NCBI RefSeq assembly: GCF_017916275.1
Contig: NZ_JAFMST010000003.1
Coordinates: forward strand, 62,001 to 126,000
Direction: 5' to 3'
DNA from: Rubellimicrobium arenae
GTDB lineage: Bacteria > Pseudomonadota > Alphaproteobacteria > Rhodobacterales > Rhodobacteraceae
DNA length: 64,000 nucleotides
Made by a program: the position numbers and the translations under genes. This document shows positions 1 to 64,000 of the stretch, piece after piece (position 1 is the stretch's first letter; each line of letters begins with the position of its first letter). The notes under the pieces are model-generated. The model was not told where the DNA came from, did not search any database, and was given only the letters and a program-made list of their open reading frames with translations.

Positions 1-189
1 TCGCCCGGCCTTCCCGTGCTGATGATCACGGGCTACGCCCACCTGTCTCCGGACCGGACCCGCGACCTGGCCGTCCTGGCCAAGCCCTTCCGGCCCGCCG
101 AGCTGGCGCGACTGGTCGCCGAACTGCTGCAACAGGCCGAACGGGCGCGTCCGCCATGCGCGTCGGTGGTGCAGGCGGCCCCGGGCTGA
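1..189 (+). CDS. Response regulator receiver domain, C-terminal fragment (partial at window start)
   Basis: The open frame enters from the left edge and stops with TGA at 187-189, leaving 62 residues. The fragment reads like the last third of a CheY-like receiver: LPVLMITGYA (beta-4 with the conserved Thr/Ser switch residue, T10) and then LAKPF with the invariant Lys (K28), followed by an alpha-5-like helix ending in LLQQAERA. The protein stops soon after the receiver, so this is either a stand-alone receiver or the C-terminal receiver of a hybrid histidine kinase. The phosphoacceptor Asp and everything upstream lie outside the window, so partner and output are unknown. Confidence 0.7.
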   Translation, partial: SPGLPVLMITGYAHLSPDRTRDLAVLAKPFRPAELARLVAELLQQAERARPPCASVVQAAPG

Positions 190-259
190 TGCCCCCGGGC
201 AGGGCCGCCTGCGTGCCGTCCGACGCCGGGACCTCCCGGGCCGGACGGCGGGAGCAGGC

Positions 260-574
260 TCAGCCCACCTGCACGAGGACGCGGCCGCCTTCGGCCTTGG
301 CGGGGTAGGTGGCGAGGTTCACGCAAACGGGGGCGCGCTTGGCCTGGCCGGTGCGGTAGTCGAACTGGCCGTTGTGCTTGGGGCACTCGATCACGTAGTC
401 CATCACGAGCCCGCCCGCGAGGTGGACGTTCTCGTGGGTGCACATGCCGTCGGTGCAGAAGAACTCGCCGTCCGGGCTGTGGTAGATGGCGTAGGTCCGC
501 CCGCCGTGGTCCCAGCGCATCACGTCCTCCTCGTCGATCTCGTCCACCGCGCAGGCGTCCACCCATTGGGGCAT
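260..574 (-). CDS. Rieske [2Fe-2S] ferredoxin, MocE-like
   Basis: 104 aa soluble Rieske-type ferredoxin, expected to carry electrons to an oxygenase. The cluster ligands are visible as C45-x-H47 (CTH) and C64-x2-H67 (CPKH), the standard CxH...CxxH Rieske pattern, in a protein of the usual length for single-domain Rieske ferredoxins. The start is supported by an AAGGA-type ribosome site. It is the last gene of a minus-strand set, 97 bp downstream of the sterol-desaturase-type hydroxylase, which makes that diiron enzyme the obvious electron acceptor (inference). No ferredoxin reductase gene lies nearby. The MocE assignment is by general resemblance. Confidence 0.85.
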   Translation of the reverse strand: MPQWVDACAVDEIDEEDVMRWDHGGRTYAIYHSPDGEFFCTDGMCTHENVHLAGGLVMDYVIECPKHNGQFDYRTGQAKRAPVCVNLATYPAKAEGGRVLVQVG

Positions 575-671
575 GTCTCGATCCTTCCCTTGTCTCTCTC
601 GTGGTTCGGCCGGACCCTTGGCGGGGCCCGGCCGGGCTGATGTCGAAGTCCTGGTCCCCGGCGGGACGGCG

Positions 672-1697
672 TCACTCGGCCGGGGTCTGCGCGCCCCGCT
701 TGCGGTTCATGCGCTCGACCTTGCGGCGGAACCGCTCCTCCATCCGGGCCTCGGCTTCGGCCGAGCCGTCGTGCCATGTGCCGAAGAGCTTGTCCAAGGG
801 CACGAGGCCGTCGCCGTAGTTCACCTCGAAGAACTTGTGGTGGAGATAGTGGGCATAGGCGTGGCTGTCGAAGCCGGAACCTTCGGACACTTCGATCTTG
901 TCGAAGCCGATATGGCCCACGACCGCGCCAAAGCCCGAATAGTGCAGCTGGTAGATCGCCAGAATCGGGTTCGACGGGATCACGAGATGGATCAGCGAGG
1001 ACGAGAAGTAGAGCAGATGCTCGATCGGGTGCATCGACAGCGACGACCAGGGGCTCGGGTTGACCGAATTATGGTGGACCGAGTGGATCCACTTGTAGAG
1101 CGGCCCCCAGTGGATCAGCCGGTGGATGCAGAAGAAATGCGCCTCGTGCCAGATCGGCAGGACCAGGAAGAGCGCGAACAGATAGAGCGGATGCTCCGCG
1201 AAGCTCATCCACGGCACATAGCCGTTGGCATAGGCCCAAAGGATCAGCACCTCGAAGGCGGTCCAGATCGGAACGCCGGTGCCGAAGCCCCGGATGATCC
1301 CGTCCGCGTTCTGGCTCGAGAACAGGAACGCATCGTTCTTCTGGTCCGAGGGGAACTTGCCGTTGTACTTGAACCGGTTGCCCTGGGCCCGCTGCATGTA
1401 CAGCCGGAGCTCGATGGCGCCGTAGAACAGGAAGACCAGGGCGCAGTTGACCGCGAACAGCCGCAGGATCCAGCCCCAGTGGAAGCTCTGCATCGCCTCG
1501 GGGGCGGGAACCACGAGGTGCCAATAGGCCACGGCCGAGGCCGCCCAGACCAGGTTCCAGGGCAGGAAGTAGCCGGGCAGCCACCTGAGGATGGCCATCG
1601 GCCTGGGCGGCAGCCGGTAGAAGGGGGCGATCTCGAGCCTTTGGAAGGGCGCCCAGTCGCCCCGCTTGTTGCGCTTGCCGAACTTCAGATCATCCAT
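672..1697 (-). CDS. Sterol desaturase / fatty acid hydroxylase family membrane diiron enzyme
   Basis: 341 aa membrane enzyme of the fatty acid hydroxylase superfamily, which uses a non-haem diiron centre to hydroxylate or desaturate lipids with O2. The histidine clusters are all present: H184-x2-H187-x4-H192 (HEAHFFCIHR), H205-x2-HH209 (HSVHH), H223...H227, and H283-x2-HH287 (HYLHH). Hydrophobic stretches lie around residues 44-62, 75-93, 142-160 and 170-190. ATG at 1697 was chosen over a longer frame because a GGAG site sits 8 nt upstream and the preceding gene ends at 1709. Substrate is unknown. The neighbouring Rieske ferredoxin probably supplies electrons and the PanB-like enzyme may act on the product (inference). 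Confidence 0.85.
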   Translation of the reverse strand: MDDLKFGKRNKRGDWAPFQRLEIAPFYRLPPRPMAILRWLPGYFLPWNLVWAASAVAYWHLVVPAPEAMQSFHWGWILRLFAVNCALVFLFYGAIELRLYMQRAQGNRFKYNGKFPSDQKNDAFLFSSQNADGIIRGFGTGVPIWTAFEVLILWAYANGYVPWMSFAEHPLYLFALFLVLPIWHEAHFFCIHRLIHWGPLYKWIHSVHHNSVNPSPWSSLSMHPIEHLLYFSSSLIHLVIPSNPILAIYQLHYSGFGAVVGHIGFDKIEVSEGSGFDSHAYAHYLHHKFFEVNYGDGLVPLDKLFGTWHDGSAEAEARMEERFRRKVERMNRKRGAQTPAE

Positions 1698-1708
1698 CGG
1701 GATCTCCG

Positions 1709-2500
1709 TCAGATGGTTTGGGCGAGGGAAAGGAAACGGTCGTAGGTGGCATCGTCCATGTCCACCTGGTGCCGGGGTTCGGGGTAGGCGCCGGTCGCCA
1801 CGTCCTGGGCGAAGGCCCGGAAGGCCGTCACGCGCCGGGCCTGCACCTCGGCCATGAGGCCGACGAAGTCGTCGTAGCGCTTGGCGTGGCGCGGGTAGTG
1901 GCCGGTGTGGGTCCCCAGCACGTCCGACGAGAACAGGTACTGCGTGTCGCAGGCCGACCCGCACCCCATGCCCATCGTGATCAGCGGCGTGCTGCGGGTG
2001 ATGTGCTCGGCGAGCCGGACGGGGACGACCTCGACCTCCACGCAGGCCGCGCCGGCGTTCTCCAGGTCCCGCACCTGCCGCAGCACGCGCAACGCTTCGT
2101 CGGGCGTCTTGCCCACGGCGCGGAAGTTCGTCCAGGTCGCGCGGTTGGGCACGAGGCCGACATGCCCGGTGACCGGGATGCCCTCCCGCGCCATGGCCTC
2201 GATGAAGACCGGGGAATGCGAGCAGTAGACCGAATCCGCCCCGCGCCCGAGCATCTGGAACCCCAGCCGCACCGCCTCCTCGGGCGAGGCGACGGCCCCG
2301 TGCGGCATCCCGACGGACAGGAAACCCGTGGGGGCGGCGGCGCGGATGCCCTCCAGGTGGTGGTCGGGCTCGCAGGACAGGATGATGATCCCGGCCTCTA
2401 TAGCGGCGGCGGCCTCCTCGGCGTTGTCCACGTGCAGCTGGAGCCACCTGGTGTGGCCCTTCTGGCGTTGCAGGTCATAGACGGTCGTGCGTCGTGTCAT
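1709..2500 (-). CDS. PanB-like (ketopantoate hydroxymethyltransferase family) enzyme with altered metal-ligand positions
   Basis: 263 aa TIM-barrel protein resembling 3-methyl-2-oxobutanoate hydroxymethyltransferase. The stretches GIPVTGHVGLVPN and EVVPVRLAEHIT correspond to PanB GHLGLTPQ and the segment with its catalytic Glu. By eye, however, the two Asp ligands for Mg2+ in PanB are not kept: the GDS motif is replaced by CEPD and the ADLPF motif by VGMPH. It is therefore probably not a pantothenate enzyme but a related C-C bond enzyme in the operon's pathway. ATG at 2500 has a GGGGGAG site 6-12 nt upstream; an in-frame start at 2533 lacks such support. Only 11 bp separate it from the hydroxylase gene. 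Confidence 0.7.
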   Translation of the reverse strand: MTRRTTVYDLQRQKGHTRWLQLHVDNAEEAAAAIEAGIIILSCEPDHHLEGIRAAAPTGFLSVGMPHGAVASPEEAVRLGFQMLGRGADSVYCSHSPVFIEAMAREGIPVTGHVGLVPNRATWTNFRAVGKTPDEALRVLRQVRDLENAGAACVEVEVVPVRLAEHITRSTPLITMGMGCGSACDTQYLFSSDVLGTHTGHYPRHAKRYDDFVGLMAEVQARRVTAFRAFAQDVATGAYPEPRHQVDMDDATYDRFLSLAQTI

Positions 2501-2554
2501 CTCGCTCCCCCTTGGACCGTTCGATACGGCCAAGGGCGGGATCGCGCCCGATCT

Positions 2555-2571
2555 ATCTTGATCGGATCAGA
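2555..2571. promoter_or_regulatory. Possible operator palindrome between the LacI-type gene and the PanB-like operon
   Basis: TGATC-G-GATCA is a perfect 11-bp inverted repeat at 2559-2569, immediately after the stop codon of the LacI-family gene and about 60 bp upstream of the PanB-like start. Size and position fit an operator for the local regulator, but such short palindromes also arise by chance. No promoter boxes could be assigned. Confidence 0.2.
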
Positions 2572-3639
2572 TCAGATGTTCTCGGGGGTGACGGTGACGA
2601 AGCGGATCGGGGGATTCTCGATCCCGCCCTCGATGAAGCCCAGCCGGGCCAGCATCAGGTCCATCGCCCGGCGGGCCTGCGCCTCGGGCGCCTGGTCGAG
2701 GACGACGGACATCACGCCGTCCCTCAGCGCCGCGCCGCTCCGCTCGGTCAACTCATGGCCGACGAAGAAGACGTCGCGCCCCCGGGGATGGGCGCGGAGC
2801 ACCGCGCAGAGCGAGGCGTTCGCCCCCCCGGCGTTGTAGAGGCCCGCAAGGTCCGGCCAGGTCCGCAGGGCCTCCAGGAGGAGGTCGCCGCTGCGCTGCC
2901 CCTCGTCATGGCCGAACAGGACCCGGACGAAGCGGAGGTCGTCGCGCCCGTGCTCCCGCAGGTAGTCGCCGAAGCCGCGGATGCGGTCGCGCTGCACCTG
3001 GTAAAGCCCGCTGTGGCACAGGGCCACGACCGACCCGCCCCGCCCCTGCATCCGGGACAGGAGGAGCCCCGCCGTGCGTCCGGCCGAATGGTTGTCGATC
3101 CCGACATAAGGCGCATCGAGGCCCGTGGCGCGCGTCACGACCTGGACGACGGGCAATCCTTCGGCCTGCTGCCGGGCCAGCGCCGTTCGGATCAGCGGGT
3201 GGTCCGGCACCGCCAGGATCAACCCGGCGCGCCGCAGCCCCGGCCGGGCGATGTGGTCGGCGATGGCGACGGGATCGAGCTCGGGCAGGAAGGTCCGGTG
3301 CACCGAGAGCGAGGCATCGAGCGCAGCCGCGACCCGCTCGAAGGCCTGCGAGAGCCGCGCGAAGAAGGTCGTCTCGGGCCGAACGAGGATGACCTCCACC
3401 CGTAGCAGCCCCCGGTGCGTTTCGGGCAGGCGCCGCGGGTAATCGAGCGCCCGCGCCGCCGCGAGCACCTTCTCGACGGTAGGAGGGCGGACCCCGCCGC
3501 GCCCGTTGAGCACCCGTTCCACGGTGGCGGTGCCCACTCCGGCAAGTCGGGCGATGTCGAGGAAGGTGGGCTTGGCGATGGCGGGGCTCCCGGCTGGCGC
3601 GACGCACGAAACCACGGTGCGCTGCGGGGCGCAACGCAA
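2572..3639 (-). CDS. LacI-family transcriptional regulator
   Basis: About 355 aa. An N-terminal helix-turn-helix (FLDIARLAGVGTATVERVL) is followed by a periplasmic-binding-protein-like effector domain. VGIDNHSAGRTAGLLL is the typical LacI/PurR core segment and GHELTERSGAALRDG the C-terminal subdomain. The effector is normally a sugar or sugar-like compound. The residues before AKPTFLDIARLAG are not conserved in the family, so translation may begin further in, at a GTG codon about 9 codons downstream of the ATG. The gene lies upstream of and co-directional with the PanB-like/hydroxylase/ferredoxin genes, which it probably regulates (inference), and is divergent from the 2-oxoacid oxidoreductase gene. 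Confidence 0.85.
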   Translation of the reverse strand: MRCAPQRTVVSCVAPAGSPAIAKPTFLDIARLAGVGTATVERVLNGRGGVRPPTVEKVLAAARALDYPRRLPETHRGLLRVEVILVRPETTFFARLSQAFERVAAALDASLSVHRTFLPELDPVAIADHIARPGLRRAGLILAVPDHPLIRTALARQQAEGLPVVQVVTRATGLDAPYVGIDNHSAGRTAGLLLSRMQGRGGSVVALCHSGLYQVQRDRIRGFGDYLREHGRDDLRFVRVLFGHDEGQRSGDLLLEALRTWPDLAGLYNAGGANASLCAVLRAHPRGRDVFFVGHELTERSGAALRDGVMSVVLDQAPEAQARRAMDLMLARLGFIEGGIENPPIRFVTVTPENI

Positions 3640-3808
3640 GCGGGCCGATCACAAGTCCGGAACCCCGCCGTGGCCCCGAGGAACCGCGCGGTCCCTTGTG
3701 CGTTCGGAGCATCAGGGACCCGGTCGACCGTGTCGTCCGGGGGGAGGATGACGACGACATGGCACGATGCTGCCGCCCGACGCGGGTCGCGGCGCCCCGG
3801 TGGCGCGC

Positions 3809-6800
3809 ATGACCGTCGCGGTATCGCTGGATGACAAGTACGTGGCCGAGGCGGGACGGGTGTTCCTGACGGGCACCCAGGCTCTGGTCCGGCTTCCCAT
3901 GACCCAGATGCGCCGCGACCGCGCCGCGGGGCTGAACACGGCGGCCTTCATCTCGGGCTACCGTGGCTCGCCTTTGGGCGGCTACGACCAGCAGCTCCTG
4001 GCGGCGCGACGCTTTCTCGATCCCCTGGACATCGCCTTCCAGCCCGGCCTCAACGAGGACCTCGCCGCCACCGCCGTCTGGGGCAGCCAGCAGGTTCCGC
4101 TCTCGCGGGGGGCCCGCAAGCAGGGCGTGGTCGGCCTCTGGTACGGCAAGGGGCCGGGCGTGGACCGGTCGGGCGACGTGTTCAAGCACGCCAACGCCGC
4201 CGGGACCTCGGCGCTCGGCGGCGTCCTCGCCATCGCGGGGGACGACCACACGGCCAAGTCGTCCTCGATCCCGCACCAGTCCGACCACGCCTTCATCTCG
4301 GCGATCATGCCGGTGCTCTACCCGTCCTCGGTCCACGAGTTCCTGGGCCTGGGCCTCCTCGGCATCGCCATGTCGCGCTATTCGGGCTGCTGGGTGGGCT
4401 TCAAGGTCATCTCCGAGACCGTGGAGACCACCGCCGTCGTGGACCTCGCGCAGGAGCGGCGCGACTTCGTCATCCCCGACGTCGACCTCCCGCCCGGCGG
4501 GCTCAACATCCGCTGGCCCGACCCGCCCCTCGTGCAGGACGAGCGGCTCCAGGAGCACAAGGGCTACGCCGCCCGCGCCTTCGCCCGCGCCAACCGGGTG
4601 GACGAGGTGACCTTCGACACGCCCGGCGCGCGGTTCGGCATCGTGGCGTCCGGCAAGGCCTACGAGGATGTCCACCAGGCCCTGCGCGAGCTGGGCCTGG
4701 GCGACCCCGAGCTGCACCGGATCGGCGTCCGCATCTACAAGGTGCGGATGCCCTGGCCGCTCGAGCCCGAGGGCATCCGCGACTTCTCCATGGGCCTCGA
4801 GGAGGTGCTGGTCGTCGAGGAGCGGCGCGAGATCATCGAGCACCAGATCAAGCAGCAGCTCTTCAATTGGCGCGCCGACGTGCGCCCCCGCATCGTGGGC
4901 AAGTTCGACCACATGGACCGGCCCTTCCTGCACCTGTCCGCCGGGCTGACGGTGGGCGAGGTCGCCCGCGCCATCGTGGACCGGCTGGTGGCCAACGGCC
5001 TCCCCGACGACCTGAGGTCGCGCATCTCGGAACGGGTCGAGCGCATGGAGCGGCTGGAGCGCGCCATGACCTCGCACCAGCCCCCGGTGATCCGGCGGCC
5101 CTGGTACTGCGCGGGCTGCCCGCACAACACCTCGACCCGCGTGCCCGAAGGGTCGGTCGCGATGGCGGGGATCGGATGCCACTACATGGTCCAGTGGATG
5201 GACCGCAGCACCGAGACCTTCACCCAGATGGGGGGCGAGGGCGTCCCCTGGACCGCGCTGTCCCGCTACACCGACGAGCCGCACCGCTTCGTCAACCTGG
5301 GCGACGGCACCTTCTTCCATTCCGGGCACCTCGCCATCCGCCAGTCGGTCGCGACAGGCGCGAACATGACCTACAAGCTGCTCTACAACGACGCCGTCGC
5401 CATGACGGGCGGGCAGAAGGTCGATGGCCGCCTCACGCCCGAGCTCATCACCTGGATGCTCTTCGACGAGGGCATCCGCGGCATCCGCCTCCTGTCGGAT
5501 CTGCCCGAGGCCTACGAAACCCAGGATCTCGCCCCCGGCACGCTGGTGCGGCACCGGGACGCCATGGACGACACCATGCGCGAGCTGCGGGACACCCCCG
5601 GCGTTACCGCCATCGTCTATGTCCAGACCTGCGCCGCCGAAAAGCGCCGCCGCCGCAAGCGCGGGACGCTCGACGATCCCGACATGCGGCTCTGGATCGC
5701 GCCCTCGGTCTGCGAAGGCTGCGGTGACTGCTCGGTCCAGTCCAACTGCGTCGCGGTCGAGCCCCTGGACACCGAGATGGGCCGCAAGCGGCGCATCAAC
5801 CAGTCCTCGTGCAACAAGGATTATTCCTGCCTCAAGGGCTTCTGCCCGTCCTTCGTGACCGTCCGTGGCGGGGCGCCCCGCAAGCTCGCCGCCGCGCGGC
5901 GCCCCGACACCGCGTACCTGCCCGATCCCGCGCGTCCGGTGCTCGACCGGCCCTGGAATATCGCCGTCGCGGGGGTGGGCGGCACCGGGGTCCTGACCAT
6001 CGGCGCGATCCTTGGCATGGCCGCCCACCTGGAGGGCCTGAGCCCGATGGTGCTCGACATGGCCGGTCTCGCGCAGAAGGGCGGCGCCGTGCTGAGCCAT
6101 ATCCGCATCGGGCCCGCCGCCGACCCGCCGACCGAGCCGCGCATCGTGACCGGCGGCGCGGACCTGCTGCTGGCCGCCGACGCCGTGGTCGCCGTTTCCA
6201 GGGAGGCCGCCGTCCTGTGCGACCCGGATCGGACCGCCGGCGTCGTGAACACGCATCAAACCCCCGTATCCGACTTCGTCCAGCACCGGGACTTCGATTT
6301 CCGCACCCGCGAGGTCAACGAGATGCTGGCCAGCCATCTGCGGACCCCCGAGCATTTCCACGACTTCACGGCGGCAGGCCTCGGCGTCGCGGGCGACGAG
6401 ATCGCGTCGAACATCCTGATGCTGGGCTATGCCGCGCAGATGGGGTTCCTGCCGGTCTCCCATGCTTGCATCGAAACGGCGATCCGGCTGAACGGCGTGG
6501 CGGTGCAGGCGAACCTCGATGCCTTCGCCTGGGGCCGCGTGATGGCGGTCGATCCCGCGCGGCTGCCCCGCCCCGAGCCGTCCGGGCGGTCGATGGAGGA
6601 GATGAGCCTGCCGGAGCTCATCGCGCACCGCCGGGCGCACCTGACGGCCTATGGGGGCCGGGCGCTTGCCGATCGCCACGCGGCCTTGATGGCCCGGGTC
6701 GAGGCGGCGGCGCGCCGACTGGCCGACCGCGCCATGGCTGACAGGATCCTGCGCGCCGCCGTCACCGGCCATGCGCGCCTCCTGTCCCCGAAGGACGAAT

Positions 6801-7285
6801 ACGAGGTCGCCCGCCTGCTCACCTCGCCCGAGTTCCGCAAGGGGCTGGCCGAGGCATTCGAGGGCGACTACCGGATCGCCCTCAACCTCGCGCCGCCCGT
6901 CCTGGGCCGGCAGGAAACCGGGACCCGCCCGCCCAAGCGCGAGTTCGGGCCACGGATCTTTCCGGCGCTTCGGATCCTGGCCCGGATGCGGCGCCTGCGC
7001 GGCACGCCGCTCGACCCCTTCGCCCGGAACCCGGAACGCAAGGCGGAACGGGCGCTCCTGCGCGACTACGAACGCGACCTGGACCGGATCCTGACCGCCT
7101 TGGACGACCGCACCGCCCCGACGGTGCTGGCGCTGCTGGACCTGGCGAACGACATCCGGGGCTTTGGTCCGGTCAAGGCCGCCGCCATGGCCGAGGCCGC
7201 GCGGCGCCGCACCCGGCTGCTGGCCGACCTCGACCGCCCGCAGGAGCCCCCGACCACCACCACCCAGGCCATGGCGGCGGAATGA
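3809..7285 (+). CDS. Indolepyruvate:ferredoxin oxidoreductase-family fused 2-oxoacid oxidoreductase
   Basis: About 1158 aa single-chain enzyme that oxidatively decarboxylates aryl or branched 2-oxoacids to acyl-CoA using TPP and Fe-S clusters. In order: an N-terminal pyrimidine-binding domain (ISGYRGSPLGGYDQQL), a TPP-binding domain with C434-x2-C437 (CAGCPHN), a cysteine set C635-x2-C638-x2-C641-x5-C647 suited to an Fe-S cluster, CLKGFCPS, and a C-terminal gamma-type domain starting VAGVGGTGVLTIGAI. Length is normal for fused alphaproteobacterial IOR proteins. Two in-frame starts (3767 and 3809) are possible; 3809 is preferred because homologues begin near the LDDKY segment. The isovaleryl-CoA dehydrogenase start lies 4 nt after its stop, so the natural substrate may be the leucine-derived 2-oxoacid (inference). 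Confidence 0.88.
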   Translation: MTVAVSLDDKYVAEAGRVFLTGTQALVRLPMTQMRRDRAAGLNTAAFISGYRGSPLGGYDQQLLAARRFLDPLDIAFQPGLNEDLAATAVWGSQQVPLSRGARKQGVVGLWYGKGPGVDRSGDVFKHANAAGTSALGGVLAIAGDDHTAKSSSIPHQSDHAFISAIMPVLYPSSVHEFLGLGLLGIAMSRYSGCWVGFKVISETVETTAVVDLAQERRDFVIPDVDLPPGGLNIRWPDPPLVQDERLQEHKGYAARAFARANRVDEVTFDTPGARFGIVASGKAYEDVHQALRELGLGDPELHRIGVRIYKVRMPWPLEPEGIRDFSMGLEEVLVVEERREIIEHQIKQQLFNWRADVRPRIVGKFDHMDRPFLHLSAGLTVGEVARAIVDRLVANGLPDDLRSRISERVERMERLERAMTSHQPPVIRRPWYCAGCPHNTSTRVPEGSVAMAGIGCHYMVQWMDRSTETFTQMGGEGVPWTALSRYTDEPHRFVNLGDGTFFHSGHLAIRQSVATGANMTYKLLYNDAVAMTGGQKVDGRLTPELITWMLFDEGIRGIRLLSDLPEAYETQDLAPGTLVRHRDAMDDTMRELRDTPGVTAIVYVQTCAAEKRRRRKRGTLDDPDMRLWIAPSVCEGCGDCSVQSNCVAVEPLDTEMGRKRRINQSSCNKDYSCLKGFCPSFVTVRGGAPRKLAAARRPDTAYLPDPARPVLDRPWNIAVAGVGGTGVLTIGAILGMAAHLEGLSPMVLDMAGLAQKGGAVLSHIRIGPAADPPTEPRIVTGGADLLLAADAVVAVSREAAVLCDPDRTAGVVNTHQTPVSDFVQHRDFDFRTREVNEMLASHLRTPEHFHDFTAAGLGVAGDEIASNILMLGYAAQMGFLPVSHACIETAIRLNGVAVQANLDAFAWGRVMAVDPARLPRPEPSGRSMEEMSLPELIAHRRAHLTAYGGRALADRHAALMARVEAAARRLADRAMADRILRAAVTGHARLLSPKDEYEVARLLTSPEFRKGLAEAFEGDYRIALNLAPPVLGRQETGTRPPKREFGPRIFPALRILARMRRLRGTPLDPFARNPERKAERALLRDYERDLDRILTALDDRTAPTVLALLDLANDIRGFGPVKAAAMAEAARRRTRLLADLDRPQEPPTTTTQAMAAE

Positions 7286-7289
7286 CCCG

Positions 7290-8447
7290 ATGAACGCACC
7301 CGCGCTCCAGTTCGATCCGGGCTCCGACCTCGCCGCCCTGCGCGACCTGGTGCATCGCTGGGCGCAGGACCGTCTTCGGCCCATGGCCGCCGAGATCGAC
7401 CGCCGCAACGCCTTTCCGCCCGAGCTTTGGCCCGAGATGGGGGACCTGGGTCTCCTGGGCCTGACGGTCCCCGAGGAGTTCGGCGGCACGGACCTGGGCT
7501 ACCTCGCGCACGTGGTCGCGGTGGAGGAGATCGCGCGGGCCAGCGCCTCCGTGTCGCTGTCCTACGGCGCGCATTCCAACCTGTGCGTGAACCAGATCGT
7601 CCTGAACGGCACCGGGCCTCAGAAGGCGCGGTTCCTTCCCGACCTCGTGGCCGGCCGCAAGGTCGGCGCGTTGGCCATGTCGGAAACCGGCGCGGGCTCG
7701 GACGTGGTCGGGATGACGACCCGGGCCGAGCGGCGGGGCGACGCCTTCGTCCTGAACGGCGCCAAGTACTGGATCACCAACGGCCCCGATGCCGACCTCG
7801 TGGTGGTCTACGCCAAGACCGACCCCGAGGCGGGGTCCAAGGGCATCACCGCCTTCCTGGTGGAGCGGGGCACCCCGGGCCTCGTTCAGTCGCCCCATCT
7901 CGACAAGCTCGGCATGCGCGGCTCCAACACCGGGGAGCTGGTCTTCACCGACTGCGCCGTCTCCGCCGCGAACGTGCTGGGCGAGGTGAACCGTGGCGTT
8001 CGCGTCCTCATGTCCGGGCTCGACTACGAGCGCGTCGTTCTGGCCGGGATCGGCCTTGGGATCATGCAGGCCTGCCTGGACGAGGTGATCCCCTACGTCC
8101 GCGAACGCCGCCAGTTCGGACAGCCCGTCGGGTCGTTCCAACTGATGCAGGCCAAGGTCGCGGACATGCACGTGGCGCTGGGCACCGCGCGGGCCTACGC
8201 CTACGAGGTCGCCCGCGCCTGCGACCGGGGCACCGTCACCCGCGCCGACGCCGCCGCCTGCGTCCTCTACGCGAGCGAGCAGGCCATGGTGCAGGCGCAT
8301 CAGGCCGTGCAGGCGCTGGGCGGGGCGGGGTTCCTGAACGACTCGGTCGTCAGCCGCCTCTTTCGCGACGCCAAGCTGATGGAGATCGGCGCCGGCACCA
8401 GCGAGATCCGGCGCATGCTGATCGGACGCGAGCTGATCGGGACCTGA
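7290..8447 (+). CDS. ivd: Isovaleryl-CoA dehydrogenase
   Basis: 385 aa FAD-dependent acyl-CoA dehydrogenase that converts isovaleryl-CoA to 3-methylcrotonyl-CoA in leucine degradation. Visible features are MSETGAGSDV (FAD/substrate site), YWITNGPDADLVVVYAKT (FAD-binding loop), GLDYERVVLAGIGLGIMQ with the catalytic Glu in the position typical of isovaleryl-CoA dehydrogenases, and the C-terminal QALGGAGF and GAGTSEIRR motifs. The ATG lies 4 nt after the upstream stop. The next gene, the carboxylase beta subunit, begins on the base after its TGA, which shows tight translational coupling and supports the isovaleryl rather than short-chain assignment. Confidence 0.93.
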   Translation: MNAPALQFDPGSDLAALRDLVHRWAQDRLRPMAAEIDRRNAFPPELWPEMGDLGLLGLTVPEEFGGTDLGYLAHVVAVEEIARASASVSLSYGAHSNLCVNQIVLNGTGPQKARFLPDLVAGRKVGALAMSETGAGSDVVGMTTRAERRGDAFVLNGAKYWITNGPDADLVVVYAKTDPEAGSKGITAFLVERGTPGLVQSPHLDKLGMRGSNTGELVFTDCAVSAANVLGEVNRGVRVLMSGLDYERVVLAGIGLGIMQACLDEVIPYVRERRQFGQPVGSFQLMQAKVADMHVALGTARAYAYEVARACDRGTVTRADAAACVLYASEQAMVQAHQAVQALGGAGFLNDSVVSRLFRDAKLMEIGAGTSEIRRMLIGRELIGT

Positions 8448-10043
8448 ATGCGCCTCAAGACCCACGCCCAGCCGCAATCCGAGACGTTCAAGGCCAACCG
8501 CGCCGCCCATCTCGCCCTTCTGGCCCAGGCCCGCGAGGCCGCCGAAGCGGCCGCGCAGGGGGGTGGCCCTGCCGCCCGCGACCGCCACGCCGCGCGCGGC
8601 AAGCTCCTCCCCCGCGACCGGGTGGCGAACCTCCTCGACCCCGGGAGCCCGTTCCTTGAGGTGGGCGCGACCGCCGCGCACGGGATGTACGGTGACGCGG
8701 CCCCCGGCGCCGGGCTGATCGCCGGGGTGGGGCGGGTCCACGGGCAGGACGTCATGGTGGTCGCCAACGACGCCACCGTGAAGGGCGGCACCTACTATCC
8801 GATGACGGTCAAGAAGCACCTCCGCGCGCAGGAGATCGCGGAGGAGTGCCACCTGCCGTGCGTCTACCTCGTGGATTCGGGCGGCGCGAACCTGCCCAAC
8901 CAGGACGAGGTGTTCCCCGACCGCGACCACTTCGGCCGCATCTTCTTCAACCAGGCCCGGATGAGCGCCAAGGGCATCGCGCAGATCGCCGTCGTCATGG
9001 GCTCCTGCACCGCCGGGGGCGCCTATGTCCCGGCGATGGCCGACGTGTCGATCATCGTGCGCAACCAGGGCACCATCTTCCTGGCCGGGCCGCCGCTGGT
9101 GAAGGCCGCCACCGGCGAGGTCGTCAGCGCCGAGGACCTGGGCGGCGCCGATGTCCACACCCGCCTGTCCGGCGTCGCCGACACCTTGGCCGAGGACGAC
9201 GCGCACGCCCTCGCGCTGACCCGCCGCGCGGTCCTGAGCCTGAACCGGCCCGCCCGCCCGCTGCCGCTGGGCGAGGCCCCGGCCCTGGACCCGGAGGACC
9301 TGCTTGGTGTCGTGCCCGCCGACCTGCGCACCCCCTACGACATCCGCGAGGTCATCGCCCGCGTGGTGGACGGCTCGGAGTTCGACGAGTTCAAGGCCCG
9401 CTTCGGCGAGACGCTGGTGACGGGCTTCGCGCAGGTCATGGGCCAGCCCCTGGGCATCGTCGCCAACAACGGCGTCCTCTTCTCGGAATCCGCGCAGAAG
9501 GGGGCGCATTTCATCGAACTGTGCAGCCAGCGGGCCATCCCGCTCGTGTTCCTGCAGAACATCACCGGCTTCATGGTCGGCCGCCGCTACGAGAACGAGG
9601 GCATCGCCCGCCATGGCGCCAAGATGGTCACCGCCGTCGCCACCACCGGCGTTCCCAAGGTGACGGTGATCGTCGGCGGCTCCTTCGGGGCGGGCAACTA
9701 CGGGATGGCGGGGCGGGCCTATTCGCCGCGCTTCCTCTGGACCTGGCCCAACAGCCGCATCGGCGTCATGGGCGGAGAGCAGGCTGCCAACGTGCTGGCC
9801 ACCGTCCGCCGCGACGGCATCGAACGGACCGGGGCCCAGTGGTCCGCCGAGGAGGAGGCCGCCTTCAAGCGCCCCACGCAGGAGATGTTCGACCGCCAGA
9901 GCCACCCGCTCTACGCCTCGGCCCGCCTGTGGGACGATGGCATCATCGATCCGCGCCGGACGCGCGAGGTGCTGGCGCTGTCGCTCCACGCCGCGCTGAA
10001 CGCGCCGCCCGGGCCCACGCGCTTCGGCGTGTTCCGGATGTGA
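8448..10043 (+). CDS. mccB: Methylcrotonyl-CoA carboxylase beta (carboxyltransferase) subunit
   Basis: 531 aa carboxyltransferase subunit, which moves CO2 from biotin to the gamma carbon of 3-methylcrotonyl-CoA. It has the N-terminal [16 protein letters not shown] segment, the oxyanion and acyl-CoA glycine-rich motifs ([30 protein letters not shown]) and the C-terminal [18 protein letters not shown] typical of MCC/PCC beta chains. The ATG abuts the preceding stop codon. The flanking isovaleryl-CoA dehydrogenase and HMG-CoA lyase genes fix it as MCC rather than propionyl-CoA or geranyl-CoA carboxylase. Confidence 0.94.
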
Positions 10044-10051
10044 GGGGCCGC

Positions 10052-11989
10052 ATGTTCCGCCGCATCCTGATCGCCAACCGGGGGGAGATCGCCTGCCGGA
10101 TCATCGACACGGCCCGGCGGCTGGGCGTGGAGACGGTCGCCGTCTTCTCGGATGCCGACGCCGGGGCCCGCCACGTCGCGATGGCCGACCACACCGTCCG
10201 CATCGGCCCGCCGCCTGCGTCCGACAGCTACCTGAACGCCGCCGCGATCCTCGACGCCGCGCGGACGACGGGCGCGGAGGCGATCCATCCCGGCTACGGC
10301 TTCCTGTCCGAGAACCCCGACTTTGCCGAGGCGGTGGCGCAGGCGGGCCTGACCTTCATCGGGCCCTCAGCCTCCGCGATCCGCGCCATGGGCCTCAAGG
10401 ACGCGGCCAAGGCGCTGATGGAGCGGGCGGGCGTCCCCGTCGTCCCCGGCTACCACGGCGCGGATCAGGACGCGCAGCACCTCGCCAGAGAGGCCGCGCG
10501 CATCGGCTACCCGGTCCTCATCAAAGCCGTCGCGGGCGGCGGCGGCAAGGGCATGCGCCGCGTCGAGGACCCGTCGCAGTTCGCCGACGCCCTGACGAGC
10601 GCCCGTCGCGAGGCGCGGAACGCCTTCGGCAACGACGCCGTCCTGATCGAGAACTACGTCGCCACCCCCCGCCACATCGAGGTGCAGGTCTTCGGCGACG
10701 GCACCCGCGCCGTCCATCTGTTCGAGAGGGACTGCTCGCTCCAGCGCCGCCACCAGAAGGTCGTCGAGGAGGCCCCGGCGCCCGGCATGCCCGACGCGAT
10801 GCGACAGGCCATGGGGCAGGCCGCCGTCCGCGCGGCCGAGGCCATCGGCTATTCCGGCGCGGGGACCGTGGAGTTCATCGTCGACGCCTCGGACGGCCTG
10901 CGCCCCGACCGCTTCTGGTTCATGGAGATGAACACCCGCCTCCAGGTCGAGCATCCGGTGACCGAGGCGATCACCGGCCTCGACCTCGTGGAATGGCAAC
11001 TCCGCGTCGCCTCGGGCGAGCCGTTGCCTCTCCGGCAGGAGGATCTCCGCATCCAAGGCCACGCCGTGGAGGCGCGCCTTTACGCCGAGGACGTGCCCGC
11101 AGGATTCCTGCCCGCCACCGGCCGCCTGTCCCGGCGGCGGTTCTCGGATGGAGTCCGCGTCGAGACCGGCGTGCGCGAGGGTGACGCGATCACCCCCTGG
11201 TACGATCCGATGATCGCCAAGCTGGTCGCCCATGGCCCGACGCGCGAGTTGGCGCTCGACCGTCTGGCCCAGGCGCTCGCCCGGACCCAGGTCGCCGGCT
11301 GCACGACGAACCTCGCCTTCCTGTCCGCCCTCGTCGCGCATGAGGGCTTCCGTGCGGGTCATCCCGATACCGGCCTGATCGAGCGCGACCTCCACCGTCT
11401 GACCGAGGCTGCGACACCTCCCCCCGAGGTCGTGGCCCTCGCGGCGCTCGCGGCGGCGAACCCGTCCGCGCACCCTCTGGCCGGGTTCCACCTTTGGCAG
11501 CCCCTGTCGCGGCGCATCGACCTGGTCTGGGACGGCAGGCCCCTGGTTGTCACCCTGGCGCTGGACGGCCCGGACCGGGCCCGGGTCGCCGTCGAGGGGC
11601 CGACCATCCGGGCCAGCCGGTGCGGCGGCTCGTGGCGCATCGACGGCGCCCCCGCCCATGATGTCCTGCCGGAGTCGGACCGCATCACCGTCTTCGCCAG
11701 CCCGCTTGGCACCTTCGCCTTCGGCGTCCCGGACCCCCTCGACCGCGAGGCGGCGGACACCGGCACCGACGCCACCTTGTCCCCCATGCCGGGCCTCGTC
11801 CGCGCCGTCCTCGTCACGCCCGGGCAGGCGGTCCTCCGTGGCGCGACCCTCGCCATCGTCGAGGCCATGAAGATGGAGCACGTTCTGACTGCCCCTCGCG
11901 ATGGCCGCGTGGCCGAGGTCCTGGCCGCCGAGGGCCAGCAGGTCGAGGCGGGAACCCCCCTGATCCGGCTGGAGCCCTCCGATGGCTGA
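10052..11989 (+). CDS. mccA: Methylcrotonyl-CoA carboxylase alpha (biotin carboxylase / BCCP) subunit
   Basis: 645 aa. Biotin carboxylase N-domain starts FRRILIANRGEIACRII, followed by the ATP-grasp domain (KAVAGGGGKGMRRV; FMEMNTRLQVEHPVTE) and a biotin carboxyl carrier domain at the C-terminus in which the biotinylated lysine is K607 in EAMKMEH. Length is normal for MCC alpha subunits. It starts 9 nt after mccB, and its last 8 nt overlap the HMG-CoA lyase start, so the operon is translationally coupled. It forms the holoenzyme with the adjacent beta chain and requires biotin ligase, encoded elsewhere. Confidence 0.94.
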   Translation: MFRRILIANRGEIACRIIDTARRLGVETVAVFSDADAGARHVAMADHTVRIGPPPASDSYLNAAAILDAARTTGAEAIHPGYGFLSENPDFAEAVAQAGLTFIGPSASAIRAMGLKDAAKALMERAGVPVVPGYHGADQDAQHLAREAARIGYPVLIKAVAGGGGKGMRRVEDPSQFADALTSARREARNAFGNDAVLIENYVATPRHIEVQVFGDGTRAVHLFERDCSLQRRHQKVVEEAPAPGMPDAMRQAMGQAAVRAAEAIGYSGAGTVEFIVDASDGLRPDRFWFMEMNTRLQVEHPVTEAITGLDLVEWQLRVASGEPLPLRQEDLRIQGHAVEARLYAEDVPAGFLPATGRLSRRRFSDGVRVETGVREGDAITPWYDPMIAKLVAHGPTRELALDRLAQALARTQVAGCTTNLAFLSALVAHEGFRAGHPDTGLIERDLHRLTEAATPPPEVVALAALAAANPSAHPLAGFHLWQPLSRRIDLVWDGRPLVVTLALDGPDRARVAVEGPTIRASRCGGSWRIDGAPAHDVLPESDRITVFASPLGTFAFGVPDPLDREAADTGTDATLSPMPGLVRAVLVTPGQAVLRGATLAIVEAMKMEHVLTAPRDGRVAEVLAAEGQQVEAGTPLIRLEPSDG

Positions 11990-12836
11990 GCGGGTCGAGA
12001 TCGTCGAGGTCGGCCCGCGCGACGGCCTCCAGAACGAGGCGCGCCCGATCCCGACGGCCCGCAAGGTCGCGCTCGTGGACGCGCTCTCGTCCGTCGGGTT
12101 CCGCCGCATCGAGGCCGCGAGCTTCGTCAGCCCCGCGCGCGTCCCCCAGATGGCCGATAGCGCCGGGGTCATGGCCGCGATCCGCCGCGCGCCCGGGGTC
12201 CGCTACATGGCGCTCGTTCCCAACCTCAAGGGTCAGGAGGCGGCGCGCGCCGCCCGCGCGGACCAGATCGCCGTGGTCACGGCGGCCACCGACGGCTTCG
12301 CCCGCGCCAACCTCAACGCATCGGTGGCCGACAGCCTTGCCCGGATCGAGCCGATCCTGCGCGAGGCCGGGCGGGACGGAATCCCCGTCCGCGGCTATGT
12401 CTCGGTGGTGACCGACTGCCCCTATGACGGCCCCGTGCCGCCGTCGCGGGTCGCCCGGGTCGCGGCGGCGCTCCGCGACCTCGGCTGCGCGGAGGTGAGC
12501 CTGGGCGAGACGCTGGGCCGCGCCACTCCCGAACAGGTGGAGGCCATGCTCCGCGCCGTCCTCGACGAGCTTCCGCCCGACCGGCTGGCCGGGCACTTCC
12601 ACGATACGGCGGGCCGCGCGGTGGAGAACGTGGAGGTGGCGCTCGGGCTCGGGCTGCGCGTCTTCGATGCCTCGGTCGCGGGGCTGGGCGGCTGTCCCTT
12701 CGCGCCGGGCGCCGCGGGCAACGTCGCGACCGAGGCGCTGGCCCGCCGCCTGTCCGCGCTGGGCTTCGACACCGGGCTGGACCCGGTGGCCCTGGCGCAG
12801 GCGGCCGACCTGGCCCGGGCGATGCGCGAAGGGTGA
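11982..12836 (+). CDS. mvaB: Hydroxymethylglutaryl-CoA lyase
   Basis: 284 aa TIM-barrel lyase that splits HMG-CoA into acetoacetate and acetyl-CoA, the last step of leucine degradation. The N-terminal VGPRDGLQNE motif carries the metal-binding and catalytic Arg/Asp residues, HFHDTAGRAVENV provides metal-ligand histidines, and SVAGLGGCPFAPGAAGN contains the catalytic Cys of the lyase signature. It overlaps mccA by 8 nt, and its TGA overlaps an alternative GTG start of the next gene. Confidence 0.94.
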   Translation: MAERVEIVEVGPRDGLQNEARPIPTARKVALVDALSSVGFRRIEAASFVSPARVPQMADSAGVMAAIRRAPGVRYMALVPNLKGQEAARAARADQIAVVTAATDGFARANLNASVADSLARIEPILREAGRDGIPVRGYVSVVTDCPYDGPVPPSRVARVAAALRDLGCAEVSLGETLGRATPEQVEAMLRAVLDELPPDRLAGHFHDTAGRAVENVEVALGLGLRVFDASVAGLGGCPFAPGAAGNVATEALARRLSALGFDTGLDPVALAQAADLARAMREG

Positions 12837-12841
12837 TCCCG

Positions 12842-13630
12842 ATGTTCCAGACCATCGCCCTGTCCATCGACCCGCGCGGCGTGGCGCGCCTGACGCTGGA
12901 CCGGCCCGACCGCCACAACGCGCTCGACGCCGCCATGATCGCGGAGCTCACCGAGGCCGCCGATCGGCTGGCCCGGGACCCCGCCGTGCGGGTGGTGGTG
13001 CTTGCCGCCCGGGGCCGGACCTTCTGCGCCGGCGCCGACCTGGGCTGGATGCGCGAGCAGATCGAGGCCGACCGGCCGGCCCGCGCCGACCAGGCCCGGC
13101 GTCTCGCCATGATGCTGCGGGCGCTCGACCTCCTGCCCAAGCCGCTCCTGGCCGAGGTGCAGGGCGCGGCCTACGGGGGCGGGGTCGGGCTCCTGTCGGT
13201 CTGCGACATCGCCGTCGCCGTGGACACCGCCGTCTTTGCCATGACCGAGACGCGGCTCGGCCTGATCCCCGCAACCATCGGCCCCTATGTGCTGGCCCGG
13301 ATCGGCGAGCCCGCCGCCCGCCGCCTCATGCTCTCCGCCCGCCGCTTCGACGCGGCCGAGGCCGTCGCGCTCGGGCTGCTGGCCCGTGCCGTCCCGGCGG
13401 ATCGGTTGGGGGCGTCCATCGACCAGGAGGTCGCCCTCCTGCTGGACTGCGCGCCCGGCGCGGTGGCCGAGGCCAAGGCGCTCCTCCGCGCGCTTCGCAG
13501 CCCCGCGCCCGAGGCGATCGAGCTCTCGATCCAGGCGCTCGTGACGCGATGGGACAGCGACGAAGCCCGCGCGGGCGTCCGGGCCTTCCTCGACCGTTGC
13601 GATCCGCCCTGGCGCAAGGCGCCGGACTGA
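12842..13630 (+). CDS. Enoyl-CoA hydratase, probable methylglutaconyl-CoA hydratase
   Basis: 262 aa crotonase-fold protein. RTFCAGADLGWM and GAAYGGGVGLLSVCDIAVA are the two oxyanion-hole segments, and TETRLGLIPATIGPYVL contains the catalytic Glu region. The ADLxWM form is typical of methylglutaconyl-CoA hydratases (LiuC/AUH), the step between methylcrotonyl-CoA carboxylase and HMG-CoA lyase, and the operon context supports this. The start is ATG 12842, with an AGGGTGA ribosome site overlapping the upstream stop; a GTG at 12833 is the alternative. This appears to be the last gene of the leucine operon, with 78 bp to the next start. Confidence 0.88.
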   Translation: MFQTIALSIDPRGVARLTLDRPDRHNALDAAMIAELTEAADRLARDPAVRVVVLAARGRTFCAGADLGWMREQIEADRPARADQARRLAMMLRALDLLPKPLLAEVQGAAYGGGVGLLSVCDIAVAVDTAVFAMTETRLGLIPATIGPYVLARIGEPAARRLMLSARRFDAAEAVALGLLARAVPADRLGASIDQEVALLLDCAPGAVAEAKALLRALRSPAPEAIELSIQALVTRWDSDEARAGVRAFLDRCDPPWRKAPD

Positions 13631-13708
13631 CCCCTGGACCGTCGGCGCCCGTCATGCGACCCAAGTCCCCGAACCGGGCCGCGCCGCCCAAAGCAGGGAG
13701 TGACACGC

Positions 13709-14005
13709 ATGATCCTCGAAACCGCCGAACTGACCATCGCGCCCGGCCAGGAGGGGGCCTTCGAGGCCGCCGTGCGGCAGGCGGTGCCGCTGTTCCTGGG
13801 GTCGCGCGGCTGCAAGGGCGTCCGCCTCCACCGCGTCGTGGAAACCCCCGGCCTTTATCGCCTGCTGGTCGACTGGGACACGCTGGAGGACCACACCGTC
13901 CATTTCCGCGGGTCGGAGGCCTTTGCCCAGTGGCGCGCGCTGGTGTCGCCGCACTTCGCCGCCGCGCCCGCCGTGACCCATTCCGAAGAAGCGATGTCCG
14001 CCTGA
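13709..14005 (+). CDS. Antibiotic biosynthesis monooxygenase (ABM) domain protein
   Basis: 98 aa dimeric alpha-beta barrel (ferredoxin-like) protein of the ABM/YgiN type. The sequence shows the fold's repeated pattern: ILETAELTIAPGQEGAFEAAV, SRGCKGVRLHRVVETPGLYRLLVDW (here in two halves) and a final SEAFAQWRALV helix before the His-rich end. The family includes small quinone or haem-interacting monooxygenases and proteins of unknown role; no substrate can be assigned. ATG 13709 has AGGGAG 8 nt upstream, better than the GTG three codons earlier. It stands alone between the leucine operon and aldose 1-epimerase. Confidence 0.75.
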   Translation: MILETAELTIAPGQEGAFEAAVRQAVPLFLGSRGCKGVRLHRVVETPGLYRLLVDWDTLEDHTVHFRGSEAFAQWRALVSPHFAAAPAVTHSEEAMSA

Positions 14006-14101
14006 GAGGGCCGAACCGGACCGGGCCGGGCCGGGCGGTTGACACGGCCCCGCCCCCGCCGGAAGGTCGCCCGGACAGGCAGGGAACAGGGGGGCCATGG
14101 C

Positions 14102-15175
14102 ATGGCGGTGGAGGAGTTCGGGCGGATCGGCAGCGATCCCGTGCAGGCGGTGACGCTGGATGACGGGAACGGCCTTCGCGCCAGGGTCATCACCTACGGC
14201 GCGCGCCTGACCGAGCTTCACGTCCCCGACCGCGAGGGACGGCAGGACGACATCGTGCTCGGCTTCGACCGGCTCGACGACTACCTGTCCACCACGACCT
14301 ACTTCGGCGCGACCTGCGGGCGCTATGCCAACCGCATCGCCCGGGGACGCTTCGCCCTCGACGGCGAGGCCTTCCAGCTCGACGTCAACGAAGGCGCGAA
14401 CCACCTCCACGGTGGGCGCGACGGCTTCGACCGGCGCAACTGGACGCTGGCCGAGGCCGACGACCGCCGCGTCGTGTTCCGCCTGACCTCGCCGGACGGG
14501 GACATGGGGTATCCCGGCGAATGCGACCTCGTGACCACCTACGATCTGGCCGGGGACGGCCGCCTCCTCATCACCATGGCCGCCACGACGACCCGGGCCA
14601 CCCCGATCAACGTCGTCCACCATTCCTACTTCAACCTGGCGGGGCAGGGCTCGGGCGATGTCCTGCGGCAGGAGATGCGCCTTGCCGCGCCCTTCTACAC
14701 CCCGGTCGACGGAGAGCTCCTCGCCACCGGCGAGATCCGGTCGGTCGCCGGCACCGCCTTCGACTTCACGACGCCCAAGCCCATCGGCCGCGACTTCGCC
14801 GCGCTGGGCTCGGTCGGCGCGGGCGTGTTCCAGGCAGGCGGCGGCTATGACCACAACTGGGTCCTGGGCGGCGACGGCGGCGGCAGCGACGTCGGCTCCG
14901 GGCTCCACGACTGCGCCGAGATCCGGGACCCCGCCTCGGGCCGCCGCATGACCCTGCGGACCAACGAGCCGGGCGTCCAGGTCTACACCGGCGGCTACCT
15001 GGACGACTCCATCGTCGGCAAGGGCGGGCGACGCCTGTGCCAGTTCGCGGGCTTCACCCTCGAGACGCAGAAGTTCCCCGGGTCCCCGAACCACCCGCAT
15101 TTCCCGAACGCGGTGCTGCGGCCCGGCGAATCCTACAGCCACCGGATGGAGTTCGGCTTCTCCGCGGACGCGTGA
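14102..15175 (+). CDS. galM: Aldose 1-epimerase (mutarotase)
   Basis: 357 aa enzyme interconverting alpha and beta anomers of aldoses. Family landmarks are FGATCGRYANRIARGRF, NHLHGG with a substrate-binding His, VVHHSYFNLAGQG with the catalytic His, GYDHNW, and the C-terminal FTLETQKFPGSPNHP carrying the catalytic Glu. The ATG 14102 codon follows an AGGGGGG-type site; an upstream extension to 14039 is not conserved in character. It appears monocistronic, so the specific sugar pathway is not evident. Confidence 0.92.
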   Translation: MAVEEFGRIGSDPVQAVTLDDGNGLRARVITYGARLTELHVPDREGRQDDIVLGFDRLDDYLSTTTYFGATCGRYANRIARGRFALDGEAFQLDVNEGANHLHGGRDGFDRRNWTLAEADDRRVVFRLTSPDGDMGYPGECDLVTTYDLAGDGRLLITMAATTTRATPINVVHHSYFNLAGQGSGDVLRQEMRLAAPFYTPVDGELLATGEIRSVAGTAFDFTTPKPIGRDFAALGSVGAGVFQAGGGYDHNWVLGGDGGGSDVGSGLHDCAEIRDPASGRRMTLRTNEPGVQVYTGGYLDDSIVGKGGRRLCQFAGFTLETQKFPGSPNHPHFPNAVLRPGESYSHRMEFGFSADA

Positions 15176-15250
15176 CGGCCCCCGGGGCGTTGCGTCCGCG
15201 CGGCAGGGACCGTTCGGTGCTGTAAGGGACTGGCCATGACTTGCCCCTAG

Positions 15251-15273
15251 CCTGTGTGCATTCACAGGAGGGT
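15251..15273 (+). promoter_or_regulatory. Hairpin overlapping the ribosome binding site of the spike base gene
   Basis: CCTGTG (15251-15256) and CACAGG (15263-15268) form a perfect 6-bp stem with a 6-nt loop. Its right arm runs into the strong Shine-Dalgarno AGGAGGG (15266-15272), four bases before ATG 15278. In RNA it could partly sequester the ribosome site. The structure is seen directly; the regulatory role is inference. Confidence 0.35.
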
Positions 15274-15277
15274 AACC

Positions 15278-15535
15278 ATGTCCGACAACTTCTCGCACCA
15301 CCAGCGCGGGCTCGAAAGCCCGGGCGACCGTCATCAGCCGATCACGCCGTCCGACACGCTGGCCGTGTCGCCGCGGCCCCGGGCGCTCTGGTGCCAGACC
15401 TCGGGGGATCTCGTGATCGAGGACTGCGACGGCACCCAGCTCAGCTATGCCGTCACGGCGGGGCAGATCCTGCCGTTCCGCGCGGCCCGGATCCTGGCCA
15501 CCGGCACCACCGCCACCGTCTACGGGTGGGAATGA
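15278..15535 (+). CDS. Spike base protein, RCAP_Rcc01079 (GhsA-like) family
   Basis: 85 aa. It begins MSDNFSHHQRGLESPGDRH, continues with an ITPSDT segment and RALWCQTSGDLVIEDCDG, and ends FRAARILATGTTATVYGWE. This layout matches my recollection of the Rhodobacter capsulatus rcc01079 family, which forms the base of head spikes on the gene transfer agent and is found as orphan pairs outside the main GTA cluster. Here too it is an orphan: no capsid, portal or tail gene lies in the window. It has a strong AGGAGGG site and overlaps a 41-codon ORF by ATGA. Whether it still serves a GTA particle is unknown. Confidence 0.75.
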   Translation: MSDNFSHHQRGLESPGDRHQPITPSDTLAVSPRPRALWCQTSGDLVIEDCDGTQLSYAVTAGQILPFRAARILATGTTATVYGWE

Positions 15536-15657
15536 TGATCTCGCTCGGGCTCGGGGCCGCGCCCGTCGGGATCGCCCAGTCGCCTCCGGCGCGGATGGTG
15601 GCCGTCATCGCGCCGTCCACGCTGATCCGCCCGGCCTCCGTCATCAAGACGGGCTGA
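15532..15657 (+). CDS. Short hypothetical ORF coupled to the spike base gene (possible remnant of a spike fibre gene)
   Basis: 41 aa ORF starting MMISLGLGAAPVG, whose ATG overlaps the TGA of the spike base gene (ATGA at 15532-15535). In R. capsulatus the base protein gene is followed by a much longer fibre gene (ghsB). I think this start resembles how such products begin, but the frame closes after 41 codons and overlaps the end of the opposite-strand reductase gene by 14 nt. It may be a small structural protein, a truncated fibre gene or a chance ORF. Confidence 0.4.
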   Translation: MMISLGLGAAPVGIAQSPPARMVAVIAPSTLIRPASVIKTG

Positions 15658-16633
15658 GATGCCGCGCCTCGTCCGCGCCGTCCTGGTCCTGGTCCCGGCG
15701 GGCCCAGGCCAGCTCGGGCCCCTTCGGCACCAGGCCGAGGGGGTTCAGCGCCTTTACCGAATAATAGCCGCGCTTGATATGGTCGAGGCTGACCGTGCCC
15801 CGCACGCCCGGCAGCGCCAGGACCCGGAGCATGTGGGCCTGCAGCGCCGGATAGTCCGCGATCCGGCGCAGGTTGCACTTGAACAGCCCGTGATAGGCCG
15901 CATCGAACCGCACCAGCGTCACGAACAGCCGCACATCCGTTTCGGTCAGGCGGTCGCCGAACAGCCACGCCCGTCCGTCCGACAGCCGCGCCTCCAGCGC
16001 GTCGAGCTCCGCGAACACGTCGTCGAACGCCGCCTCGTAGGCGACCTGCGTCGTGGCGAACCCGGCGCGGTAGACGCCATTGTTCAGCCGCGGATAGATC
16101 CGGTCGTTGAGCGCGTCGATCCCGGCGCGCAGATCCTCGGGATAAAGGTCCGGGCCATGGGCGATCGTCCCGAAGCCCGAGTTCAGCATCCGGAGGATGT
16201 CCGCCGATTCGTTCGACACGATCCGGTCCGTCGCCTTATCGTAAAGGATGGGCACGGTGGCGCGGCCGGTGAAGGCCGGGTCGGCCGCGCTGTAGATCTC
16301 GTGCATGTAGGTGGCGCCGGTCACCGGGTCGGGGGCGGCAAAGCGCCAGCCCTGCGGGCTGAGCTCCGGCTCGACTACCGACACCGAGATCGCGTCGTCC
16401 AGCCCCTTCAGGGCCCGCCCGATCAGGGTCCGCGAGGCCCAGGGGCAGATCAGGGCGACATGGAGGTGGTAGCGCCCGGCCTCGGCCCGGAAGCCGTCGT
16501 CGCCGGTCGGGCCGGGGCGGCCGTCCGGCGTCACCCAGTTGCGGAACGAGGAGATCTGGCGGACGAAGCCCCCCGTCTCGTCCTTGGCCTGCACGGGCTG
16601 CCAGTCCTCGGTCCACCTGCCGTTGACGAGCAT
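15644..16633 (-). CDS. Glutathionyl-hydroquinone reductase (Xi-class GST)
   Basis: 329 aa, the usual length for the YqjG/PcpF/ECM4 family, which uses glutathione to reduce glutathionyl-hydroquinones. The catalytic cysteine is C63 in the diagnostic CPWA motif (ICPWASRT). The N-terminal thioredoxin fold ends around residue 150 (VPILYDKATDRIVSNESADI), and the helical C-domain includes RLNNGVYRAGFATTQVAYE, characteristic of this class. Its ATG directly follows the TGA of the VOC gene, so the two are co-translated. With DoxX and the two-domain VOC protein it suggests a quinone or chlorinated-hydroquinone defence unit (inference). Confidence 0.9.
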   Translation of the reverse strand: MLVNGRWTEDWQPVQAKDETGGFVRQISSFRNWVTPDGRPGPTGDDGFRAEAGRYHLHVALICPWASRTLIGRALKGLDDAISVSVVEPELSPQGWRFAAPDPVTGATYMHEIYSAADPAFTGRATVPILYDKATDRIVSNESADILRMLNSGFGTIAHGPDLYPEDLRAGIDALNDRIYPRLNNGVYRAGFATTQVAYEAAFDDVFAELDALEARLSDGRAWLFGDRLTETDVRLFVTLVRFDAAYHGLFKCNLRRIADYPALQAHMLRVLALPGVRGTVSLDHIKRGYYSVKALNPLGLVPKGPELAWARRDQDQDGADEARHLSPS

Positions 16634-17449
16634 TCAGGCCTCCTTCCGCGTGAGGGTGATGGAGGTTCCCCAAGGGTCGGCCACATGCCGCGTCCCCCCG
16701 GTGCGGAGCAGGATGGCCTCGAGGGCAGGCCCCTCGGCCAGGATCTCGAGATCGGCAAGACCGGTGGACGGGTAGGTCCGGCGGGCCGCGCCCCGGCTGT
16801 TCCAGGTGTTGGCCCCCAGGTGATGGTGGTACCCGCCCGAGCCCAGGAAGCTCGCCCCCGGGTAGTGGGTCACGATGTCGAAGCCCAGGGTGTCGTGGTA
16901 GAAGGCCTCGGCCTCGGGCACGGCCCCGACCTGGAGATGCACATGGCCGACGACCGTCCCCTCGGGCGCGCCGGTCCAGGGGCCGTCCGCGGCCTCGGCC
17001 AGGTTCTGCAGATCCAGGGGGTCGGTGGACATGCGGATGCTGTTCCCCTCGCGCGGCCAGGCGTCGCGGGGGCGGTCGGCGTAGATCTCGATGCCGTTCC
17101 CTTCCGGGTCGGACAGGTAGATCGCCTCGCTCACTAGGTGGTCCGAGGCGCCCTGCACCGGAACCTTCGTCCCCGCCGCATGGAGCAGCCAGCGGCCCAG
17201 CGCCTTGCGGGAGGGGAGCAGGAAGGCCGTGTGGAACAGGCCGGCCTCGCGCGGGGACCGGCGGCGGGCCGAGCGGTCCTCGCGCAGTTCGAGGAGGCGC
17301 CGGTCGCCCGCGCCGTAGAGCGCGACGCCACCGTCTCCGCCCAACCGCTCGAGCCCAAGGGCGCGCTGGTAGAAGGACCCCGTTCCGGCGAGGTCGTTGA
17401 CCGTAAGCGCGACCCGGCCGATCTCGAGGGGGGCAGAGGCAGTGGACAT
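16634..17449 (-). CDS. Two-domain VOC (glyoxalase/extradiol dioxygenase-like) protein
   Basis: 271 aa with two vicinal-oxygen-chelate repeats. The first begins IGRVALTVNDLAGTGSFYQRALGL and contains FHTAFLLPSR and GNGIEIYADRPRDAW. The second begins VGHVHLQVGAVPEAEAFYHDTLGF and contains GGYHHHLGANTW. Histidines and glutamates at the expected metal positions are present, similar to CatE/MhqA-type catechol dioxygenases that act with quinone-reducing partners. The exact substrate is unknown. It is co-translated with the downstream glutathionyl-hydroquinone reductase and lies 30 bp after the DoxX gene. Confidence 0.85.
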   Translation of the reverse strand: MSTASAPLEIGRVALTVNDLAGTGSFYQRALGLERLGGDGGVALYGAGDRRLLELREDRSARRRSPREAGLFHTAFLLPSRKALGRWLLHAAGTKVPVQGASDHLVSEAIYLSDPEGNGIEIYADRPRDAWPREGNSIRMSTDPLDLQNLAEAADGPWTGAPEGTVVGHVHLQVGAVPEAEAFYHDTLGFDIVTHYPGASFLGSGGYHHHLGANTWNSRGAARRTYPSTGLADLEILAEGPALEAILLRTGGTRHVADPWGTSITLTRKEA

Positions 17450-17479
17450 GATCCTGACTTTCCTGCGGTGGGCGGTCCC

Positions 17480-17911
17480 TCAGCGGGCCACGCGGTTGCC
17501 GTAAGCGTAGGCGCCGTCGCCCAGAAGGGCCTGGACGAGGAGCGCGACGGTCCAGAAGGCGGGGTATTCCCAGCCGCCGTTGGCGTTCGAGAAGAAGAAC
17601 CCGTTCGCGCCGTGACCGAACCAGCCCGCGCCGATCATGACGGGCACCAGGGCCAGCGACACCCAGCGCGTCGCGATCCCGGCGATCAGCGCAAGGCCGC
17701 CCAGCAGCTCCACGATGATGGTGACATAGGCCAGGAAGGCCGGCAGCCCGATCGAGACAAAGTACCCGGCGGTGCCGGAGGGCGTGAAGATGGCGATCTT
17801 CATCCAGGCGTGCAGGACGAACAGGACGCCCATGGTGATCCGCAGCAGGGCGGCGGCGAGCTCGGCCTGCGAGGCCTGGGTGCGGGCGGAGGAGGCGGTG
17901 GCATAGGTCAT
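17480..17911 (-). CDS. DoxX family membrane protein
   Basis: 143 aa with four hydrophobic segments: around 22-38 (LLRITMGVLFVLHAWMKI), 50-70 (SIGLPAFLAYVTIIVELLGG), 72-92 and 112-130, the DoxX/SURF4-like topology. Residues AWMKIAIF and EYPAFWTVALL are family-like. DoxX proteins often accompany oxidative-stress or thiol/quinone metabolism genes. ATG 17911 was chosen because the segment before it in the longer frame (Pro/Gly-rich) is not membrane-like. First gene of the DoxX-VOC-reductase set, 120 bp downstream of a same-strand LysR regulator. Confidence 0.85.
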   Translation of the reverse strand: MTYATASSARTQASQAELAAALLRITMGVLFVLHAWMKIAIFTPSGTAGYFVSIGLPAFLAYVTIIVELLGGLALIAGIATRWVSLALVPVMIGAGWFGHGANGFFFSNANGGWEYPAFWTVALLVQALLGDGAYAYGNRVAR

Positions 17912-18031
17912 GGTGGCACAATCCGTTGGATATGGCCCTGGCGGGCCGGCTCCACCCATATGCGGCACATCCTGTCCGGCGATAATCCGGGCGTTCGGAA
18001 GAACATTCCATCCATGGCGGAAGGAAACGGG

Positions 18032-18910
18032 TCAGCCCTGCCGCAGCCCGCGGGCAAGCGCCTCGACCAGCACGCGCACCTTGGCCGCCGGGTGGCGTCC
18101 CGACGGGGTCATGGCGAAGATGCCCATCGGGCTGTCCTCGTGACCGGCCAGAACCGGGACGACCCGGCCTGCACGCAGGGATTGGGCCGCCACGAAGTCG
18201 GGCAGGTTGGCGATCCCCAGGCCCGCTTCGGCGGCGGCCAGGCAGACGGCGGCGTCCGAGAAGGTGAGGCGTCCGTTCACCGCGACCTGCACCCCCCCGG
18301 CAAAGGTCCAGCGGTGCGGATCGCGGAAGTTCGTGTCGAGGATGCAGTCGTGATGGCTCAGGTCCGCCGGCACCAGCGGCGCCCCATGGACCGCGAGATA
18401 GCCTGGCGCGGCCACGGCCACGATCTTGGCCTGAGCCAGCTTGCGGGCCACCAGCGAGGAATCGCCCGGGCGCCCGACCCGGACGGCGAGGTCGAATCCT
18501 TCATCGACCAGGCGGACCACCCGATCGCTGGAATGCACCTCCAGCGCGACGTCGGGATAGGTCCGGGCGAAATCGGCGAAGATCGGAGCCAGGCGCAGCG
18601 TGCCCAGGGTCAGCGGCACGGTGACACGCACCTTGCCGCGCGGGGTCGTGCCCACGCTCTTCACCTCGGCATCGAGGGCGTCGAGCTCTTCGAGAAGGGT
18701 CCTGAGCCGGTCGTAATAGGTCTGGCCGGCCTCGGTCGGCTGGAGCGCCCGCGTCGTGCGGTGGAGAAGGCGCACGCCGAGCTCGGCTTCGAGACGGGCC
18801 ACCAGCTTGCTGGCCTGGCCCGAGCTGGTTCCCAGCCGCTGCGCCGCCGCCGCGAAGGAGCCGCCCTCGACCACGGCGAGGAACATCCGGTCCGAGGCGA
18901 GACGGTCCAT
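18032..18910 (-). CDS. LysR-family transcriptional regulator
   Basis: 292 aa. An N-terminal winged helix-turn-helix (MFLAVVEGGSFAAAAQRLG, then SGQASKLVARLEAELGVRLL) is followed by a linker helix and the effector-binding domain (GKVRVTVPLTLGTLRLAPIF; FDLAVRVG; GLGIANLPDFVA). It most resembles the large DNA-binding-active subfamily with RTTRALQPTEAGQTYY. Same strand and directly upstream of the DoxX/VOC/glutathionyl-hydroquinone reductase genes, so it is a plausible activator responding to a quinone or aromatic (inference). The 120-bp gap to doxX could hold the regulated promoter. Confidence 0.88.
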   Translation of the reverse strand: MDRLASDRMFLAVVEGGSFAAAAQRLGTSSGQASKLVARLEAELGVRLLHRTTRALQPTEAGQTYYDRLRTLLEELDALDAEVKSVGTTPRGKVRVTVPLTLGTLRLAPIFADFARTYPDVALEVHSSDRVVRLVDEGFDLAVRVGRPGDSSLVARKLAQAKIVAVAAPGYLAVHGAPLVPADLSHHDCILDTNFRDPHRWTFAGGVQVAVNGRLTFSDAAVCLAAAEAGLGIANLPDFVAAQSLRAGRVVPVLAGHEDSPMGIFAMTPSGRHPAAKVRVLVEALARGLRQG

Positions 18911-18976
18911 GAGAAAGGCTCCGGGGCTGCAGCGCCCGGAGCCTACGACGAGTCGTGGGGGGCCAAAAGGCCCCGG

Positions 18977-19480
18977 TCAGGCGGCCTCGGCCTGTTCGGC
19001 GGCGGCGTTGATCACCGACTCGGCCAGGTCGGTCAGGAGCTTGTCGGTCTTCTCCTCCTCGGCGAGCGTCTCGCGCAGGAGCTGCTCCGCCTCGCCCTGG
19101 CCCAGCTGCTTGGCCCAGGAGGCCAGCGTGCCGTAGCGGCAGATCTCGTAATGCTCGATGGCCTGCGCGGCGGCCAGAAGGCCGGCGTCCGAGGCGGGGG
19201 AGTCCTTGTACTCCTCCATGATCTCCTCGCCTTCCTCGACAAGGCCGTCCATCGCGGCGCAGGTCTTGCCCGAGGCACGCTTGCCGATGATCTCGAAGAC
19301 GCGCTGGAGGCGTTCGACCTGGCCTTCGGTCTCTTCGCGGTGCAGCTCGAACGACTGCTTCAGCTCGGGGTTCTTGGCGGCGCGGGCGTGCTTCTTGAGA
19401 GCCTGCAGCGCCTTGCGTTCGGCGTAAAGGGCGTCGCGCAGGCCGTCGTGGAACAGCTTTTCCAGGTTCGCGGCGGGCAT
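18977..19480 (-). CDS. DUF892 ferritin-like protein (YciE/YciF type)
   Basis: 167 aa helical protein. The start LEKLFHDGLRDALYAERKAL and the central SFELHREETEGQVERLQRVF, EEYKDSPASDAGLLAAAQ and IEHYEICRYGTL match the DUF892 four-helix ferritin-like family, whose members in enterobacteria (YciE, YciF) are stress-induced. Conserved Glu/His residues suggest a diiron site. The Glu-rich C-terminus ends in an Ala-rich tail. ATG 19480 has GGAGA just upstream. It is divergent from manganese catalase and has a perfect GGAAC-N16-CGTT promoter 34 nt before its start, so both genes are likely general-stress genes. Confidence 0.88.
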   Translation of the reverse strand: MPAANLEKLFHDGLRDALYAERKALQALKKHARAAKNPELKQSFELHREETEGQVERLQRVFEIIGKRASGKTCAAMDGLVEEGEEIMEEYKDSPASDAGLLAAAQAIEHYEICRYGTLASWAKQLGQGEAEQLLRETLAEEEKTDKLLTDLAESVINAAAEQAEAA

Positions 19481-19513
19481 CGGTGTCTCCATCCGTGTAT
19501 CGTGAGCCTGTCG

Positions 19514-19538
19514 AACGCGGCGACCTGCCGCCTGTTCC
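19514..19538 (-). promoter_or_regulatory. EcfG-type (general stress) promoter of the DUF892 gene
   Basis: Read on the minus strand: GGAAC (19538-19534), 16-nt spacer, CGTT (19517-19514). This equals the GGAAC-N16/17-CGTT consensus for the alphaproteobacterial general stress sigma factor EcfG. Transcription would begin near 19507, giving a leader of about 27 nt before the ATG at 19480. The matching divergent copy makes chance unlikely. Confidence 0.7.
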
Positions 19539-19596
19539 CGTTTTTCCGCGCCCGGTCGGTTTGCCGCCGACCCGCGCACCCGCGGCAAGTTTCGCC

Positions 19597-19621
19597 GGAA
19601 CCCCGCACCGTTCGCCCCGTT
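19597..19621 (+). promoter_or_regulatory. EcfG-type (general stress) promoter of manganese catalase
   Basis: GGAAC (19597-19601), 16-nt spacer, CGTT (19618-19621): a perfect match to the EcfG consensus. A start near 19628 would leave about 25 nt before ATG 19654, including the AGGAGGG ribosome site. Its −35 element lies 59 bp from that of the divergent DUF892 promoter. Confidence 0.7.
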
Positions 19622-19653
19622 GCATCCGCGCCATCAGCTAGGAGGGCCCCCGA

Positions 19654-20595
19654 ATGTTTCTTCGCGTCGACAAGCTCCAGGTCGAGTTGCCACCCCCCAA
19701 GAAACAGGACCCGAACGCCGGCGCGGCTCTCCAGGAACTCCTGGGTGGCAAGTACGGTGAGATGTCCACCCTCGGGAACTACATGTTCCAGAGCTTCAAC
19801 TTCCGATCCAAATCCAAGCTCAAGCCCTTCTACGAGCTGGTCGCGGCCATCACGGCCGAGGAACTGGGGCATGTGGAGCTCGTCTCGAACGGCGTGGCGA
19901 TGCTGAACAACGGCCCCGATTCGGCGGCGGACGATTCCGGCAACGGCGGCGACATCTCGATGTCGCCCTTCGAGGCCATGCAGGAGATCCGCTCGGCCGC
20001 CAGCTTCTTCTCGCATGGCGGCGGCGCGGTGCCGGTGAACTCGAACTCGATGTCCTGGAACGTGGACATGGTGACCACCACCGGGAACGTGGTGTTCGAC
20101 CTCCTGCACAACTTCCACCTGGAATGCGGGGCGCGGCTCCACAAGCTGCGGGTCTACGAAACCCTGTCGGACCCGACGGGGCGCGAGGTCTGCGGCTACC
20201 TGCTCGTGCGAGGCAGCGTCCACGCCCACGCCTATGCGCTGGCCCTCAAGAAGCTGACCGGCGTCGCCATCGAGCAGATGCTGCCCACGCCGAACATCCC
20301 GCTCGACAAGATCCCGGAATGCCAGAAGTACCTGGCCGAAGGATCGCACCGGCGGCTTTATACCTTCTCCCCATCGGACTACGGATCCATCCGGGGGATC
20401 TGGGAAGGGGAGATGGCGCTCCCGACCGACCCCCCCGGAGAGCTGGCGGTGGTGGAAGGCATGCCGGATGGCGGGCGGATCCACGACCTCGTGGGGCAGC
20501 CCTCGGCCTTCACCCCCGATTACGCGCCCGAGGAGTTCTACGAGATCGCGCAACGGCTGACCAAGGCGGCGCATCAGGGCGCCGGCTCGCTCTAG
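19654..20595 (+). CDS. Manganese catalase
   Basis: 313 aa dimanganese catalase that disproportionates H2O2 without haem. Ligand candidates are E36 (KYGEMSTL), E70 and H73 in AEELGHVEL, and a later Glu/His pair in FHLECGARLHKLRVY and RGSVHAHAYALALKKL. The length is normal for the family, and the C-terminal part extends beyond the four-helix bundle as usual. The start has an AGGAGGG site. Its promoter (19597-19621) matches EcfG, so it should be induced in the general stress response. It is probably transcribed alone; the next gene starts 57 bp downstream. Confidence 0.93.
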   Translation: MFLRVDKLQVELPPPKKQDPNAGAALQELLGGKYGEMSTLGNYMFQSFNFRSKSKLKPFYELVAAITAEELGHVELVSNGVAMLNNGPDSAADDSGNGGDISMSPFEAMQEIRSAASFFSHGGGAVPVNSNSMSWNVDMVTTTGNVVFDLLHNFHLECGARLHKLRVYETLSDPTGREVCGYLLVRGSVHAHAYALALKKLTGVAIEQMLPTPNIPLDKIPECQKYLAEGSHRRLYTFSPSDYGSIRGIWEGEMALPTDPPGELAVVEGMPDGGRIHDLVGQPSAFTPDYAPEEFYEIAQRLTKAAHQGAGSL

Positions 20596-20652
20596 GCCCC
20601 CTCGCAGCGCCACGGCGCGGTGCTAAGGTCCCTCCGTCACGACGGAGGGACC

Positions 20653-21549
20653 ATGTCGATCTACGAAATCCACGACCCGCGCTTCCGGCCCCTGATCCAG
20701 CCCTCGGCGCATCTCGACCACCTAGGCAGCGGCTTCCGATGGGCCGAAGGGCCGGTCTGGTTTCCGGCGCATCAGGCGCTCTATGTGAGCGATATCCCCA
20801 ACGACCGCATCATGCGCTGGACCGAAGGCACGGGCCTGTCGGTCTTCCGCTCGCCCGCCGGCCACACCAACGGCCACACGCGCGACCGGGAGGGGCGGCT
20901 GGTCAGCTGCTCGCACGGGACCCGGTCGGTGATCCGGACCGAGCACGACGGCACGATCACCACGCTGGCCGAAAGCTACGGCGGCCGATGGCTGAATTCG
21001 CCCAACGACGTGGTCGTGGCGCGGGACGGCGCGGTCTGGTTTAGCGATCCCACCTACGGCATCCTGTCCGACTATGAGGGCTACGAATCCGTGCCCGAGC
21101 AGGACACGAACGCCGTCTACCGCCTTCCACCCGGGGGCGGGGACCCCGAGCGCATGATCACCGGATTCGTCCAGCCCAACGGGCTTGCCTTCTCGCCTGA
21201 TGAACAAAGGCTTTATGTCGCCGAGAGCGGATCGAGCCATGACCCCGACGTGCCGTCCATGCTGAAGGTCTTCGAGATCCAGGGCAGCCAGGTGGGGGAG
21301 GGCCGCGTCTTCGCCCATGTCGAGCCGGGGCCGCCCGACGGGCTGCGCGTGGACGCCCGCGGGAACGTCTGGTGCTCGGCCGAGGACGGAGTGCAGGTCT
21401 TCGATCCCGATGGGACGCTGATCGGCAAGATCCGCGTGCCGGAACGGGTGGCGAACCTGTGCTTTGGCGGTCCGCGGGGCAATCGCCTGTTCATGGCGGC
21501 CACGACGTCGATCTACGCCATCCACGTCAACGCCCGCGCGGCGGCCTGA
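20653..21549 (+). CDS. SMP-30/gluconolactonase/LRE family protein
   Basis: 298 aa six-bladed beta-propeller lactonase. The metal-site residues are recognisable: Glu in RWAEGPVW, Asn in LNSPNDVVVA, and Asp in the late repeat (AFSPDEQRLYVAESG region; GPPDGLRVDARGNVW). Members hydrolyse sugar lactones such as gluconolactone. Repeated motifs such as GLAFSPDEQRLYVAE are typical. ATG 20653 has GGAGGGACC immediately upstream. No sugar dehydrogenase neighbour is present, so the specific lactone is not known. Confidence 0.88.
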   Translation: MSIYEIHDPRFRPLIQPSAHLDHLGSGFRWAEGPVWFPAHQALYVSDIPNDRIMRWTEGTGLSVFRSPAGHTNGHTRDREGRLVSCSHGTRSVIRTEHDGTITTLAESYGGRWLNSPNDVVVARDGAVWFSDPTYGILSDYEGYESVPEQDTNAVYRLPPGGGDPERMITGFVQPNGLAFSPDEQRLYVAESGSSHDPDVPSMLKVFEIQGSQVGEGRVFAHVEPGPPDGLRVDARGNVWCSAEDGVQVFDPDGTLIGKIRVPERVANLCFGGPRGNRLFMAATTSIYAIHVNARAAA

Positions 21550-21600
21550 GACCCTGAAAACGAGAAGGGCGGCCGAGGCCGCCCTTGTCACGCTGGAAAC

Positions 21601-21675
21601 TGGAGCGGGCGATGAGATTCGAACTCACGACCCTAACCTTGGCAAGGTTATGCTCTACCCCTGAGCTACGCCCGC
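21601..21675 (-). tRNA. tRNA-Gly (GCC)
   Basis: Read on the minus strand it forms a full cloverleaf: acceptor GCGGGCG pairs with CGCCCGC, D arm AGCTCAGGGGTAGAGC, anticodon loop TTGCCAA (anticodon GCC) on a five-pair stem, TPsiC loop GTTCGAATC, discriminator T and encoded CCA. Total 75 nt. It is identical to a second copy at 21819-21893. Confidence 0.97.
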
Positions 21676-21818
21676 CCGCTCCGTGCCGGGTACCTACATG
21701 CCCCCGTCAGGCGCCGCAAGGGGGGACGCGCAAGCTTTGTAGCGGGCCGAGGTGGCGCATGAGCGAACGACAAAAAGGGGCCGCAGCAGCAGCCCCAGAT
21801 CGTCGTCATCCTGGAAAT

Positions 21819-21893
21819 TGGAGCGGGCGATGAGATTCGAACTCACGACCCTAACCTTGGCAAGGTTATGCTCTACCCCTGAGCTACGCCCGC
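21819..21893 (-). tRNA. tRNA-Gly (GCC), second identical copy
   Basis: Identical in all 75 positions to the copy at 21601-21675, with anticodon GCC and encoded CCA. The identity continues a little beyond the gene on both sides (GGAAAC/GGAAAT before, CGCCCGCTCCGTG after), which marks a recent tandem duplication with a period of 218 bp. On the minus strand this copy comes first, so both may be on one transcript. Confidence 0.97.
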
Positions 21894-21967
21894 CCGCTCC
21901 GTGGAGGGCTATCTACCCAGCGCCGCCGGGTCCTGCAAGAGGGAAAACGCAGGCTTCCGCAGCGTCC

Positions 21968-22720
21968 TCATGAGGTCGGCTGGCCCTTGTCGGCCCGCTC
22001 GACCTGACGCCTGTGCCGCTGCTGCTTCCAGAGGTTCAGCATCTCGACCGCACCGGCAAAGACCATGGCCGCGTAGATGAAGCCCCGCTCGACATGGTAG
22101 TGGAAGCCGTCCGCGACGAGCGCCATCCCCACCATCACGAGGAACGCCAGCGCCAGCATCTTGGTCGAGGGATGCGCTTCGACGAAGTTCGCGATGGGAT
22201 TCGCGGCCACCATCATGACGAGGATGGCGACCATGATGGCTGCAACCATGACCGGGATGTGGTCGGCGATGCCCACGGCGGTGATCACGCTGTCCAGCGA
22301 GAACACGAGGTCCAGGATCACGATCTGCACGATGACGGCGCCGAAGCCCGCGTACATGGTGGCCTCGGCCCCGTGGTGCCCGGTGCCTTCCACGTCCTGG
22401 AAGATCTCGTTGGCGCCCTTGTAGATCAGGAACAGGCCGCCCCCGATGAGGATCAGGTCGCGCCAGGACAGTCCGAAGCCGCCGATGGTCACGAAGGGCT
22501 CGGTCAGTCCGATGATCCAGGCGATCGTGAGAAGCAGGAACACCCGCATGATGAGAGCGAGCGCAAGGCCGATGAAGCGCGCCCGTGGCCGCTGGGCGTG
22601 CGGCAGGCGGGATGTGACGATGGAGATGAAGATCACGTTGTCCACGCCCAGCACGATCTCGAGAATCGTGAGGGTGAGGAACGACGCCCATATGGCGGGG
22701 TCCGAGAGGAGTTCGATCAT
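21968..22720 (-). CDS. TerC family integral membrane protein
   Basis: 250 aa, with seven or so hydrophobic segments. The TerC landmarks are LEIVLGVDNVIFISIV near residue 20-35 and LDLVFSLDSVITAVG near 137-151, each with an acidic residue within the membrane, implicated in metal-ion (Mn2+/Ca2+) transport in TerC/Alx proteins. The C-terminus is basic and cytoplasmic. It starts about 495 bp downstream of pyruvate carboxylase on the same strand. No manganese riboswitch of the yybP-ykoY type was recognised in that gap. The substrate is not proven. Confidence 0.9.
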   Translation of the reverse strand: MIELLSDPAIWASFLTLTILEIVLGVDNVIFISIVTSRLPHAQRPRARFIGLALALIMRVFLLLTIAWIIGLTEPFVTIGGFGLSWRDLILIGGGLFLIYKGANEIFQDVEGTGHHGAEATMYAGFGAVIVQIVILDLVFSLDSVITAVGIADHIPVMVAAIMVAILVMMVAANPIANFVEAHPSTKMLALAFLVMVGMALVADGFHYHVERGFIYAAMVFAGAVEMLNLWKQQRHRRQVERADKGQPTS

Positions 22721-23177
22721 GAGGCTGTCCCTGTTGGTCGCTCGCTTGGTTTACAATGGGGGTGCGACCCTATGTTTCCTAGTGAGCAGAGCCGGAGAAC
22801 AGGTGGTGCAAGCCCGAAGTCGCCCGGGACCTTGCCGGATGGCATCACTGGAGATCCGCTGGTCAGGTCGGCATCGCCGCGCGCCGACGCCCGTCGGCGC
22901 AATCCTGAAGGCTTGGGGGGCAAGGCGCACCGCCTTCGGGGATGGATCGACGGCGTCAACCTGCCGCCCCGTGGGGTGCGTCACGCCCGGCACATGCGGC
23001 CGGGCAGTGGACCATCGCCGACCGCGGAGAAGCAAGCGGTGCTACAACCGGGATGCGGGTCTGGCAGGGTGCGCGGACCTGCCGGCCCGGCGGATGTTTC
23101 ATCTCCCGGTCTCCACGCGCTTGCCGGTCGCGGATCATCCGCCTCGACACGGCGCGGGGCCGCACTCTGGTGAGGAT
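22721..23177. other. Intergenic region between pyc and terC, no gene recognised
   Basis: About 460 bp separate the terC start from the hairpin downstream of pyc. Frames on both strands are open but read as low-complexity GC-rich shadow (Arg/Pro/Gly-rich) with no recognisable protein. No tRNA, SRP RNA, RNase P RNA, tmRNA, cobalamin or yybP-ykoY element could be identified. Short GC-rich inverted repeats (for example GCGCCGAC/GTCGGCGC near 22880-22899) are present. Confidence 0.5.
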
Positions 23178-23206
23178 CGCTGCCTGCCCCAAGTTGACAG
23201 GCAGCG
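23178..23206 (-). terminator. Terminator-like hairpin downstream of pyc
   Basis: CGCTGCCTG (23178-23186) and CAGGCAGCG (23198-23206) form a perfect 9-bp stem with an 11-nt loop, 8 bases after the pyc stop codon. There is no T-run on the minus-strand side, so it may be a weak or Rho-assisted terminator or only a 3'-end stabilising stem. Confidence 0.45.
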
Positions 23207-23214
23207 CGTCCCTC

Positions 23215-26200
23215 TCAGGACAGCTCCACCAGCAGGTCCTTGGCGTCGATCTGCGCGCCTGGCTGGACGTGGACGGCCTTGATGGTGCCGTCGCGGTCGG
23301 CGTGGATACCCGTCTCCATCTTCATCGCCTCGATGGTGAGGAGAAGGTCCCCGGCATGCACCGGCTTGCCCGCCTGCGCGGCGACCGTGGCCACCACGCC
23401 CGGCATCGGCGCGCCGATGTGGAGGGGGTTGCCCGCCTCGGCCTTGGGCCGGCGGCTCGCGGTCGCGGCGGCGGAGCGGTTCGGCACCCGGATCGTGCGC
23501 GGCTGGCCGTTCAGCTCGAAGAAGACGCGGACGTCGCCTTCGTCCGTGGTGTCGCCCACGGCCTGCAGGCGGATCTCAAGGGTCTTGCCGGGGTCGATCT
23601 CGGCGCTGATCTCCTCGCCGGGCTCCATCCCGTAGAAGAAGGTCCGCGTCGGCAGCACGCGCACGGGGCCATAGGTCTTGTGGCGGCCCAGGTAGTCCGA
23701 GAACACCTTGGGATACATGAGGTAGCCGTTGAGGTCCTCGTCATCCAGCGGCGGCACGGCGAGGTCCTTGGAGGCTTTCTCGCGCACGGCCTCGATGTCC
23801 ACCGGCGCCATGTGCGCGCCGGGACGGTCGGTGGTGGCGGGCTCGCCCTTGAGGACCTTGGCCTGGATGCCTTCGGGCCAGCCGCCCGGGGGCTGGCCGA
23901 GGTTGCCCTTGAGCATGTCGACGACCGACTCGGGGAAGGCCACCTCGACGGCCGGGTCCTCGACTTGGCTCCGCGTCAGCCCCTGCGCCACCATCATCAG
24001 GGCCATGTCGCCCACGACCTTGGACGAGGGCGTGACCTTGACGATGTCGCCGAACATCATGTTGGCGTCGGCATAGGCTTGGGCCACCTCGTGCCAGCGC
24101 TCCTCCAGCCCCAGGCTGCGGGCCTGCGCCTTGAGGTTGGTGAACTGCCCGCCCGGCATCTCGTGAAGATAGACCTCGGAGGCGGGGGCCTGCAACCCGG
24201 CCTCGAAGGCGCAGTACTGCTGGCGCACGGCCTCCCAGTAGTTGCTGATCGTGCGGATCGCGCCGACATCGAGGCCGGTGTCGCGGTCGGTGTGGCGCAG
24301 CGCCTCGACGATGCTGCCCAGGCAGGCCTGCGAGGTGCCGCCCGAGAAGGCGTCCATGGCGGCGTCCACCGCGTCCACCCCGGCGTCCGAGGCGGCGAGG
24401 ATCGTCGCCGCCGCCGCGCCCGAGGTGTCGTGCGTGTGGAAATGGATCGGCAGGCCGACCTCCTCCTTGAGGGCCTTGATCAGCACCCGCGCCGCCGGGG
24501 CCTTGAGGAGCCCCGCCATGTCCTTGAGGCCCAGGACGTGCGCGCCTGCGGCCTCCAGCTCCTTGGCCATCGCGACGTAGTACTTCAGGTCGTACTTCGC
24601 GCGGTCCGGGTCGAGGATGTCGCCCGTGTAGCAGATCGCCGCTTCGCAGACCTTGTTCGCCTCGACCACGGCGTCCATCGCGACGCGCATGTTCTCGACC
24701 CAGTTGAGCGAGTCGAAGACCCGGAACACGTCCACGCCCGATTTGGCCGCCTGCGCGACGAAGGCCTGCACGACGTTATCGGGATAGTTGGTGTAGCCCA
24801 CGCCGTTCGACGCCCGCAGCAGCATCTGCGTCATGATGTTGGGCATCCGGGCGCGGATGTCGCGGAGCCGCTGCCAGGGGCATTCCTGCAGGAAGCGGTA
24901 GGCCACGTCGAAGGTGGCCCCGCCCCAGCATTCGACGCTGAACAGCCCCGGCATCATCTGGGCATAAGCGGGCGCGGCGTTGATCATGTCGATCGACCGC
25001 ATCCGGGTCGCCAGCAGGGACTGGTGCCCGTCCCGCATCGTCGTGTCGGTGACGAGGAGCCGCGTCTGCGCCTTCATCCAGTCCGCGACGGCCTGCGGGC
25101 CTTTCTCGTCCAGAAGCTGCCGCGTCCCGGCCTGCCAGGTGCCCAGCGCCTGCACCGGCGGGCGGGCCTTGCGGGCGTCGGCCTGGGGCTTGGCGCGGCC
25201 TGCCGTCTCCGGGTGGCCGTTCACCGTGATGTCGGCGATGTAGGTCAGGATCTTGGTCGCGCGATCCTGCCGCTTGGCGAACTCGAAGAGGTCCGGCGTC
25301 GTGTCGATGAACTTGGTGGTGTACTGGTTCGACAGGAAGGTCGGGTGCTTGAGGAGGTTGATGACGAAGTCGATGTTCGTCGACACCCCCCGGATGCGGA
25401 ACTCGCGCAGCGCACGGTCCATGCGGGCGATCGCCATCTCGGGCGTGGGGGCCCGTGCCGTCACCTTGGTCAGCAGGGAATCGTAGTAGCGCGTGATCAC
25501 CGCGCCGGAATAGGCCGTGCCGCCGTCCAGCCGGATGCCCGGGCCGGTGGCGCTCCGGTACATCTGGATGCGGCCGTAGTCGGGGATGAAGTTGTTGAGC
25601 GGGTCCTCGGTGGTCACCCGGCACTGGAGCGCGTGGCCGTCGAGCTTCACGTCCTCCTGCCGCGCGACGCCCGTGGCCTCGGCCAGCGACTTGCCTTCCT
25701 CGATCAGGATCTGGGCGCGCACGATGTCGATGCCGGTGACCTCTTCGGTCACGGTGTGCTCGACCTGCACGCGGGGGTTCACCTCGATGAAGTAGAACTT
25801 TCCCGAGTCCATATCCATCAGGAACTCGACGGTGCCGGCGCATTCGTAGTCGACCGCCTTGGTCAGGCGGACGGCCATTTCGCAGACCTCCTCGCGCTGC
25901 TCCTGCGTGAGGTAGGGGGCAGGGGCCCGCTCCACGACCTTCTGGTTGCGCCGCTGCACGGAGCAGTCCCGCTCCCAGAGGTGGTAGATGTTGCCCTGCT
26001 TGTCGCCGAGGATCTGCACCTCCACGTGGCGGGCGCGCAGGATCATCTTTTCGAGGTAGCCCTCGCCGTTGCCGAAGGCGGCCTCGGCCTCGCGGCGGCC
26101 CTCCAGGACCTTGGACTCCAGCTCGTCCTCGGAGAGGATCGGGCGCATGCCGCGACCGCCGCCGCCCCAGGAGGCCTTGAGCATCAGCGGATAGCCGATC

Positions 26201-26658
26201 TCGGCCGCCTCGCGCTTGATGGCGGCCATGTCGTCGCCCAGCACCTCGGTCGCCGGGATGACGGGAACGCCCGCCTGGATGGCGACCTTGCGGGCCGAGG
26301 CCTTGTCGCCCAGCGCCCGCATGGTGGCGGCGGTCGGGCCGATGAAGATGATGCCCTCGGCCTCGCAGGCGTCCACGAGGTCGGGGTTTTCGGACAAAAG
26401 CCCATAGCCCGGATGGATCGCGTCCGCGCCCGACATCTTGGCCACGCGGATGATCTCGGGGATCGACAGGTAGGCCTGCACGGGGCCCAGACCCTCGCCG
26501 ATGCGGTAGGCCTCGTCCGCCTTGAAGCGGTGGAGGCCCAGCTTGTCCTCCTCCGCGTAGACCGCGACGGTGCGCTTGCCCATCTCGTTGGCCGCGCGCA
26601 TGACGCGGATGGCGATCTCGCCCCGGTTGGCGATCAGGATCTTCTTGAATTCGGGCAT
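23215..26658 (-). CDS. pyc: Pyruvate carboxylase
   Basis: 1147 aa tetramer-forming anaplerotic enzyme: pyruvate + HCO3- + ATP to oxaloacetate. Biotin carboxylase domain at about 1-460 (FKKILIANRGEIAIRVM; LMLKASWGGGGRGMRP; FIEVNPRVQVEHTVTE), carboxyltransferase domain at about 540-830 (VTDTTMRDGHQSLLATRMRS, ECWGGATFDVA, HFHTHDTSG metal site), PYC tetramerisation region, and a C-terminal BCCP with biotinyl-lysine K1113 in EAMKMET. The length is normal for alphaproteobacterial PYC. It is apparently monocistronic, followed by a hairpin. Confidence 0.96.
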   Translation of the reverse strand: MPEFKKILIANRGEIAIRVMRAANEMGKRTVAVYAEEDKLGLHRFKADEAYRIGEGLGPVQAYLSIPEIIRVAKMSGADAIHPGYGLLSENPDLVDACEAEGIIFIGPTAATMRALGDKASARKVAIQAGVPVIPATEVLGDDMAAIKREAAEIGYPLMLKASWGGGGRGMRPILSEDELESKVLEGRREAEAAFGNGEGYLEKMILRARHVEVQILGDKQGNIYHLWERDCSVQRRNQKVVERAPAPYLTQEQREEVCEMAVRLTKAVDYECAGTVEFLMDMDSGKFYFIEVNPRVQVEHTVTEEVTGIDIVRAQILIEEGKSLAEATGVARQEDVKLDGHALQCRVTTEDPLNNFIPDYGRIQMYRSATGPGIRLDGGTAYSGAVITRYYDSLLTKVTARAPTPEMAIARMDRALREFRIRGVSTNIDFVINLLKHPTFLSNQYTTKFIDTTPDLFEFAKRQDRATKILTYIADITVNGHPETAGRAKPQADARKARPPVQALGTWQAGTRQLLDEKGPQAVADWMKAQTRLLVTDTTMRDGHQSLLATRMRSIDMINAAPAYAQMMPGLFSVECWGGATFDVAYRFLQECPWQRLRDIRARMPNIMTQMLLRASNGVGYTNYPDNVVQAFVAQAAKSGVDVFRVFDSLNWVENMRVAMDAVVEANKVCEAAICYTGDILDPDRAKYDLKYYVAMAKELEAAGAHVLGLKDMAGLLKAPAARVLIKALKEEVGLPIHFHTHDTSGAAAATILAASDAGVDAVDAAMDAFSGGTSQACLGSIVEALRHTDRDTGLDVGAIRTISNYWEAVRQQYCAFEAGLQAPASEVYLHEMPGGQFTNLKAQARSLGLEERWHEVAQAYADANMMFGDIVKVTPSSKVVGDMALMMVAQGLTRSQVEDPAVEVAFPESVVDMLKGNLGQPPGGWPEGIQAKVLKGEPATTDRPGAHMAPVDIEAVREKASKDLAVPPLDDEDLNGYLMYPKVFSDYLGRHKTYGPVRVLPTRTFFYGMEPGEEISAEIDPGKTLEIRLQAVGDTTDEGDVRVFFELNGQPRTIRVPNRSAAATASRRPKAEAGNPLHIGAPMPGVVATVAAQAGKPVHAGDLLLTIEAMKMETGIHADRDGTIKAVHVQPGAQIDAKDLLVELS

Positions 26659-26720
26659 GGACGGGCTCCGCTACAGGCGTGCGAACTTTAGGGGTGCCGC
26701 GCTGCGGCGCAAGGCCCCAA

Positions 26721-26754
26721 GCGGCGGATCGTGGAGCCGATGCCGATCCGCCGC
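26721..26754 (-). terminator. Terminator-like hairpin downstream of the glycosyltransferase gene
   Basis: GCGGCGGATC (26721-26730) and GATCCGCCGC (26745-26754) are perfectly complementary (10 bp, 14-nt loop), 8 bases past the stop of the minus-strand gene. Only two Ts follow, so termination efficiency is uncertain. Confidence 0.45.
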
Positions 26755-26762
26755 GGTCCGGT

Positions 26763-27881
26763 TCACGCGGCCTGCTTTTCCTCGATCGCCTCGTGGATCA
26801 CAGGCTTGAGCGGCGTCAGGCTTTCGTTGTCCGAGAAGACCTTTCTCCGAAGGTCGGCATAGGTCCCGTCCAGCTCCGCGGGCAGGGCGTCGAACAGGGC
26901 AGGGACCATCCGGAACGCCGCCCAGGCCCCGGCCAACCGCTCGCGCCCGAATGCGCTCCGGGTGCCGAGCAGGTATTGGGCCATCCTGAACAGGGCCAGG
27001 CGCGTCATCTCGGAGCGGATCCGCGCGTCCGTCTGCCCCAGCCGGGCCAGGATGTAAGCCCGGTTCAGGATCTGCATCCCGCCCAGGGCGCGTCCGTTGC
27101 CGCGGCGCTGGGGCACCTTGTAATGGTGGATCTTCGCGTTTCGCGCACCGATCAGGTAATGTGTCCCCTGTGTCGTGAGAGAGGCTTCGATATCCTCGCC
27201 CAGCGCATAATGTCCCAGGTTCTCGTTGAAGCCGATCCGCCGGATGACATGGGTGCGGAACGACATGCGGAACCCGGTCATCCAGTACACGGGCTTGGCG
27301 TTCTCGGCTTCCAGCCATTCGGGCAGGGGCGGCAGGCGGGCCTGCCGGCGCTCGGCCGCGGTCTCGAAGGGGTCGCGGGCCAGCCGCTGCTCCAGCCGGG
27401 CTCGCTGCACCGCGAACTTCGCCTTGAGCCGATCCCCCAGGGTCATCCGGTACTGGCCGACGGTCGAGGTCCCGCCGACCTGCGGCGCGGTCTTGGCCTC
27501 GGCGGTGCAGACGCCTCCGACGATGCCGTCACGGTCCAGATCGTAGATGCGCATCATCGCATCCAAGGCGCCGGGATACACGAGGCTGTCGTCGTCCGGG
27601 AAGAAGACCACCTCCGTCCGGACCCGGGCCAGGCCGACGTTGCGCTGGTAGGCCGATCCGCGTTCGCTGAGGATGTGATGGATCGGGATGCGGGTCCTTC
27701 GGGACAGGTCGTCGATCAGGCGGCGGGTCGGGCCCGGCTCCTCGGAGCTGTCCACCACGAGGATCTCGCGCGGGGCGGGGCTCTGGGCAAGGAGCAGCGG
27801 CAGCGACAGCGCGAGCGCCGCCGTCCGGTTCCGCGTGGCAATGACAACAGTGTACTCGGTTCTCGACACGGCGGCCCCCAA
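26763..27881 (-). CDS. Family 2 glycosyltransferase
   Basis: Up to 372 aa. The N-terminal GT-A fold is clear: YTVVIATRNRTAALALSL, a substrate-binding ILVVDSSEEPG, RGSAYQRNVGLARV and the metal-binding VVFFPDDDSLVYPGAL (DxD-type). GHYALGEDIEASL carries the catalytic-base-like ED motif. No membrane anchor is evident. The start is uncertain: TTG 27881 (AGAAGG site upstream) or GTG 27869. The product (lipopolysaccharide, exopolysaccharide or another glycan) cannot be inferred from the unrelated neighbours. Confidence 0.82.
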   Translation of the reverse strand: MGAAVSRTEYTVVIATRNRTAALALSLPLLLAQSPAPREILVVDSSEEPGPTRRLIDDLSRRTRIPIHHILSERGSAYQRNVGLARVRTEVVFFPDDDSLVYPGALDAMMRIYDLDRDGIVGGVCTAEAKTAPQVGGTSTVGQYRMTLGDRLKAKFAVQRARLEQRLARDPFETAAERRQARLPPLPEWLEAENAKPVYWMTGFRMSFRTHVIRRIGFNENLGHYALGEDIEASLTTQGTHYLIGARNAKIHHYKVPQRRGNGRALGGMQILNRAYILARLGQTDARIRSEMTRLALFRMAQYLLGTRSAFGRERLAGAWAAFRMVPALFDALPAELDGTYADLRRKVFSDNESLTPLKPVIHEAIEEKQAA

Positions 27882-28124
27882 ATTTCGTTAACCTTCTCAT
27901 CGCTTTGGATTGCGTCCATTTGTTGGCGCCTCTGTGTTGAGGCTGGCAAATCGACACCGCTGCGAGGGGCTGAGGTACAAAGCTTCATGTTCGATCGCCC
28001 TGCCGTTGTGCGTTCGGGAGTCGATGAACGCCTTTCCGTGTAACGGCGGATCACGCGGCGATCACGGAACATAAAGCGAACGAGAGCTTCCATCGAATCG
28101 CAGGCGGCACTATGTTGCCGCGTC

Positions 28125-30509
28125 ATGAGCCTGAGCCCCGATCCCGACCTGCCCCTCTCGCGCCGTGCCATGGCCGGCCCCGTCCCCCGCGCGCCCTATC
28201 TGGACGACCTCAACCCGGCCCAGCGGGCCGCGGTCGAGGCGCTGGACGGACCGGTGCTGATGCTGGCCGGGGCCGGGACCGGCAAGACCAAGGCGCTGAC
28301 GGCGCGGATCGCCCATCTCCTGACCACGGGCCGGGCCCGCCCGAACGAGATCCTCTCGGTGACCTTCACCAACAAGGCCGCCCGTGAGATGCGGGACCGC
28401 GTCGGCCGCATGGTCGGCGACGCGGTGGAAGGCATGCCCTGGCTCGGCACCTTCCACGCCATCTGCGTGAAGCTCCTGCGCCGGCACGCCGAACTGGTGG
28501 GGCTCAGGTCGAACTTCACGATCCTCGACACCGACGACCAGGTGCGCCTCCTCAAGCAGCTCATCCTTGCGGCCGACATCGACGAGAAGCGTTGGCCGGC
28601 GCGCCAGCTCGCGCATATCATCGACGGCTGGAAGAACCGGGCGGTGGGGCCGGGCAACATCCCCGGCGCGGACGTCTCGGCCTTCGACCACAAGGGCGTC
28701 GACCTTTACGCGGCCTACCAGCAGCGCCTGCGGGACCTGAACGCCGTCGATTTCGGCGACCTGCTCCTGCACATGATCACGATCTTCAAGACCCATGAGG
28801 ACGTGCTGTCGCAGTATCAGCGCTGGTTCCGCTACATCCTCGTGGACGAATACCAAGACACCAACATCGCGCAGTACCTCTGGCTGCGGCTTCTGGCGCA
28901 GGGACACCGGAACATCTGCTGCGTGGGCGACGACGACCAGTCGATCTACGGCTGGCGCGGGGCCGAGGTGGGCAACATCCTGCGGTTCGAGACCGACTTC
29001 CCCGGAGCGGTGGTCGTCCGGCTGGAGCAGAACTACCGCTCCACGCCGCATATCCTGGCCGCCGCCTCCGCCGTGATCGCGGGGAACAAGGGGCGGCTCG
29101 GCAAGACGCTCTGGACCGCGCTGGGCGAAGGGGAAAAGGTCCGCCTGATCGGCCATTGGGACGGCGAGGAGGAGGCCCGCTGGATCGGCGAGGAGATCGA
29201 GGCGATGCAGCGCGGGACGCGCGGCATGGACCCGATCGGCCTCGATGGGATCGCCATCCTCGTGCGGGCCTCGCATCAGATGCGGAGCTTCGAGGACCGT
29301 TTCCTGACGATCGGCCTGCCCTACCGCGTGGTCGGCGGCCCCCGATTCTACGAACGTCAGGAAATCCGGGACGCCATGGCCTATTTCCGGCTGGCCGTGT
29401 CCCCCGACGACGACCTCGCCTTCGAGCGGATCGTGAACACGCCCAAGCGGGGCCTGGGCGACAAGGCGATCCAGACGATCCAGGTGGTGGCGCGGCAGAA
29501 CCGCGTGTCCCTGCTCGATGGCGCGCGGATCGCGGCGGACTCCAAGCTCATCGCGGGCAAGGGCGGCAACGAGCTGCGCATCTTCGTCCAGGCCATGGAG
29601 CGGTGGCACGACCAGGTGGTCCGCGAGGGCGACACGCATGTCGAGCTCGCCCAGATGATCCTGGACGAGTCGGGCTACACGGCGATGTGGCAGAACGACA
29701 AGTCGCCCGAGGCGGCCGGGCGGCTCGAGAACCTCAAGGAGCTCGTCAAGGCGCTGGAGCAGTTCGACTCGCTGCAGGGCTTCCTCGAACATGTGGCGCT
29801 GGTCATGGACAACGCGTCCGAGGACGGGGAGGAAAAGGTCTCGATCATGACGCTCCACGCCGCCAAGGGGCTGGAGTTTCCGGCCGTGTTCCTGCCCGGC
29901 TGGGAGGATGGGCTGTTCCCGTCGCAGCGCAGCCTGGACGAGGGCGGGCTCAAGGGCCTCGAGGAGGAGCGGCGGCTCGCTTATGTCGGCATCACGCGGG
30001 CCGAGCAGGTCGCGATCATCTCCTTTGCCGGCAATCGCCGGGTGCATGGGCAGTGGCAGAGTTCGCTGCCCTCCCGCTTCATCGACGAGCTTCCGGCGGA
30101 CCATGTCGAGGTGCTGACCCCGCCCGGCCTTTATGGTGGCGGTTACGGAGCCGCCGGCATGGCGATGGGCGCGAGCCCCGTGCTCCAGGCGGGGGCGGAA
30201 TCGCAACTCGCCGACCGGGCCGCGCGGGCGGATGTCTATGCCTCGCCGGGCTGGCGCCGGCTTCAGGCCCGTTCCCAGGTGCGCCCCCTGCGCGAGCCGC
30301 AGGAGTCCCGGACCATCACCATCGACGCGACCGCCGATTCCTCGTTCGTGGTGGGGGACCGGGTCTTCCACCAGAAGTTCGGCTATGGCCGGATCATCGG
30401 CGCCGAGGGGGACAAGCTCGACATCGACTTCGAGAAGGCGGGGGAGAAGAAGGTCGTCGCCAAGTTCGTGGTGCCCGCTCCGGGGGGCAGGGACGACGTT
30501 CCCTTCTGA
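28125..30509 (+). CDS. ATP-dependent DNA helicase, UvrD/PcrA family
   Basis: 794 aa superfamily 1A 3'-5' helicase used in mismatch and nucleotide excision repair and replication restart. The Q-motif LNPAQRAAVEA is followed by Walker A GAGTGKT (K54), Ia TFTNKAAREMRDRV, Walker B VDEYQDTN, GDDDQSIYGWRGA (motif III), LEQNYRS (IV), STMTLHAAKGLEFP-like motif V (here SIMTLHAAKGLEF) and VGITRAE (VI). The C-terminal region ends with VGDRVFHQKFGYGRI and KFVVPA, the RNA polymerase-contacting Tudor-like tail seen in UvrD/PcrA. Transcribed alone; divergent from the glycosyltransferase. Confidence 0.93.
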   Translation: MSLSPDPDLPLSRRAMAGPVPRAPYLDDLNPAQRAAVEALDGPVLMLAGAGTGKTKALTARIAHLLTTGRARPNEILSVTFTNKAAREMRDRVGRMVGDAVEGMPWLGTFHAICVKLLRRHAELVGLRSNFTILDTDDQVRLLKQLILAADIDEKRWPARQLAHIIDGWKNRAVGPGNIPGADVSAFDHKGVDLYAAYQQRLRDLNAVDFGDLLLHMITIFKTHEDVLSQYQRWFRYILVDEYQDTNIAQYLWLRLLAQGHRNICCVGDDDQSIYGWRGAEVGNILRFETDFPGAVVVRLEQNYRSTPHILAAASAVIAGNKGRLGKTLWTALGEGEKVRLIGHWDGEEEARWIGEEIEAMQRGTRGMDPIGLDGIAILVRASHQMRSFEDRFLTIGLPYRVVGGPRFYERQEIRDAMAYFRLAVSPDDDLAFERIVNTPKRGLGDKAIQTIQVVARQNRVSLLDGARIAADSKLIAGKGGNELRIFVQAMERWHDQVVREGDTHVELAQMILDESGYTAMWQNDKSPEAAGRLENLKELVKALEQFDSLQGFLEHVALVMDNASEDGEEKVSIMTLHAAKGLEFPAVFLPGWEDGLFPSQRSLDEGGLKGLEEERRLAYVGITRAEQVAIISFAGNRRVHGQWQSSLPSRFIDELPADHVEVLTPPGLYGGGYGAAGMAMGASPVLQAGAESQLADRAARADVYASPGWRRLQARSQVRPLREPQESRTITIDATADSSFVVGDRVFHQKFGYGRIIGAEGDKLDIDFEKAGEKKVVAKFVVPAPGGRDDVPF

Positions 30510-30521
30510 TCCGGGCTGCGA

Positions 30522-30558
30522 GGGTCCGGCCCTCGATCTCAGGGATCGGGCCGGTCCC
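30522..30558. terminator. Bidirectional terminator-like hairpin between convergent genes
   Basis: GGG-T-CCGGCCC (30522-30532) pairs with GGGCCGG-T-CCC (30548-30558): 10 pairs with one T/T mismatch and a 15-nt loop, placed between the helicase gene and the convergent LysE-type gene. No long T-run on either side. Confidence 0.45.
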
Positions 30559-30630
30559 CTGTCGGGGTGCTGACGGGCGTCCTGATGGCCGGAGCCCCCG
30601 CGGGATCTCCGATCGTCGGCCCTTATCGGA

Positions 30631-31233
30631 TCAGAGCGCCTGGACGATTGGCCAAAGGGTCGCGATCAGAAGCACCGCCATGACGAGATTGAACGCCCTG
30701 AGCCGGGCGCGCGAGGTCAGGATCCGCCGCATCTCCTGGCCCAGCACCGTCCAGACCGAGATGCAGGGCAGGTTCACCGCGCCGAAGACCGCCGCCACGA
30801 CCAGCACCGTGCCCAGCGACTCGTCCGCCGCATAGAAGGTCAGCGCAGAGATCACCATCATCCAGGCCTTGGGGTTCACCCATTGAAAGGCGGCCGCCTG
30901 CAGGAAGGTGATGGGACGGGCGGCCTCGGGCGCATCGGGGGTCACCGGAGCCGCGGTCGCGATCTTCCAGGCGAGCCAGAGGAGATAAAGGACGGCAAAG
31001 ACCTCCAGCGCGGTATGGGTCCAGGGGACGGCCTCGAAGATGCCGTTCAGCCCCAGCCCCACGGCGACGATCATGGCCGTGAACCCGATTCCCACGCCCA
31101 GCATGTGCGGCAACGACCGGCGCAGGCCGAAATTCGCGCCCGACGCCATCAGCATCAGGTTGTTCGGGCCCGGGGTGATCGAGGACACGAAGGCGAAGCC
31201 AAGGAGAGAGGGAAGGAGGTCGATCGACGTCAT
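30631..31233 (-). CDS. LysE/RhtB family amino acid exporter
   Basis: 200 aa with six hydrophobic segments, the standard LysE/RhtB size. The signature SITPGPNNLMLMASGANFG is near residues 18-36, and FQWVNPKAWMMVISAL near 115-130 is also diagnostic. Such proteins export amino acids or related metabolites by proton-motive force; the substrate cannot be predicted. It is 42 bp downstream of the BenE-type transporter on the same strand. Confidence 0.9.
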   Translation of the reverse strand: MTSIDLLPSLLGFAFVSSITPGPNNLMLMASGANFGLRRSLPHMLGVGIGFTAMIVAVGLGLNGIFEAVPWTHTALEVFAVLYLLWLAWKIATAAPVTPDAPEAARPITFLQAAAFQWVNPKAWMMVISALTFYAADESLGTVLVVAAVFGAVNLPCISVWTVLGQEMRRILTSRARLRAFNLVMAVLLIATLWPIVQAL

Positions 31234-31275
31234 GGCGACGGTCCCTGTTCGGACGGAAACATGGAAGGCGCGGGT

Positions 31276-32430
31276 TCAGGCCGCACGCAGCTTTCCAGCG
31301 GCTTGGTCTAGCCCGTGCAGGGCCAGGCCCGCCACCAGCCCCCAGAAGGCCGCGCCGATCCCGAAGGCCGCCACGCCCGACGCGGTGACAGCCAGGGTGA
31401 CGACCGCCGGAAGCCGCGTGGCCGAGTGGGACACGGCTCCGGTCAGGGCTCCGGTCAGGGGGCCCAGCAGGGCGATGCCGACGATGCCGGCCACCAGCGA
31501 AGGCGGGAGGGCGGCGATGGCGGCGATCACCACGGGCGAGGCCAGGCCGAGAGCCACCCACATCCCCGCATAGGCGAGCCCGACCTTCCACCTTTGCGCT
31601 CGGTCGGGATGAACGTCATCCCCCAGGCAGATCGCCGCGGTGATCGCGGCCATGCTGATCGGATGCGCCCCGAAGAGTCCGGCCACGGCCGAGAGCAACC
31701 CCGTCGAGGCGAGCGCCGGTCCGACCGGCGGCTCGTAGCCCGCCGCCCGCACCGTGGCAAAGCCCGGAAGGTTCTGGGAGGCCATGGTCACCAGGGCGAG
31801 GGGCAGGGCCAGTCCCACCGCCACGCCGGGATCGAACTGGGGGCGGACGAAGACGAGTTGCGGGAGGGAGGCGCCGCCCGGAAGATGGGCGGCCCCCGTG
31901 AGGACGGCGAGGCCCAGTCCGACGGCCAAGGCGGCCAGCACCGCCCACGCAGGATTCCGAAGCCGCACCAGCGCGAAGGCCAGGATCATCGGACCAAGGA
32001 GCGCCGGGGCCTCGGCCGCCGCGGGCGCGAGCTTCAGGCAGAAGGGGAGCAGCACCCCGGCCAGCATGCCCGCCGCGATCGCGTCCGGGATGCGGGCCAC
32101 GAGACGGCCAAGGGGCCGGATGAGCCCCAGGGCCGCGATCATCAGGCCGGACAGGACAAAGGCTCCGGCAGCCTGTTCCATGGTCAGGCCATGGGTGGCG
32201 GCCACGAGGGCCGCGCCCGGCGTCGACCAGGCCAGCACCATGGGAACCCGCGCCCAGCTGCTGAGCGCCGCGCTGCCCAGGGCCTTGGCCAAGGCGATGG
32301 CCAGCACCCAGGAGGCGGTCTGCGCCGGAGTCGCCCCGACCGCCGCCGCCGCCGCGAGCACGAGCGCGATGGTCGAGCCGAAGCCGACGAGCGCCGCCAC
32401 CAGCGCCGCTGAGAAGAGGGATGCCCGCAT
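31276..32430 (-). CDS. BenE family (benzoate/H+ symporter-like) membrane protein
   Basis: 384 aa, about 12 hydrophobic segments. Family-like stretches are VGFGSTIALVLAAAAAVGAT, LAWSTPGAALVA, MASQNLPGFATVRAAGY and GAHPISMAAITAAICLG, which match the BenE/YdcO type. The named substrate (benzoate) is known for Acinetobacter; no aromatic-catabolism genes are nearby, so the transported compound is open. It is followed by lysE, and its upstream region contains the terminator of the CcsR-like array. Confidence 0.88.
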   Translation of the reverse strand: MRASLFSAALVAALVGFGSTIALVLAAAAAVGATPAQTASWVLAIALAKALGSAALSSWARVPMVLAWSTPGAALVAATHGLTMEQAAGAFVLSGLMIAALGLIRPLGRLVARIPDAIAAGMLAGVLLPFCLKLAPAAAEAPALLGPMILAFALVRLRNPAWAVLAALAVGLGLAVLTGAAHLPGGASLPQLVFVRPQFDPGVAVGLALPLALVTMASQNLPGFATVRAAGYEPPVGPALASTGLLSAVAGLFGAHPISMAAITAAICLGDDVHPDRAQRWKVGLAYAGMWVALGLASPVVIAAIAALPPSLVAGIVGIALLGPLTGALTGAVSHSATRLPAVVTLAVTASGVAAFGIGAAFWGLVAGLALHGLDQAAGKLRAA

Positions 32431-32550
32431 GAACCTGTCCCGTCGTTGCGGCGGTCAGGATGACGATGCGGGGCGTTGAACGGAAGGGGCCTTGGCGACG
32501 CTCCGTGGGAAGGTGCGGCTCCCCAGCGCTGTCACTTCGGGTGCGCGGGC

Positions 32551-32590
32551 AAAAAAAGGGCGGCAGCCCAGGGAGGAGAAAGGGCGCCGC
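32551..32590 (-). terminator. Rho-independent terminator formed by the last CUCCUCC hairpin of the sRNA array
   Basis: On the minus strand GCGGC-GCCC (32590-32582) pairs with GGGC-A-GCCGC (32569-32560), with one bulge, around a loop containing CTCCTCCC. After two Cs follows a run of seven Ts (32557-32551). It is thus an intrinsic terminator and an sRNA anti-Shine-Dalgarno hairpin at once. Confidence 0.85.
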
Positions 32591-32927
32591 CACTTCGGTA
32601 GGGGCGGCCCAGGGAGGAGGAGAGGGCAGCCGTTCCGATCATGTTGCGGCGGGACCAGGGAGGAGGAAAGGTCCCGCCGCGTTTCCGCGAGACGCCCAGG
32701 GAGGAGGAGAGGGCGCCAGCGAACTCGTCAAACCCGTGCGGCGGAGCCGGGAGGAGGTGGCCCCGCCGCGAGACACCGGCACCCAGGGAGGAGGAGAGGG
32801 CACCAGCGTAACCTGTGCGGCGGGACCAGGGAGGAGGAGGGGTCCCGCCGCGTCCTGCGCGGGGCGCCCCGGGGCGTTGGGGCGCGTCCGCGAAGGTGAT
32901 CCGACCCCAAGAGGAGGAAGGGTCGGA
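32560..32927 (-). ncRNA. CcsR/'cuckoo'-like sRNA array: eight hairpins with CUCCUCC loops
   Basis: Eight consecutive stem-loops downstream of the DUF1127 gene each display CCTCCTC or CTCCTCC(C) on the minus strand. Stems (plus coordinates): H1 32900-32907/32920-32927; H2 32817-32827/32841-32851; H3 32778-32784/32798-32804; H4 32738-32748/32759-32769; H5 32691-32697/32711-32717; H6 32646-32656/32670-32680; H7 32603-32610/32624-32631; H8 32560-32569/32582-32590. H2, H4 and H6 share an 11-bp GCGGCGG-type stem and H3, H5 and H7 a shorter GGGC stem, which gives a repeat of about 85 nt. A/C mismatches in H3, H4 and H5 become G-U pairs only in minus-strand RNA. In R. sphaeroides such RNAs (CcsR1-4) are processed from a transcript with ccaF1 and act in oxidative stress. 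Borders of individual sRNAs here are not determined. Confidence 0.88.
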
Positions 32928-32938
32928 CCGAAATTCTC

Positions 32939-33166
32939 TTAGGCCCGGTCGGCCGCCTGCCGGGCGATGTTCCGGATGTCGCAGCGGCCCATGCCCAGGT
33001 CGCTCAGCTCGCGGTCGCTGAGGAGCGAAAGCTCGTTCAGCGTCTCACGGTAAAGGCGGTACCGAGCCACGCGATCGGCCATCTGCGCGCGCAGACCCGC
33101 GAACCGGTGGGCCAGCGTCACGCCCGAAACCGCGTTGTGGATGTCGTTTGCGAAGGCCATCGTCAT
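32939..33166 (-). CDS. DUF1127 small protein, CcaF1-like
   Basis: 75 aa basic protein. The C-terminal half (YRETLNELSLLSDRELSDLG, then MGRCDIRNIARQAA) is the DUF1127 (YjiS-like) domain, rich in Arg and amphipathic. It ends 11 bases before the first CUCCUCC hairpin. In R. sphaeroides the DUF1127 protein CcaF1, encoded directly upstream of CcsR sRNAs, binds RNA and influences sRNA maturation; gene order and size here fit an orthologue (inference). ATG 33166 has AAGAGA upstream; a second ATG is two codons later. Confidence 0.88.
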   Translation of the reverse strand: MTMAFANDIHNAVSGVTLAHRFAGLRAQMADRVARYRLYRETLNELSLLSDRELSDLGMGRCDIRNIARQAADRA

Positions 33167-33283
33167 GTCTCTTTCTTCAGTCGATCCGCAGGCCACCGGG
33201 CCGTGCATCCGCGCCGTTAGCGCTGTCACGAGCAGAAATAACCCTTTGCTGCGCCTGCACAATGTCGGAAAGTCGCAATGCTG

Positions 33284-33308
33284 CTATGCAGCAACTGCAT
33301 AAGCAAGG
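33284..33308 (-). promoter_or_regulatory. Candidate RpoH-like promoter of the DUF1127/sRNA transcript
   Basis: On the minus strand CCTTGC (33308-33303) and GCATAG (33289-33284) are separated by 13 nt, a loose match to heat-shock sigma (CTTG...CATA-like) promoters. The homologous R. sphaeroides transcript is RpoH-dependent. A start near 33277 would leave a leader of about 110 nt. The match is not strong; a TTGTGC...TATTTC sigma-70-like pair nearer the gene is an alternative. Confidence 0.3.
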
Positions 33309-33449
33309 CTGACGTATTTCGGGCGTTTCTGCCCGGTTGGGAGGCATGCCCGGAACCGGTCCAAAGGTCCCCCATGGGAAGGGCTAGCCGATTGGGCGCC
33401 ATTCGGGAGGCAATGCCCAGGAGTCGGGCGGATCGTGAACCCCCGAGCC

Positions 33450-33463
33450 CTTGACCTGTCAAG
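33450..33463 (+). promoter_or_regulatory. Palindromic candidate operator upstream of mrp
   Basis: CTTGAC and GTCAAG form a perfect 6-bp inverted repeat around CT, 59 bp before the mrp start. Fe-S metabolism genes are often controlled by IscR/RirA/Fur-type repressors, but the sequence does not let me name the protein. Confidence 0.25.
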
Positions 33464-33521
33464 ACCCCGGCCTCAGACCGACGCTCCAGGATAGGGTGGA
33501 TGCGCGACAGGAGTATGACAG

Positions 33522-34610
33522 ATGGCCCCGACCAAGGATGAGGTGATGGCGGCGCTTGCCCGGGTGGCGGTGCCGGGGGGTGGTCACCTGGCCCAGAGCG
33601 GCCTGGTCCAGGCCCTTGCGGTGGCCGAGGGAACGGTGCGCTTCGTGCTCGAGGCGTCGAGCGTCGAGCAGGCGCGCGATCTCGAGCCCGTTCGGGCCGC
33701 GGCCGAGCGGGCCGTCCGCGCCATTCCGGGCGTGACCGGCGTGTCCATCGTCGTCACTGCGCACGGCCCCTCGGCGCCGTCCCGGCCTGCGGCCCCGCCC
33801 CAGGCTCCGTCGCTCACGATCGGCCGTCATCCGACGCCGCAGGCCGGTCCTCAGTCCGTGAGCGGCGTGGACCGTATCCTGGCGGTCGGCTCGGGCAAGG
33901 GCGGGGTCGGCAAGTCGACCGTCAGCGCCAACCTTGCCGTCGCGCTCGCCCGCGAGGGGCGGCGCGTCGGCCTGCTGGACGCCGACATCTACGGGCCGTC
34001 GCAGCCGCGCATGATGGGCGTGTCCCGGCGGCCGTCCTCTCCGGACGGCAAGACCATCGAGCCGCTGCACGCCCATGGCGTCACCATGATGTCGATTGGA
34101 CTCATGGTCGATCCGGACAAGGCCATCGTCTGGCGCGGGCCGATGCTGATGGGGGCGCTTCAGCAGCTGCTCACGCAGGTGAACTGGGGCCAGCTCGACG
34201 TGCTGATCGTGGACCTGCCACCCGGGACGGGCGACGTGCAGTTGACGCTCTGCCAGCGGACGCACCTGACGGGGGCCATCGTCGTGTCCACGCCGCAGGA
34301 CGTGGCGCTGATCGACGCGCGCAAGGCCATCGACATGTTCCGCACGCTCAAGACCCCGATCCTGGGCCTGATCGAGAACATGAGCACCTTCGTCTGCCCC
34401 AACTGCGGCCACGAGAGCCATGTCTTCGGCCATGGCGGGGTGGAGGCCGAGGCGCGCAAGGACGGCATCCCGTTCTTGGGGCGCCTGCCCATCGACCTCC
34501 AGACCCGCATCTCGGGCGATGAGGGTGTGCCGGTGGCCGCCGGGGAGGGAGAGATGGCCGAGGCCTGGCGTGGAATCGCCCGCCGCCTCGTCGCGGGCGG
34601 GATGGCCTGA
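33522..34610 (+). CDS. Mrp/ApbC family P-loop ATPase, Fe-S cluster carrier
   Basis: 362 aa. An N-terminal DUF59/MIP18-like domain (1-80) is followed by a Pro/Ala-rich linker (about 82-112) and the Mrp ATPase domain. Deviant Walker A is GSGKGGVGKST (K126, K131), switch regions include DADIYGPSQPRMMG, VDLPPGTGDVQLTL is present, and C292-x2-C295 (CPNC) is the pair that bridges a [4Fe-4S] cluster at the dimer interface. It delivers clusters to apo-proteins in the cytosol. It is followed by a stem-loop at 34635-34665 before the dcw leader. Confidence 0.94.
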   Translation: MAPTKDEVMAALARVAVPGGGHLAQSGLVQALAVAEGTVRFVLEASSVEQARDLEPVRAAAERAVRAIPGVTGVSIVVTAHGPSAPSRPAAPPQAPSLTIGRHPTPQAGPQSVSGVDRILAVGSGKGGVGKSTVSANLAVALAREGRRVGLLDADIYGPSQPRMMGVSRRPSSPDGKTIEPLHAHGVTMMSIGLMVDPDKAIVWRGPMLMGALQQLLTQVNWGQLDVLIVDLPPGTGDVQLTLCQRTHLTGAIVVSTPQDVALIDARKAIDMFRTLKTPILGLIENMSTFVCPNCGHESHVFGHGGVEAEARKDGIPFLGRLPIDLQTRISGDEGVPVAAGEGEMAEAWRGIARRLVAGGMA

Positions 34611-34634
34611 GGACCGGATTCCAGGAAATCTCGA

Positions 34635-34665
34635 GGCAGCCGCCCTGACGGATCGGGTGGCTGCC
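34635..34665 (+). terminator. Terminator-like hairpin downstream of mrp
   Basis: GGCAGCCGCCC (34635-34645) pairs with GGGTGGCTGCC (34655-34665), 11 pairs including one G-U, with a 9-nt loop, 25 bases after the mrp stop. No T-run follows. Confidence 0.5.
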
Positions 34666-34834
34666 GTGCCCCGCGGGAATCATGAGCCTGGGCCCCTTGG
34701 GCCGCGCGTCCGATTCGTTCTCGCCTCACGGCAGAGGTTCTGCGGCTAAGTAGCTGATGGGACTGGAACACCCAGAAATTCCGCGGGAACAGTCCAGTCA
34801 GCCTTGGAACACCGTTTCTTCTTAAGAACTGGTT

Positions 34835-34864
34835 ACCGGCGACTCTCTGCCGGTTACTTTTTTT
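34835..34864 (+). terminator. Intrinsic terminator in the mraZ upstream region
   Basis: ACCGGC (34835-34840) and GCCGGT (34849-34854) form the stem with an 8-nt loop; after TAC comes a run of seven Ts (34858-34864). It ends either read-through from mrp or a short RNA starting upstream. A perfect 12-bp inverted repeat (34815-34826 with 34903-34914) encloses it. Confidence 0.75.
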
Positions 34865-35034
34865 CGTGCCAAGCGGGTCCTGTTCAAGCGCCCGGACGCG
34901 AACTTAAGAAGAAATCAGGGTTTTCCCCAGGACTATCCACAAGCAGATCTTCCGCGGGCTGTGGCTTTCCGGCCCAGGGGGTCCCGGTCGGTAACATTCC
35001 CCTTGAGTGCCATGAATTCCCATGGCATCCCTGA

Positions 35035-35278
35035 ACCCGTCGGAAGCGATGCGGGATACCAGGGGCGACAAAGAACCCCAAAAGAGACGCAGTCATACAG
35101 GCAAACCCATTCCGGTTGCTTCCGATATCGAGAGAGCAGGACAGCGAACGCCAAAGGCAACAAAATCCGGCGCGCGAGCGAGCAGCATCCCCCCAGGTGC
35201 GCGCGCAGTCGGACTTCCCGCAAGGGACGGACACGGCGGATCAGGTGTGGCAGCCCTTGATCCGCCGTTTTCGTTTGC
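35035..35278 (+). ncRNA. UpsM-like sRNA / attenuated 5' leader of the dcw operon (borders approximate)
   Basis: The 3' end is defined by an intrinsic terminator: ACGGCGGATCA (35233-35243) pairs perfectly with TGATCCGCCGT (35258-35268), with a 14-nt loop, followed by TTTCGTTT. It lies only about 45 bp before the mraZ start, so transcripts for the dcw operon must read through it. R. sphaeroides makes the abundant sRNA UpsM from exactly this leader by partial termination. The 5' end is a guess from a CTTGAG-N11-CCCATGGC element at 35002-35026 that resembles an RpoH-type promoter. Confidence 0.5.
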
Positions 35279-35320
35279 GGGCACGTGGGCACCATCGGGG
35301 GTAGGGACAAAGCGGGATCC

Positions 35321-35833
35321 GTGATCACGGCGAGCTTCACAGGCGAGTATCCCCAGAGGATCGACGGCAAGGGCCGGATGTCGATCCCGTCGGATTTCCG
35401 CCGCGTGCTCGAGGCGAACGACCCCGATTGGACCGAGGGCCTGAACCCGTCCCTCTACCTTCTCTATGGCGAGCATCTGAAGGATCACCTGCAGGCCTAC
35501 ACGGTCGCGGCCTTCAACGAGGTCGCCCAGGGGATCATGGCCATCAAACCCCGCACCCCCGAGGAGAACCTCCGCAAGACCATGTCCCAGCGGTTGATCC
35601 TGGGTCAGTCGGTGCGGCTCGAGGTGGATAAGGACGGCCGCGTCGTGATGCCGATCCGGCAGCGCCAGAAGCTGGGCCTGACCGAGGGCGAGGTCGTCTT
35701 CTCGGGCGCGGGCGACCATTTCGAGATCTGGGCCGCCGCCACCTACGACGAGAAGGTCGGGGCCGAGATGCGCGCCTTCCTGGAGGCCCAGCCCGAGGGC
35801 TTCGATCCCATGACCCTGGTCTGGAGCGCCTGA
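35321..35833 (+). CDS. mraZ: Transcriptional regulator MraZ
   Basis: 170 aa DNA-binding protein with two SpoVT/AbrB-like beta domains. The first starts [25 protein letters not shown], split here by its DGKGR motif, and the second contains [21 protein letters not shown]. It binds GGG-rich repeats upstream of its own gene and controls the dcw operon. GTG 35321 was chosen because family members begin a few residues before this point; an upstream GTG at 35285 would add 12 unconserved residues. Two G-rich repeats 10 bp apart (TGGGC at 35286, CGGGG at 35296) could be part of its binding site. The stop overlaps the rsmH start by one base. Confidence 0.93.
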
Positions 35834-36837
35834 TGTCGGCCGAGCCGCACATCCCGGTCCTGCTCCGGCCGCTCCTGGCCGCCTGCGCCCCCGTGCAGGG
35901 CGTCTGGGTGGATGGAACCTTCGGGGCGGGCGGCTATGCCCGCGGGCTGATCGGGGCCGGAGCCGCCAAGGTCATCGGCATCGACCGGGATCCCCTGGCG
36001 CACGAGATGGCCCGGGACTGGCTTCCGGGATTTCATGGAACCATCGTCCTGCGGGAGGGCACCTTCTCGGAGCTCGACCTCATCGCCGCCGAGGAGGGCG
36101 ATGCGCGCGTGGACGGCGTCGTGCTCGACCTCGGCATCTCGTCCATGCAGATCGACACGGCCGAGCGCGGGTTCTCCTTCCAGAAGGACGCCCCCCTCGA
36201 CATGCGGATGTCCCAGAGCGGCGAGAGCGCCCGGGACATCGTCAATGGCGCGGACGAAGGCACGCTGGCCGACATTCTTTATCTCTACGGCGAGGAAAGG
36301 GCCTCGCGCCGGATCGCCCGCGCCATCGTGGCGGCCCGGCCCGTGGAGACGACCCTCGCGCTGGCCGAGATCGTCGCCCGTTGCCTGCCGCGCCCCAAGC
36401 CCGGCGAGAAGCATCCCGCGACGCGCACCTTCCAGGCCCTGCGGATCGCCGTGAACGACGAATACGGGGAACTGGCCCGCGGCCTGGAGGCGGCCGAGCG
36501 CGCGCTCGCGCCCGGCGGCCTTCTGGCGGTTGTCAGCTTCCACTCCGTCGAGGATCGGATGGTGAAGCGCTTCCTGCAGCTTCGCGCCGGACGCATGGGG
36601 CAGGGCAGCCGCTATGCGCCGGAGGCCGAGGCCGAGGCGCCCGCCTTCGAGATGGTGACCCGCAAGGCCATCGACCCTGACGAGGATGAACTGGCCGCCA
36701 ACCCTCGCGCCCGGTCGGCGCGGCTGCGGGTGGCGCGTCGGACCGCGGCCCCGGCGGGGCGCGTCGGCGGGCACGAGATCGGCATGCCGATCCTGGACAC
36801 AAGCCGGACCACCGGCGGCAAGCGACCGAGGCGATGA
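35833..36837 (+). CDS. rsmH: 16S rRNA (cytosine(1402)-N4)-methyltransferase
   Basis: 334 aa SAM-dependent methyltransferase, formerly Mra[11 protein letters not shown] is the usual N-terminus, [13 protein letters not shown] the SAM-binding loop, and [11 protein letters not shown] and PLDMRM the catalytic region. It continues through [17 protein letters not shown] and [15 protein letters not shown]. Length and all motifs are complete. ATG overlaps the mraZ stop by one base. Second gene of the dcw operon. Confidence 0.96.
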
Positions 36838-36850
36838 GGGGGCAGCGGCA

Positions 36851-37210
36851 ATGAAGGGACTGATCTACGCAGGCATGGCCCTGGTGGTCATGGGCCTGGG
36901 CTTCTGGGCCTACCGCGAGAACTACGCCACCCAGGCGAGCCTGAGGGAAGTGGGCCAGCTGCGGCACGAGATCGCGACGACGCAGGCCCGGCTCGATCGG
37001 CTTGCGGCCGAATGGGCCTACCTGAACCGGCCCGACCGCCTGCGGGACCTGGCCGAGCTGAACTTCCAGCGCCTGGAACTGCTGCCGCTGACGCCTGGCG
37101 CCTTTGCCGACGTGAACCAGGTCGCCATGCCGCCCGCGGCCGGGTCGGTCGCCAACTCACCGATGATCGTGTCCTCGGGCGGGACCATCGAAACGGAGGA
37201 GCCGCTGTGA
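36851..37210 (+). CDS. ftsL: Cell division protein FtsL
   Basis: 119 aa bitopic membrane protein of the divisome. One membrane segment spans residues 4-20 (LIYAGMALVVMGLGFWA), followed by a coiled-coil-like helix (SLREVGQLRHEIATTQARLD, then RLAAEWAYLNRP) and a low-complexity periplasmic tail. Sequence conservation of FtsL is weak, so position between rsmH and ftsI is a main argument. ATG 36851 has GAGGGGGCA upstream. Its TGA overlaps the GTG start of ftsI. Confidence 0.88.
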   Translation: MKGLIYAGMALVVMGLGFWAYRENYATQASLREVGQLRHEIATTQARLDRLAAEWAYLNRPDRLRDLAELNFQRLELLPLTPGAFADVNQVAMPPAAGSVANSPMIVSSGGTIETEEPL

Positions 37211-39000
37211 CCCGACAGGACTGGGAGGCCCTCGCCCTCGATCTGGGGCGACGCGCGGCGGACGGAATCTCACGCGTGAAGGTGCCGAAGATCCTTCTGC
37301 GCCGCCGGGGCGACGCCCGCGAGAACGCCGAGCGCGCAAGGAGCCGTGCGGAAAAGCGGCTCTGGGTCCTTGGGGCGGCCTTCGCGGCGGCCTACCTCAC
37401 CGTGGGCGGCCGCATGGCCGTCCTGGCGTCCTCGGACGCCGAGGAGCCGCAACCGACGGCGGTTCTGGACGCCCCGATCCTGAGCACGCGCGCCGACATC
37501 ACCGACCGCGAAGGCCGGATCCTGGCGACCAATCTGGCGACCGACGCCCTTTACGCGCAGCCGCGCGAGATGGTGGACCCGGCCCATGCCGCCCACGAGC
37601 TCGCGAAGATCTTTCCCGACCTCGACGAGCAGAAGCTCCTGAGCGATTTCACCGGGGCGCGCCGGTTCCTCTGGATCCGCCGTCAGATCAGCCCCGAGCA
37701 GGCCCAGGCCGTCCATGACATCGGGGAGCCCGGACTGCTCTTCGGCCCGCGCGAGATGCGGCTCTATCCCAACGGTCCCATTGCCGCCCATATCCTCGGG
37801 GGGGCCGGCTACGGCCGCGAAGGCGTCGACTCGGCCGAGGTGATCGGCGTCGCCGGCGTGGAACGCTACTTCGACGACCGGCTGCGCGACCCCGCCCAGC
37901 AGGATCAGCCGCTTGCCCTGTCGCTCGACCTTACCGTGCAGGCCGCCATGGAAGAGGTTCTCCAGGGCGGGATGACGCTGATGAACGCCAAGGGGGCCTG
38001 CGGCATCCTCATGGACGTCCATACGGGCGAGATCATCGCCATGGCCTCTCTGCCGGACTTCGACCCGAACACGCGGCCTCCGGTCGCGACAAGCGGCGAT
38101 CAGTCGGACAGCCCGCTCTTCAACCGGGCGATCCAGGGCGTCTACGAGCTCGGCTCGGTGTTCAAGATCTTTGCGGTGAGCCAGGCCATGGAGCTTGGCC
38201 TGGTGAACCCGGACACCATCATCGACACCAAGGGGCCCCTGACCTGGGGCCGGTTCCGGATCAACGACTTCCACAACTACGGCGACCAGAACACGGTCAC
38301 GGACGTCATCGTGAAGTCGTCGAACGTCGGCACGGCGCATATCGCCCTGATGATCGGGGCGGAGCGGCAGCAGGCGTTCCTGCGCAGCCTCGGCCTTCTC
38401 GAGCCGACGCATGTCGAGATGACCGAGGCCCGGACCGGGCGCCCGCTCCTGCCGCGCCAGTGGTCCGAGATCAGCCTCATGACGATCTCGTACGGCCACG
38501 GGGTCTCGACCTCGCCGTTGCACCTCGCGGCGGCCTATTCGACGCTGGCCAACGGCGGCCTTGCAGTGACGCCGACGCTTCTGCGCCAGGATCATCCGGT
38601 CCAGGGCCCCCGGGTCCTGAGCGAGCAGACGTCCCGGGCCGCCGTGTCGATGCTCCGGCAGGTGGTGGCGCGGGGGACAGCCTCGCTGGCGAACGTCCCG
38701 GGCTACGAGGTGGCCGGCAAGACCGGCACCGCGGACAAGCCGCGTCCCAGCGGCGGCTACTACGACGACAAGGTGATCGCCACGTTCTCGGGCCTGTTTC
38801 CGGCCAGCGATCCCAAGTACGTCCTTGTGGTCAGCCTTGACGAGCCGGTGGAAACGTCGGGCACCGAGCCGCGCCGCACGGCCGGCTGGACCGCCGTGCC
38901 GGTCGCGGCCGAGATGATCCGCCGGGCGGCCCCGCTCCTGGGTCTCCGCCCCACGGTTGAAGTCGCGACGGCGGACGGTGTAACGCCTGCCGCGAACTGA
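37207..39000 (+). CDS. ftsI: Peptidoglycan D,D-transpeptidase FtsI (PBP3)
   Basis: 597 aa class B penicillin-binding protein that cross-links septal peptidoglycan. After a basic N-terminus, the membrane anchor lies at about 56-75 (WVLGAAFAAAYLTVGGRMAV). The dimerisation domain includes TDREGRILATNLAT. The transpeptidase motifs are S317-x2-K320 (GSVFK), S371-S-N373, and K505-T-G (GKTGTAD). It starts at GTG 37207, overlapping the ftsL stop and preceded by GGAGG. It works with FtsW, encoded later in the cluster. Confidence 0.95.
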   Translation: MTRQDWEALALDLGRRAADGISRVKVPKILLRRRGDARENAERARSRAEKRLWVLGAAFAAAYLTVGGRMAVLASSDAEEPQPTAVLDAPILSTRADITDREGRILATNLATDALYAQPREMVDPAHAAHELAKIFPDLDEQKLLSDFTGARRFLWIRRQISPEQAQAVHDIGEPGLLFGPREMRLYPNGPIAAHILGGAGYGREGVDSAEVIGVAGVERYFDDRLRDPAQQDQPLALSLDLTVQAAMEEVLQGGMTLMNAKGACGILMDVHTGEIIAMASLPDFDPNTRPPVATSGDQSDSPLFNRAIQGVYELGSVFKIFAVSQAMELGLVNPDTIIDTKGPLTWGRFRINDFHNYGDQNTVTDVIVKSSNVGTAHIALMIGAERQQAFLRSLGLLEPTHVEMTEARTGRPLLPRQWSEISLMTISYGHGVSTSPLHLAAAYSTLANGGLAVTPTLLRQDHPVQGPRVLSEQTSRAAVSMLRQVVARGTASLANVPGYEVAGKTGTADKPRPSGGYYDDKVIATFSGLFPASDPKYVLVVSLDEPVETSGTEPRRTAGWTAVPVAAEMIRRAAPLLGLRPTVEVATADGVTPAAN

Positions 39001-39014
39001 CGCGGAGGGCCAGG

Positions 39015-40499
39015 ATGGCCGAGACCATGACCTTGGCCGAACTTGGCCTGACCGTTCCCGCCGGACGCGATCTGAAGGTGACGGGCCTGTCGGTGGACAG
39101 CCGGACCGTGGTCCCCGGCCATCTGTTCGCGGCCCTGCCCGGGTCGGCCATCCACGGCGCGGCCTATGTCGAAGCGGCCGTCCAGCGCGGCGCCGCCGCG
39201 ATCCTGACCGATGCCGAAGGGGCGCGGATCGCCCAGGGCAAGCTGGGCGATGCCGTCCTGGTCTTGGCCGAGGATCCCCGGCAGACCTTGGCCCGTACGG
39301 CCGCGCTCTGGTTCGGACCCCATCCCGAGACTGTGGTCGCCGTCACCGGCACCAACGGCAAGACCAGCGTGGCGAGCTTTGCGCGCCAGATCTGGATGGC
39401 GCTGGGGCACAAGGCGGTGAACCTCGGGACGGTGGGCGTCGAGGGCGCCTGGAGCCACCCGCTGCGCCACACCACCCCGGACCCGCTGACGCTCCATCGC
39501 GTGCTGGCCGAGGCCCGGCGGCAGGGCGTGACCCATGTGGCCATGGAGGCCTCGTCCCATGGGCTCGATCAGCGGCGGCTGGACGGGGTCTCGCTGGCGG
39601 CGGCCGGCTTCACGAACTTCACGCAGGACCATCTCGACTATCACAAGACCTTCGAGGCCTACTTCGAGGCCAAGATGCGCCTCTTCCGGGCCGTCATGAC
39701 CGAGGACGGCGTGGCGGTGGTCAATCTCGACGACCCCAAGGGGCCAGCCGTCGCCACCATCGCGACATCGCGCGGCCAGGAGGTCATCGGGACCGGCCAC
39801 TCCGAGAGGGCGCGCCTGCGCCTTCTGGCGCAGCGGTTCGACGCGACGGGGCAGGACATCCGCTTTGCCTGGCAGGGCGAGCCGCGTCAGGCGCGGCTGG
39901 ACCTGATCGGGGGCTTTCAGGCCTCGAACGTGATGGTGGCCGCGGGCCTCGTCATCGGGGCCGGGGAGGACCCCGAGGCGGTGTTCCGCGTCCTGCCCGA
40001 GCTTCGGACCGTGCGGGGCCGGATGCAGCTGGCCGCGCGGCGCGGCAACGGGGCATCGGTCTTCGTGGATTATGCCCACACGCCCGATGCGGTCGAAACC
40101 GCGCTGCGGGCGCTGCGGCCCCATGTGATGGGACGGATCGTGGCCATCGTCGGGGCCGGCGGAGATCGCGACCGGACCAAGCGGCCCCTGATGGGCGCCG
40201 CCGCGGCGCTGCACGCGGACCAGGTGATCGTGACCGACGACAACCCGCGCAGCGAGGACCCGTCGAGCATCCGCGCCGCCGTGCTGGACGGGGTGCGCGA
40301 AGCCGGGGGCGAGGTCTGCGAGGTGGGGGACCGGGCCGAGGCCATCCTGCGCGGCGTCGATGCTCTGGGACCGGGCGACGCGCTGCTCATCTGCGGCAAG
40401 GGCCATGAGACGGGTCAGATCGTCGGCACCGACATCTTTCCCTTCGACGACGTGGAGCAGGCCAGCGTGTCCGTGGCCGTCCTGGAGGGCCGGGCATGA
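39015..40499 (+). CDS. murE: UDP-MurNAc-L-Ala-D-Glu:meso-diaminopimelate ligase
   Basis: 494 aa Mur ligase that adds the third residue of the stem peptide. N-terminal LSVDSRTVVPGHLFAAL, ATP loop VAVTGTNGKTSVASFA, carbamylated-lysine region (FEAKMRLFR), and DNPR at residues 409-412, the motif that selects meso-diaminopimelate over lysine. So the peptidoglycan is the Gram-negative DAP type. It begins 14 bp after ftsI; its TGA overlaps the murF start (ATGA). Confidence 0.96.
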   Translation: MAETMTLAELGLTVPAGRDLKVTGLSVDSRTVVPGHLFAALPGSAIHGAAYVEAAVQRGAAAILTDAEGARIAQGKLGDAVLVLAEDPRQTLARTAALWFGPHPETVVAVTGTNGKTSVASFARQIWMALGHKAVNLGTVGVEGAWSHPLRHTTPDPLTLHRVLAEARRQGVTHVAMEASSHGLDQRRLDGVSLAAAGFTNFTQDHLDYHKTFEAYFEAKMRLFRAVMTEDGVAVVNLDDPKGPAVATIATSRGQEVIGTGHSERARLRLLAQRFDATGQDIRFAWQGEPRQARLDLIGGFQASNVMVAAGLVIGAGEDPEAVFRVLPELRTVRGRMQLAARRGNGASVFVDYAHTPDAVETALRALRPHVMGRIVAIVGAGGDRDRTKRPLMGAAAALHADQVIVTDDNPRSEDPSSIRAAVLDGVREAGGEVCEVGDRAEAILRGVDALGPGDALLICGKGHETGQIVGTDIFPFDDVEQASVSVAVLEGRA

Positions 40500-41923
40500 G
40501 CCTTTGGACGTCAGGCGACGCCGTGGCCGCGACGGGTGGCACCACGACGCTGGACTGGGTCGCGGGCGGCGTGTCCATCGACACGCGAACGCTCCGGCCC
40601 GGCGACCTGTTCGTGGCGCTGACCGCCCAGCGGGACGGCCATGACTTCGTCGCTCAGGCCTTGGCAAAGGGCGCCTCGGCGGCCTTGGTCACCCATCGGC
40701 CCGACGGCGTCGCCGAGGATGCGCCGCTCCTTGTGGTGCCGGACGTGCTGAGGGGGCTGGAGGATCTGGGCCGTGCGGCCCGCGCCCGAAGCCGGGCGCG
40801 CGTGGTCGCCGTGACGGGATCTGTGGGCAAGACCTCCACCAAGGAGATGCTGCGCGCCGCCCTGACCCCGCAGGGCTCCGTCCATGCGGCCGAGGCGTCC
40901 TACAACAATCACTGGGGCGTGCCGCTGACTCTGGCCAGGCTGCCCGCCGATACCGATTACGCCGTGATCGAGATCGGGATGAACCATCCGGGCGAGATCG
41001 CCCCCCTGGCGCGGCAGGCGCGGCCCCATGTGGCGCTCGTGACGACCGTCGGGGCCGCCCATCTGGAAGCCTTCGGGAGCCTGGACGGCATCGCCGAGGA
41101 GAAGGCCACCATCTGCGAAGGGCTTGAGCCCGGAGGCGTCGCGGTGCTGCCCGGCGACGTCCCGCAGCTTCCGATCCTGGTCGCCGCCGCCCAACGGGCC
41201 GGAGCGGCAATCGTGATCTTCGGCGCCCCGGAGGACAGCCAGTATCGCCTGATCGACGTCCGGGTTTCCGGCGGGGCGACCGTCGCCCGGGCGCAGGCCG
41301 GGGCCACGCCGATCCATCTCAAGGTCGGGACCGAAGGCCGCCACTTCGCGCTCAACGCTCTGGGCGCGCTGGCCGCCGCCGAGGCGCTCGGGGCCGACCG
41401 GGGGCTGGCGCTCAACGGGCTCGCGGCCTGGACGGCGCCCAAGGGCCGCGGCGGCCGCGAGGAACTCGATTGGGGCGATGGCCGGATCACCCTGATCGAC
41501 GACGCGTTCAATGCGAACCCGACCTCCATGGCGGCGGGCCTGGCGGTCCTGGCCGGGCTCTTTCCGGAAGACGGGGCAGGGCGGGTCCAGAAGGGGCGCC
41601 GCATCGCGGTGCTGGGCGACATGCTGGAACTGGGCGGCGACGAGATCGCGCTTCACGCCAGTCTCGCCCAGGACCCGGCCATGGAGGCGGTGCAGGTCGT
41701 TCATTGCGTGGGGCCCAGGATGCGCGCCCTGCACGACGCCCTGCCGGTGGATCGCAGGGGACAGTGGGTCGAGGCGCCCGAGGCCCTGGTCCCGCAGCTT
41801 CGCCGGCTCGTTGACGCCGGGGACATCGTGCTGGTCAAGGGGTCCAAGGGAAGCCGGGTGTCCCTGGTCGTTGACGCCATTCGCCGGATGGGGCAAGGCG
41901 CGCCGTCCATCGAGGGAGGCTGA
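40496..41923 (+). CDS. murF: UDP-MurNAc-tripeptide:D-alanyl-D-alanine ligase
   Basis: 475 aa. GVSIDTRTLRPGDLFVAL at the N-terminus, ATP loop VVAVTGSVGKTSTKEML, then EASYNNHWGVPLTLARL and IEIGMNHPGEIAPL, which are characteristic of MurF, and a C-terminal DDAFNANPTSM segment. It adds D-Ala-D-Ala to complete the UDP-MurNAc-pentapeptide. Four-base overlap with murE and 3 bp to mraY indicate translational coupling. Confidence 0.96.
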   Translation: MSLWTSGDAVAATGGTTTLDWVAGGVSIDTRTLRPGDLFVALTAQRDGHDFVAQALAKGASAALVTHRPDGVAEDAPLLVVPDVLRGLEDLGRAARARSRARVVAVTGSVGKTSTKEMLRAALTPQGSVHAAEASYNNHWGVPLTLARLPADTDYAVIEIGMNHPGEIAPLARQARPHVALVTTVGAAHLEAFGSLDGIAEEKATICEGLEPGGVAVLPGDVPQLPILVAAAQRAGAAIVIFGAPEDSQYRLIDVRVSGGATVARAQAGATPIHLKVGTEGRHFALNALGALAAAEALGADRGLALNGLAAWTAPKGRGGREELDWGDGRITLIDDAFNANPTSMAAGLAVLAGLFPEDGAGRVQKGRRIAVLGDMLELGGDEIALHASLAQDPAMEAVQVVHCVGPRMRALHDALPVDRRGQWVEAPEALVPQLRRLVDAGDIVLVKGSKGSRVSLVVDAIRRMGQGAPSIEGG

Positions 41924-41926
41924 GGA

Positions 41927-43009
41927 ATGCTCTACTGGCTGGCAGCGTTGTCGGACGGGGGCGATGCGTTCAACCTCTTCCGCTACATCACGTTCCGCGC
42001 CGGCGGGGCGTTCCTGACGGCGCTGGTCTTCGGATTCGCCTTCGGGCCCAGGCTGATCGGCTGGCTGCGCGTCAAGCAGGGCAAGGGGCAGCCCATCCGG
42101 GTGGACGGGCCGCAGGGGCATTTCGTCAAGGCGGGCACTCCGACGATGGGGGGCCTCCTGATCGTGGGGGCGCTCCTCACCTCGACCCTGCTCTGGGCGC
42201 GGTGGGACAATCCGTTCATCTGGATGGTCCTTTTCGTCACGCTGAGCTTCGCCCTTCTGGGCTTTGCCGACGATTACGCCAAGGTGACCAAGCAGACCTC
42301 GGACGGCGTGTCGGGGCGCGTGCGGCTGGCCATCGGCTTTCTCGTGGCGGCGATCGCGGGGATCTGGGCCGCCGCCTATCACCCCGCCGGGCTGTCGAAC
42401 GAGCTCGCCTTGCCCTTCTTCAAGAACGCGTTGGTCCACCTGGGCCTGTTCTTCGTGCCCTTCGCCATGCTGGTGATCGTGGGCGCGGCCAATGCGGTGA
42501 ACCTGACGGACGGGCTCGACGGCCTGGCCATCATGCCGGTGATGATCGCGGCCGCGACCTTCGGGACCATCGCCTACGCCGTCGGCCGGACCGACTTTTC
42601 CGAATACCTGGGCGTCCACTTCGTTCCCGGATCGGGCGAGATCGCGATCTTCTGCGCCGGCCTGATCGGCGGGGGCCTGGGCTTCCTGTGGTACAACGCG
42701 CCCCCGGCGGCCGTCTTCATGGGCGACACCGGAAGCCTTGCCCTGGGCGGTGCGCTGGGCGCGATCGCCGTCGCCACCAAGCACGAGATCGTCCTCGCCA
42801 TCGTGGGGGGACTTTTCGTGGTCGAGGCGCTGTCGGTCATCATCCAGGTCTTCGTCTACAAGCGCACCGGCAAGCGGGTCTTCCTGATGGCGCCCATCCA
42901 CCACCATTTCGAGAAGATGGGCTGGGCCGAGCCGCAGATCGTGATCCGGTTCTGGATCATCTCGCTCATCCTGGCGATGATCGGGCTCGCCACGCTCAAG
43001 GTGCGCTGA
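41927..43009 (+). CDS. mraY: Phospho-N-acetylmuramoyl-pentapeptide transferase
   Basis: 360 aa polytopic enzyme making lipid I on the inner face of the cytoplasmic membrane. About ten membrane segments. Key motifs: the Asp pair in [25 protein letters not shown] with the catalytic Asp, and [21 protein letters not shown] with the HHH of family MraY. Length is standard. It lies between murF and a DedA-type gene, which begins 3 bp after its stop. Confidence 0.96.
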
Positions 43010-43012
43010 ACG

Positions 43013-43597
43013 GTGGCCCTGCACGGCCTCGAAGCGCTGCTCACGGCCTGGGGCCTGCCGCTCGTCACGGCGTCCTGCTTCATCGAAGGCGATGCCGCGG
43101 CCATGGTGGGCGGAGCGCTCGCGCACCGGGGCACGTTCGGCTTTGGCGAAGCGGTCTTCGCGGCCGCCCTCGGGGCGTTCCTTTCGGACCAGTTCTGGTT
43201 CCATGTGGGACGCCGGATCGGCGCGACCGGGATGGTGCGGCACCATCTCGACAGGCCGGTGCTGGCCCGGCTGGGCGACTGGCTGCGGCGGCGGCCGAAC
43301 CTGGCCATCATCGGCGTCCGATTCGTCTGGGGCATCCGCATCGCCGGACCAACCGCCATCGGGGCCGCCGGGGTATCCCCCTGGCGGTTCCTTGCGCTCG
43401 ACCTCCCGGCGACGATCGTCTGGGCCACGCTCCTGACCGGCATGGGCTACGGCGTGGGCGCCACGATCGAGCGTGCGGTCGGCAGCCTCCATCTCCTCGA
43501 CCACCTGGGTCTGGTGGCGGTCGGCGTGGGCGTGCTCAGCATCCTGCTTTGGCTCCTGCACCGCCGCGCCCGGCGACGGGCCGCGCGCCCGTCCTGA
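43013..43597 (+). CDS. DedA family (SNARE-associated) membrane protein
   Basis: 194 aa with the DedA/VTT-domain pattern: an N-terminal re-entrant-like segment (LPLVTASCFIEGDAAAMVGGA), GAFLSDQFWFHVGRRIG, the conserved Arg region RFVWGIRIAGPTAIGAAGV, and two C-terminal membrane segments. DedA proteins affect membrane homeostasis and include flippases recycling undecaprenyl phosphate, which would suit a place directly after mraY (inference). GTG 43013 is the start; it is placed 3 bp after mraY and reads as part of the operon. Confidence 0.85.
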   Translation: MALHGLEALLTAWGLPLVTASCFIEGDAAAMVGGALAHRGTFGFGEAVFAAALGAFLSDQFWFHVGRRIGATGMVRHHLDRPVLARLGDWLRRRPNLAIIGVRFVWGIRIAGPTAIGAAGVSPWRFLALDLPATIVWATLLTGMGYGVGATIERAVGSLHLLDHLGLVAVGVGVLSILLWLLHRRARRRAARPS

Positions 43598-43628
43598 CGC
43601 GGAACGACCGGGCGAGGGATCAGCCGAC

Positions 43629-44081
43629 ATGAACCAGACCACCATCCGCATCCGCCGGCCCGGGGAGGCCGACCGCCCGGCCTGGGATCGCCTCTACCAG
43701 GGCTACGCCGAGTTCTACGGCGTGGCGCAAACGCCCGAGATGCGGGACCGGGTCTGGTCCTGGATCCACGATCCGTCCCATGAGACCGAAGCGTTCGTGG
43801 CCGAGGGGAACGACGGCCTTGTCGGACTGGCGCATTTCCGGGCCTTCGCCCGTCCGCTGTCGGCAACGACGGGTGGGTATCTCGATGACCTCTTCGTGGC
43901 CCCGGAGGCGCGAGGCTCGGGAGCGGCCGAGGCCCTGATCCAGGCCATTGCCGGCGAGGGGCGCGCGCGGGGTTGGTCGGTCATCCGCTGGATCACGGCC
44001 CAGGACAATGATCGGGCGCGCAGGCTTTACGACCGGACCGCCCAGGCGACGCGCTGGGTGACCTACGACCTCAGGCCCTGA
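43629..44081 (+). CDS. GNAT family N-acetyltransferase
   Basis: 150 aa. IRIRRPGEADRPAWDRLYQGY begins the fold (split here), LDDLFVAPEARGSGAAEALI holds the acetyl-CoA pyrophosphate-binding loop (RGSG variant of R/QxxGxG/A), and WITAQDNDRARRLYDR is the C-terminal part. Substrate unknown. It is in the dcw operon direction, 31 bp after the DedA gene and 75 bp before murD, but nothing ties it to wall synthesis. Confidence 0.87.
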   Translation: MNQTTIRIRRPGEADRPAWDRLYQGYAEFYGVAQTPEMRDRVWSWIHDPSHETEAFVAEGNDGLVGLAHFRAFARPLSATTGGYLDDLFVAPEARGSGAAEALIQAIAGEGRARGWSVIRWITAQDNDRARRLYDRTAQATRWVTYDLRP

Positions 44082-44156
44082 CCTGACACTGCAGTCGGCT
44101 TGCGGGCCGGCCCCGGCCCGGGGATAAGGCGCGGGAACGGCAAGGGGCAGGACAAC

Positions 44157-45557
44157 ATGATCGCGGTTCAGAACGTCGCGGGAACCAAGGTGGCGGTGCT
44201 GGGGCTCGGGCGATCCGGACGCGCGACGGCGCGGGCGCTGGAGCAGGGCGGGGCGACGGTGGTGGTCTGGGACGACGGCGCCCCCGCGCGCGCTCAGGCC
44301 GAAGCCGACGGCTTCGAGGTCCGCGACCTGACCCGCTCCAGGTCGTGGGAGGGGGTGTCGATGCTGATCACCTCGCCAGGCATCCCGCACCTTTATCCGC
44401 AGCCGCATCCCGCCATCGCCGCGGCCTGGGCGGCCGGCGTGCCCGTCGACAACGACATCGGCCTGTTCTTCCGATCCTTTGCGACCCCCGAATGGGACAA
44501 CTTCGACACCCGGCCCAAGGTGGTGACGGTCACCGGCTCCAACGGCAAGAGCACGACCTCGGCGCTGATTCACCACATCCTGGCCGAGTCCGGCCGGCCC
44601 GCGCAGCTCGCCGGAAACATCGGGCGCGGCGTCCTCGACATCGAGCCCGCCCGTGACGGCGAGGTGGTGGTGCTGGAACTGTCGAGCTACCAGACCGACC
44701 TCGCCCGCGCGCTGACGCCCGACATCGCGGTTTTCACGAACCTCAGCCCTGACCACCTCGACCGGCACGCGGGCCTCGGAGGCTACTTCGCGGCCAAGCG
44801 GCGGCTGTTCGCGGAAGGCGGTCCCGACCGCGCCGTGATCGGGGTCGACGAGAACGAGGGACGCTACCTCGCAAACCAACTGTCCGAGGGGGCAGGGGAC
44901 GACCGGGTGATCCAGGTGTCGTCGGGCACCAGGCTCGAGGGCGCCGCCTGGGCGGTCTTTGCCCGCAAGGGGTTCCTAGCCGAATGGCGCAAGGGGCGGC
45001 AGGTGGCCTCCGTGGACCTGCGGGAGATCAAGGGCCTGCCCGGCGCGCACAACCACCAGAACGCCTGCGCCGCCTGGGCGGTGGCACGGTCCCTGGGCCT
45101 GGGCCCCCGCGCCATCGAGGCCGCGATGCGGTCCTATCCGGGCCTGCCGCACCGCAGCCAACGCATCGCCGAGGCGAACGGCGTGGCCTTCGTCAACGAC
45201 TCCAAGGCAACGAATGTGGATTCGGCGGCCAAGGCGCTGCAGGCCTTCCAGAAGATCCGCTGGATCTGCGGCGGCCTGGAGAAGGAGGGGGGGCTCGGGC
45301 CGCTGGTGCCCTACCTGGGCTCCGTGCTGAAAGCCTATGTCATCGGGCGCGAGGCGGCGGCTTTTGCGCGCCAGCTGCCGGGAATCGAGAGCGAGATCTG
45401 CACGACCATGGATCGTGCCGTGGCGCGGGCGATGGACGAAGCGCAACCCGGCGAAACGGTGCTGCTGGCCCCCGCCGCGGCCAGCTTCGACCAGTACGAC
45501 AACTTCGAAAAGCGCGGCGACGACTTCGTGGCCCAGGTGCGGGCCCGGCTGGCCTGA
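44157..45557 (+). CDS. murD: UDP-MurNAc-L-alanine:D-glutamate ligase
   Basis: 466 aa Mur ligase adding D-Glu as second stem residue. N-terminal Rossmann-like [20 protein letters not shown] loop [42 protein letters not shown], and [16 protein letters not shown], all MurD-specific. ATG 44157 is preceded by AGGGGCAGGA. After murD the plus-strand order of the dcw genes is interrupted by an Hsp70-like gene and two minus-strand flavoprotein genes before ftsW. Confidence 0.95.
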
Positions 45558-45652
45558 CCCGAGGTCGGGCCGCCCCGGACGGACAAGCCCGGCTTGACCC
45601 CGCCCCCCCGGGCAGGTTACGCGCGCCGTCTTTCCAAGCGGAGGGCAGGACC

Positions 45653-46879
45653 ATGGCGCGCTGGCTGGGCGTGGACTTCGGCACGTCGAACACTTCGGCC
45701 GCGGTCCTGGATGAGGGCCGCCCCCACCTGATCGAGCTGGAGCCGGGGCGCAGCTCGGTCCCCACGGCGATCTTCCTGGATTTCGGGACCAAGCGCATGC
45801 TGTTCGGGACCGAGGCGGTCGAGGCGCTCGTGGCGGGGCGCGATGGGCGGTTCCTGCGCGCCATCAAGCGCGTCCTGGGAACGCCGCTCATGCGCGAGCA
45901 GCGCCAACTCCTGAACCGCCGCATGACTCTGGTCGAGCTGGTGGCCGAGGTCCTGGCCCGCCTGCGGAGCCGGGCCGAGGCCGAGGTGGGCGAGCCGCTG
46001 ACCCATGTGGTCGCCGGGCGACCCGTCATCTTCCATGCCGAAGTCGAACGCGACGCGCAGGCCGCGGTGGACCTGGAGGAGGCCTACCGCCTTGCCGGCT
46101 TTGAGGAGGTCGCCTGGCTCACCGAGCCCGAGGCCGCCGCGCGGGCCTGCGGCGTGAGGGACGGACTGGGCATCGTCGTGGATATCGGCGGCGGCACCTC
46201 GGACTTCACCGTGTTTCGCGCCGAAGGCGGCCGCTTGGCCGTGCTGGCCAATGAAGGCGTCCGCGTGGGCGGCACGGACGCGGACAAGGCGCTGAGCCTG
46301 GCCCATGCCATGCCGCTCCTGGGCCTGGGAAGCCGCATCAAGGCCGAGATCGGGACGGCCCTCCACGAGGTGCCGGTCGCGCCCTACCACGACCTCGCCA
46401 CCTGGGAACGGATCGGCTTTCTCCAGACGCCCGAGATGGCCCGGGAGGCGGCGCGCATGCGCAAGCTGGCCGAACGGCCCGAGCGGCTGAAGCGGCTTCA
46501 TTCGGTGCTGGAGTCGGGCCTGGGCTTCGACGTGGCCTTTGCCGTGGAGGCCGGGAAGATTGAGGCGAACAGCGGGTCGGGACGCATCGACCTGGGCGTG
46601 ATCGAGCCGCGTCTGGCCGCCCCCCTGTCCGCGGATCGGCTCGAGATGGACCTTGGCCCTCTTGCCGAGGCCGTGGCCCAGGGGGCGCGGCGCGCGGTGG
46701 AGCGGGCCGGCCTCGGTCCCGAGGCGATCACCCATGTCGTGCATGTCGGCGGATCGAGCCTCCTCGGCCCGGTGCGCCGGGCCATGGCCGCCCTGTTCCC
46801 CCAAGCCCGTCCGGTCGAGACGGCGGCCTTCACCGCCGTCGCCGAGGGGCTCGCCATCGCCGCAGGCGAGCGGCACTAG
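45653..46879 (+). CDS. Hsp70 family protein, YegD-like
   Basis: 408 aa actin-fold ATPase. VDFGTSNTSAAVLD is the phosphate-1 motif, VVDIGGGTSDFTVFR phosphate-2 and VHVGGSSLLGPVRRAM the adenosine motif. The chain stops after the nucleotide-binding domain with no peptide-binding domain, as in YegD of E. coli, a chaperone of poorly defined role. ATG 45653 with GAGGGCAGGA upstream. It follows murD by 95 bp in the same direction. Confidence 0.88.
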   Translation: MARWLGVDFGTSNTSAAVLDEGRPHLIELEPGRSSVPTAIFLDFGTKRMLFGTEAVEALVAGRDGRFLRAIKRVLGTPLMREQRQLLNRRMTLVELVAEVLARLRSRAEAEVGEPLTHVVAGRPVIFHAEVERDAQAAVDLEEAYRLAGFEEVAWLTEPEAAARACGVRDGLGIVVDIGGGTSDFTVFRAEGGRLAVLANEGVRVGGTDADKALSLAHAMPLLGLGSRIKAEIGTALHEVPVAPYHDLATWERIGFLQTPEMAREAARMRKLAERPERLKRLHSVLESGLGFDVAFAVEAGKIEANSGSGRIDLGVIEPRLAAPLSADRLEMDLGPLAEAVAQGARRAVERAGLGPEAITHVVHVGGSSLLGPVRRAMAALFPQARPVETAAFTAVAEGLAIAAGERH

Positions 46880-46885
46880 GCCTGG

Positions 46886-48031
46886 TCACTCCGCGTCGGC
46901 GTAACCGCGTTCGCGCAGGGCCTGATCCTTGTGACGAACGACGAAGCCCGACTGCTTGGGCCAAGCGGCATAGGCCTGTTCGGTCCGGTCGAGCTCGTGC
47001 CGGGCGTGGACCGGCCAGTTCGGGTCATCCAGAGCCATGCGGCCCAGCGCCACGAGATCGGCATCGCCGTCCTCGATCACCTCCTCGGCCTCCCGGGCCC
47101 GGGTGATCAGGCCCACGGCCATGGTGGGGATGCCGGCTTCGTGCTTCACGCGCCGGGCGAGGGGCACCTGGTAGCCGGGCCCGACCGGAATGCGGCCGCC
47201 CGCAAAGCCCCCAGAGGACACGTCGATGAGGTCGGCGCCGAGATCCCTGAGCGCCTGGGCGTAGACGACGCTGTCCTCGACCGTCCAGCCGCCATCGATC
47301 CCGTCCTGGGCCGAGATGCGGACGAACATCGGCTTGTCCGCGGGCCAGGCCTCGCGCACGGCGCGGGCCACCGACAGGGGGAACCGCATCCGGTTCTCGC
47401 GCGAGCCGCCGAACTCATCCTCGCGCTTGTTGGCGACCGGCGACAGGAACTGATGCAGCAGGTAGCCGTGGGCCGAGTGGACCTCGACGAAATCGAACCC
47501 GGCCGCCTGCGACCGCCGTGCGGCGGCGACGAAGGCGTCGCGGATCGCGTCCATCTCTGCGACCGTCAGGGCGTGCGGCACCTTGTATTCGGGGGAGTTG
47601 GGGACCTGCGGGATCGCGCTCGGCCCGACGACCTGCCAGTCCTCGAAGCCCACTTCGCGCTTCTCCTCGTCGCTCTCGTTGAAATGACCGCGCCACCAGA
47701 TGGGCGAGGACCCCTTGCGCCCCGCATGGGCCAGCTGGATCCCCGACGCGGTGCCCTGCGACCTCAGGACGGCCGCGATCCGGGCGAGCGGGGCGACCTG
47801 CTCGTCGCTCCAAAGGCCAAGGTCGCCGTAGGAAATCCGCCCCTCGGGGGTGACGGCGGTGGCCTCGACGATGACCGCACCGAAGCCGCCAAGCGCGAAA
47901 CGGGCGAGGTGGGCGAAATGGTAGTCGTTCGCGATGCCGCCCTTGGCCGAATACTGGCACATCGGCGCGACGACGAGCCGGTTCTTGAGCGTCAGGCTGC
48001 GGAACGACGCAGGAGAGAAGAGAAGGCTCAC
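46886..48031 (-). CDS. NADH:flavin oxidoreductase / old yellow enzyme, YqjM-like
   Basis: 381 aa FMN enzyme reducing activated alkenes and nitro compounds. LFSPASFRSLTLKNRLVVAP, then MCQYSAKGG with the Cys characteristic of the thermophilic-like YqjM class, QLAHAGRKGS, VEVHSAHGYLLHQFLSP, and the phosphate-binding AVGLITRAREAEE. The longer frame (to 48154) lacks family character before VSLLFSP, so the GTG at 48031 is taken as start. It is on the minus strand inside the dcw region, convergent with the Hsp70-like gene (6 bp between stops). Confidence 0.9.
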   Translation of the reverse strand: MSLLFSPASFRSLTLKNRLVVAPMCQYSAKGGIANDYHFAHLARFALGGFGAVIVEATAVTPEGRISYGDLGLWSDEQVAPLARIAAVLRSQGTASGIQLAHAGRKGSSPIWWRGHFNESDEEKREVGFEDWQVVGPSAIPQVPNSPEYKVPHALTVAEMDAIRDAFVAAARRSQAAGFDFVEVHSAHGYLLHQFLSPVANKREDEFGGSRENRMRFPLSVARAVREAWPADKPMFVRISAQDGIDGGWTVEDSVVYAQALRDLGADLIDVSSGGFAGGRIPVGPGYQVPLARRVKHEAGIPTMAVGLITRAREAEEVIEDGDADLVALGRMALDDPNWPVHARHELDRTEQAYAAWPKQSGFVVRHKDQALRERGYADAE

Positions 48032-48176
48032 GGAGCAGATTCCTTGCTGGTCCCGGATGGTCCGGGACGATCGGGCTTGGGGAGGTATGCAACCGTGCGG
48101 GGAGGTCAAGGCCTCTTCAGGCGATGAGCCATGCGTTCGGGACATGGCGGCCAAGACAGCCGCAGTCCGGCATGGG

Positions 48177-49361
48177 TCAGGCCCTGCGGGACCGGATGGC
48201 GCGCCCGGCCGCCGCTGCAGACGCCCAGGCCCATTGGAAGTTGTAGCCCCCGAGCCAGCCGGTGACGTCCACGCATTCGCCGACGAAGAACAGGCCGGGG
48301 ACGGACGTGGCTTCCATGGTCCGCGAATTCAGGTCCGCCGTGTCCACCCCGCCCAAGGTGACTTCGGCCGTCCGATAGCCCTCGGTGCCGGTCGGCTTCA
48401 GCCGCCAGTCGGCCAGCGCGCGCGCCAGCGACTCGATCCGGGCCTCCGACAGGCCGGCCAGGTTGCCGTGCAACTCCATCTCGTTGGCGAGGTGGTCGGT
48501 CAGGCGGGCCGGAAGGTGCTGGGCCAGGAAGGTCCTGAGCGCCTGCCGCGGCGAGGCCCTGCGCCCCTGCCGGAGAGCGGCGGCCCAGTCCGTCCCGGGC
48601 ATCAGGCCGATGGTGACCTCCTCGCCCTCGCGCCATGTGCTCGAGGCCTGCAGCATCGCGGGACCGGACAACCCCCGGTGGGTGAAGAGCATGGCTTCCT
48701 CGAAGGCCGGGCCCTTAGCGCGGGCGCGTACGGGCACCGACACTCCGGCCAGCTCGGCAAAGCGCCCCTCGCCGAAGGTGAACGGGACGAGCGCCGGGCG
48801 GGTTTCGGTCACGGCGAGGCCGAAGTGTTCCGCGACGCGGTACGCGATCCCGGTCGCGCCCATCTTGGGGATGGACTTGCCGCCGGTCGCGACCACCAGG
48901 TTTCGGGCGCGCCAGGTCTCGCGCCGGCCCCCATGGTCGGATTCGACGGTGAAGCGGTCGCCGTCATGGCCGATCTCGCCCAGGCTGGTGTCCAGCCGGA
49001 CCCGGGCGTCGGCGCGCTCCGCCTCGGCCAGAAGCAGGTTCACGATGTCCTTCGAGCTCCGGTCGCAGAAGAGCTGCCCGAGCGTCTTCTCGTGCCACGG
49101 GATCCGGTGCGCCTCGACAAGGGCCAGGAAGTCCTGCGCCGTGTAGGAGGCCAGCGCCGACTTGGCAAAGTGCGGGTTCCTCGACAGGAAGGCCTCGGGC
49201 CGGGTGCCCAGGTTCGTGAAGTTGCAGCGCCCGCCGCCGGAGATGCGGACCTTTTCGGCCGGACGCGCGGCATGGTCCAGCACGACCGCGCCCTGGCCCG
49301 TTTGGGCGGCGCAGAACAGCCCGGCGGCGCCGGCCCCAAGGATGAGCGTCTCGATCTCCAT
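48177..49361 (-). CDS. NAD(P)/FAD-dependent oxidoreductase, HI0933/YhiN family
   Basis: 394 aa. N-terminal Rossmann fold TLILGAGAAGLFCAAQTGQG, the family-specific GGGRCNFTN motif, ARNLVVATGGKSIPKMGATG, a central inserted domain, and the C-terminal GLFFVGECVDVTGWLGGYNF closing the FAD site. Biochemical role of HI0933-type flavoproteins is poorly known. ATG 49361 was preferred to 49409 because it directly precedes the Rossmann strand. It is divergent from ftsW with 187 bp between. Confidence 0.9.
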   Translation of the reverse strand: MEIETLILGAGAAGLFCAAQTGQGAVVLDHAARPAEKVRISGGGRCNFTNLGTRPEAFLSRNPHFAKSALASYTAQDFLALVEAHRIPWHEKTLGQLFCDRSSKDIVNLLLAEAERADARVRLDTSLGEIGHDGDRFTVESDHGGRRETWRARNLVVATGGKSIPKMGATGIAYRVAEHFGLAVTETRPALVPFTFGEGRFAELAGVSVPVRARAKGPAFEEAMLFTHRGLSGPAMLQASSTWREGEEVTIGLMPGTDWAAALRQGRRASPRQALRTFLAQHLPARLTDHLANEMELHGNLAGLSEARIESLARALADWRLKPTGTEGYRTAEVTLGGVDTADLNSRTMEATSVPGLFFVGECVDVTGWLGGYNFQWAWASAAAAGRAIRSRRA

Positions 49362-49548
49362 GCCAGGGAGATGCGCGAGCCCTTTGTCCGGCGCAAGCGG
49401 ATGCGGCATCGCGGCGCGTGGCGAGGGACCATGTTTCAGGGCGAAACGCCCCCGCGCCGTTTTCCGCCTAGCGTCAAAGCGGCGTCTCGGCTATCCTGAC
49501 CCCTAGACCTGGGCGAACCGGGCCACACGAGGCAGTTGGCGGTGATCC

Positions 49549-50712
49549 ATGACGGAAATGGTCCATGGGCTGGTCCCGGTACGATCCGGGGACCCGCTCC
49601 TCCCGCGTTGGTGGCGGACGATCGATAAATGGACGATGTCCTGCATCCTGGCCCTGTTCGGGATCGGGCTGCTGCTGGGCCTTGCCGCCTCGCCGCCGCT
49701 GGCCGCGCGGAACGGGCTGCCGCCCTTCCACTATGTCGAGCGTCAGGCGATGTTCGGCGGCATGGCGATGGTCGTCATGCTGCTCGTGTCGATGCTGTCC
49801 CCGGTGCAGGTGCGGCGGATCGCCGTCATCGGCTTCGCGCTGAGCTTCGTCGCCCTCGCCGCGCTGCCCTTTGCCGGAACGGACTTCGGCAAGGGCGCGA
49901 TCCGCTGGTATTCGCTGGGCTTCATCAGCTTTCAGCCGTCCGAGTTCCTCAAGCCCGGCTTCGTGGTTCTGGCGGCCTGGTTCATGGCCGCCGCGCAGGA
50001 CCGCGACGGGCCGCCCGGACGGCTCTGGTCCTTCGGGCTGATGGTGCTGATCGTGACCATGCTCGCGCTGCAGCCCGACTTCGGGCAGGCGGCGCTCATC
50101 CTCTTCTCCTGGGGGGTCATGTATTTCGTCGCCGGCGCGCCGATGACGCTGCTCCTCGTGCTGGCGGGGCTCGTGACCTTCTCCGGCACCGTGGCCTATG
50201 AGCATTCGGAGCACTTCGCCCGCCGGATCAACGGCTTCCTCAGCCCCGAGGTCGATCCGAGAACCCAGCTGGGCTATGCGACGAACGCGATCCGTGAAGG
50301 CGGCTTCTTCGGCGTGGGCGTGGGCGAGGGCGAGGTGAAATGGTCGCTCCCCGACGCGCACACCGACTTCATCATCGCCGTCGCCGCCGAGGAGTACGGG
50401 CTGATCCTCGTGCTCGCGATCATCACGCTTTACACCTTCATCGTCGTGGGCTCGCTCGTGCGGCTGACGCGCGAACGGGACATGTTCATCCGCCTCGCCG
50501 GAACGGGGCTCGCGTGCTCCTTCGGGGTGCAGGCGATGATCAACATGGGCGTGGCCGTGCGCCTGCTGCCCGCCAAGGGCATGACGCTGCCTTTCGTGAG
50601 CTACGGGGGCTCCTCGCTCATCGCGGGCGGGATCGCGGTCGGGATGCTCCTGGCCATGACGCGGTCGCGGCCCCAGGGCACCATGGGCGACATCCTGAGG
50701 AGCCGTCGGTGA
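49549..50712 (+). CDS. ftsW: Septal peptidoglycan glycosyltransferase FtsW
   Basis: 387 aa SEDS-family polymerase working with FtsI at the septum. About ten membrane segments starting near residue 30. Diagnostic stretches: [20 protein letters not shown] (SEDS motif), [47 protein letters not shown] with the catalytic Asp region, and [13 protein letters not shown]. Its TGA overlaps the GTG of murG. Confidence 0.95.
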
Positions 50713-51812
50713 GCCGTCATCTCGTCATCGCGGCGGGTGGAACGGGGGGGCACATGTTCCCCGCCCAGGCCTTGGCCGAGACGATGCTGTCGCGCGGATG
50801 GCGGGTCACGCTGTCCACGGACGCGCGCGGCGCCCGCTACGCCAAGGGCTTCCCGCCCGAGGTCGCGCGCGAGGTCGTCTCGAGCGCGACGACCGCGCGG
50901 GGCGGCGCGGCGGCGAAGGCGCTCGTGCCCCTGAGGGTCGGCGGCGGCATCGCAGGCTCGGTGCTGCGGATGGCGGCAGCGCGGCCCGCCGCCGTGGTGG
51001 GCTTTGGCGGCTATCCTTCGATCCCGGCGCTGGCGGCAGCGACGGCCCTGCGGATCCCGCGCATGATCCATGAGCAGAACGGCGTGCTGGGGCGGGTGAA
51101 CCGCCTGTTCGCGCCGCGGGTGAACCTCGTGGCCTGCGGCACATGGCCCGCGGCGCTGCCGAAGGGGGTTCAGGGGATCCATGTCGGCAACCCGGTCCGT
51201 CGGGCCGTGCTGGACAAGGCCGGCGCCAGCTACATCGCCCCGGGCGACTACCCTATGGAGATCCTCGTCATCGGCGGCAGCCAGGGCGCGCGCATCCTGT
51301 CGGATGTCGTGCCGCCGGCGATCGCCGCCCTTCCCATGGAACTTCGCGCCCGGCTCAGGGTGAGCCAGCAGGCCCGCGACGAGGACCTGGAGCGGGTGGC
51401 CAGGTTCTACCGCGACGAGGCCATCGAGGCCGACATCCGCCCCTTCTTCGACGACGTGCCGGTGCGGATGTCGCTGGCCCAGCTCGTGGTCGCCCGGGCA
51501 GGGGCCTCGACCATCGCGGACCTGTCGGTGATCGGCCGTCCTGCCATTCTGATCCCCTATGCCGCCGCGACCGAGGACCACCAGACCGCCAACGCCCGCG
51601 GTCTCGAGGCCGTGGGGGCCGCCGAAACGGTTCCCGAGGTCCGGCTGACGCCGGAGGCGCTGTCGCAGCGCATCCTCGCGATTCTGACCAACCCCGGCCG
51701 CGCGCTCGCCATGTCCCGCGCCGCGCTGGCCTATGCGAAGCCTGACGCGGCGGAACGCCTTGCAGAGCTTGTCGAGGGACTCGTGGACGGCAACAAGGGG
51801 GGCCGCAAATGA
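50709..51812 (+). CDS. murG: UDP-GlcNAc:lipid I N-acetylglucosaminyltransferase
   Basis: 367 aa GT-B enzyme making lipid II on the inner membrane surface. [18 protein letters not shown] is the N-terminal glycine-rich loop, [16 protein letters not shown] and [14 protein letters not shown] complete the acceptor site, [16 protein letters not shown] and [10 protein letters not shown] bind UDP-GlcNAc. Starts at GTG 50709, overlapping ftsW; AGGAG lies 5-9 nt upstream. Its TGA overlaps an ATG at 51809 in the murC frame. Confidence 0.95.
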
Positions 51813-51829
51813 TGGACGGAGGATTTTCC

Positions 51830-53239
51830 ATGCAGCGGCCGACCAAGCTGCCCCAGGACGTGGGTCCGATCCACTTCGTCGGCATCGGCGGGATCGGCAT
51901 GTCCGGCATCGCCGAGGTGCTGCTGACCATGGGCTACACCGTCCAGGGCTCGGATTCGCGGGACAGCGACATCACCGGCCGTCTCGCCAAGCTTGGCGCG
52001 ACGATCCAGATCGGCCAGCGGGCCGAGAACCTGGAGGGCGCCGAGGTCGTCGTCATCTCCTCCGCCATCAAGCCGGGCAACCCGGAACTCGACGAGGCGC
52101 GCCGCAAGGGCCTGCCCGTGGTGCGCCGCGCCGAGATGCTGGCCGAACTCATGCGGCTCAGGTCCAACGTCGCCATCGCCGGGACGCACGGCAAGACGAC
52201 CACGACGACCATGGTGGCCACGCTGCTCGATGCCGGGAACTTCGATCCGACGGTCGTGAACGGCGGCATCATCCACCGCTACAACTCCAACGCCCGCATC
52301 GGGCAGGGGGAGTGGATGGTGGTCGAGGCCGACGAAAGCGACGGCACCTTCAACCGCCTGCCCGCCACCATCGCCATCGTGACCAACATCGACCCCGAGC
52401 ACATGGAGCACTGGGGCACCATCGAGGCGCTGCGGAAGGGCTTCTACGACTTCGTGTCGAACATCCCCTTCTACGGCCTCGCGGTCTGCTGCACCGACCA
52501 CCCCGAGGTGCAGGCGCTGGTGGGCCGCGTCACCGACCGCCGCGTGCGCACCTTCGGCTTCAACGCGCAGGCCGACGTGCGCGCCACCCGCCCGACCTAC
52601 GAGAACGGCGTCGCGCATTTCGACGTCATCCTGCAAAGCGAGGACGACCGCATCGACGGCATGACCCTGCCGATGCCGGGCGACCACAACGTGTCGAACG
52701 CGCTGGCCGCCATCGCCGTCGCCCGCCACCTCGGCATGAGCAAGGACGAGATCCGCACGGCCCTCGCGGGCTTCGGCGGCGTGAACCGGCGCTTCACCAA
52801 GGTGGACGAGGTCGATGGCGTCACCATCATCGACGACTACGGCCACCACCCCGTGGAGATCGCCGCCGTTCTCAAGGCCGCGCGGCAGGCCTCCAAGGGG
52901 CGGGTCATCGCCGTGCACCAGCCGCACCGCTATTCACGGCTCCATCACCTCTTCGAGGAGTTCTGCACCTGCTTCAACGAGGCCGACGTCGTGGGCATCG
53001 CCGAGGTCTATGCGGCGGGCGAACAGCCCATCCCCGGCGTGTCGCGCGATGACCTCGTGTCGGGCCTGATCCGCCACGGCCACCGCCACGCCCGCGCCGT
53101 CACCGGCGAGGAGGATCTCGCGCGGCTGGTGCGGGAACAGGCACGTCCCGGCGACATCGTGGTGTGCCTGGGGGCCGGCAATATCAGCGCCTGGGCGCAT
53201 GGCCTTCCCGCGCGCCTGCGCGAGAGTGCCTCGGCCTGA
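51830..53239 (+). CDS. murC: UDP-N-acetylmuramate:L-alanine ligase
   Basis: 469 aa, first Mur ligase of the stem-peptide pathway. [18 protein letters not shown] binds the UDP moiety, [19 protein letters not shown] is the ATP loop, [13 protein letters not shown] and [12 protein letters not shown] follow, and [14 protein letters not shown] closes the active site. ATG 51830 has GGAGG 7 nt upstream and fits family N-termini; a start at 51809, overlapping the murG stop by four bases, is the alternative and would add seven residues. Confidence 0.95.
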
Positions 53240-53354
53240 AACGCAAGGGAGGTGGCATGATGTCGGTGGGTGCGAGCCGTCCAGGGCGATGCGACGCTTC
53301 GGGAATCCCACAGCCGATGATCCGTGCCTGCGGCCTGCAGCCAAGGAGGTTATC

Positions 53355-53624
53355 GTGAGCGGTGCCCTGATCCTGGCGGCCTTCTGGTTCCTGGCGGCCA
53401 ATCTGGCGGTCATGATGCCCACGCGTCCCGCCCAGTGGAAGGCCGATGCGCTGCTGGTGGCCTGCGGCGTACCGCTTCTGGGATGGCTCACCGTGGAGCA
53501 TGGGCCTGTGCTGGGGATGATGACCTTGGCCGCCGGAGCGGCGATCCTGCGCTGGCCCTTCCTTGGCCTGATGCTGCGGTCGCGTCATCCTGGTCACGCG
53601 CTGCACCGGGACCCTGCCGAATGA
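53355..53624 (+). CDS. DUF2484 family membrane protein
   Basis: 89 aa with three short hydrophobic segments: [17 protein letters not shown] (4-21), [16 protein letters not shown] (about 32-48) and [21 protein letters not shown] (about 54-75). This matches DUF2484, a family I know only from Rhodobacterales, commonly sitting between murC and murB; its function is unknown. GTG 53355 is preceded by a perfect AAGGAGGT at 53343-53350. The stop overlaps murB (ATGA), so it is translated with the wall genes. Confidence 0.82.
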
Positions 53625-54541
53625 GGCACTGGCCCGGTTTGCGCGGCACCCTGACCGAGGATCGGCCTCTGGCTGACCTCACCTGGCTGCGCGTCGGTGG
53701 CCCGGCAGACGCCCTCGTGCAGCCGGCCGATGTCGCTGACCTGAGCACGTTCCTGGCGGCTCTCCCGGTCGAAGTGCCGGTCTTCCCGATGGGCGTGGGT
53801 TCGAACCTGATCGTCCGGGACGGCGGGGTGCGTGGCGTGGTGATCCGGCTGGGCCGGGGGTTCAACGCCATCTCCGTCGAAGGCGGACGGATCAGGGCAG
53901 GGGCGGCAGCCCTGGACGCCCACGTCGCCCGCAAGGCGGCAGAGGGCGGCCGCGATCTGACCTTCCTGCGGACCATCCCGGGCACGGTGGGCGGGGCCGT
54001 GCGGATGAATGCCGGCTGCTACGGAGCCTATGTCGCCGACGTGCTTGTCGAGGTGACGGCCGTTCTGCGGAGCGGGGAAGTTGTGACCCTGCCCGCCGCC
54101 GCGCTTGGTCTGGCCTACAGGTCCAGCCAGCTTCCCGAAGGCGCCGTGATCGTCGAAGCCCTGTTCGAGGCTGGGGTGGGCGATCCGGCGATGCTGGCCG
54201 CCCGCATGGAGGACCAGATCGGCAAGAGGGACGCGACGCAGCCCACGCGGGACCGGACCGCAGGCTCCACGTTCCGGAATCCGGCCGGATATTCCAGCAC
54301 CGGCCGCGCCGACGACAGGCACGACCTGAAGGCCTGGAAGCTGATCGACGACGCCGGGATGCGGGGCGCGCGGCGGGGCGGGGCCATCATGAACCCGATG
54401 CACGCCAACTTTCTCACCAACGCCGGCGGCGCGACCGCCGCCGAGCTCGAAGCCTTGGGCGAGGATGTGCGGAAAGCGGTTTACGATCACGCCGGAGTGA
54501 GGCTAGAGTGGGAAATCATGCGGGTCGGCGAGCCCGCGTGA
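53621..54541 (+). CDS. murB: UDP-N-acetylenolpyruvoylglucosamine reductase
   Basis: 306 aa FAD enzyme producing UDP-MurNAc. [20 protein letters not shown] is the FAD-binding start, [17 protein letters not shown] follows, then the catalytic [17 protein letters not shown] and the type I region [13 protein letters not shown], and [15 protein letters not shown] with the active-site Glu near the C-terminus. ATG 53621 overlaps the DUF2484 stop by four bases. Confidence 0.95.
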
Positions 54542-54634
54542 CACGTGTTTGGACGGCAAGGCGGTGCGGCTCCGGATAGGGGCCAAAGTGTAACAAGACG
54601 GACCGAAGAGTCCGCGAATGGGGCAGAAGCGGGC

Positions 54635-55549
54635 ATGTCGGGCAGGACAGGTCCCAGAGTCGCCGTCCTTATGGGCGGCCCATCGGCCGAGCGCGAAGTT
54701 TCGCTCTCGTCCGGGCGGCAATGCGCCGCGGCGCTGCGGGACGCAGGATACGATGCCGTCGAGGTGGACGCCGGGCTCGACCTGGCGCGGCAGCTCATGG
54801 AGCTGCGGCCGGAGGTCGCGTTCAACGCGCTTCACGGCCGCTGGGGCGAGGATGGCTGCGTCCAGGGCCTGCTGGAATGGCTCCGCATTCCCTACACCCA
54901 CTCGGGCGTGCTGGCCTCGGCCCTTGCCATGGACAAGCAGCGCGCCAAGGATGCGTTCCGCGCGGCCGGGCTGCCGGTCGTGGAAAGCAGGCTCGCCCCC
55001 CGGGACGAGGCGGCGTCGCGTCACCTCATGCCGCCGCCCTACGTGGTGAAACCCAACAACGAGGGCTCGTCGGTCGGCGTCTATATCGTGCCGGAAGGGG
55101 CGAACTCTCCTCCACGGCTGTCCACGTCGATGCCGGACACCGTCATGGTCGAGGCATTCGCCCCCGGGCGCGAGTTGACGACCGCCGTCCTTGGCGACCG
55201 GGCCCTGACCGTGACCGACATCCTGACGGACGGCTGGTACGACTACGACGCCAAGTATGCGCCGGGCGGCTCCCGCCATGTGGTGCCGGCCGAGGTGCCT
55301 CGGGACATCTTCGACGCCTGTCTGGACGTTGCCTTGCGGGCCCATCGCGCGCTGGGCTGCCGGGGCCTGTCCCGCACCGACTTCCGCTGGGATGAGCGCA
55401 AGGGCCGGGACGGGCTCGTCGTCCTGGAGTTGAACACCCAGCCCGGCATGACGCCCACGTCGCTGGCGCCCGAGCAGGCCCAGGCGATCGGCATGAGCTT
55501 CCCGGATCTGTGCCGCTGGCTGGTGGAGGATGCGTCATGCGGACGCTGA
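54635..55549 (+). CDS. ddl: D-alanine:D-alanine ligase
   Basis: 304 aa ATP-grasp enzyme. [19 protein letters not shown] is the N-terminal substrate loop, [17 protein letters not shown], the ATP-binding [35 protein letters not shown], and the Mg2+-site [15 protein letters not shown] are present. ATG 54635 is taken as start; the open frame extends to 54545 but the extra residues have no family likeness. The 3' end overlaps ftsQ by 13 nt. Confidence 0.94.
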
Positions 55550-56493
55550 TCCTGCTCTGGCGTCTGACGCTTCCATCGCTCCTGCGGGTGCCCATGGTGC
55601 CCCCGTCGGGCGGACGCCGCGATCCCGCCCCCTCGGTCTGGTCCTACCGTTACCAGCGGCTGATGCTCACGCCGTTCTACCGGCGCCTGTTCCATGTGGG
55701 GCTGCCCGCCGGCCTCGTGACGCTGATCGCACTTCTGTGGCTCGCCTCGGCTGACAATCGGGCTGCGCTCTCGGCGCGGTTCGAGGCCTGGAAGGACGCC
55801 GTCCAAGACCGCCCCGAGTTCATGGTCACGAAGATCGAGGTGACCGGCGCGGACCGTGCGCTCATGGCCGCCATCCGGGAGGTGGCCCGGCTCGACCTGC
55901 CGCTGTCCTCCTTCGATCTGGACGTGGATGCTCTGCGGCTGCGGATCACCGACCTGACCGCCGTGCGATCGGCCCAGGTCCGCGTGAATCCCGGCGGCAC
56001 CCTCGAGATCGCGGTGGCGCAGCGCAACCCCGTCGCGGTCTGGCGCTATGCCGACGGCCTTCGCCTGATCGACGCCGAGGGCGTCATGACCGGCATGATC
56101 GCCGAGCGGGCCGACCGGTCCGACCTGCCGCTGATCGCCGGGGACGGGGCCAAGGACGCCATCGACGAGGCGCTGGCGCTCTTTGCCGCCGCCGCCCCGA
56201 TCGCGCCGAGGGTCCGGGGGCTCGTCCGCATGGGCGAACGGCGCTGGGACATGGTGCTCGACAACGATCTCCGGATCCTCCTCCCGACCGAGCAGCCCGT
56301 CCAGGCACTCGAGCGGGTGATCGCGCTGCACCAGGCGCAGGAACTGCTCGACCGCGACGTCGCGGTCGTGGACATGCGGCTGGGCGACCGCCCGACCGTC
56401 CGCCTGAACCCCCCTGCCTTGGCGACGCTCCGCGCCGCTGCGGCAGCCGTCGCAACCACCGCCGCCGCCGCGCCCGTCTTCGAGGATCACTGA
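55537..56493 (+). CDS. ftsQ: Cell division protein FtsQ
   Basis: 318 aa bitopic divisome protein. Cytoplasmic N-terminus with basic and Pro-rich stretch, membrane segment at about 67-83 ([16 protein letters not shown]), then a POTRA domain ([20 protein letters not shown]) and beta domain ([36 protein letters not shown]). Ends with an Ala-rich tail. Overlaps ddl by 13 nt and ftsA by one base. Connects FtsL/FtsB and FtsA/FtsZ sides of the divisome. Confidence 0.93.
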
Positions 56494-57827
56494 TGCGCCC
56501 CCTTTACGAAACCCAGCGACTCATGCGCGGCATTCGGCGGGCCGCGCTCCAGCGGGGCGTCATCGCCATCCTTGACCTTGGAACTTCCAAGACGGCGTGC
56601 CTGGTGCTTCGGTTCGACGGGCCGCAGCGGTCGCAGCCCGTCGACGGGGTCGGGCCGATGGCCGGGCAATCGCAGTTCAAGGTGATCGGCCACGCCGTGA
56701 CCCGGTCCCGCGGCGTGCGCTATGGCGAAGTCGACTCGATGGGCGAGACCGAGCGGGCGATCCGCACCGCCGTGCAGGCCGCGCAGAAGGACGCGCAGGT
56801 GCGGGTGGACCATGTCATCGTCTGCTTCTCCGGCGCGCGGCCCGAAAGCTTTGGCCTCTTCGGCGAGGCCGAGGTCGAAGGGGCGACGGTGGACGGCTGG
56901 GACATCGGGCGTGTCCTCGCATCCTGCGACGCGCCGGACATCGGCCATGGCCGCGAGGTGCTGCACGCGCAACCCGTGAACTGGTCGCTGGATCACCGGT
57001 CCGGCTTGGCCGATCCGCGCGGGCAGGTCGGGCAGCGACTGTCCTCGGATCTCCATCTGCTCGCCGTCGACGGCGCCGCGATCGAGACGCTGCTCCTCTG
57101 CCTCAAGCGGTGCGACCTGGAATGCGCGGGGATCGCCTCGTCCGCCTACGTGTCCGGCATCGCGAGCCTTGTCGAGGACGAGCAGGAGCTGGGCGCGGTC
57201 TGCATCGACATGGGCGGCGGGACGACCGGGCTGTCGGTCTTCATGCGCAAGCACATGGTCTACGCCGACTCGGTCCGCATGGGCGGGGAGCATGTCACGG
57301 CGGACATCTCCATGGGTCTCCAGATCCCCATGGCGATGGCGGAGCGGATCAAGACCCTCTACGGCGGGGTCGTGGCCACCGGCAAGGACGACCGGGAGCT
57401 CATCCCCATCGGCGGCGACACCGGCGACTGGGAGCATGACCGCCGCGTGGTCTCGCGCACCGAGCTGATCGGCATCATGCGCCCGCGCGTCGAGGAGATC
57501 CTGGAGGAAGTCCGGGCGCGGCTCGACGTGGCGGGCTTCGACAAGCTTCCGTCGCAGAGCATCGTCCTCACGGGGGGCGGCAGCCTCATTCCGGGGCTGG
57601 ACGGGCTCGCCGCGCGGATCCTGGGCCGCAAGGTCAGGCTGGGGCGGCCGCTGCGCGTGCAGGGCCTTCCGCAGGCCGCAACCGGGGCGGCCTTTTCCGC
57701 GTCCGTCGGGCTCACGCTGTTCGCGGCGAATCCACAGGACGAATGGTGGGACTTCGAGATCCCGCCCGACCGCCAGTCCGCCCGATCCTTCCGCCGTGCC
57801 GTGAAGTGGTTCAAGGATAACTGGTGA
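56493..57827 (+). CDS. ftsA: Cell division protein FtsA
   Basis: 444 aa actin-like ATPase that tethers FtsZ to the membrane. IAILDLGTSKTACLVLRF is phosphate-1, then GVRYGEVDSMGETERAIR with the SHS2/1C region, CIDMGGGTTGLSVFM phosphate-2, VLTGGGSLIPGLDGLAARIL adenosine motif. The C-terminal RSFRRAVKWFKDNW is an amphipathic membrane-targeting helix. The start codon overlaps the ftsQ stop. Confidence 0.95.
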   Translation: MRPLYETQRLMRGIRRAALQRGVIAILDLGTSKTACLVLRFDGPQRSQPVDGVGPMAGQSQFKVIGHAVTRSRGVRYGEVDSMGETERAIRTAVQAAQKDAQVRVDHVIVCFSGARPESFGLFGEAEVEGATVDGWDIGRVLASCDAPDIGHGREVLHAQPVNWSLDHRSGLADPRGQVGQRLSSDLHLLAVDGAAIETLLLCLKRCDLECAGIASSAYVSGIASLVEDEQELGAVCIDMGGGTTGLSVFMRKHMVYADSVRMGGEHVTADISMGLQIPMAMAERIKTLYGGVVATGKDDRELIPIGGDTGDWEHDRRVVSRTELIGIMRPRVEEILEEVRARLDVAGFDKLPSQSIVLTGGGSLIPGLDGLAARILGRKVRLGRPLRVQGLPQAATGAAFSASVGLTLFAANPQDEWWDFEIPPDRQSARSFRRAVKWFKDNW

Positions 57828-58045
57828 CGGGCAAGTTCCCGCCGATGCGCCAGCGACACGCGGGATGCGTATGATTATCCCCATGGAGATTGTACGGCGA
57901 GTGTGTTTTTGGCGTGACGGCGCGAGAGGGCCCCAGTAGGATGGTGGGCACCGTCAGCGAAGTCCGGAACGGGACCGGATCGGAACAGGGCGGCGGCCGT
58001 TCGGACAGCGGCTCGATAACACGAATCAAACAGGCGGACAGCGCG

Positions 58046-59647
58046 ATGGCACTCAACCTCTCCCTGCCAGGGCAGGAAGACCTCAAGCCCCGGATCACCG
58101 TGTTCGGCGTGGGCGGCGCCGGCGGAAACGCGGTGAACAACATGATCGACAAGCAGCTCGAAGGGGTCGAGTTCGTCGTCGCCAACACGGATGCGCAGGC
58201 GCTCAAGCAGTCCAACGCGCCCGCCAAGATCCAGATGGGCGTGAAGGTCACCGAGGGCTTGGGCGCGGGCGCGCGTCCCTCCGTCGGCGCCGCCGCCGCC
58301 GAGGAATCGATCCAGCAGATCGTGGACCACCTCGCCGGGGCGCATATGTGCTTCATCACCGCCGGCATGGGCGGCGGCACCGGCACCGGCGCCGCGCCGA
58401 TCATCGCGCAGGCCGCCCGCGAGATGGGCGTGCTGACCGTCGGCGTCGTGACCAAGCCCTTCCAGTTCGAGGGCGCCAAGCGGATGCGCCAGGCCGAGGA
58501 CGGGCTCGAAGCCCTCCAGAAGGTCGTGGATACGCTGATCATCATCCCGAACCAGAACCTGTTCCGCCTCGCCACCGAGAACACGACCTTCACCGAGGCC
58601 TTCGCGCTGGCCGACGACGTCCTGTACCAGGGCGTGAAGGGCGTGACCGACCTGATGGTCCGTCCGGGTCTCATCAACCTCGACTTCGCGGATGTCCGCG
58701 CCGTGATGGACGAGATGGGCAAGGCGATGATGGGCACCGGCGAGGCCGAGGGGCCGGACCGCGCCACCCATGCCGCCGAAAAGGCCATCGCGAACCCGCT
58801 CCTCGACGAGATCAGCCTCAAGGGCGCCAAGGGCGTGCTGATCAACATCACCGGCGGCTACGACATGACCCTCTTCGAGCTCGACGAGGCCGCGAACAAG
58901 ATCCGCGAGATGGTCGACGAAGACGCCAACATCATCGTGGGCTCCACGCTCGATACCGACATGGGCGGCAAGATGCGCGTGTCCGTCGTGGCGACCGGGA
59001 TCGACGCCTCGGCCAGCCGTCTCGAGCCGCCGATGCCCCGTCGTTCGATGAAGGAACCGCTGCGGAGCGAAGCGCCCGCCGCGGCCCCGCCCGCCGCCCG
59101 GCCTGCGCCCCAGCCGCAGCCGGTCGTTGCCCGGACGGCGCCGGCCCCCACGGCCCGGCCGATCCCCGCGCCGGTGCAGCCCGTCGCCGAGGAACCGGAC
59201 TACGAGGCGCGTTCCTTCGTCCAGCCGACCCCGGCTGTCGAGCAGTACGACGCGCCCGAAGCCGACGATCTTCCGCCCCCGGCCTACCGGCCGCGCCCGG
59301 AACCCGCGGCTCAGGCCCCGCTGCCCCAGGCCACATCCCGCGCTCCGGCCGGGACGCCGACGCCCGAGGCGCTTGCCCGTCTGCGCAACATGGCGACGCG
59401 CGCCGCCGAGGCCCGCGCCGCCGATCCGCGTCAGTCCGACTCCCGTGCCGCGCCCAGCGCGCCGCAGGCCGACAAGGCGCGTTTCGGGATCAACTCCCTC
59501 ATCAACCGCATGACGGGGCAGCCCGCGGCCGAAGGCAACGGCGGATCCGCCGTCCAGCGTGCGCCGCGCCCGTCCTACGAGGCGCAGCCCGAGGCCGAGC
59601 AGGAGCGGGCCGACATTCCCGCCTTCCTTCGTCGCCAGGCGAACTGA
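58046..59647 (+). CDS. ftsZ: Cell division protein FtsZ
   Basis: 533 aa tubulin-like GTPase forming the Z ring. [18 protein letters not shown] begins the GTP-binding domain, GGGTGTG lies at 109-115, and the T7 synergy loop region is [11 protein letters not shown]. After about residue 330 follows a long Pro/Ala-rich linker, and a C-terminal peptide (IPAFLRRQ) that binds FtsA ends the chain. The long linker is usual in alphaproteobacteria. 218 bp separate it from ftsA, so it probably has its own promoter. A GC-rich hairpin with GCAA loop follows. Confidence 0.96.
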
Positions 59648-59669
59648 GCCTTTGGCCCAGCAAGATCTG

Positions 59670-59698
59670 AAGGGCCGTCCGCAAGGGCGGCCCTTTGG
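59670..59698 (+). terminator. Terminator-like hairpin between ftsZ and lpxC
   Basis: AAGGGCCGTCC (59670-59680) pairs with GGGCGGCCCTT (59685-59695), 11 pairs including one G-U, closed by a GCAA tetraloop, starting 22 bases after the ftsZ stop. Only a short T-run (TTT) follows, so read-through into lpxC is possible. Confidence 0.65.
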
Positions 59699-59771
59699 GA
59701 TTCCGGGCCAGCGGACTGTTTCAAAGAGTCAGAATACGTGAATTGGCGACTCGGGGCCGGGTTCTTATCTC

Positions 59772-60731
59772 ATGGATCCGAGCAGAACGAAGGCCAAGGC
59801 CGTGCAGACGACTCTCCTCCAGCCCGTCACCGTTGCGGGAATCGGGCTTCATTCCGGCGCGCCGGTGCGCGTCACACTCCGGGCGGCAACGCCCGGGACC
59901 GGCATCACGTTCCGTCGCGTGGACATCACGGACAGGGTCGCGGTGATCCCGGCCAGCTGGGATCGTGTGCAGGTCTCTCCTCTCAACACGCGGATCATCA
60001 ACGCCGACGGCGTCAGCATCTCGACCATCGAGCATCTGATGGCGGCCTTCGCGGGGACGGGGGTGACGAATGCCTTGGTCGAGATCGATGCGCCCGAGGT
60101 GCCGATCCTCGATGGATCCGCGGCGCCTTGGGTCCAGGCGATTCTCCGGGCAGGCCTCATCGCGTCGAGTGAGCCGCTGGAACTGATCGAGGTTCTGGAG
60201 CCGGTCGAGGTGCGGGACGGAGCCGCGATGGCCCGGCTGGAGCCCTCGGACCACCAGAGCATGGCCTTCGTCATCGATTTCCCGGACGCCGCCATCGGCC
60301 ATCAGGAACGGACACTCGACCTGATCGGCAACGCCTTCCTGCGCGAACTGTCCGACAGCCGGACCTTCTGCAGGGCCTCGGACGTGGAAGCTATGCGCAA
60401 GCAGGGTCTGGCGCTGGGCGGCACCTTCCTCAATGCGGTCGTCGTCGACGGAGCTCGGGTCCTGACGCCAGGGGGGCTGCGCCACCCGGACGAAGCCGTG
60501 CGGCACAAGATGCTGGATGCCGTGGGGGACCTTTACACGGCCGGGTCTCCGATCCTGGGACGCTATGTCGGCGTGCGGGCTGGTCATGCGATCACCAACC
60601 GTCTTCTGCGGGCTCTGTTCTCCAGGCCCGAGGCTTGGCGGCGGGTCCCCTGCGACGAGGCTACGCGCAGCCGGATTCTGGGCGCGGGCGTCGTCGATGC
60701 GGGACTGGCCGACTTGCAAGCCGTGGCGTGA
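59772..60731 (+). CDS. lpxC: UDP-3-O-acyl-N-acetylglucosamine deacetylase
   Basis: 319 aa zinc deacetylase, the committed step of lipid A synthesis. TTLLQPVTVAGIGLHSG is the usual start, STIEHLMAAFAG provides one zinc His, and HKMLDAVGDLYTAG provides the second His and the Asp ligand. LDGSAAPWV and SRTFCRASDVEAM are further LpxC landmarks. It closes the dcw cluster as in many proteobacteria. It follows the ftsZ terminator-like hairpin by about 75 bp. Confidence 0.95.
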   Translation: MDPSRTKAKAVQTTLLQPVTVAGIGLHSGAPVRVTLRAATPGTGITFRRVDITDRVAVIPASWDRVQVSPLNTRIINADGVSISTIEHLMAAFAGTGVTNALVEIDAPEVPILDGSAAPWVQAILRAGLIASSEPLELIEVLEPVEVRDGAAMARLEPSDHQSMAFVIDFPDAAIGHQERTLDLIGNAFLRELSDSRTFCRASDVEAMRKQGLALGGTFLNAVVVDGARVLTPGGLRHPDEAVRHKMLDAVGDLYTAGSPILGRYVGVRAGHAITNRLLRALFSRPEAWRRVPCDEATRSRILGAGVVDAGLADLQAVA

Positions 60732-60841
60732 GTCGCACGGTCGTGGGCGAATGTGGATTTTGCCCCCTCTGAAAGCGTGCTAATCGAGCCGGGACGGGGA
60801 CTCTGGCGGTCCTCCAATCACAAACTGCGGCGAGGCGCGGG

Positions 60842-61687
60842 ATGGCGAGAGGGTGGGGACGGGCAGCATTGTGGATCGCGATGGCGGTCGGCCTGTCGGC
60901 GTGCGGCAAGACGGCAGGTGATGGCTTTCGTGAATCTGGCGCGCTCGACTCGCTGACTCCCGAGCAGATCTACCTGCGCGGGGAATCGATGCTCGAGGAC
61001 GGGCGCGAGGATGATGCGGCGTTCTATTTCTCGGAGATCGAACGCCTTTATCCGTACTCTGAATGGGCCAAACGCGGGCTCATCATGGCGGCGTTCTCCT
61101 TTCACCGCGACCGCGACTACGAGGAGGCGAGGGCCGCCGCGCAACGATACCTCGACTTCTATCCGGCCGAGGAGGACGCGGCTTATGCGCAGTATCTCCT
61201 CGCGCTCAGCTACTATGACCAGATCGATGACGTGGGTCGTGACCAAGGCCTGACATTCCAGGCGCTTCAGGCGCTCCGCACCCTGATCGAGGTCTATCCG
61301 GACAGCCCTTATGCCGCGGATGCGATGGTCAAGTTCGACCTGGCGTTCGACCACTTGGCGGCCAAGGAGATGGAGATCGGCCGCTACTACCTTGGCCGCG
61401 AACATTATACGGCGGCCATCAACCGGTTCCGTGTCGTCGTTGAGGATTATCAGACGACCCGCCACACGCCCGAAGCGTTGCACCGCCTGGTCGAGGCCTA
61501 TCTGGCCCTTGGCCTGACGGACGAGGCACAGTCGGCCGGGGCAATCCTGGGCTACAACTATCAGGATACGGACTGGTATCGTGACAGCTATGCCCTGTTG
61601 ACCGGGCGCGGCCTGCGCCCCGAAGCCGCTGGCGACAACTGGCTGTCAGCCATCTACCGGCAGGTCGTCCAAGGCAACTGGATCTGA
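60842..61687 (+). CDS. bamD: Outer membrane protein assembly factor BamD
   Basis: 281 aa outer-membrane lipoprotein of the BAM complex. Signal peptide with lipobox LSAC, lipidated Cys C21. The mature protein has tetratricopeptide-like repeats (YLRGESMLEDGREDDAAFYF; FHRDRDYEEARAAAQRYLDF; VYPDSPYAADAMVKFDLA; YYLGREHYTAAINRFRVVV), typical of BamD/ComL. It follows lpxC by 110 bp, a gene order common in Rhodobacterales. Confidence 0.93.
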   Translation: MARGWGRAALWIAMAVGLSACGKTAGDGFRESGALDSLTPEQIYLRGESMLEDGREDDAAFYFSEIERLYPYSEWAKRGLIMAAFSFHRDRDYEEARAAAQRYLDFYPAEEDAAYAQYLLALSYYDQIDDVGRDQGLTFQALQALRTLIEVYPDSPYAADAMVKFDLAFDHLAAKEMEIGRYYLGREHYTAAINRFRVVVEDYQTTRHTPEALHRLVEAYLALGLTDEAQSAGAILGYNYQDTDWYRDSYALLTGRGLRPEAAGDNWLSAIYRQVVQGNWI

Positions 61688-61701
61688 GATGCGAACCGGA
61701 T

Positions 61702-61727
61702 CGGGCGACAGGAGCACCTGTCGTCCG
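61702..61727 (+). terminator. Hairpin downstream of bamD
   Basis: CGGGCGACAGG (61702-61712) and CCTGTCGTCCG (61717-61727) pair along 11 positions including one G-U, with a 4-nt AGCA loop, 14 bases past the bamD stop. It is followed by GGCGGACGG rather than Ts. Confidence 0.5.
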
Positions 61728-61931
61728 GGCGGACGGGACGGCGAACGTTCCGGCATCAGCAGAAATTGGGCCGTCATGGCTCCGGCGTCATAGGACGGCC
61801 CGGAGATTACGAGCAGCCGCGCCGAACACCCGGACCGCCTTGGGGACGGAGGTCGGTCGTGATGGAACAAAGGTCCGGGCCAATATGGCTCGGACCTCCT
61901 GGACCTTTCGGTTCGACCGCTCCAGCCTGCG

Positions 61932-63461
61932 CTACATTACGGCGCCCATCTGCCACGGCACGAACTCGGCTCCGCCAAAGCCCAGCTCCTCGGACTTGGT
62001 GTGCTGGCCGCTGGCCGTCGCGATGAACTTTTCGAAGATCTCGCGGCCCTTCTCCTCCAGCGACACGCCTTCAGAGACGATGTCGCCGCAGTTGACGTCC
62101 ATGTCCTCGCTCATCCGGCCGTACATCTCGCTGTTGGTGGCGAGCTTGATGCAGGGCACCGGTTTGTAGCCCGACACCGAGCCGCGTCCTGTCGTGAACA
62201 CGATCAGGTTCGCGCCCGAGGCGATCTGCCCGGTGACCGAGCAAGGGTCGTAGCCGGGCGAATCCATGTAGACGAAGCCGCGCTTGGTGATGGGCTCGCC
62301 GAACTTGTAGACCTCGGTCAGCGGGGCCGTGCCGCCCTTGGCGACGGCGCCCAGCGATTTTTCAAGGATCGTGGTCAGGCCGCCCTTCTTGTTGCCGGGG
62401 GAGGGGTTGTTGTCCATCTCGCCGCCGTTGCGGGCGGTGTAGTCCTCCCACCACTTGATGCGTTCGACGATCTTCTCGCCCACCTCGCGGGAGACGGCGC
62501 GGCGGGTCAGCAGGTGCTCGGCCCCGTAGATCTCGGGCGTCTCGCTCAGGATCGTGGTGCCGCCATGGGCCACCAGCAGGTCCGAGGCCGCGCCCAGCGC
62601 CGGGTTCGCGGTGATGCCGGAATAGCCGTCCGATCCGCCGCACTGCATCCCGATCACGAGGTGCTCCAGCCCCGCGGGCTCGCGCACGGCCTTGGCCGCC
62701 GACTCGGCCATCTCGCGCAGGATCGCCACGCCCTTCTCGACGGTGCGGCGGGTGCCGCCGGTCTGCTGGATCGTCATATAGCGGAAGGCCCCATCGCCCC
62801 GCATCCGGCCCTTGCCGATGAGGTCCGGCACCTGCATCACCTCGCAGCCCAGGCCGACCAGGAGGATGCCCGCGAAGTTCGGGTTCCTCGAATAGCCCTG
62901 CAGCGTGCGGAACAGCGTCTCGTAACCTTCGTCCTTGCCGCTCATCCCGCAGCCGGTGCCGTGGACGATCGGCACGACGCCGTCGATGGCCGGGTTGTCG
63001 CGCAGCCACGGCTCCCGCTCGCAGGCTTCGGCGATGAAGCGGGCGACCGAGCCAGAGCAGTTCACAGAGGTGATGACGCCCAGGTAGTTCCGCGTGCCCA
63101 CCTGCCCGTCGGCGCGATGATAGCCGTCGAAGGTCCGTGTTTCGGTCACAAGGGGGAGGGGGCGGATGTCGGTGCCAAAGGCGTAATCGGTGTCGTGCGC
63201 CCCCATGCCGAGGTTGTGGCTATGCACATGCTCGCCGGGATGGATGGGCTGCGTGGCCGCGCCGATGATCTGGCCGTAGCGGATCACATTGCCCCCGGGC
63301 GCGATAGGCGCGACCGCGATCTTGTGGCCGCGCGGCACCGGGCCGGGGAGGGGCAGGCCCAGTTCGGGCAGGACCGTTCCGGCTGCGAGGTCGGCAAGCG
63401 CGATCACCACGTTGTCGGCCGGATGAAGGCGGATCGTGGCGGATGTCATCTGGTCGAGCAT
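61932..63461 (-). CDS. UxaA family hydrolase (altronate/galactarate dehydratase-like)
   Basis: 509 aa. N-terminal SAF domain (residues about 8-85: VVIALADLAAGTVLPE; KIAVAPIAPGGNVIRYG; HVHSHNLGMG), followed by the large C-terminal dehydratase domain with GYHRADGQVGTRNYLGVI, CGGSDGYSGITANPALG, NNPSPGNKKGGLTTILEKSLG and TTGRGSVSGYKPVPCIKLATN. Both domains are present, as in UxaA proteins that dehydrate altronate or related sugar acids with an Fe2+ or Mn2+ centre. GGGGGAGG precedes ATG 63461. It is divergent from a GntR regulator that probably controls it. Confidence 0.9.
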   Translation of the reverse strand: MLDQMTSATIRLHPADNVVIALADLAAGTVLPELGLPLPGPVPRGHKIAVAPIAPGGNVIRYGQIIGAATQPIHPGEHVHSHNLGMGAHDTDYAFGTDIRPLPLVTETRTFDGYHRADGQVGTRNYLGVITSVNCSGSVARFIAEACEREPWLRDNPAIDGVVPIVHGTGCGMSGKDEGYETLFRTLQGYSRNPNFAGILLVGLGCEVMQVPDLIGKGRMRGDGAFRYMTIQQTGGTRRTVEKGVAILREMAESAAKAVREPAGLEHLVIGMQCGGSDGYSGITANPALGAASDLLVAHGGTTILSETPEIYGAEHLLTRRAVSREVGEKIVERIKWWEDYTARNGGEMDNNPSPGNKKGGLTTILEKSLGAVAKGGTAPLTEVYKFGEPITKRGFVYMDSPGYDPCSVTGQIASGANLIVFTTGRGSVSGYKPVPCIKLATNSEMYGRMSEDMDVNCGDIVSEGVSLEEKGREIFEKFIATASGQHTKSEELGFGGAEFVPWQMGAVM

Positions 63462-63513
63462 GGGTCCTCCCCCTCTGGAGCCGGAACGTTGACTTGATTC
63501 GGCCTGTAGCTAA

Positions 63514-63525
63514 CATGCTAGCATG
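63514..63525. promoter_or_regulatory. Palindrome at the GntR start codon, candidate operator
   Basis: CATGCTAGCATG is a perfect 12-bp palindrome at 63514-63525, covering the ATG (63523-63525) of the GntR-family gene and lying in the 61-bp divergent gap to uxaA. GCTA occurs three times around it (63508-63521). It could be the GntR autoregulatory operator. Confidence 0.35.
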
Positions 63526-64000
63526 CCGCAAGTCGTCCTTGAAACGCCGCTTCGCAAGGAAGCCCCGCTCCTTCGTCCCCTGGATGCCTTTCCAGGGTCG
63601 TTGTCACAGAAGGTCTACGCCTCGCTCAAGGAGGCGATCCTCGATCTCTCGCTGCGTCCGGGCGCGATCCTGCGGAAGGGAGAGGTCTGCGACGTGCTGG
63701 GCGTGTCGCGCAGCCCGGTTTCCGAGGCCGTGGCCCGCCTGGCGACCGAGGCGCTTGTGGATGTCGTGCCGCAGGCGGGGACCTTCGTGGCGAAGCTGTC
63801 CATGGAGGAGGTGCGCGAGGGAGCCTTCCTCCGCGAAGCCTTTGAACTGGCCGCCATCGAACTGGTGGCCCGCACCGCGACCGAGGAGCAACTCATCCTG
63901 CTCCGTCGGAACCTGCGTCTTCAGGAGGGCGCCGTCGAGGACGGCGACTTCAAGGGATTCTACGTTGCAGACGCGCAGTTCCATGAACTGATCCTGTCCT
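63523..64000 (+). CDS. GntR family transcriptional regulator (FCD type), truncated by window end
   Basis: 159 codons visible, cut off at the right edge. N-terminal winged helix: SLSQKVYASLKEAILDLSL, LRKGEVCDVLGVSRSPVSEA, VARLATEALVDVVPQAGTFV, the typical GntR layout. An FCD effector domain begins MEEVREGAFLREAFELAAIE and continues FYVADAQFHELIL, where D and H are metal-ligand positions of FCD domains. Divergent from uxaA, so it likely responds to a hexuronate or related sugar acid (inference). Confidence 0.88.
   Translation, partial: MPQVVLETPLRKEAPLLRPLDAFPGSLSQKVYASLKEAILDLSLRPGAILRKGEVCDVLGVSRSPVSEAVARLATEALVDVVPQAGTFVAKLSMEEVREGAFLREAFELAAIELVARTATEEQLILLRRNLRLQEGAVEDGDFKGFYVADAQFHELILS

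Follow-up and report, generated by a model that had tools for sequence, protein, structure and literature searches.

Work on R. sphaeroides describes co-transcription of CcaF1, a DUF1127 protein, with the small RNAs CcsR1-4 from an RpoHI/RpoHII promoter (PMC10253847, PMC8307010, PMC7866481). The common CcaF1-CcsR precursor is cleaved by RNase E, and the CcsR RNAs have a role in oxidative stress and target the flhR mRNA (PMC10253847, PMC8307010, PMC7866481, PMC8625941). RS0680a of the same species is reported with two stem-loops, each bearing an anti-Shine-Dalgarno (anti-SD) motif (PMC3927594). In Sinorhizobium and relatives, the CCUCCUCCC-loop sRNA NfeR1 (alpha-r14; ar14, RF02344) is activated by the LysR-type regulator LsrB via a TGCA-N6-GCAT box, and its CCUCCUCCC motifs silence ntrB by pairing at the translation start (PMC10746234). 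The VtlR regulator controls DUF1127 genes and abcR sRNAs (PMC12595884, PMC7486931), and its motif as reported in Brucella is CAATGCAGCCATGCA (PMC12595884). LsrB was called unique to Rhizobiales in a statement of 2025 (PMC11975290). A limited search of the literature found neither a VtlR-CcsR link nor the promoter box described below, and an earlier description may exist.

Judged from its sequence, the locus of Rubellimicrobium arenae is of a known kind, namely a CcaF1-CcsR (CIN1) locus of the Rhodobacterales. The window, i.e. the whole 64-kb stretch of DNA that was analysed, is part of a 4.5-Mb draft genome (label G000, contig label C33). A DUF1127 gene lies upstream of several hairpins with CCUCCUCC-type loops on the same strand, the first of which starts after a gap of 9 nt from the stop codon, and the series ends in a terminator, as identified by reading. 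The first-pass annotation had proposed a CcaF1/CcsR-type locus, and this was borne out by the Pfam match of the encoded protein and by matches of the array to the Rfam CcsR1 and ar14 models, which were below the gathering scores with E-values down to 2e-12. The start codon of the DUF1127 gene was picked via alignment with relatives, and NCBIfam returned no family for the R. arenae protein.

On the plus strand, a gene which we take from reading the ORFs to be of the Mrp type diverges from the DUF1127 gene and is followed by a presumed mraZ, and genes presumably of the BenE and LysE types are located downstream of the array. Among loci L009-L068 (60 loci from 55 genomes, R. arenae included), 52 had an Mrp-type frame, and in loci L021, L030 and L039 the flank had a MraZ-type frame in its place. 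At gathering thresholds, Rfam identified only two tRNAs in the window; the two genes are on the minus strand (21604-21675 and 21822-21893), 218 nt apart and with equal Rfam score.

Between 32929 and 32554 of the minus strand, eight hairpins with CCTCCTC or CTCCTCC loops were identified, which confirms the eight anti-SD-type loops annotated earlier 3′ of the DUF1127 gene. Across 500 dinucleotide shuffles of the 390-nt array stretch, the number of motif hairpins averaged 0.17 and did not exceed 2; the folding z-score of the stretch was -8.5 (100 shuffles). By the same rule, the rest of the window on both strands held 14 motif hairpins, with no more than two per 200 nt. The loops were 13 nt long in five hairpins, 11 nt in H8 and 10 nt in H1 and H4; CTCCTCC was present in the loops of H2-H8, and H1 had CCTCCTC only. 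H8 leads into a T7 run, identified by reading at 32551-32557. A simple terminator scan returned no match, its loop limit of 8 being shorter than the loop of H8, and neither did a sigma-70 promoter scan. Within unit 1, a GC-rich hairpin lacking the motif makes this unit longer. The interval first annotated (32551-33166) leaves out the promoter, which is located at about 33235-33300.

Table 1. Features of the R. arenae locus in 5′ to 3′ order of the minus strand; positions are those of the window.
Feature	Position	Strand	Remarks
LysR-type box ATGCAGTTGCTGCATAGCAGCATTG	33276-33300	minus	Core TGCATAGCAGCATTG at 33276-33290; perfect match to TGCATRGCNGCATTG
Second conserved promoter element ATTGTGCAGGCGCAGCA	33247-33263	minus	Overlaps presumed -35 (TTG); 12 nt after box
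Presumed -10 GGTTATTTC	33235-33243	minus	Placed by position relative to conserved block
DUF1127 gene, CcaF1-like	32939-33166	minus	ORF, 75 aa; PF06568, E 8.7e-12
H1 hairpin, first of unit 1	32898-32929	minus	Loop TCCTCCTCTT; without Rfam match of its own
Non-motif hairpin GCGCCCC/GGGGCGC	32864-32885	minus	In unit 1, H1-H2 gap; read from sequence
H2 hairpin, second of unit 1	32817-32851	minus	Stem GCGGCGGGACC; CcsR1 match 32818-32854, model positions 41-77, 34.4 bits, E 1.6e-6
H3 hairpin, first of unit 2	32773-32809	minus	In CcsR1 match 32733-32812, 20.2 bits, E 0.026
H4 hairpin, second of unit 2	32738-32769	minus	Loop ACCTCCTCCC; in CcsR1 match 32733-32812
H5 hairpin, first of unit 3	32691-32717	minus	In CcsR1 match 32641-32726, 54.3 bits, E 2.1e-12
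H6 hairpin, second of unit 3	32646-32680	minus	Stem as in H2; in CcsR1 match 32641-32726
H7 hairpin, first of unit 4	32603-32631	minus	In CcsR1 match 32555-32640, 25.8 bits, E 5.7e-4
H8 hairpin and T7, second of unit 4	32551-32596	minus	Loop TTCTCCTCCCT; reads as transcription terminator

The near-identical H2, H4 and H6 stems, the register of the Rfam matches and a comparison with further arrays lead us to read the array as four CcsR-type units of two hairpins each, not as eight independent RNAs. The 11-bp stems of H2 and H6 are identical, and that of H4 differs from them by one pair-keeping double change (A-U to G-C) and one change from G-C to G-U. The first-pass annotation had placed H2, H4 and H6 in one stem class and H3, H5 and H7 in another. 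The former class stands, and in the latter H3 and H5 are alike at 14 of 20 arm positions, whereas H7 is less like these two (11 and 12 of 20) and, by this measure, closest to H8 (14 of 20). Repeats are spaced at intervals of 79 to 87 nt, or 171 nt over two steps, which fits a unit of about 85 nt; together with the H2/H4/H6 stems, these spacings support the suggested growth of the array by tandem duplication of such a unit, which is here refined to a hairpin pair. In the R. arenae array by itself, the alternation of even and odd stems was not significant (permutation p 0.14). Over the collection of 104 arrays described below, stem similarity was higher at lags 2, 4 and 6 (9.3, 8.9 and 10.4 of 20 positions) than at lags 1, 3 and 5 (7.1, 8.0 and 7.8). 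Among arrays of at least five hairpins, two-hairpin parity had the right sign in 70 of 92, and p<0.05 was reached singly in just 18 of 92.

In a relaxed search, the best match of the CcsR1 model (RF02791), that of H5 and H6, extended over the full 83 positions and scored below the gathering score of 65.3 bits; the weaker matches are given in Table 1. The register of these matches pairs H5 with H6, H7 with H8 and H3 with H4, aligns H2 to the model's second hairpin and leaves H1 unmatched, in accordance with four two-hairpin units. The ar14 model (RF02344) returned two matches of 43.5 and 39.5 bits, below its gathering score of 58.8 bits. By these matches, the array is a clear relative below the curated cut-off. 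Since no match reaches the gathering score, we assign it to the locus type and do not claim that it belongs to RF02791 proper. In Rhodobacter amnigenus (95.7 bits) and in a Rhodobacteraceae MAG (99.7 bits), the CcsR1 gathering score was passed by the first unit of the array (loci L089 and L099, respectively), and the promoter block was present in both.

With CcaF1-CcsR1-4 of R. sphaeroides the locus shares a short DUF1127 gene, four two-hairpin CCUCCUCC-loop units and a 3′ terminator on the same strand, a likeness judged from published descriptions and the Rfam model. It differs in its stems, its sub-gathering scores with RF02791, the extra hairpin of unit 1 and the weaker -10. Hairpins with CCUCCUCCC loops and a promoter box of LsrB-type LysR proteins are features in common with NfeR1; R. 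arenae differs from this system, in which three hairpins are found in one sRNA and for which the passages of the source drawn on here mention no DUF1127 gene (PMC10746234). In the Cuckoo RNA family (Reinkensmeier and Giegerich 2015), conserved CCUCCUCCC loops are combined with variable stems (PMC3927594, PMC10746234), and the R. arenae array, which may belong to this family, has loops of the CCUCCUCCC kind on arms that vary with pairing kept. The VtlR/LsrB regulon of Brucella, Agrobacterium and Sinorhizobium resembles the locus by a similar box 5′ of a DUF1127 gene, and the R. arenae genome encodes a LysR from the group of its regulator. The reported targets of that regulon are sRNAs or small-protein genes (PMC12595884, PMC7486931), whereas in R. 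arenae a DUF1127 gene and an array are combined.

Arrays of at least three motif hairpins were found in 28 of the 30 best-matching DUF1127 loci (one per genome, R. arenae included), and the remaining two had just a 2-hairpin group upstream of the gene. Named loci were searched with four close DUF1127 proteins, as an alignment of 16 was too divergent to scan with, and 59 of these 80 loci had at least three hairpins 3′ of the DUF1127 gene. Among the 21 loci without array, three were at a contig end, six with Rhodobacterales names had none to two hairpins in reach, and 12 were titled Microvirga, Lichenibacterium, Lichenifustis, Rhodoblastus, Hyphomicrobiales bin or unplaced alphaproteobacterial bin. 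In total, 104 arrays were collected, defined by at least three hairpins and by differences in the first 80 nt, with split groups counted separately. The commonest size was eight hairpins (29 of the 104 arrays) and the largest 24; the array size in R. arenae is not unusual, being equalled or exceeded in many relatives. The largest array, with 24 motif hairpins 3′ of the DUF1127 gene, is that of Alexandriicola marinus (L072), and in a Cypionkella bin (L127) the motif hairpins 3′ of the DUF1127 gene fall into two groups, one of 9 and one of 6. Of the 292 genomes that represent the order, 159 contained a strict three-loop pattern, a count without usable control; the reversed triple-loop pattern was rejected as control since CCTCCTCC contains the motif in both readings.

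Upstream of the DUF1127 genes, a conserved block was identified in 94 regions, consisting of TATGCATTTGCTGCATAGCAGCATTG, a spacer of 11-12 nt (84 of 94), ATTGTGCANNYGCAGCA and then the -10 region. These 94 omit 10 of the 104 arrays, for which the DUF1127 frame was uncaught by the strict expression; a similar expression missed real DUF1127 frames, and some of the 10 may have the gene and some not. The TTG was conserved and a CCYAT-type -10 was found in 43 of 91 relatives; the R. arenae -10 is a weak match to the pattern of the family. At most one mismatch to TGCATRGCNGCATTG was observed in 72 of the 94 regions, against always at least four for the reversed pattern and at least three for the other strand. 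As both TGCATRGCNGCATTG and the composite pattern below were generalised from the same data, the count for the exact published VtlR motif is given alongside: up to three mismatches were found in 76 of 94 regions, versus a mean of 0.2 and a maximum of 4 for 200 shuffled motifs. The R. arenae core differs from TGCATGGCTGCATTG, the reverse complement of the VtlR motif, at 2 of 15 positions, and the commonest box forms of these regions at 1-2 of 15.

Within the R. arenae genome, TGCATRGCNGCATTG had two perfect matches, both 5′ of DUF1127 genes (the window site and one on contig C37), and additionally three sites with one mismatch and 61 with two; the reversed control gave seven at up to two mismatches. 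The second R. arenae DUF1127 gene (C37:316341-316692; loci L150 and L185) has the same promoter block and is without hairpin array, and the third (C1:130911) has a degenerate block with three mismatches (L186, at about 1280). The composite GCATRGCNGCNTTG-N11-15-TTGTGCA was present, mostly once, in 174 of 292 genomes (reversed control 0 of 292). It was absent in its perfect form from 118, including the one other genome of the same genus (L012), where the block is visible but diverged. A perfect box was found once each in seven of 15 further, hand-chosen relatives: six precede a DUF1127 gene with array, and the seventh a frame without array that resembles DUF1127 at a Pfam score under the cut-off (E 7e-4).

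In 30 loci from the first listed of the 174 genomes, a DUF1127 frame followed 26 of 31 composite sites. A motif hairpin was located within 1.7 kb 3′ of all 31 sites, and at least two hairpins at 30 of these. At the remaining five sites (four loci), no DUF1127 frame was found in the stretch from box to hairpins, and three of the four genomes had a DUF1127 match elsewhere. On the minus strand of locus L224, at 1501, the box is followed by just two motif hairpins and one further hairpin that has a T run, an arrangement resembling a stand-alone sRNA gene of CcsR/NfeR1 type. Locus L226 (minus strand, 972 and 1501) carries two tandem copies of the box with four hairpins, with no DUF1127 frame and no match in the genome.

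In S. meliloti (CP090106.1), the LysR gene beside trxB was taken as LsrB from this adjacency, following the trxB-vtlR order described in PMC7486931. Its product had one outstanding match in R. arenae, at C34:36837-37691 (39% identity, 238 bits), and the next LysR match was far weaker (128 bits). The DNA-binding parts (residues 3-62) were identical at 44 of 60 positions (73%). Upon back-search, the R. arenae LysR returned the same trxB-adjacent LysR as its best place in CP090106.1. The corresponding place in R. leguminosarum was a gene with the annotation VtlR, which again adjoins trxB. In a tree of 16 LysR proteins it was placed with LsrB, VtlR and relatives of Azospirillum, Tistrella and Methylobacterium (support 94/96, just under the strong-support mark of the tool), apart from five other R. 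arenae LysRs and two outside LysRs. Among the matches listed, NCBIfam assigned neither LysR a family above cut-off. The trxB adjacency itself failed as a route to the ortholog in R. arenae, where trxB and the LysR gene are separate and the trxB neighbours are other genes, presumably of Lrp and sulfate adenylyltransferase types, as named by reading.

Two traits of the VtlR/LsrB regulon were identified in R. arenae, i.e. the VtlR box with two mismatches in the promoter and a putative ortholog in the genome, and a VtlR-type LysR homolog (E ≤1e-80) was found exactly once in each of 292 genomes. The presence of this group in all 292, as assigned by similarity, disagrees with the published view of LsrB as confined to Rhizobiales (PMC11975290). 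If this view is followed, the box might be bound by some other LysR-type protein or represent another promoter feature, with VtlR/LsrB uninvolved. Such a reading would also be in line with the RpoHI/RpoHII promoter reported for the R. sphaeroides operon (PMC10253847) and with the 27 LysR-like matches in the R. arenae genome. We consider it doubtful, since the box is near the published VtlR motif, the candidate regulator occurs once per genome, and its DNA-binding part is much closer to S. meliloti LsrB than the protein overall.

The sequence analysis itself shows the anatomy of the locus, its repeat unit and likely strand, the matches to known families, the conserved promoter and the presence of the regulator. 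By analogy to R. sphaeroides and Sinorhizobium, from which transcription, processing, regulator binding and mRNA targets are extrapolated, the locus is probably a stress-induced CIN1-type operon, whose precursor would be cut into anti-SD sRNAs. Stress, acting via RpoH and the LysR regulator, would raise one transcript that encodes the DUF1127 protein and carries four two-hairpin sRNAs in its 3′UTR. The promoter would combine an RpoH-like core with the LysR box, most likely bound by a regulator of the VtlR/LsrB family. RNase E, with the CcaF1-like protein, would then cut the transcript between the units to release the four sRNAs, whose CUCCUCC loops would be held single-stranded by stems that drift in sequence with pairing kept. 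These loops would base-pair with the purine-rich Shine-Dalgarno regions of a number of mRNAs, whose translation would decrease. A point against this reading is that DUF1127 proteins may act by protein contacts and not by RNA (PMC12501420). Sponge and anti-SD functions are likewise assigned by analogy, and GGAGG-type sites are probably so frequent that they would not tell sRNA targets from other mRNAs.

It is unlikely that the hairpins serve mainly as a protein-binding platform, titrating or feeding back on the DUF1127 protein or RNase E, with mRNA pairing secondary. The position of the DUF1127 gene directly 5′ of the array in most loci examined would fit such a platform, yet the DUF1127-free promoter sites (5 of 31) indicate that a co-encoded partner is unneeded there, and the anti-SD core is contained in the motif loop. 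CcaF1 is reported to bind RNA and to affect CcsR maturation from its own transcript (PMC10253847, PMC8307010), which favours a platform; the loops of NfeR1, on the other hand, work by base pairing (PMC10746234).

Much less probable still is that the array serves only to stabilise or terminate the DUF1127 mRNA at its 3′ end and has no trans role. A terminator hairpin ends the array, and TTTT follows the last motif hairpin in 80 of the 104 arrays, but for this purpose a single hairpin would suffice. Moreover, DUF1127-free arrays exist, the loop is kept where stems vary (an argument that is partly circular, the motif being also the search key), and the CcsR RNAs of R. sphaeroides are separate species from one co-transcript (PMC7866481).

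The anti-SD sRNA reading places the functional RNA on the DUF1127 strand. For 643 exact loops inside arrays, with arms taken at fixed offsets from the loops, 82% of the arm cells were standard pairs, versus 49-54% in re-partnered arms, depending on loop type. The G-T cells exceeded the A-C cells by 455 to 103, whereas the re-partnered arms had about 13% and 9%, respectively, and this excess beyond the baseline favours the DUF1127 strand as RNA; since the arrays were selected for hairpins, the pairing excess is partly built in, as the G-T/A-C ratio perhaps is too. A window-only count (12 G-T to 0 A-C) was discarded as biased, because the stem finder allowed G-T and not A-C. Although GGA loops are a recognition pattern of CsrA and a 160-codon plus-strand frame spans the array, a plus-strand RNA with GGAGGAGG loops acting as a CsrA/RsmA-like sponge is highly improbable in view of this G-T excess and of the T-run, promoter block and DUF1127 gene, which all indicate the minus strand.

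The locus itself is one more CIN1 array, ordinary for its family, and interest centres on the shared promoter and regulator and on promoter-bearing arrays without a protein gene. In the sources cited, two literatures are kept apart, that on Rhodobacter CcaF1/CcsR with its RpoHI/RpoHII promoter and that on rhizobial and Brucella VtlR-LsrB with its DUF1127 genes and anti-SD sRNAs, and the promoter joins them. This link allows a direct and cheap test in a laboratory phototroph, and the arrays, which share one kind of promoter and range in size from 3 to 24 hairpins, provide a ready series for relating unit number to dose. The resemblance of the box to the site of a regulator of rhizobia and their relatives is a hint that this control circuit may be of wider occurrence in alphaproteobacteria. 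On balance, we lean towards the view that VtlR/LsrB control of anti-SD sRNA arrays, with or without DUF1127, would be shared across Alphaproteobacteria and not confined to Rhizobiales, and that in Rhodobacterales it would be the main input to CcsR arrays, overlapping an RpoH-type promoter, with the dose adjusted as two-hairpin units are gained or lost.
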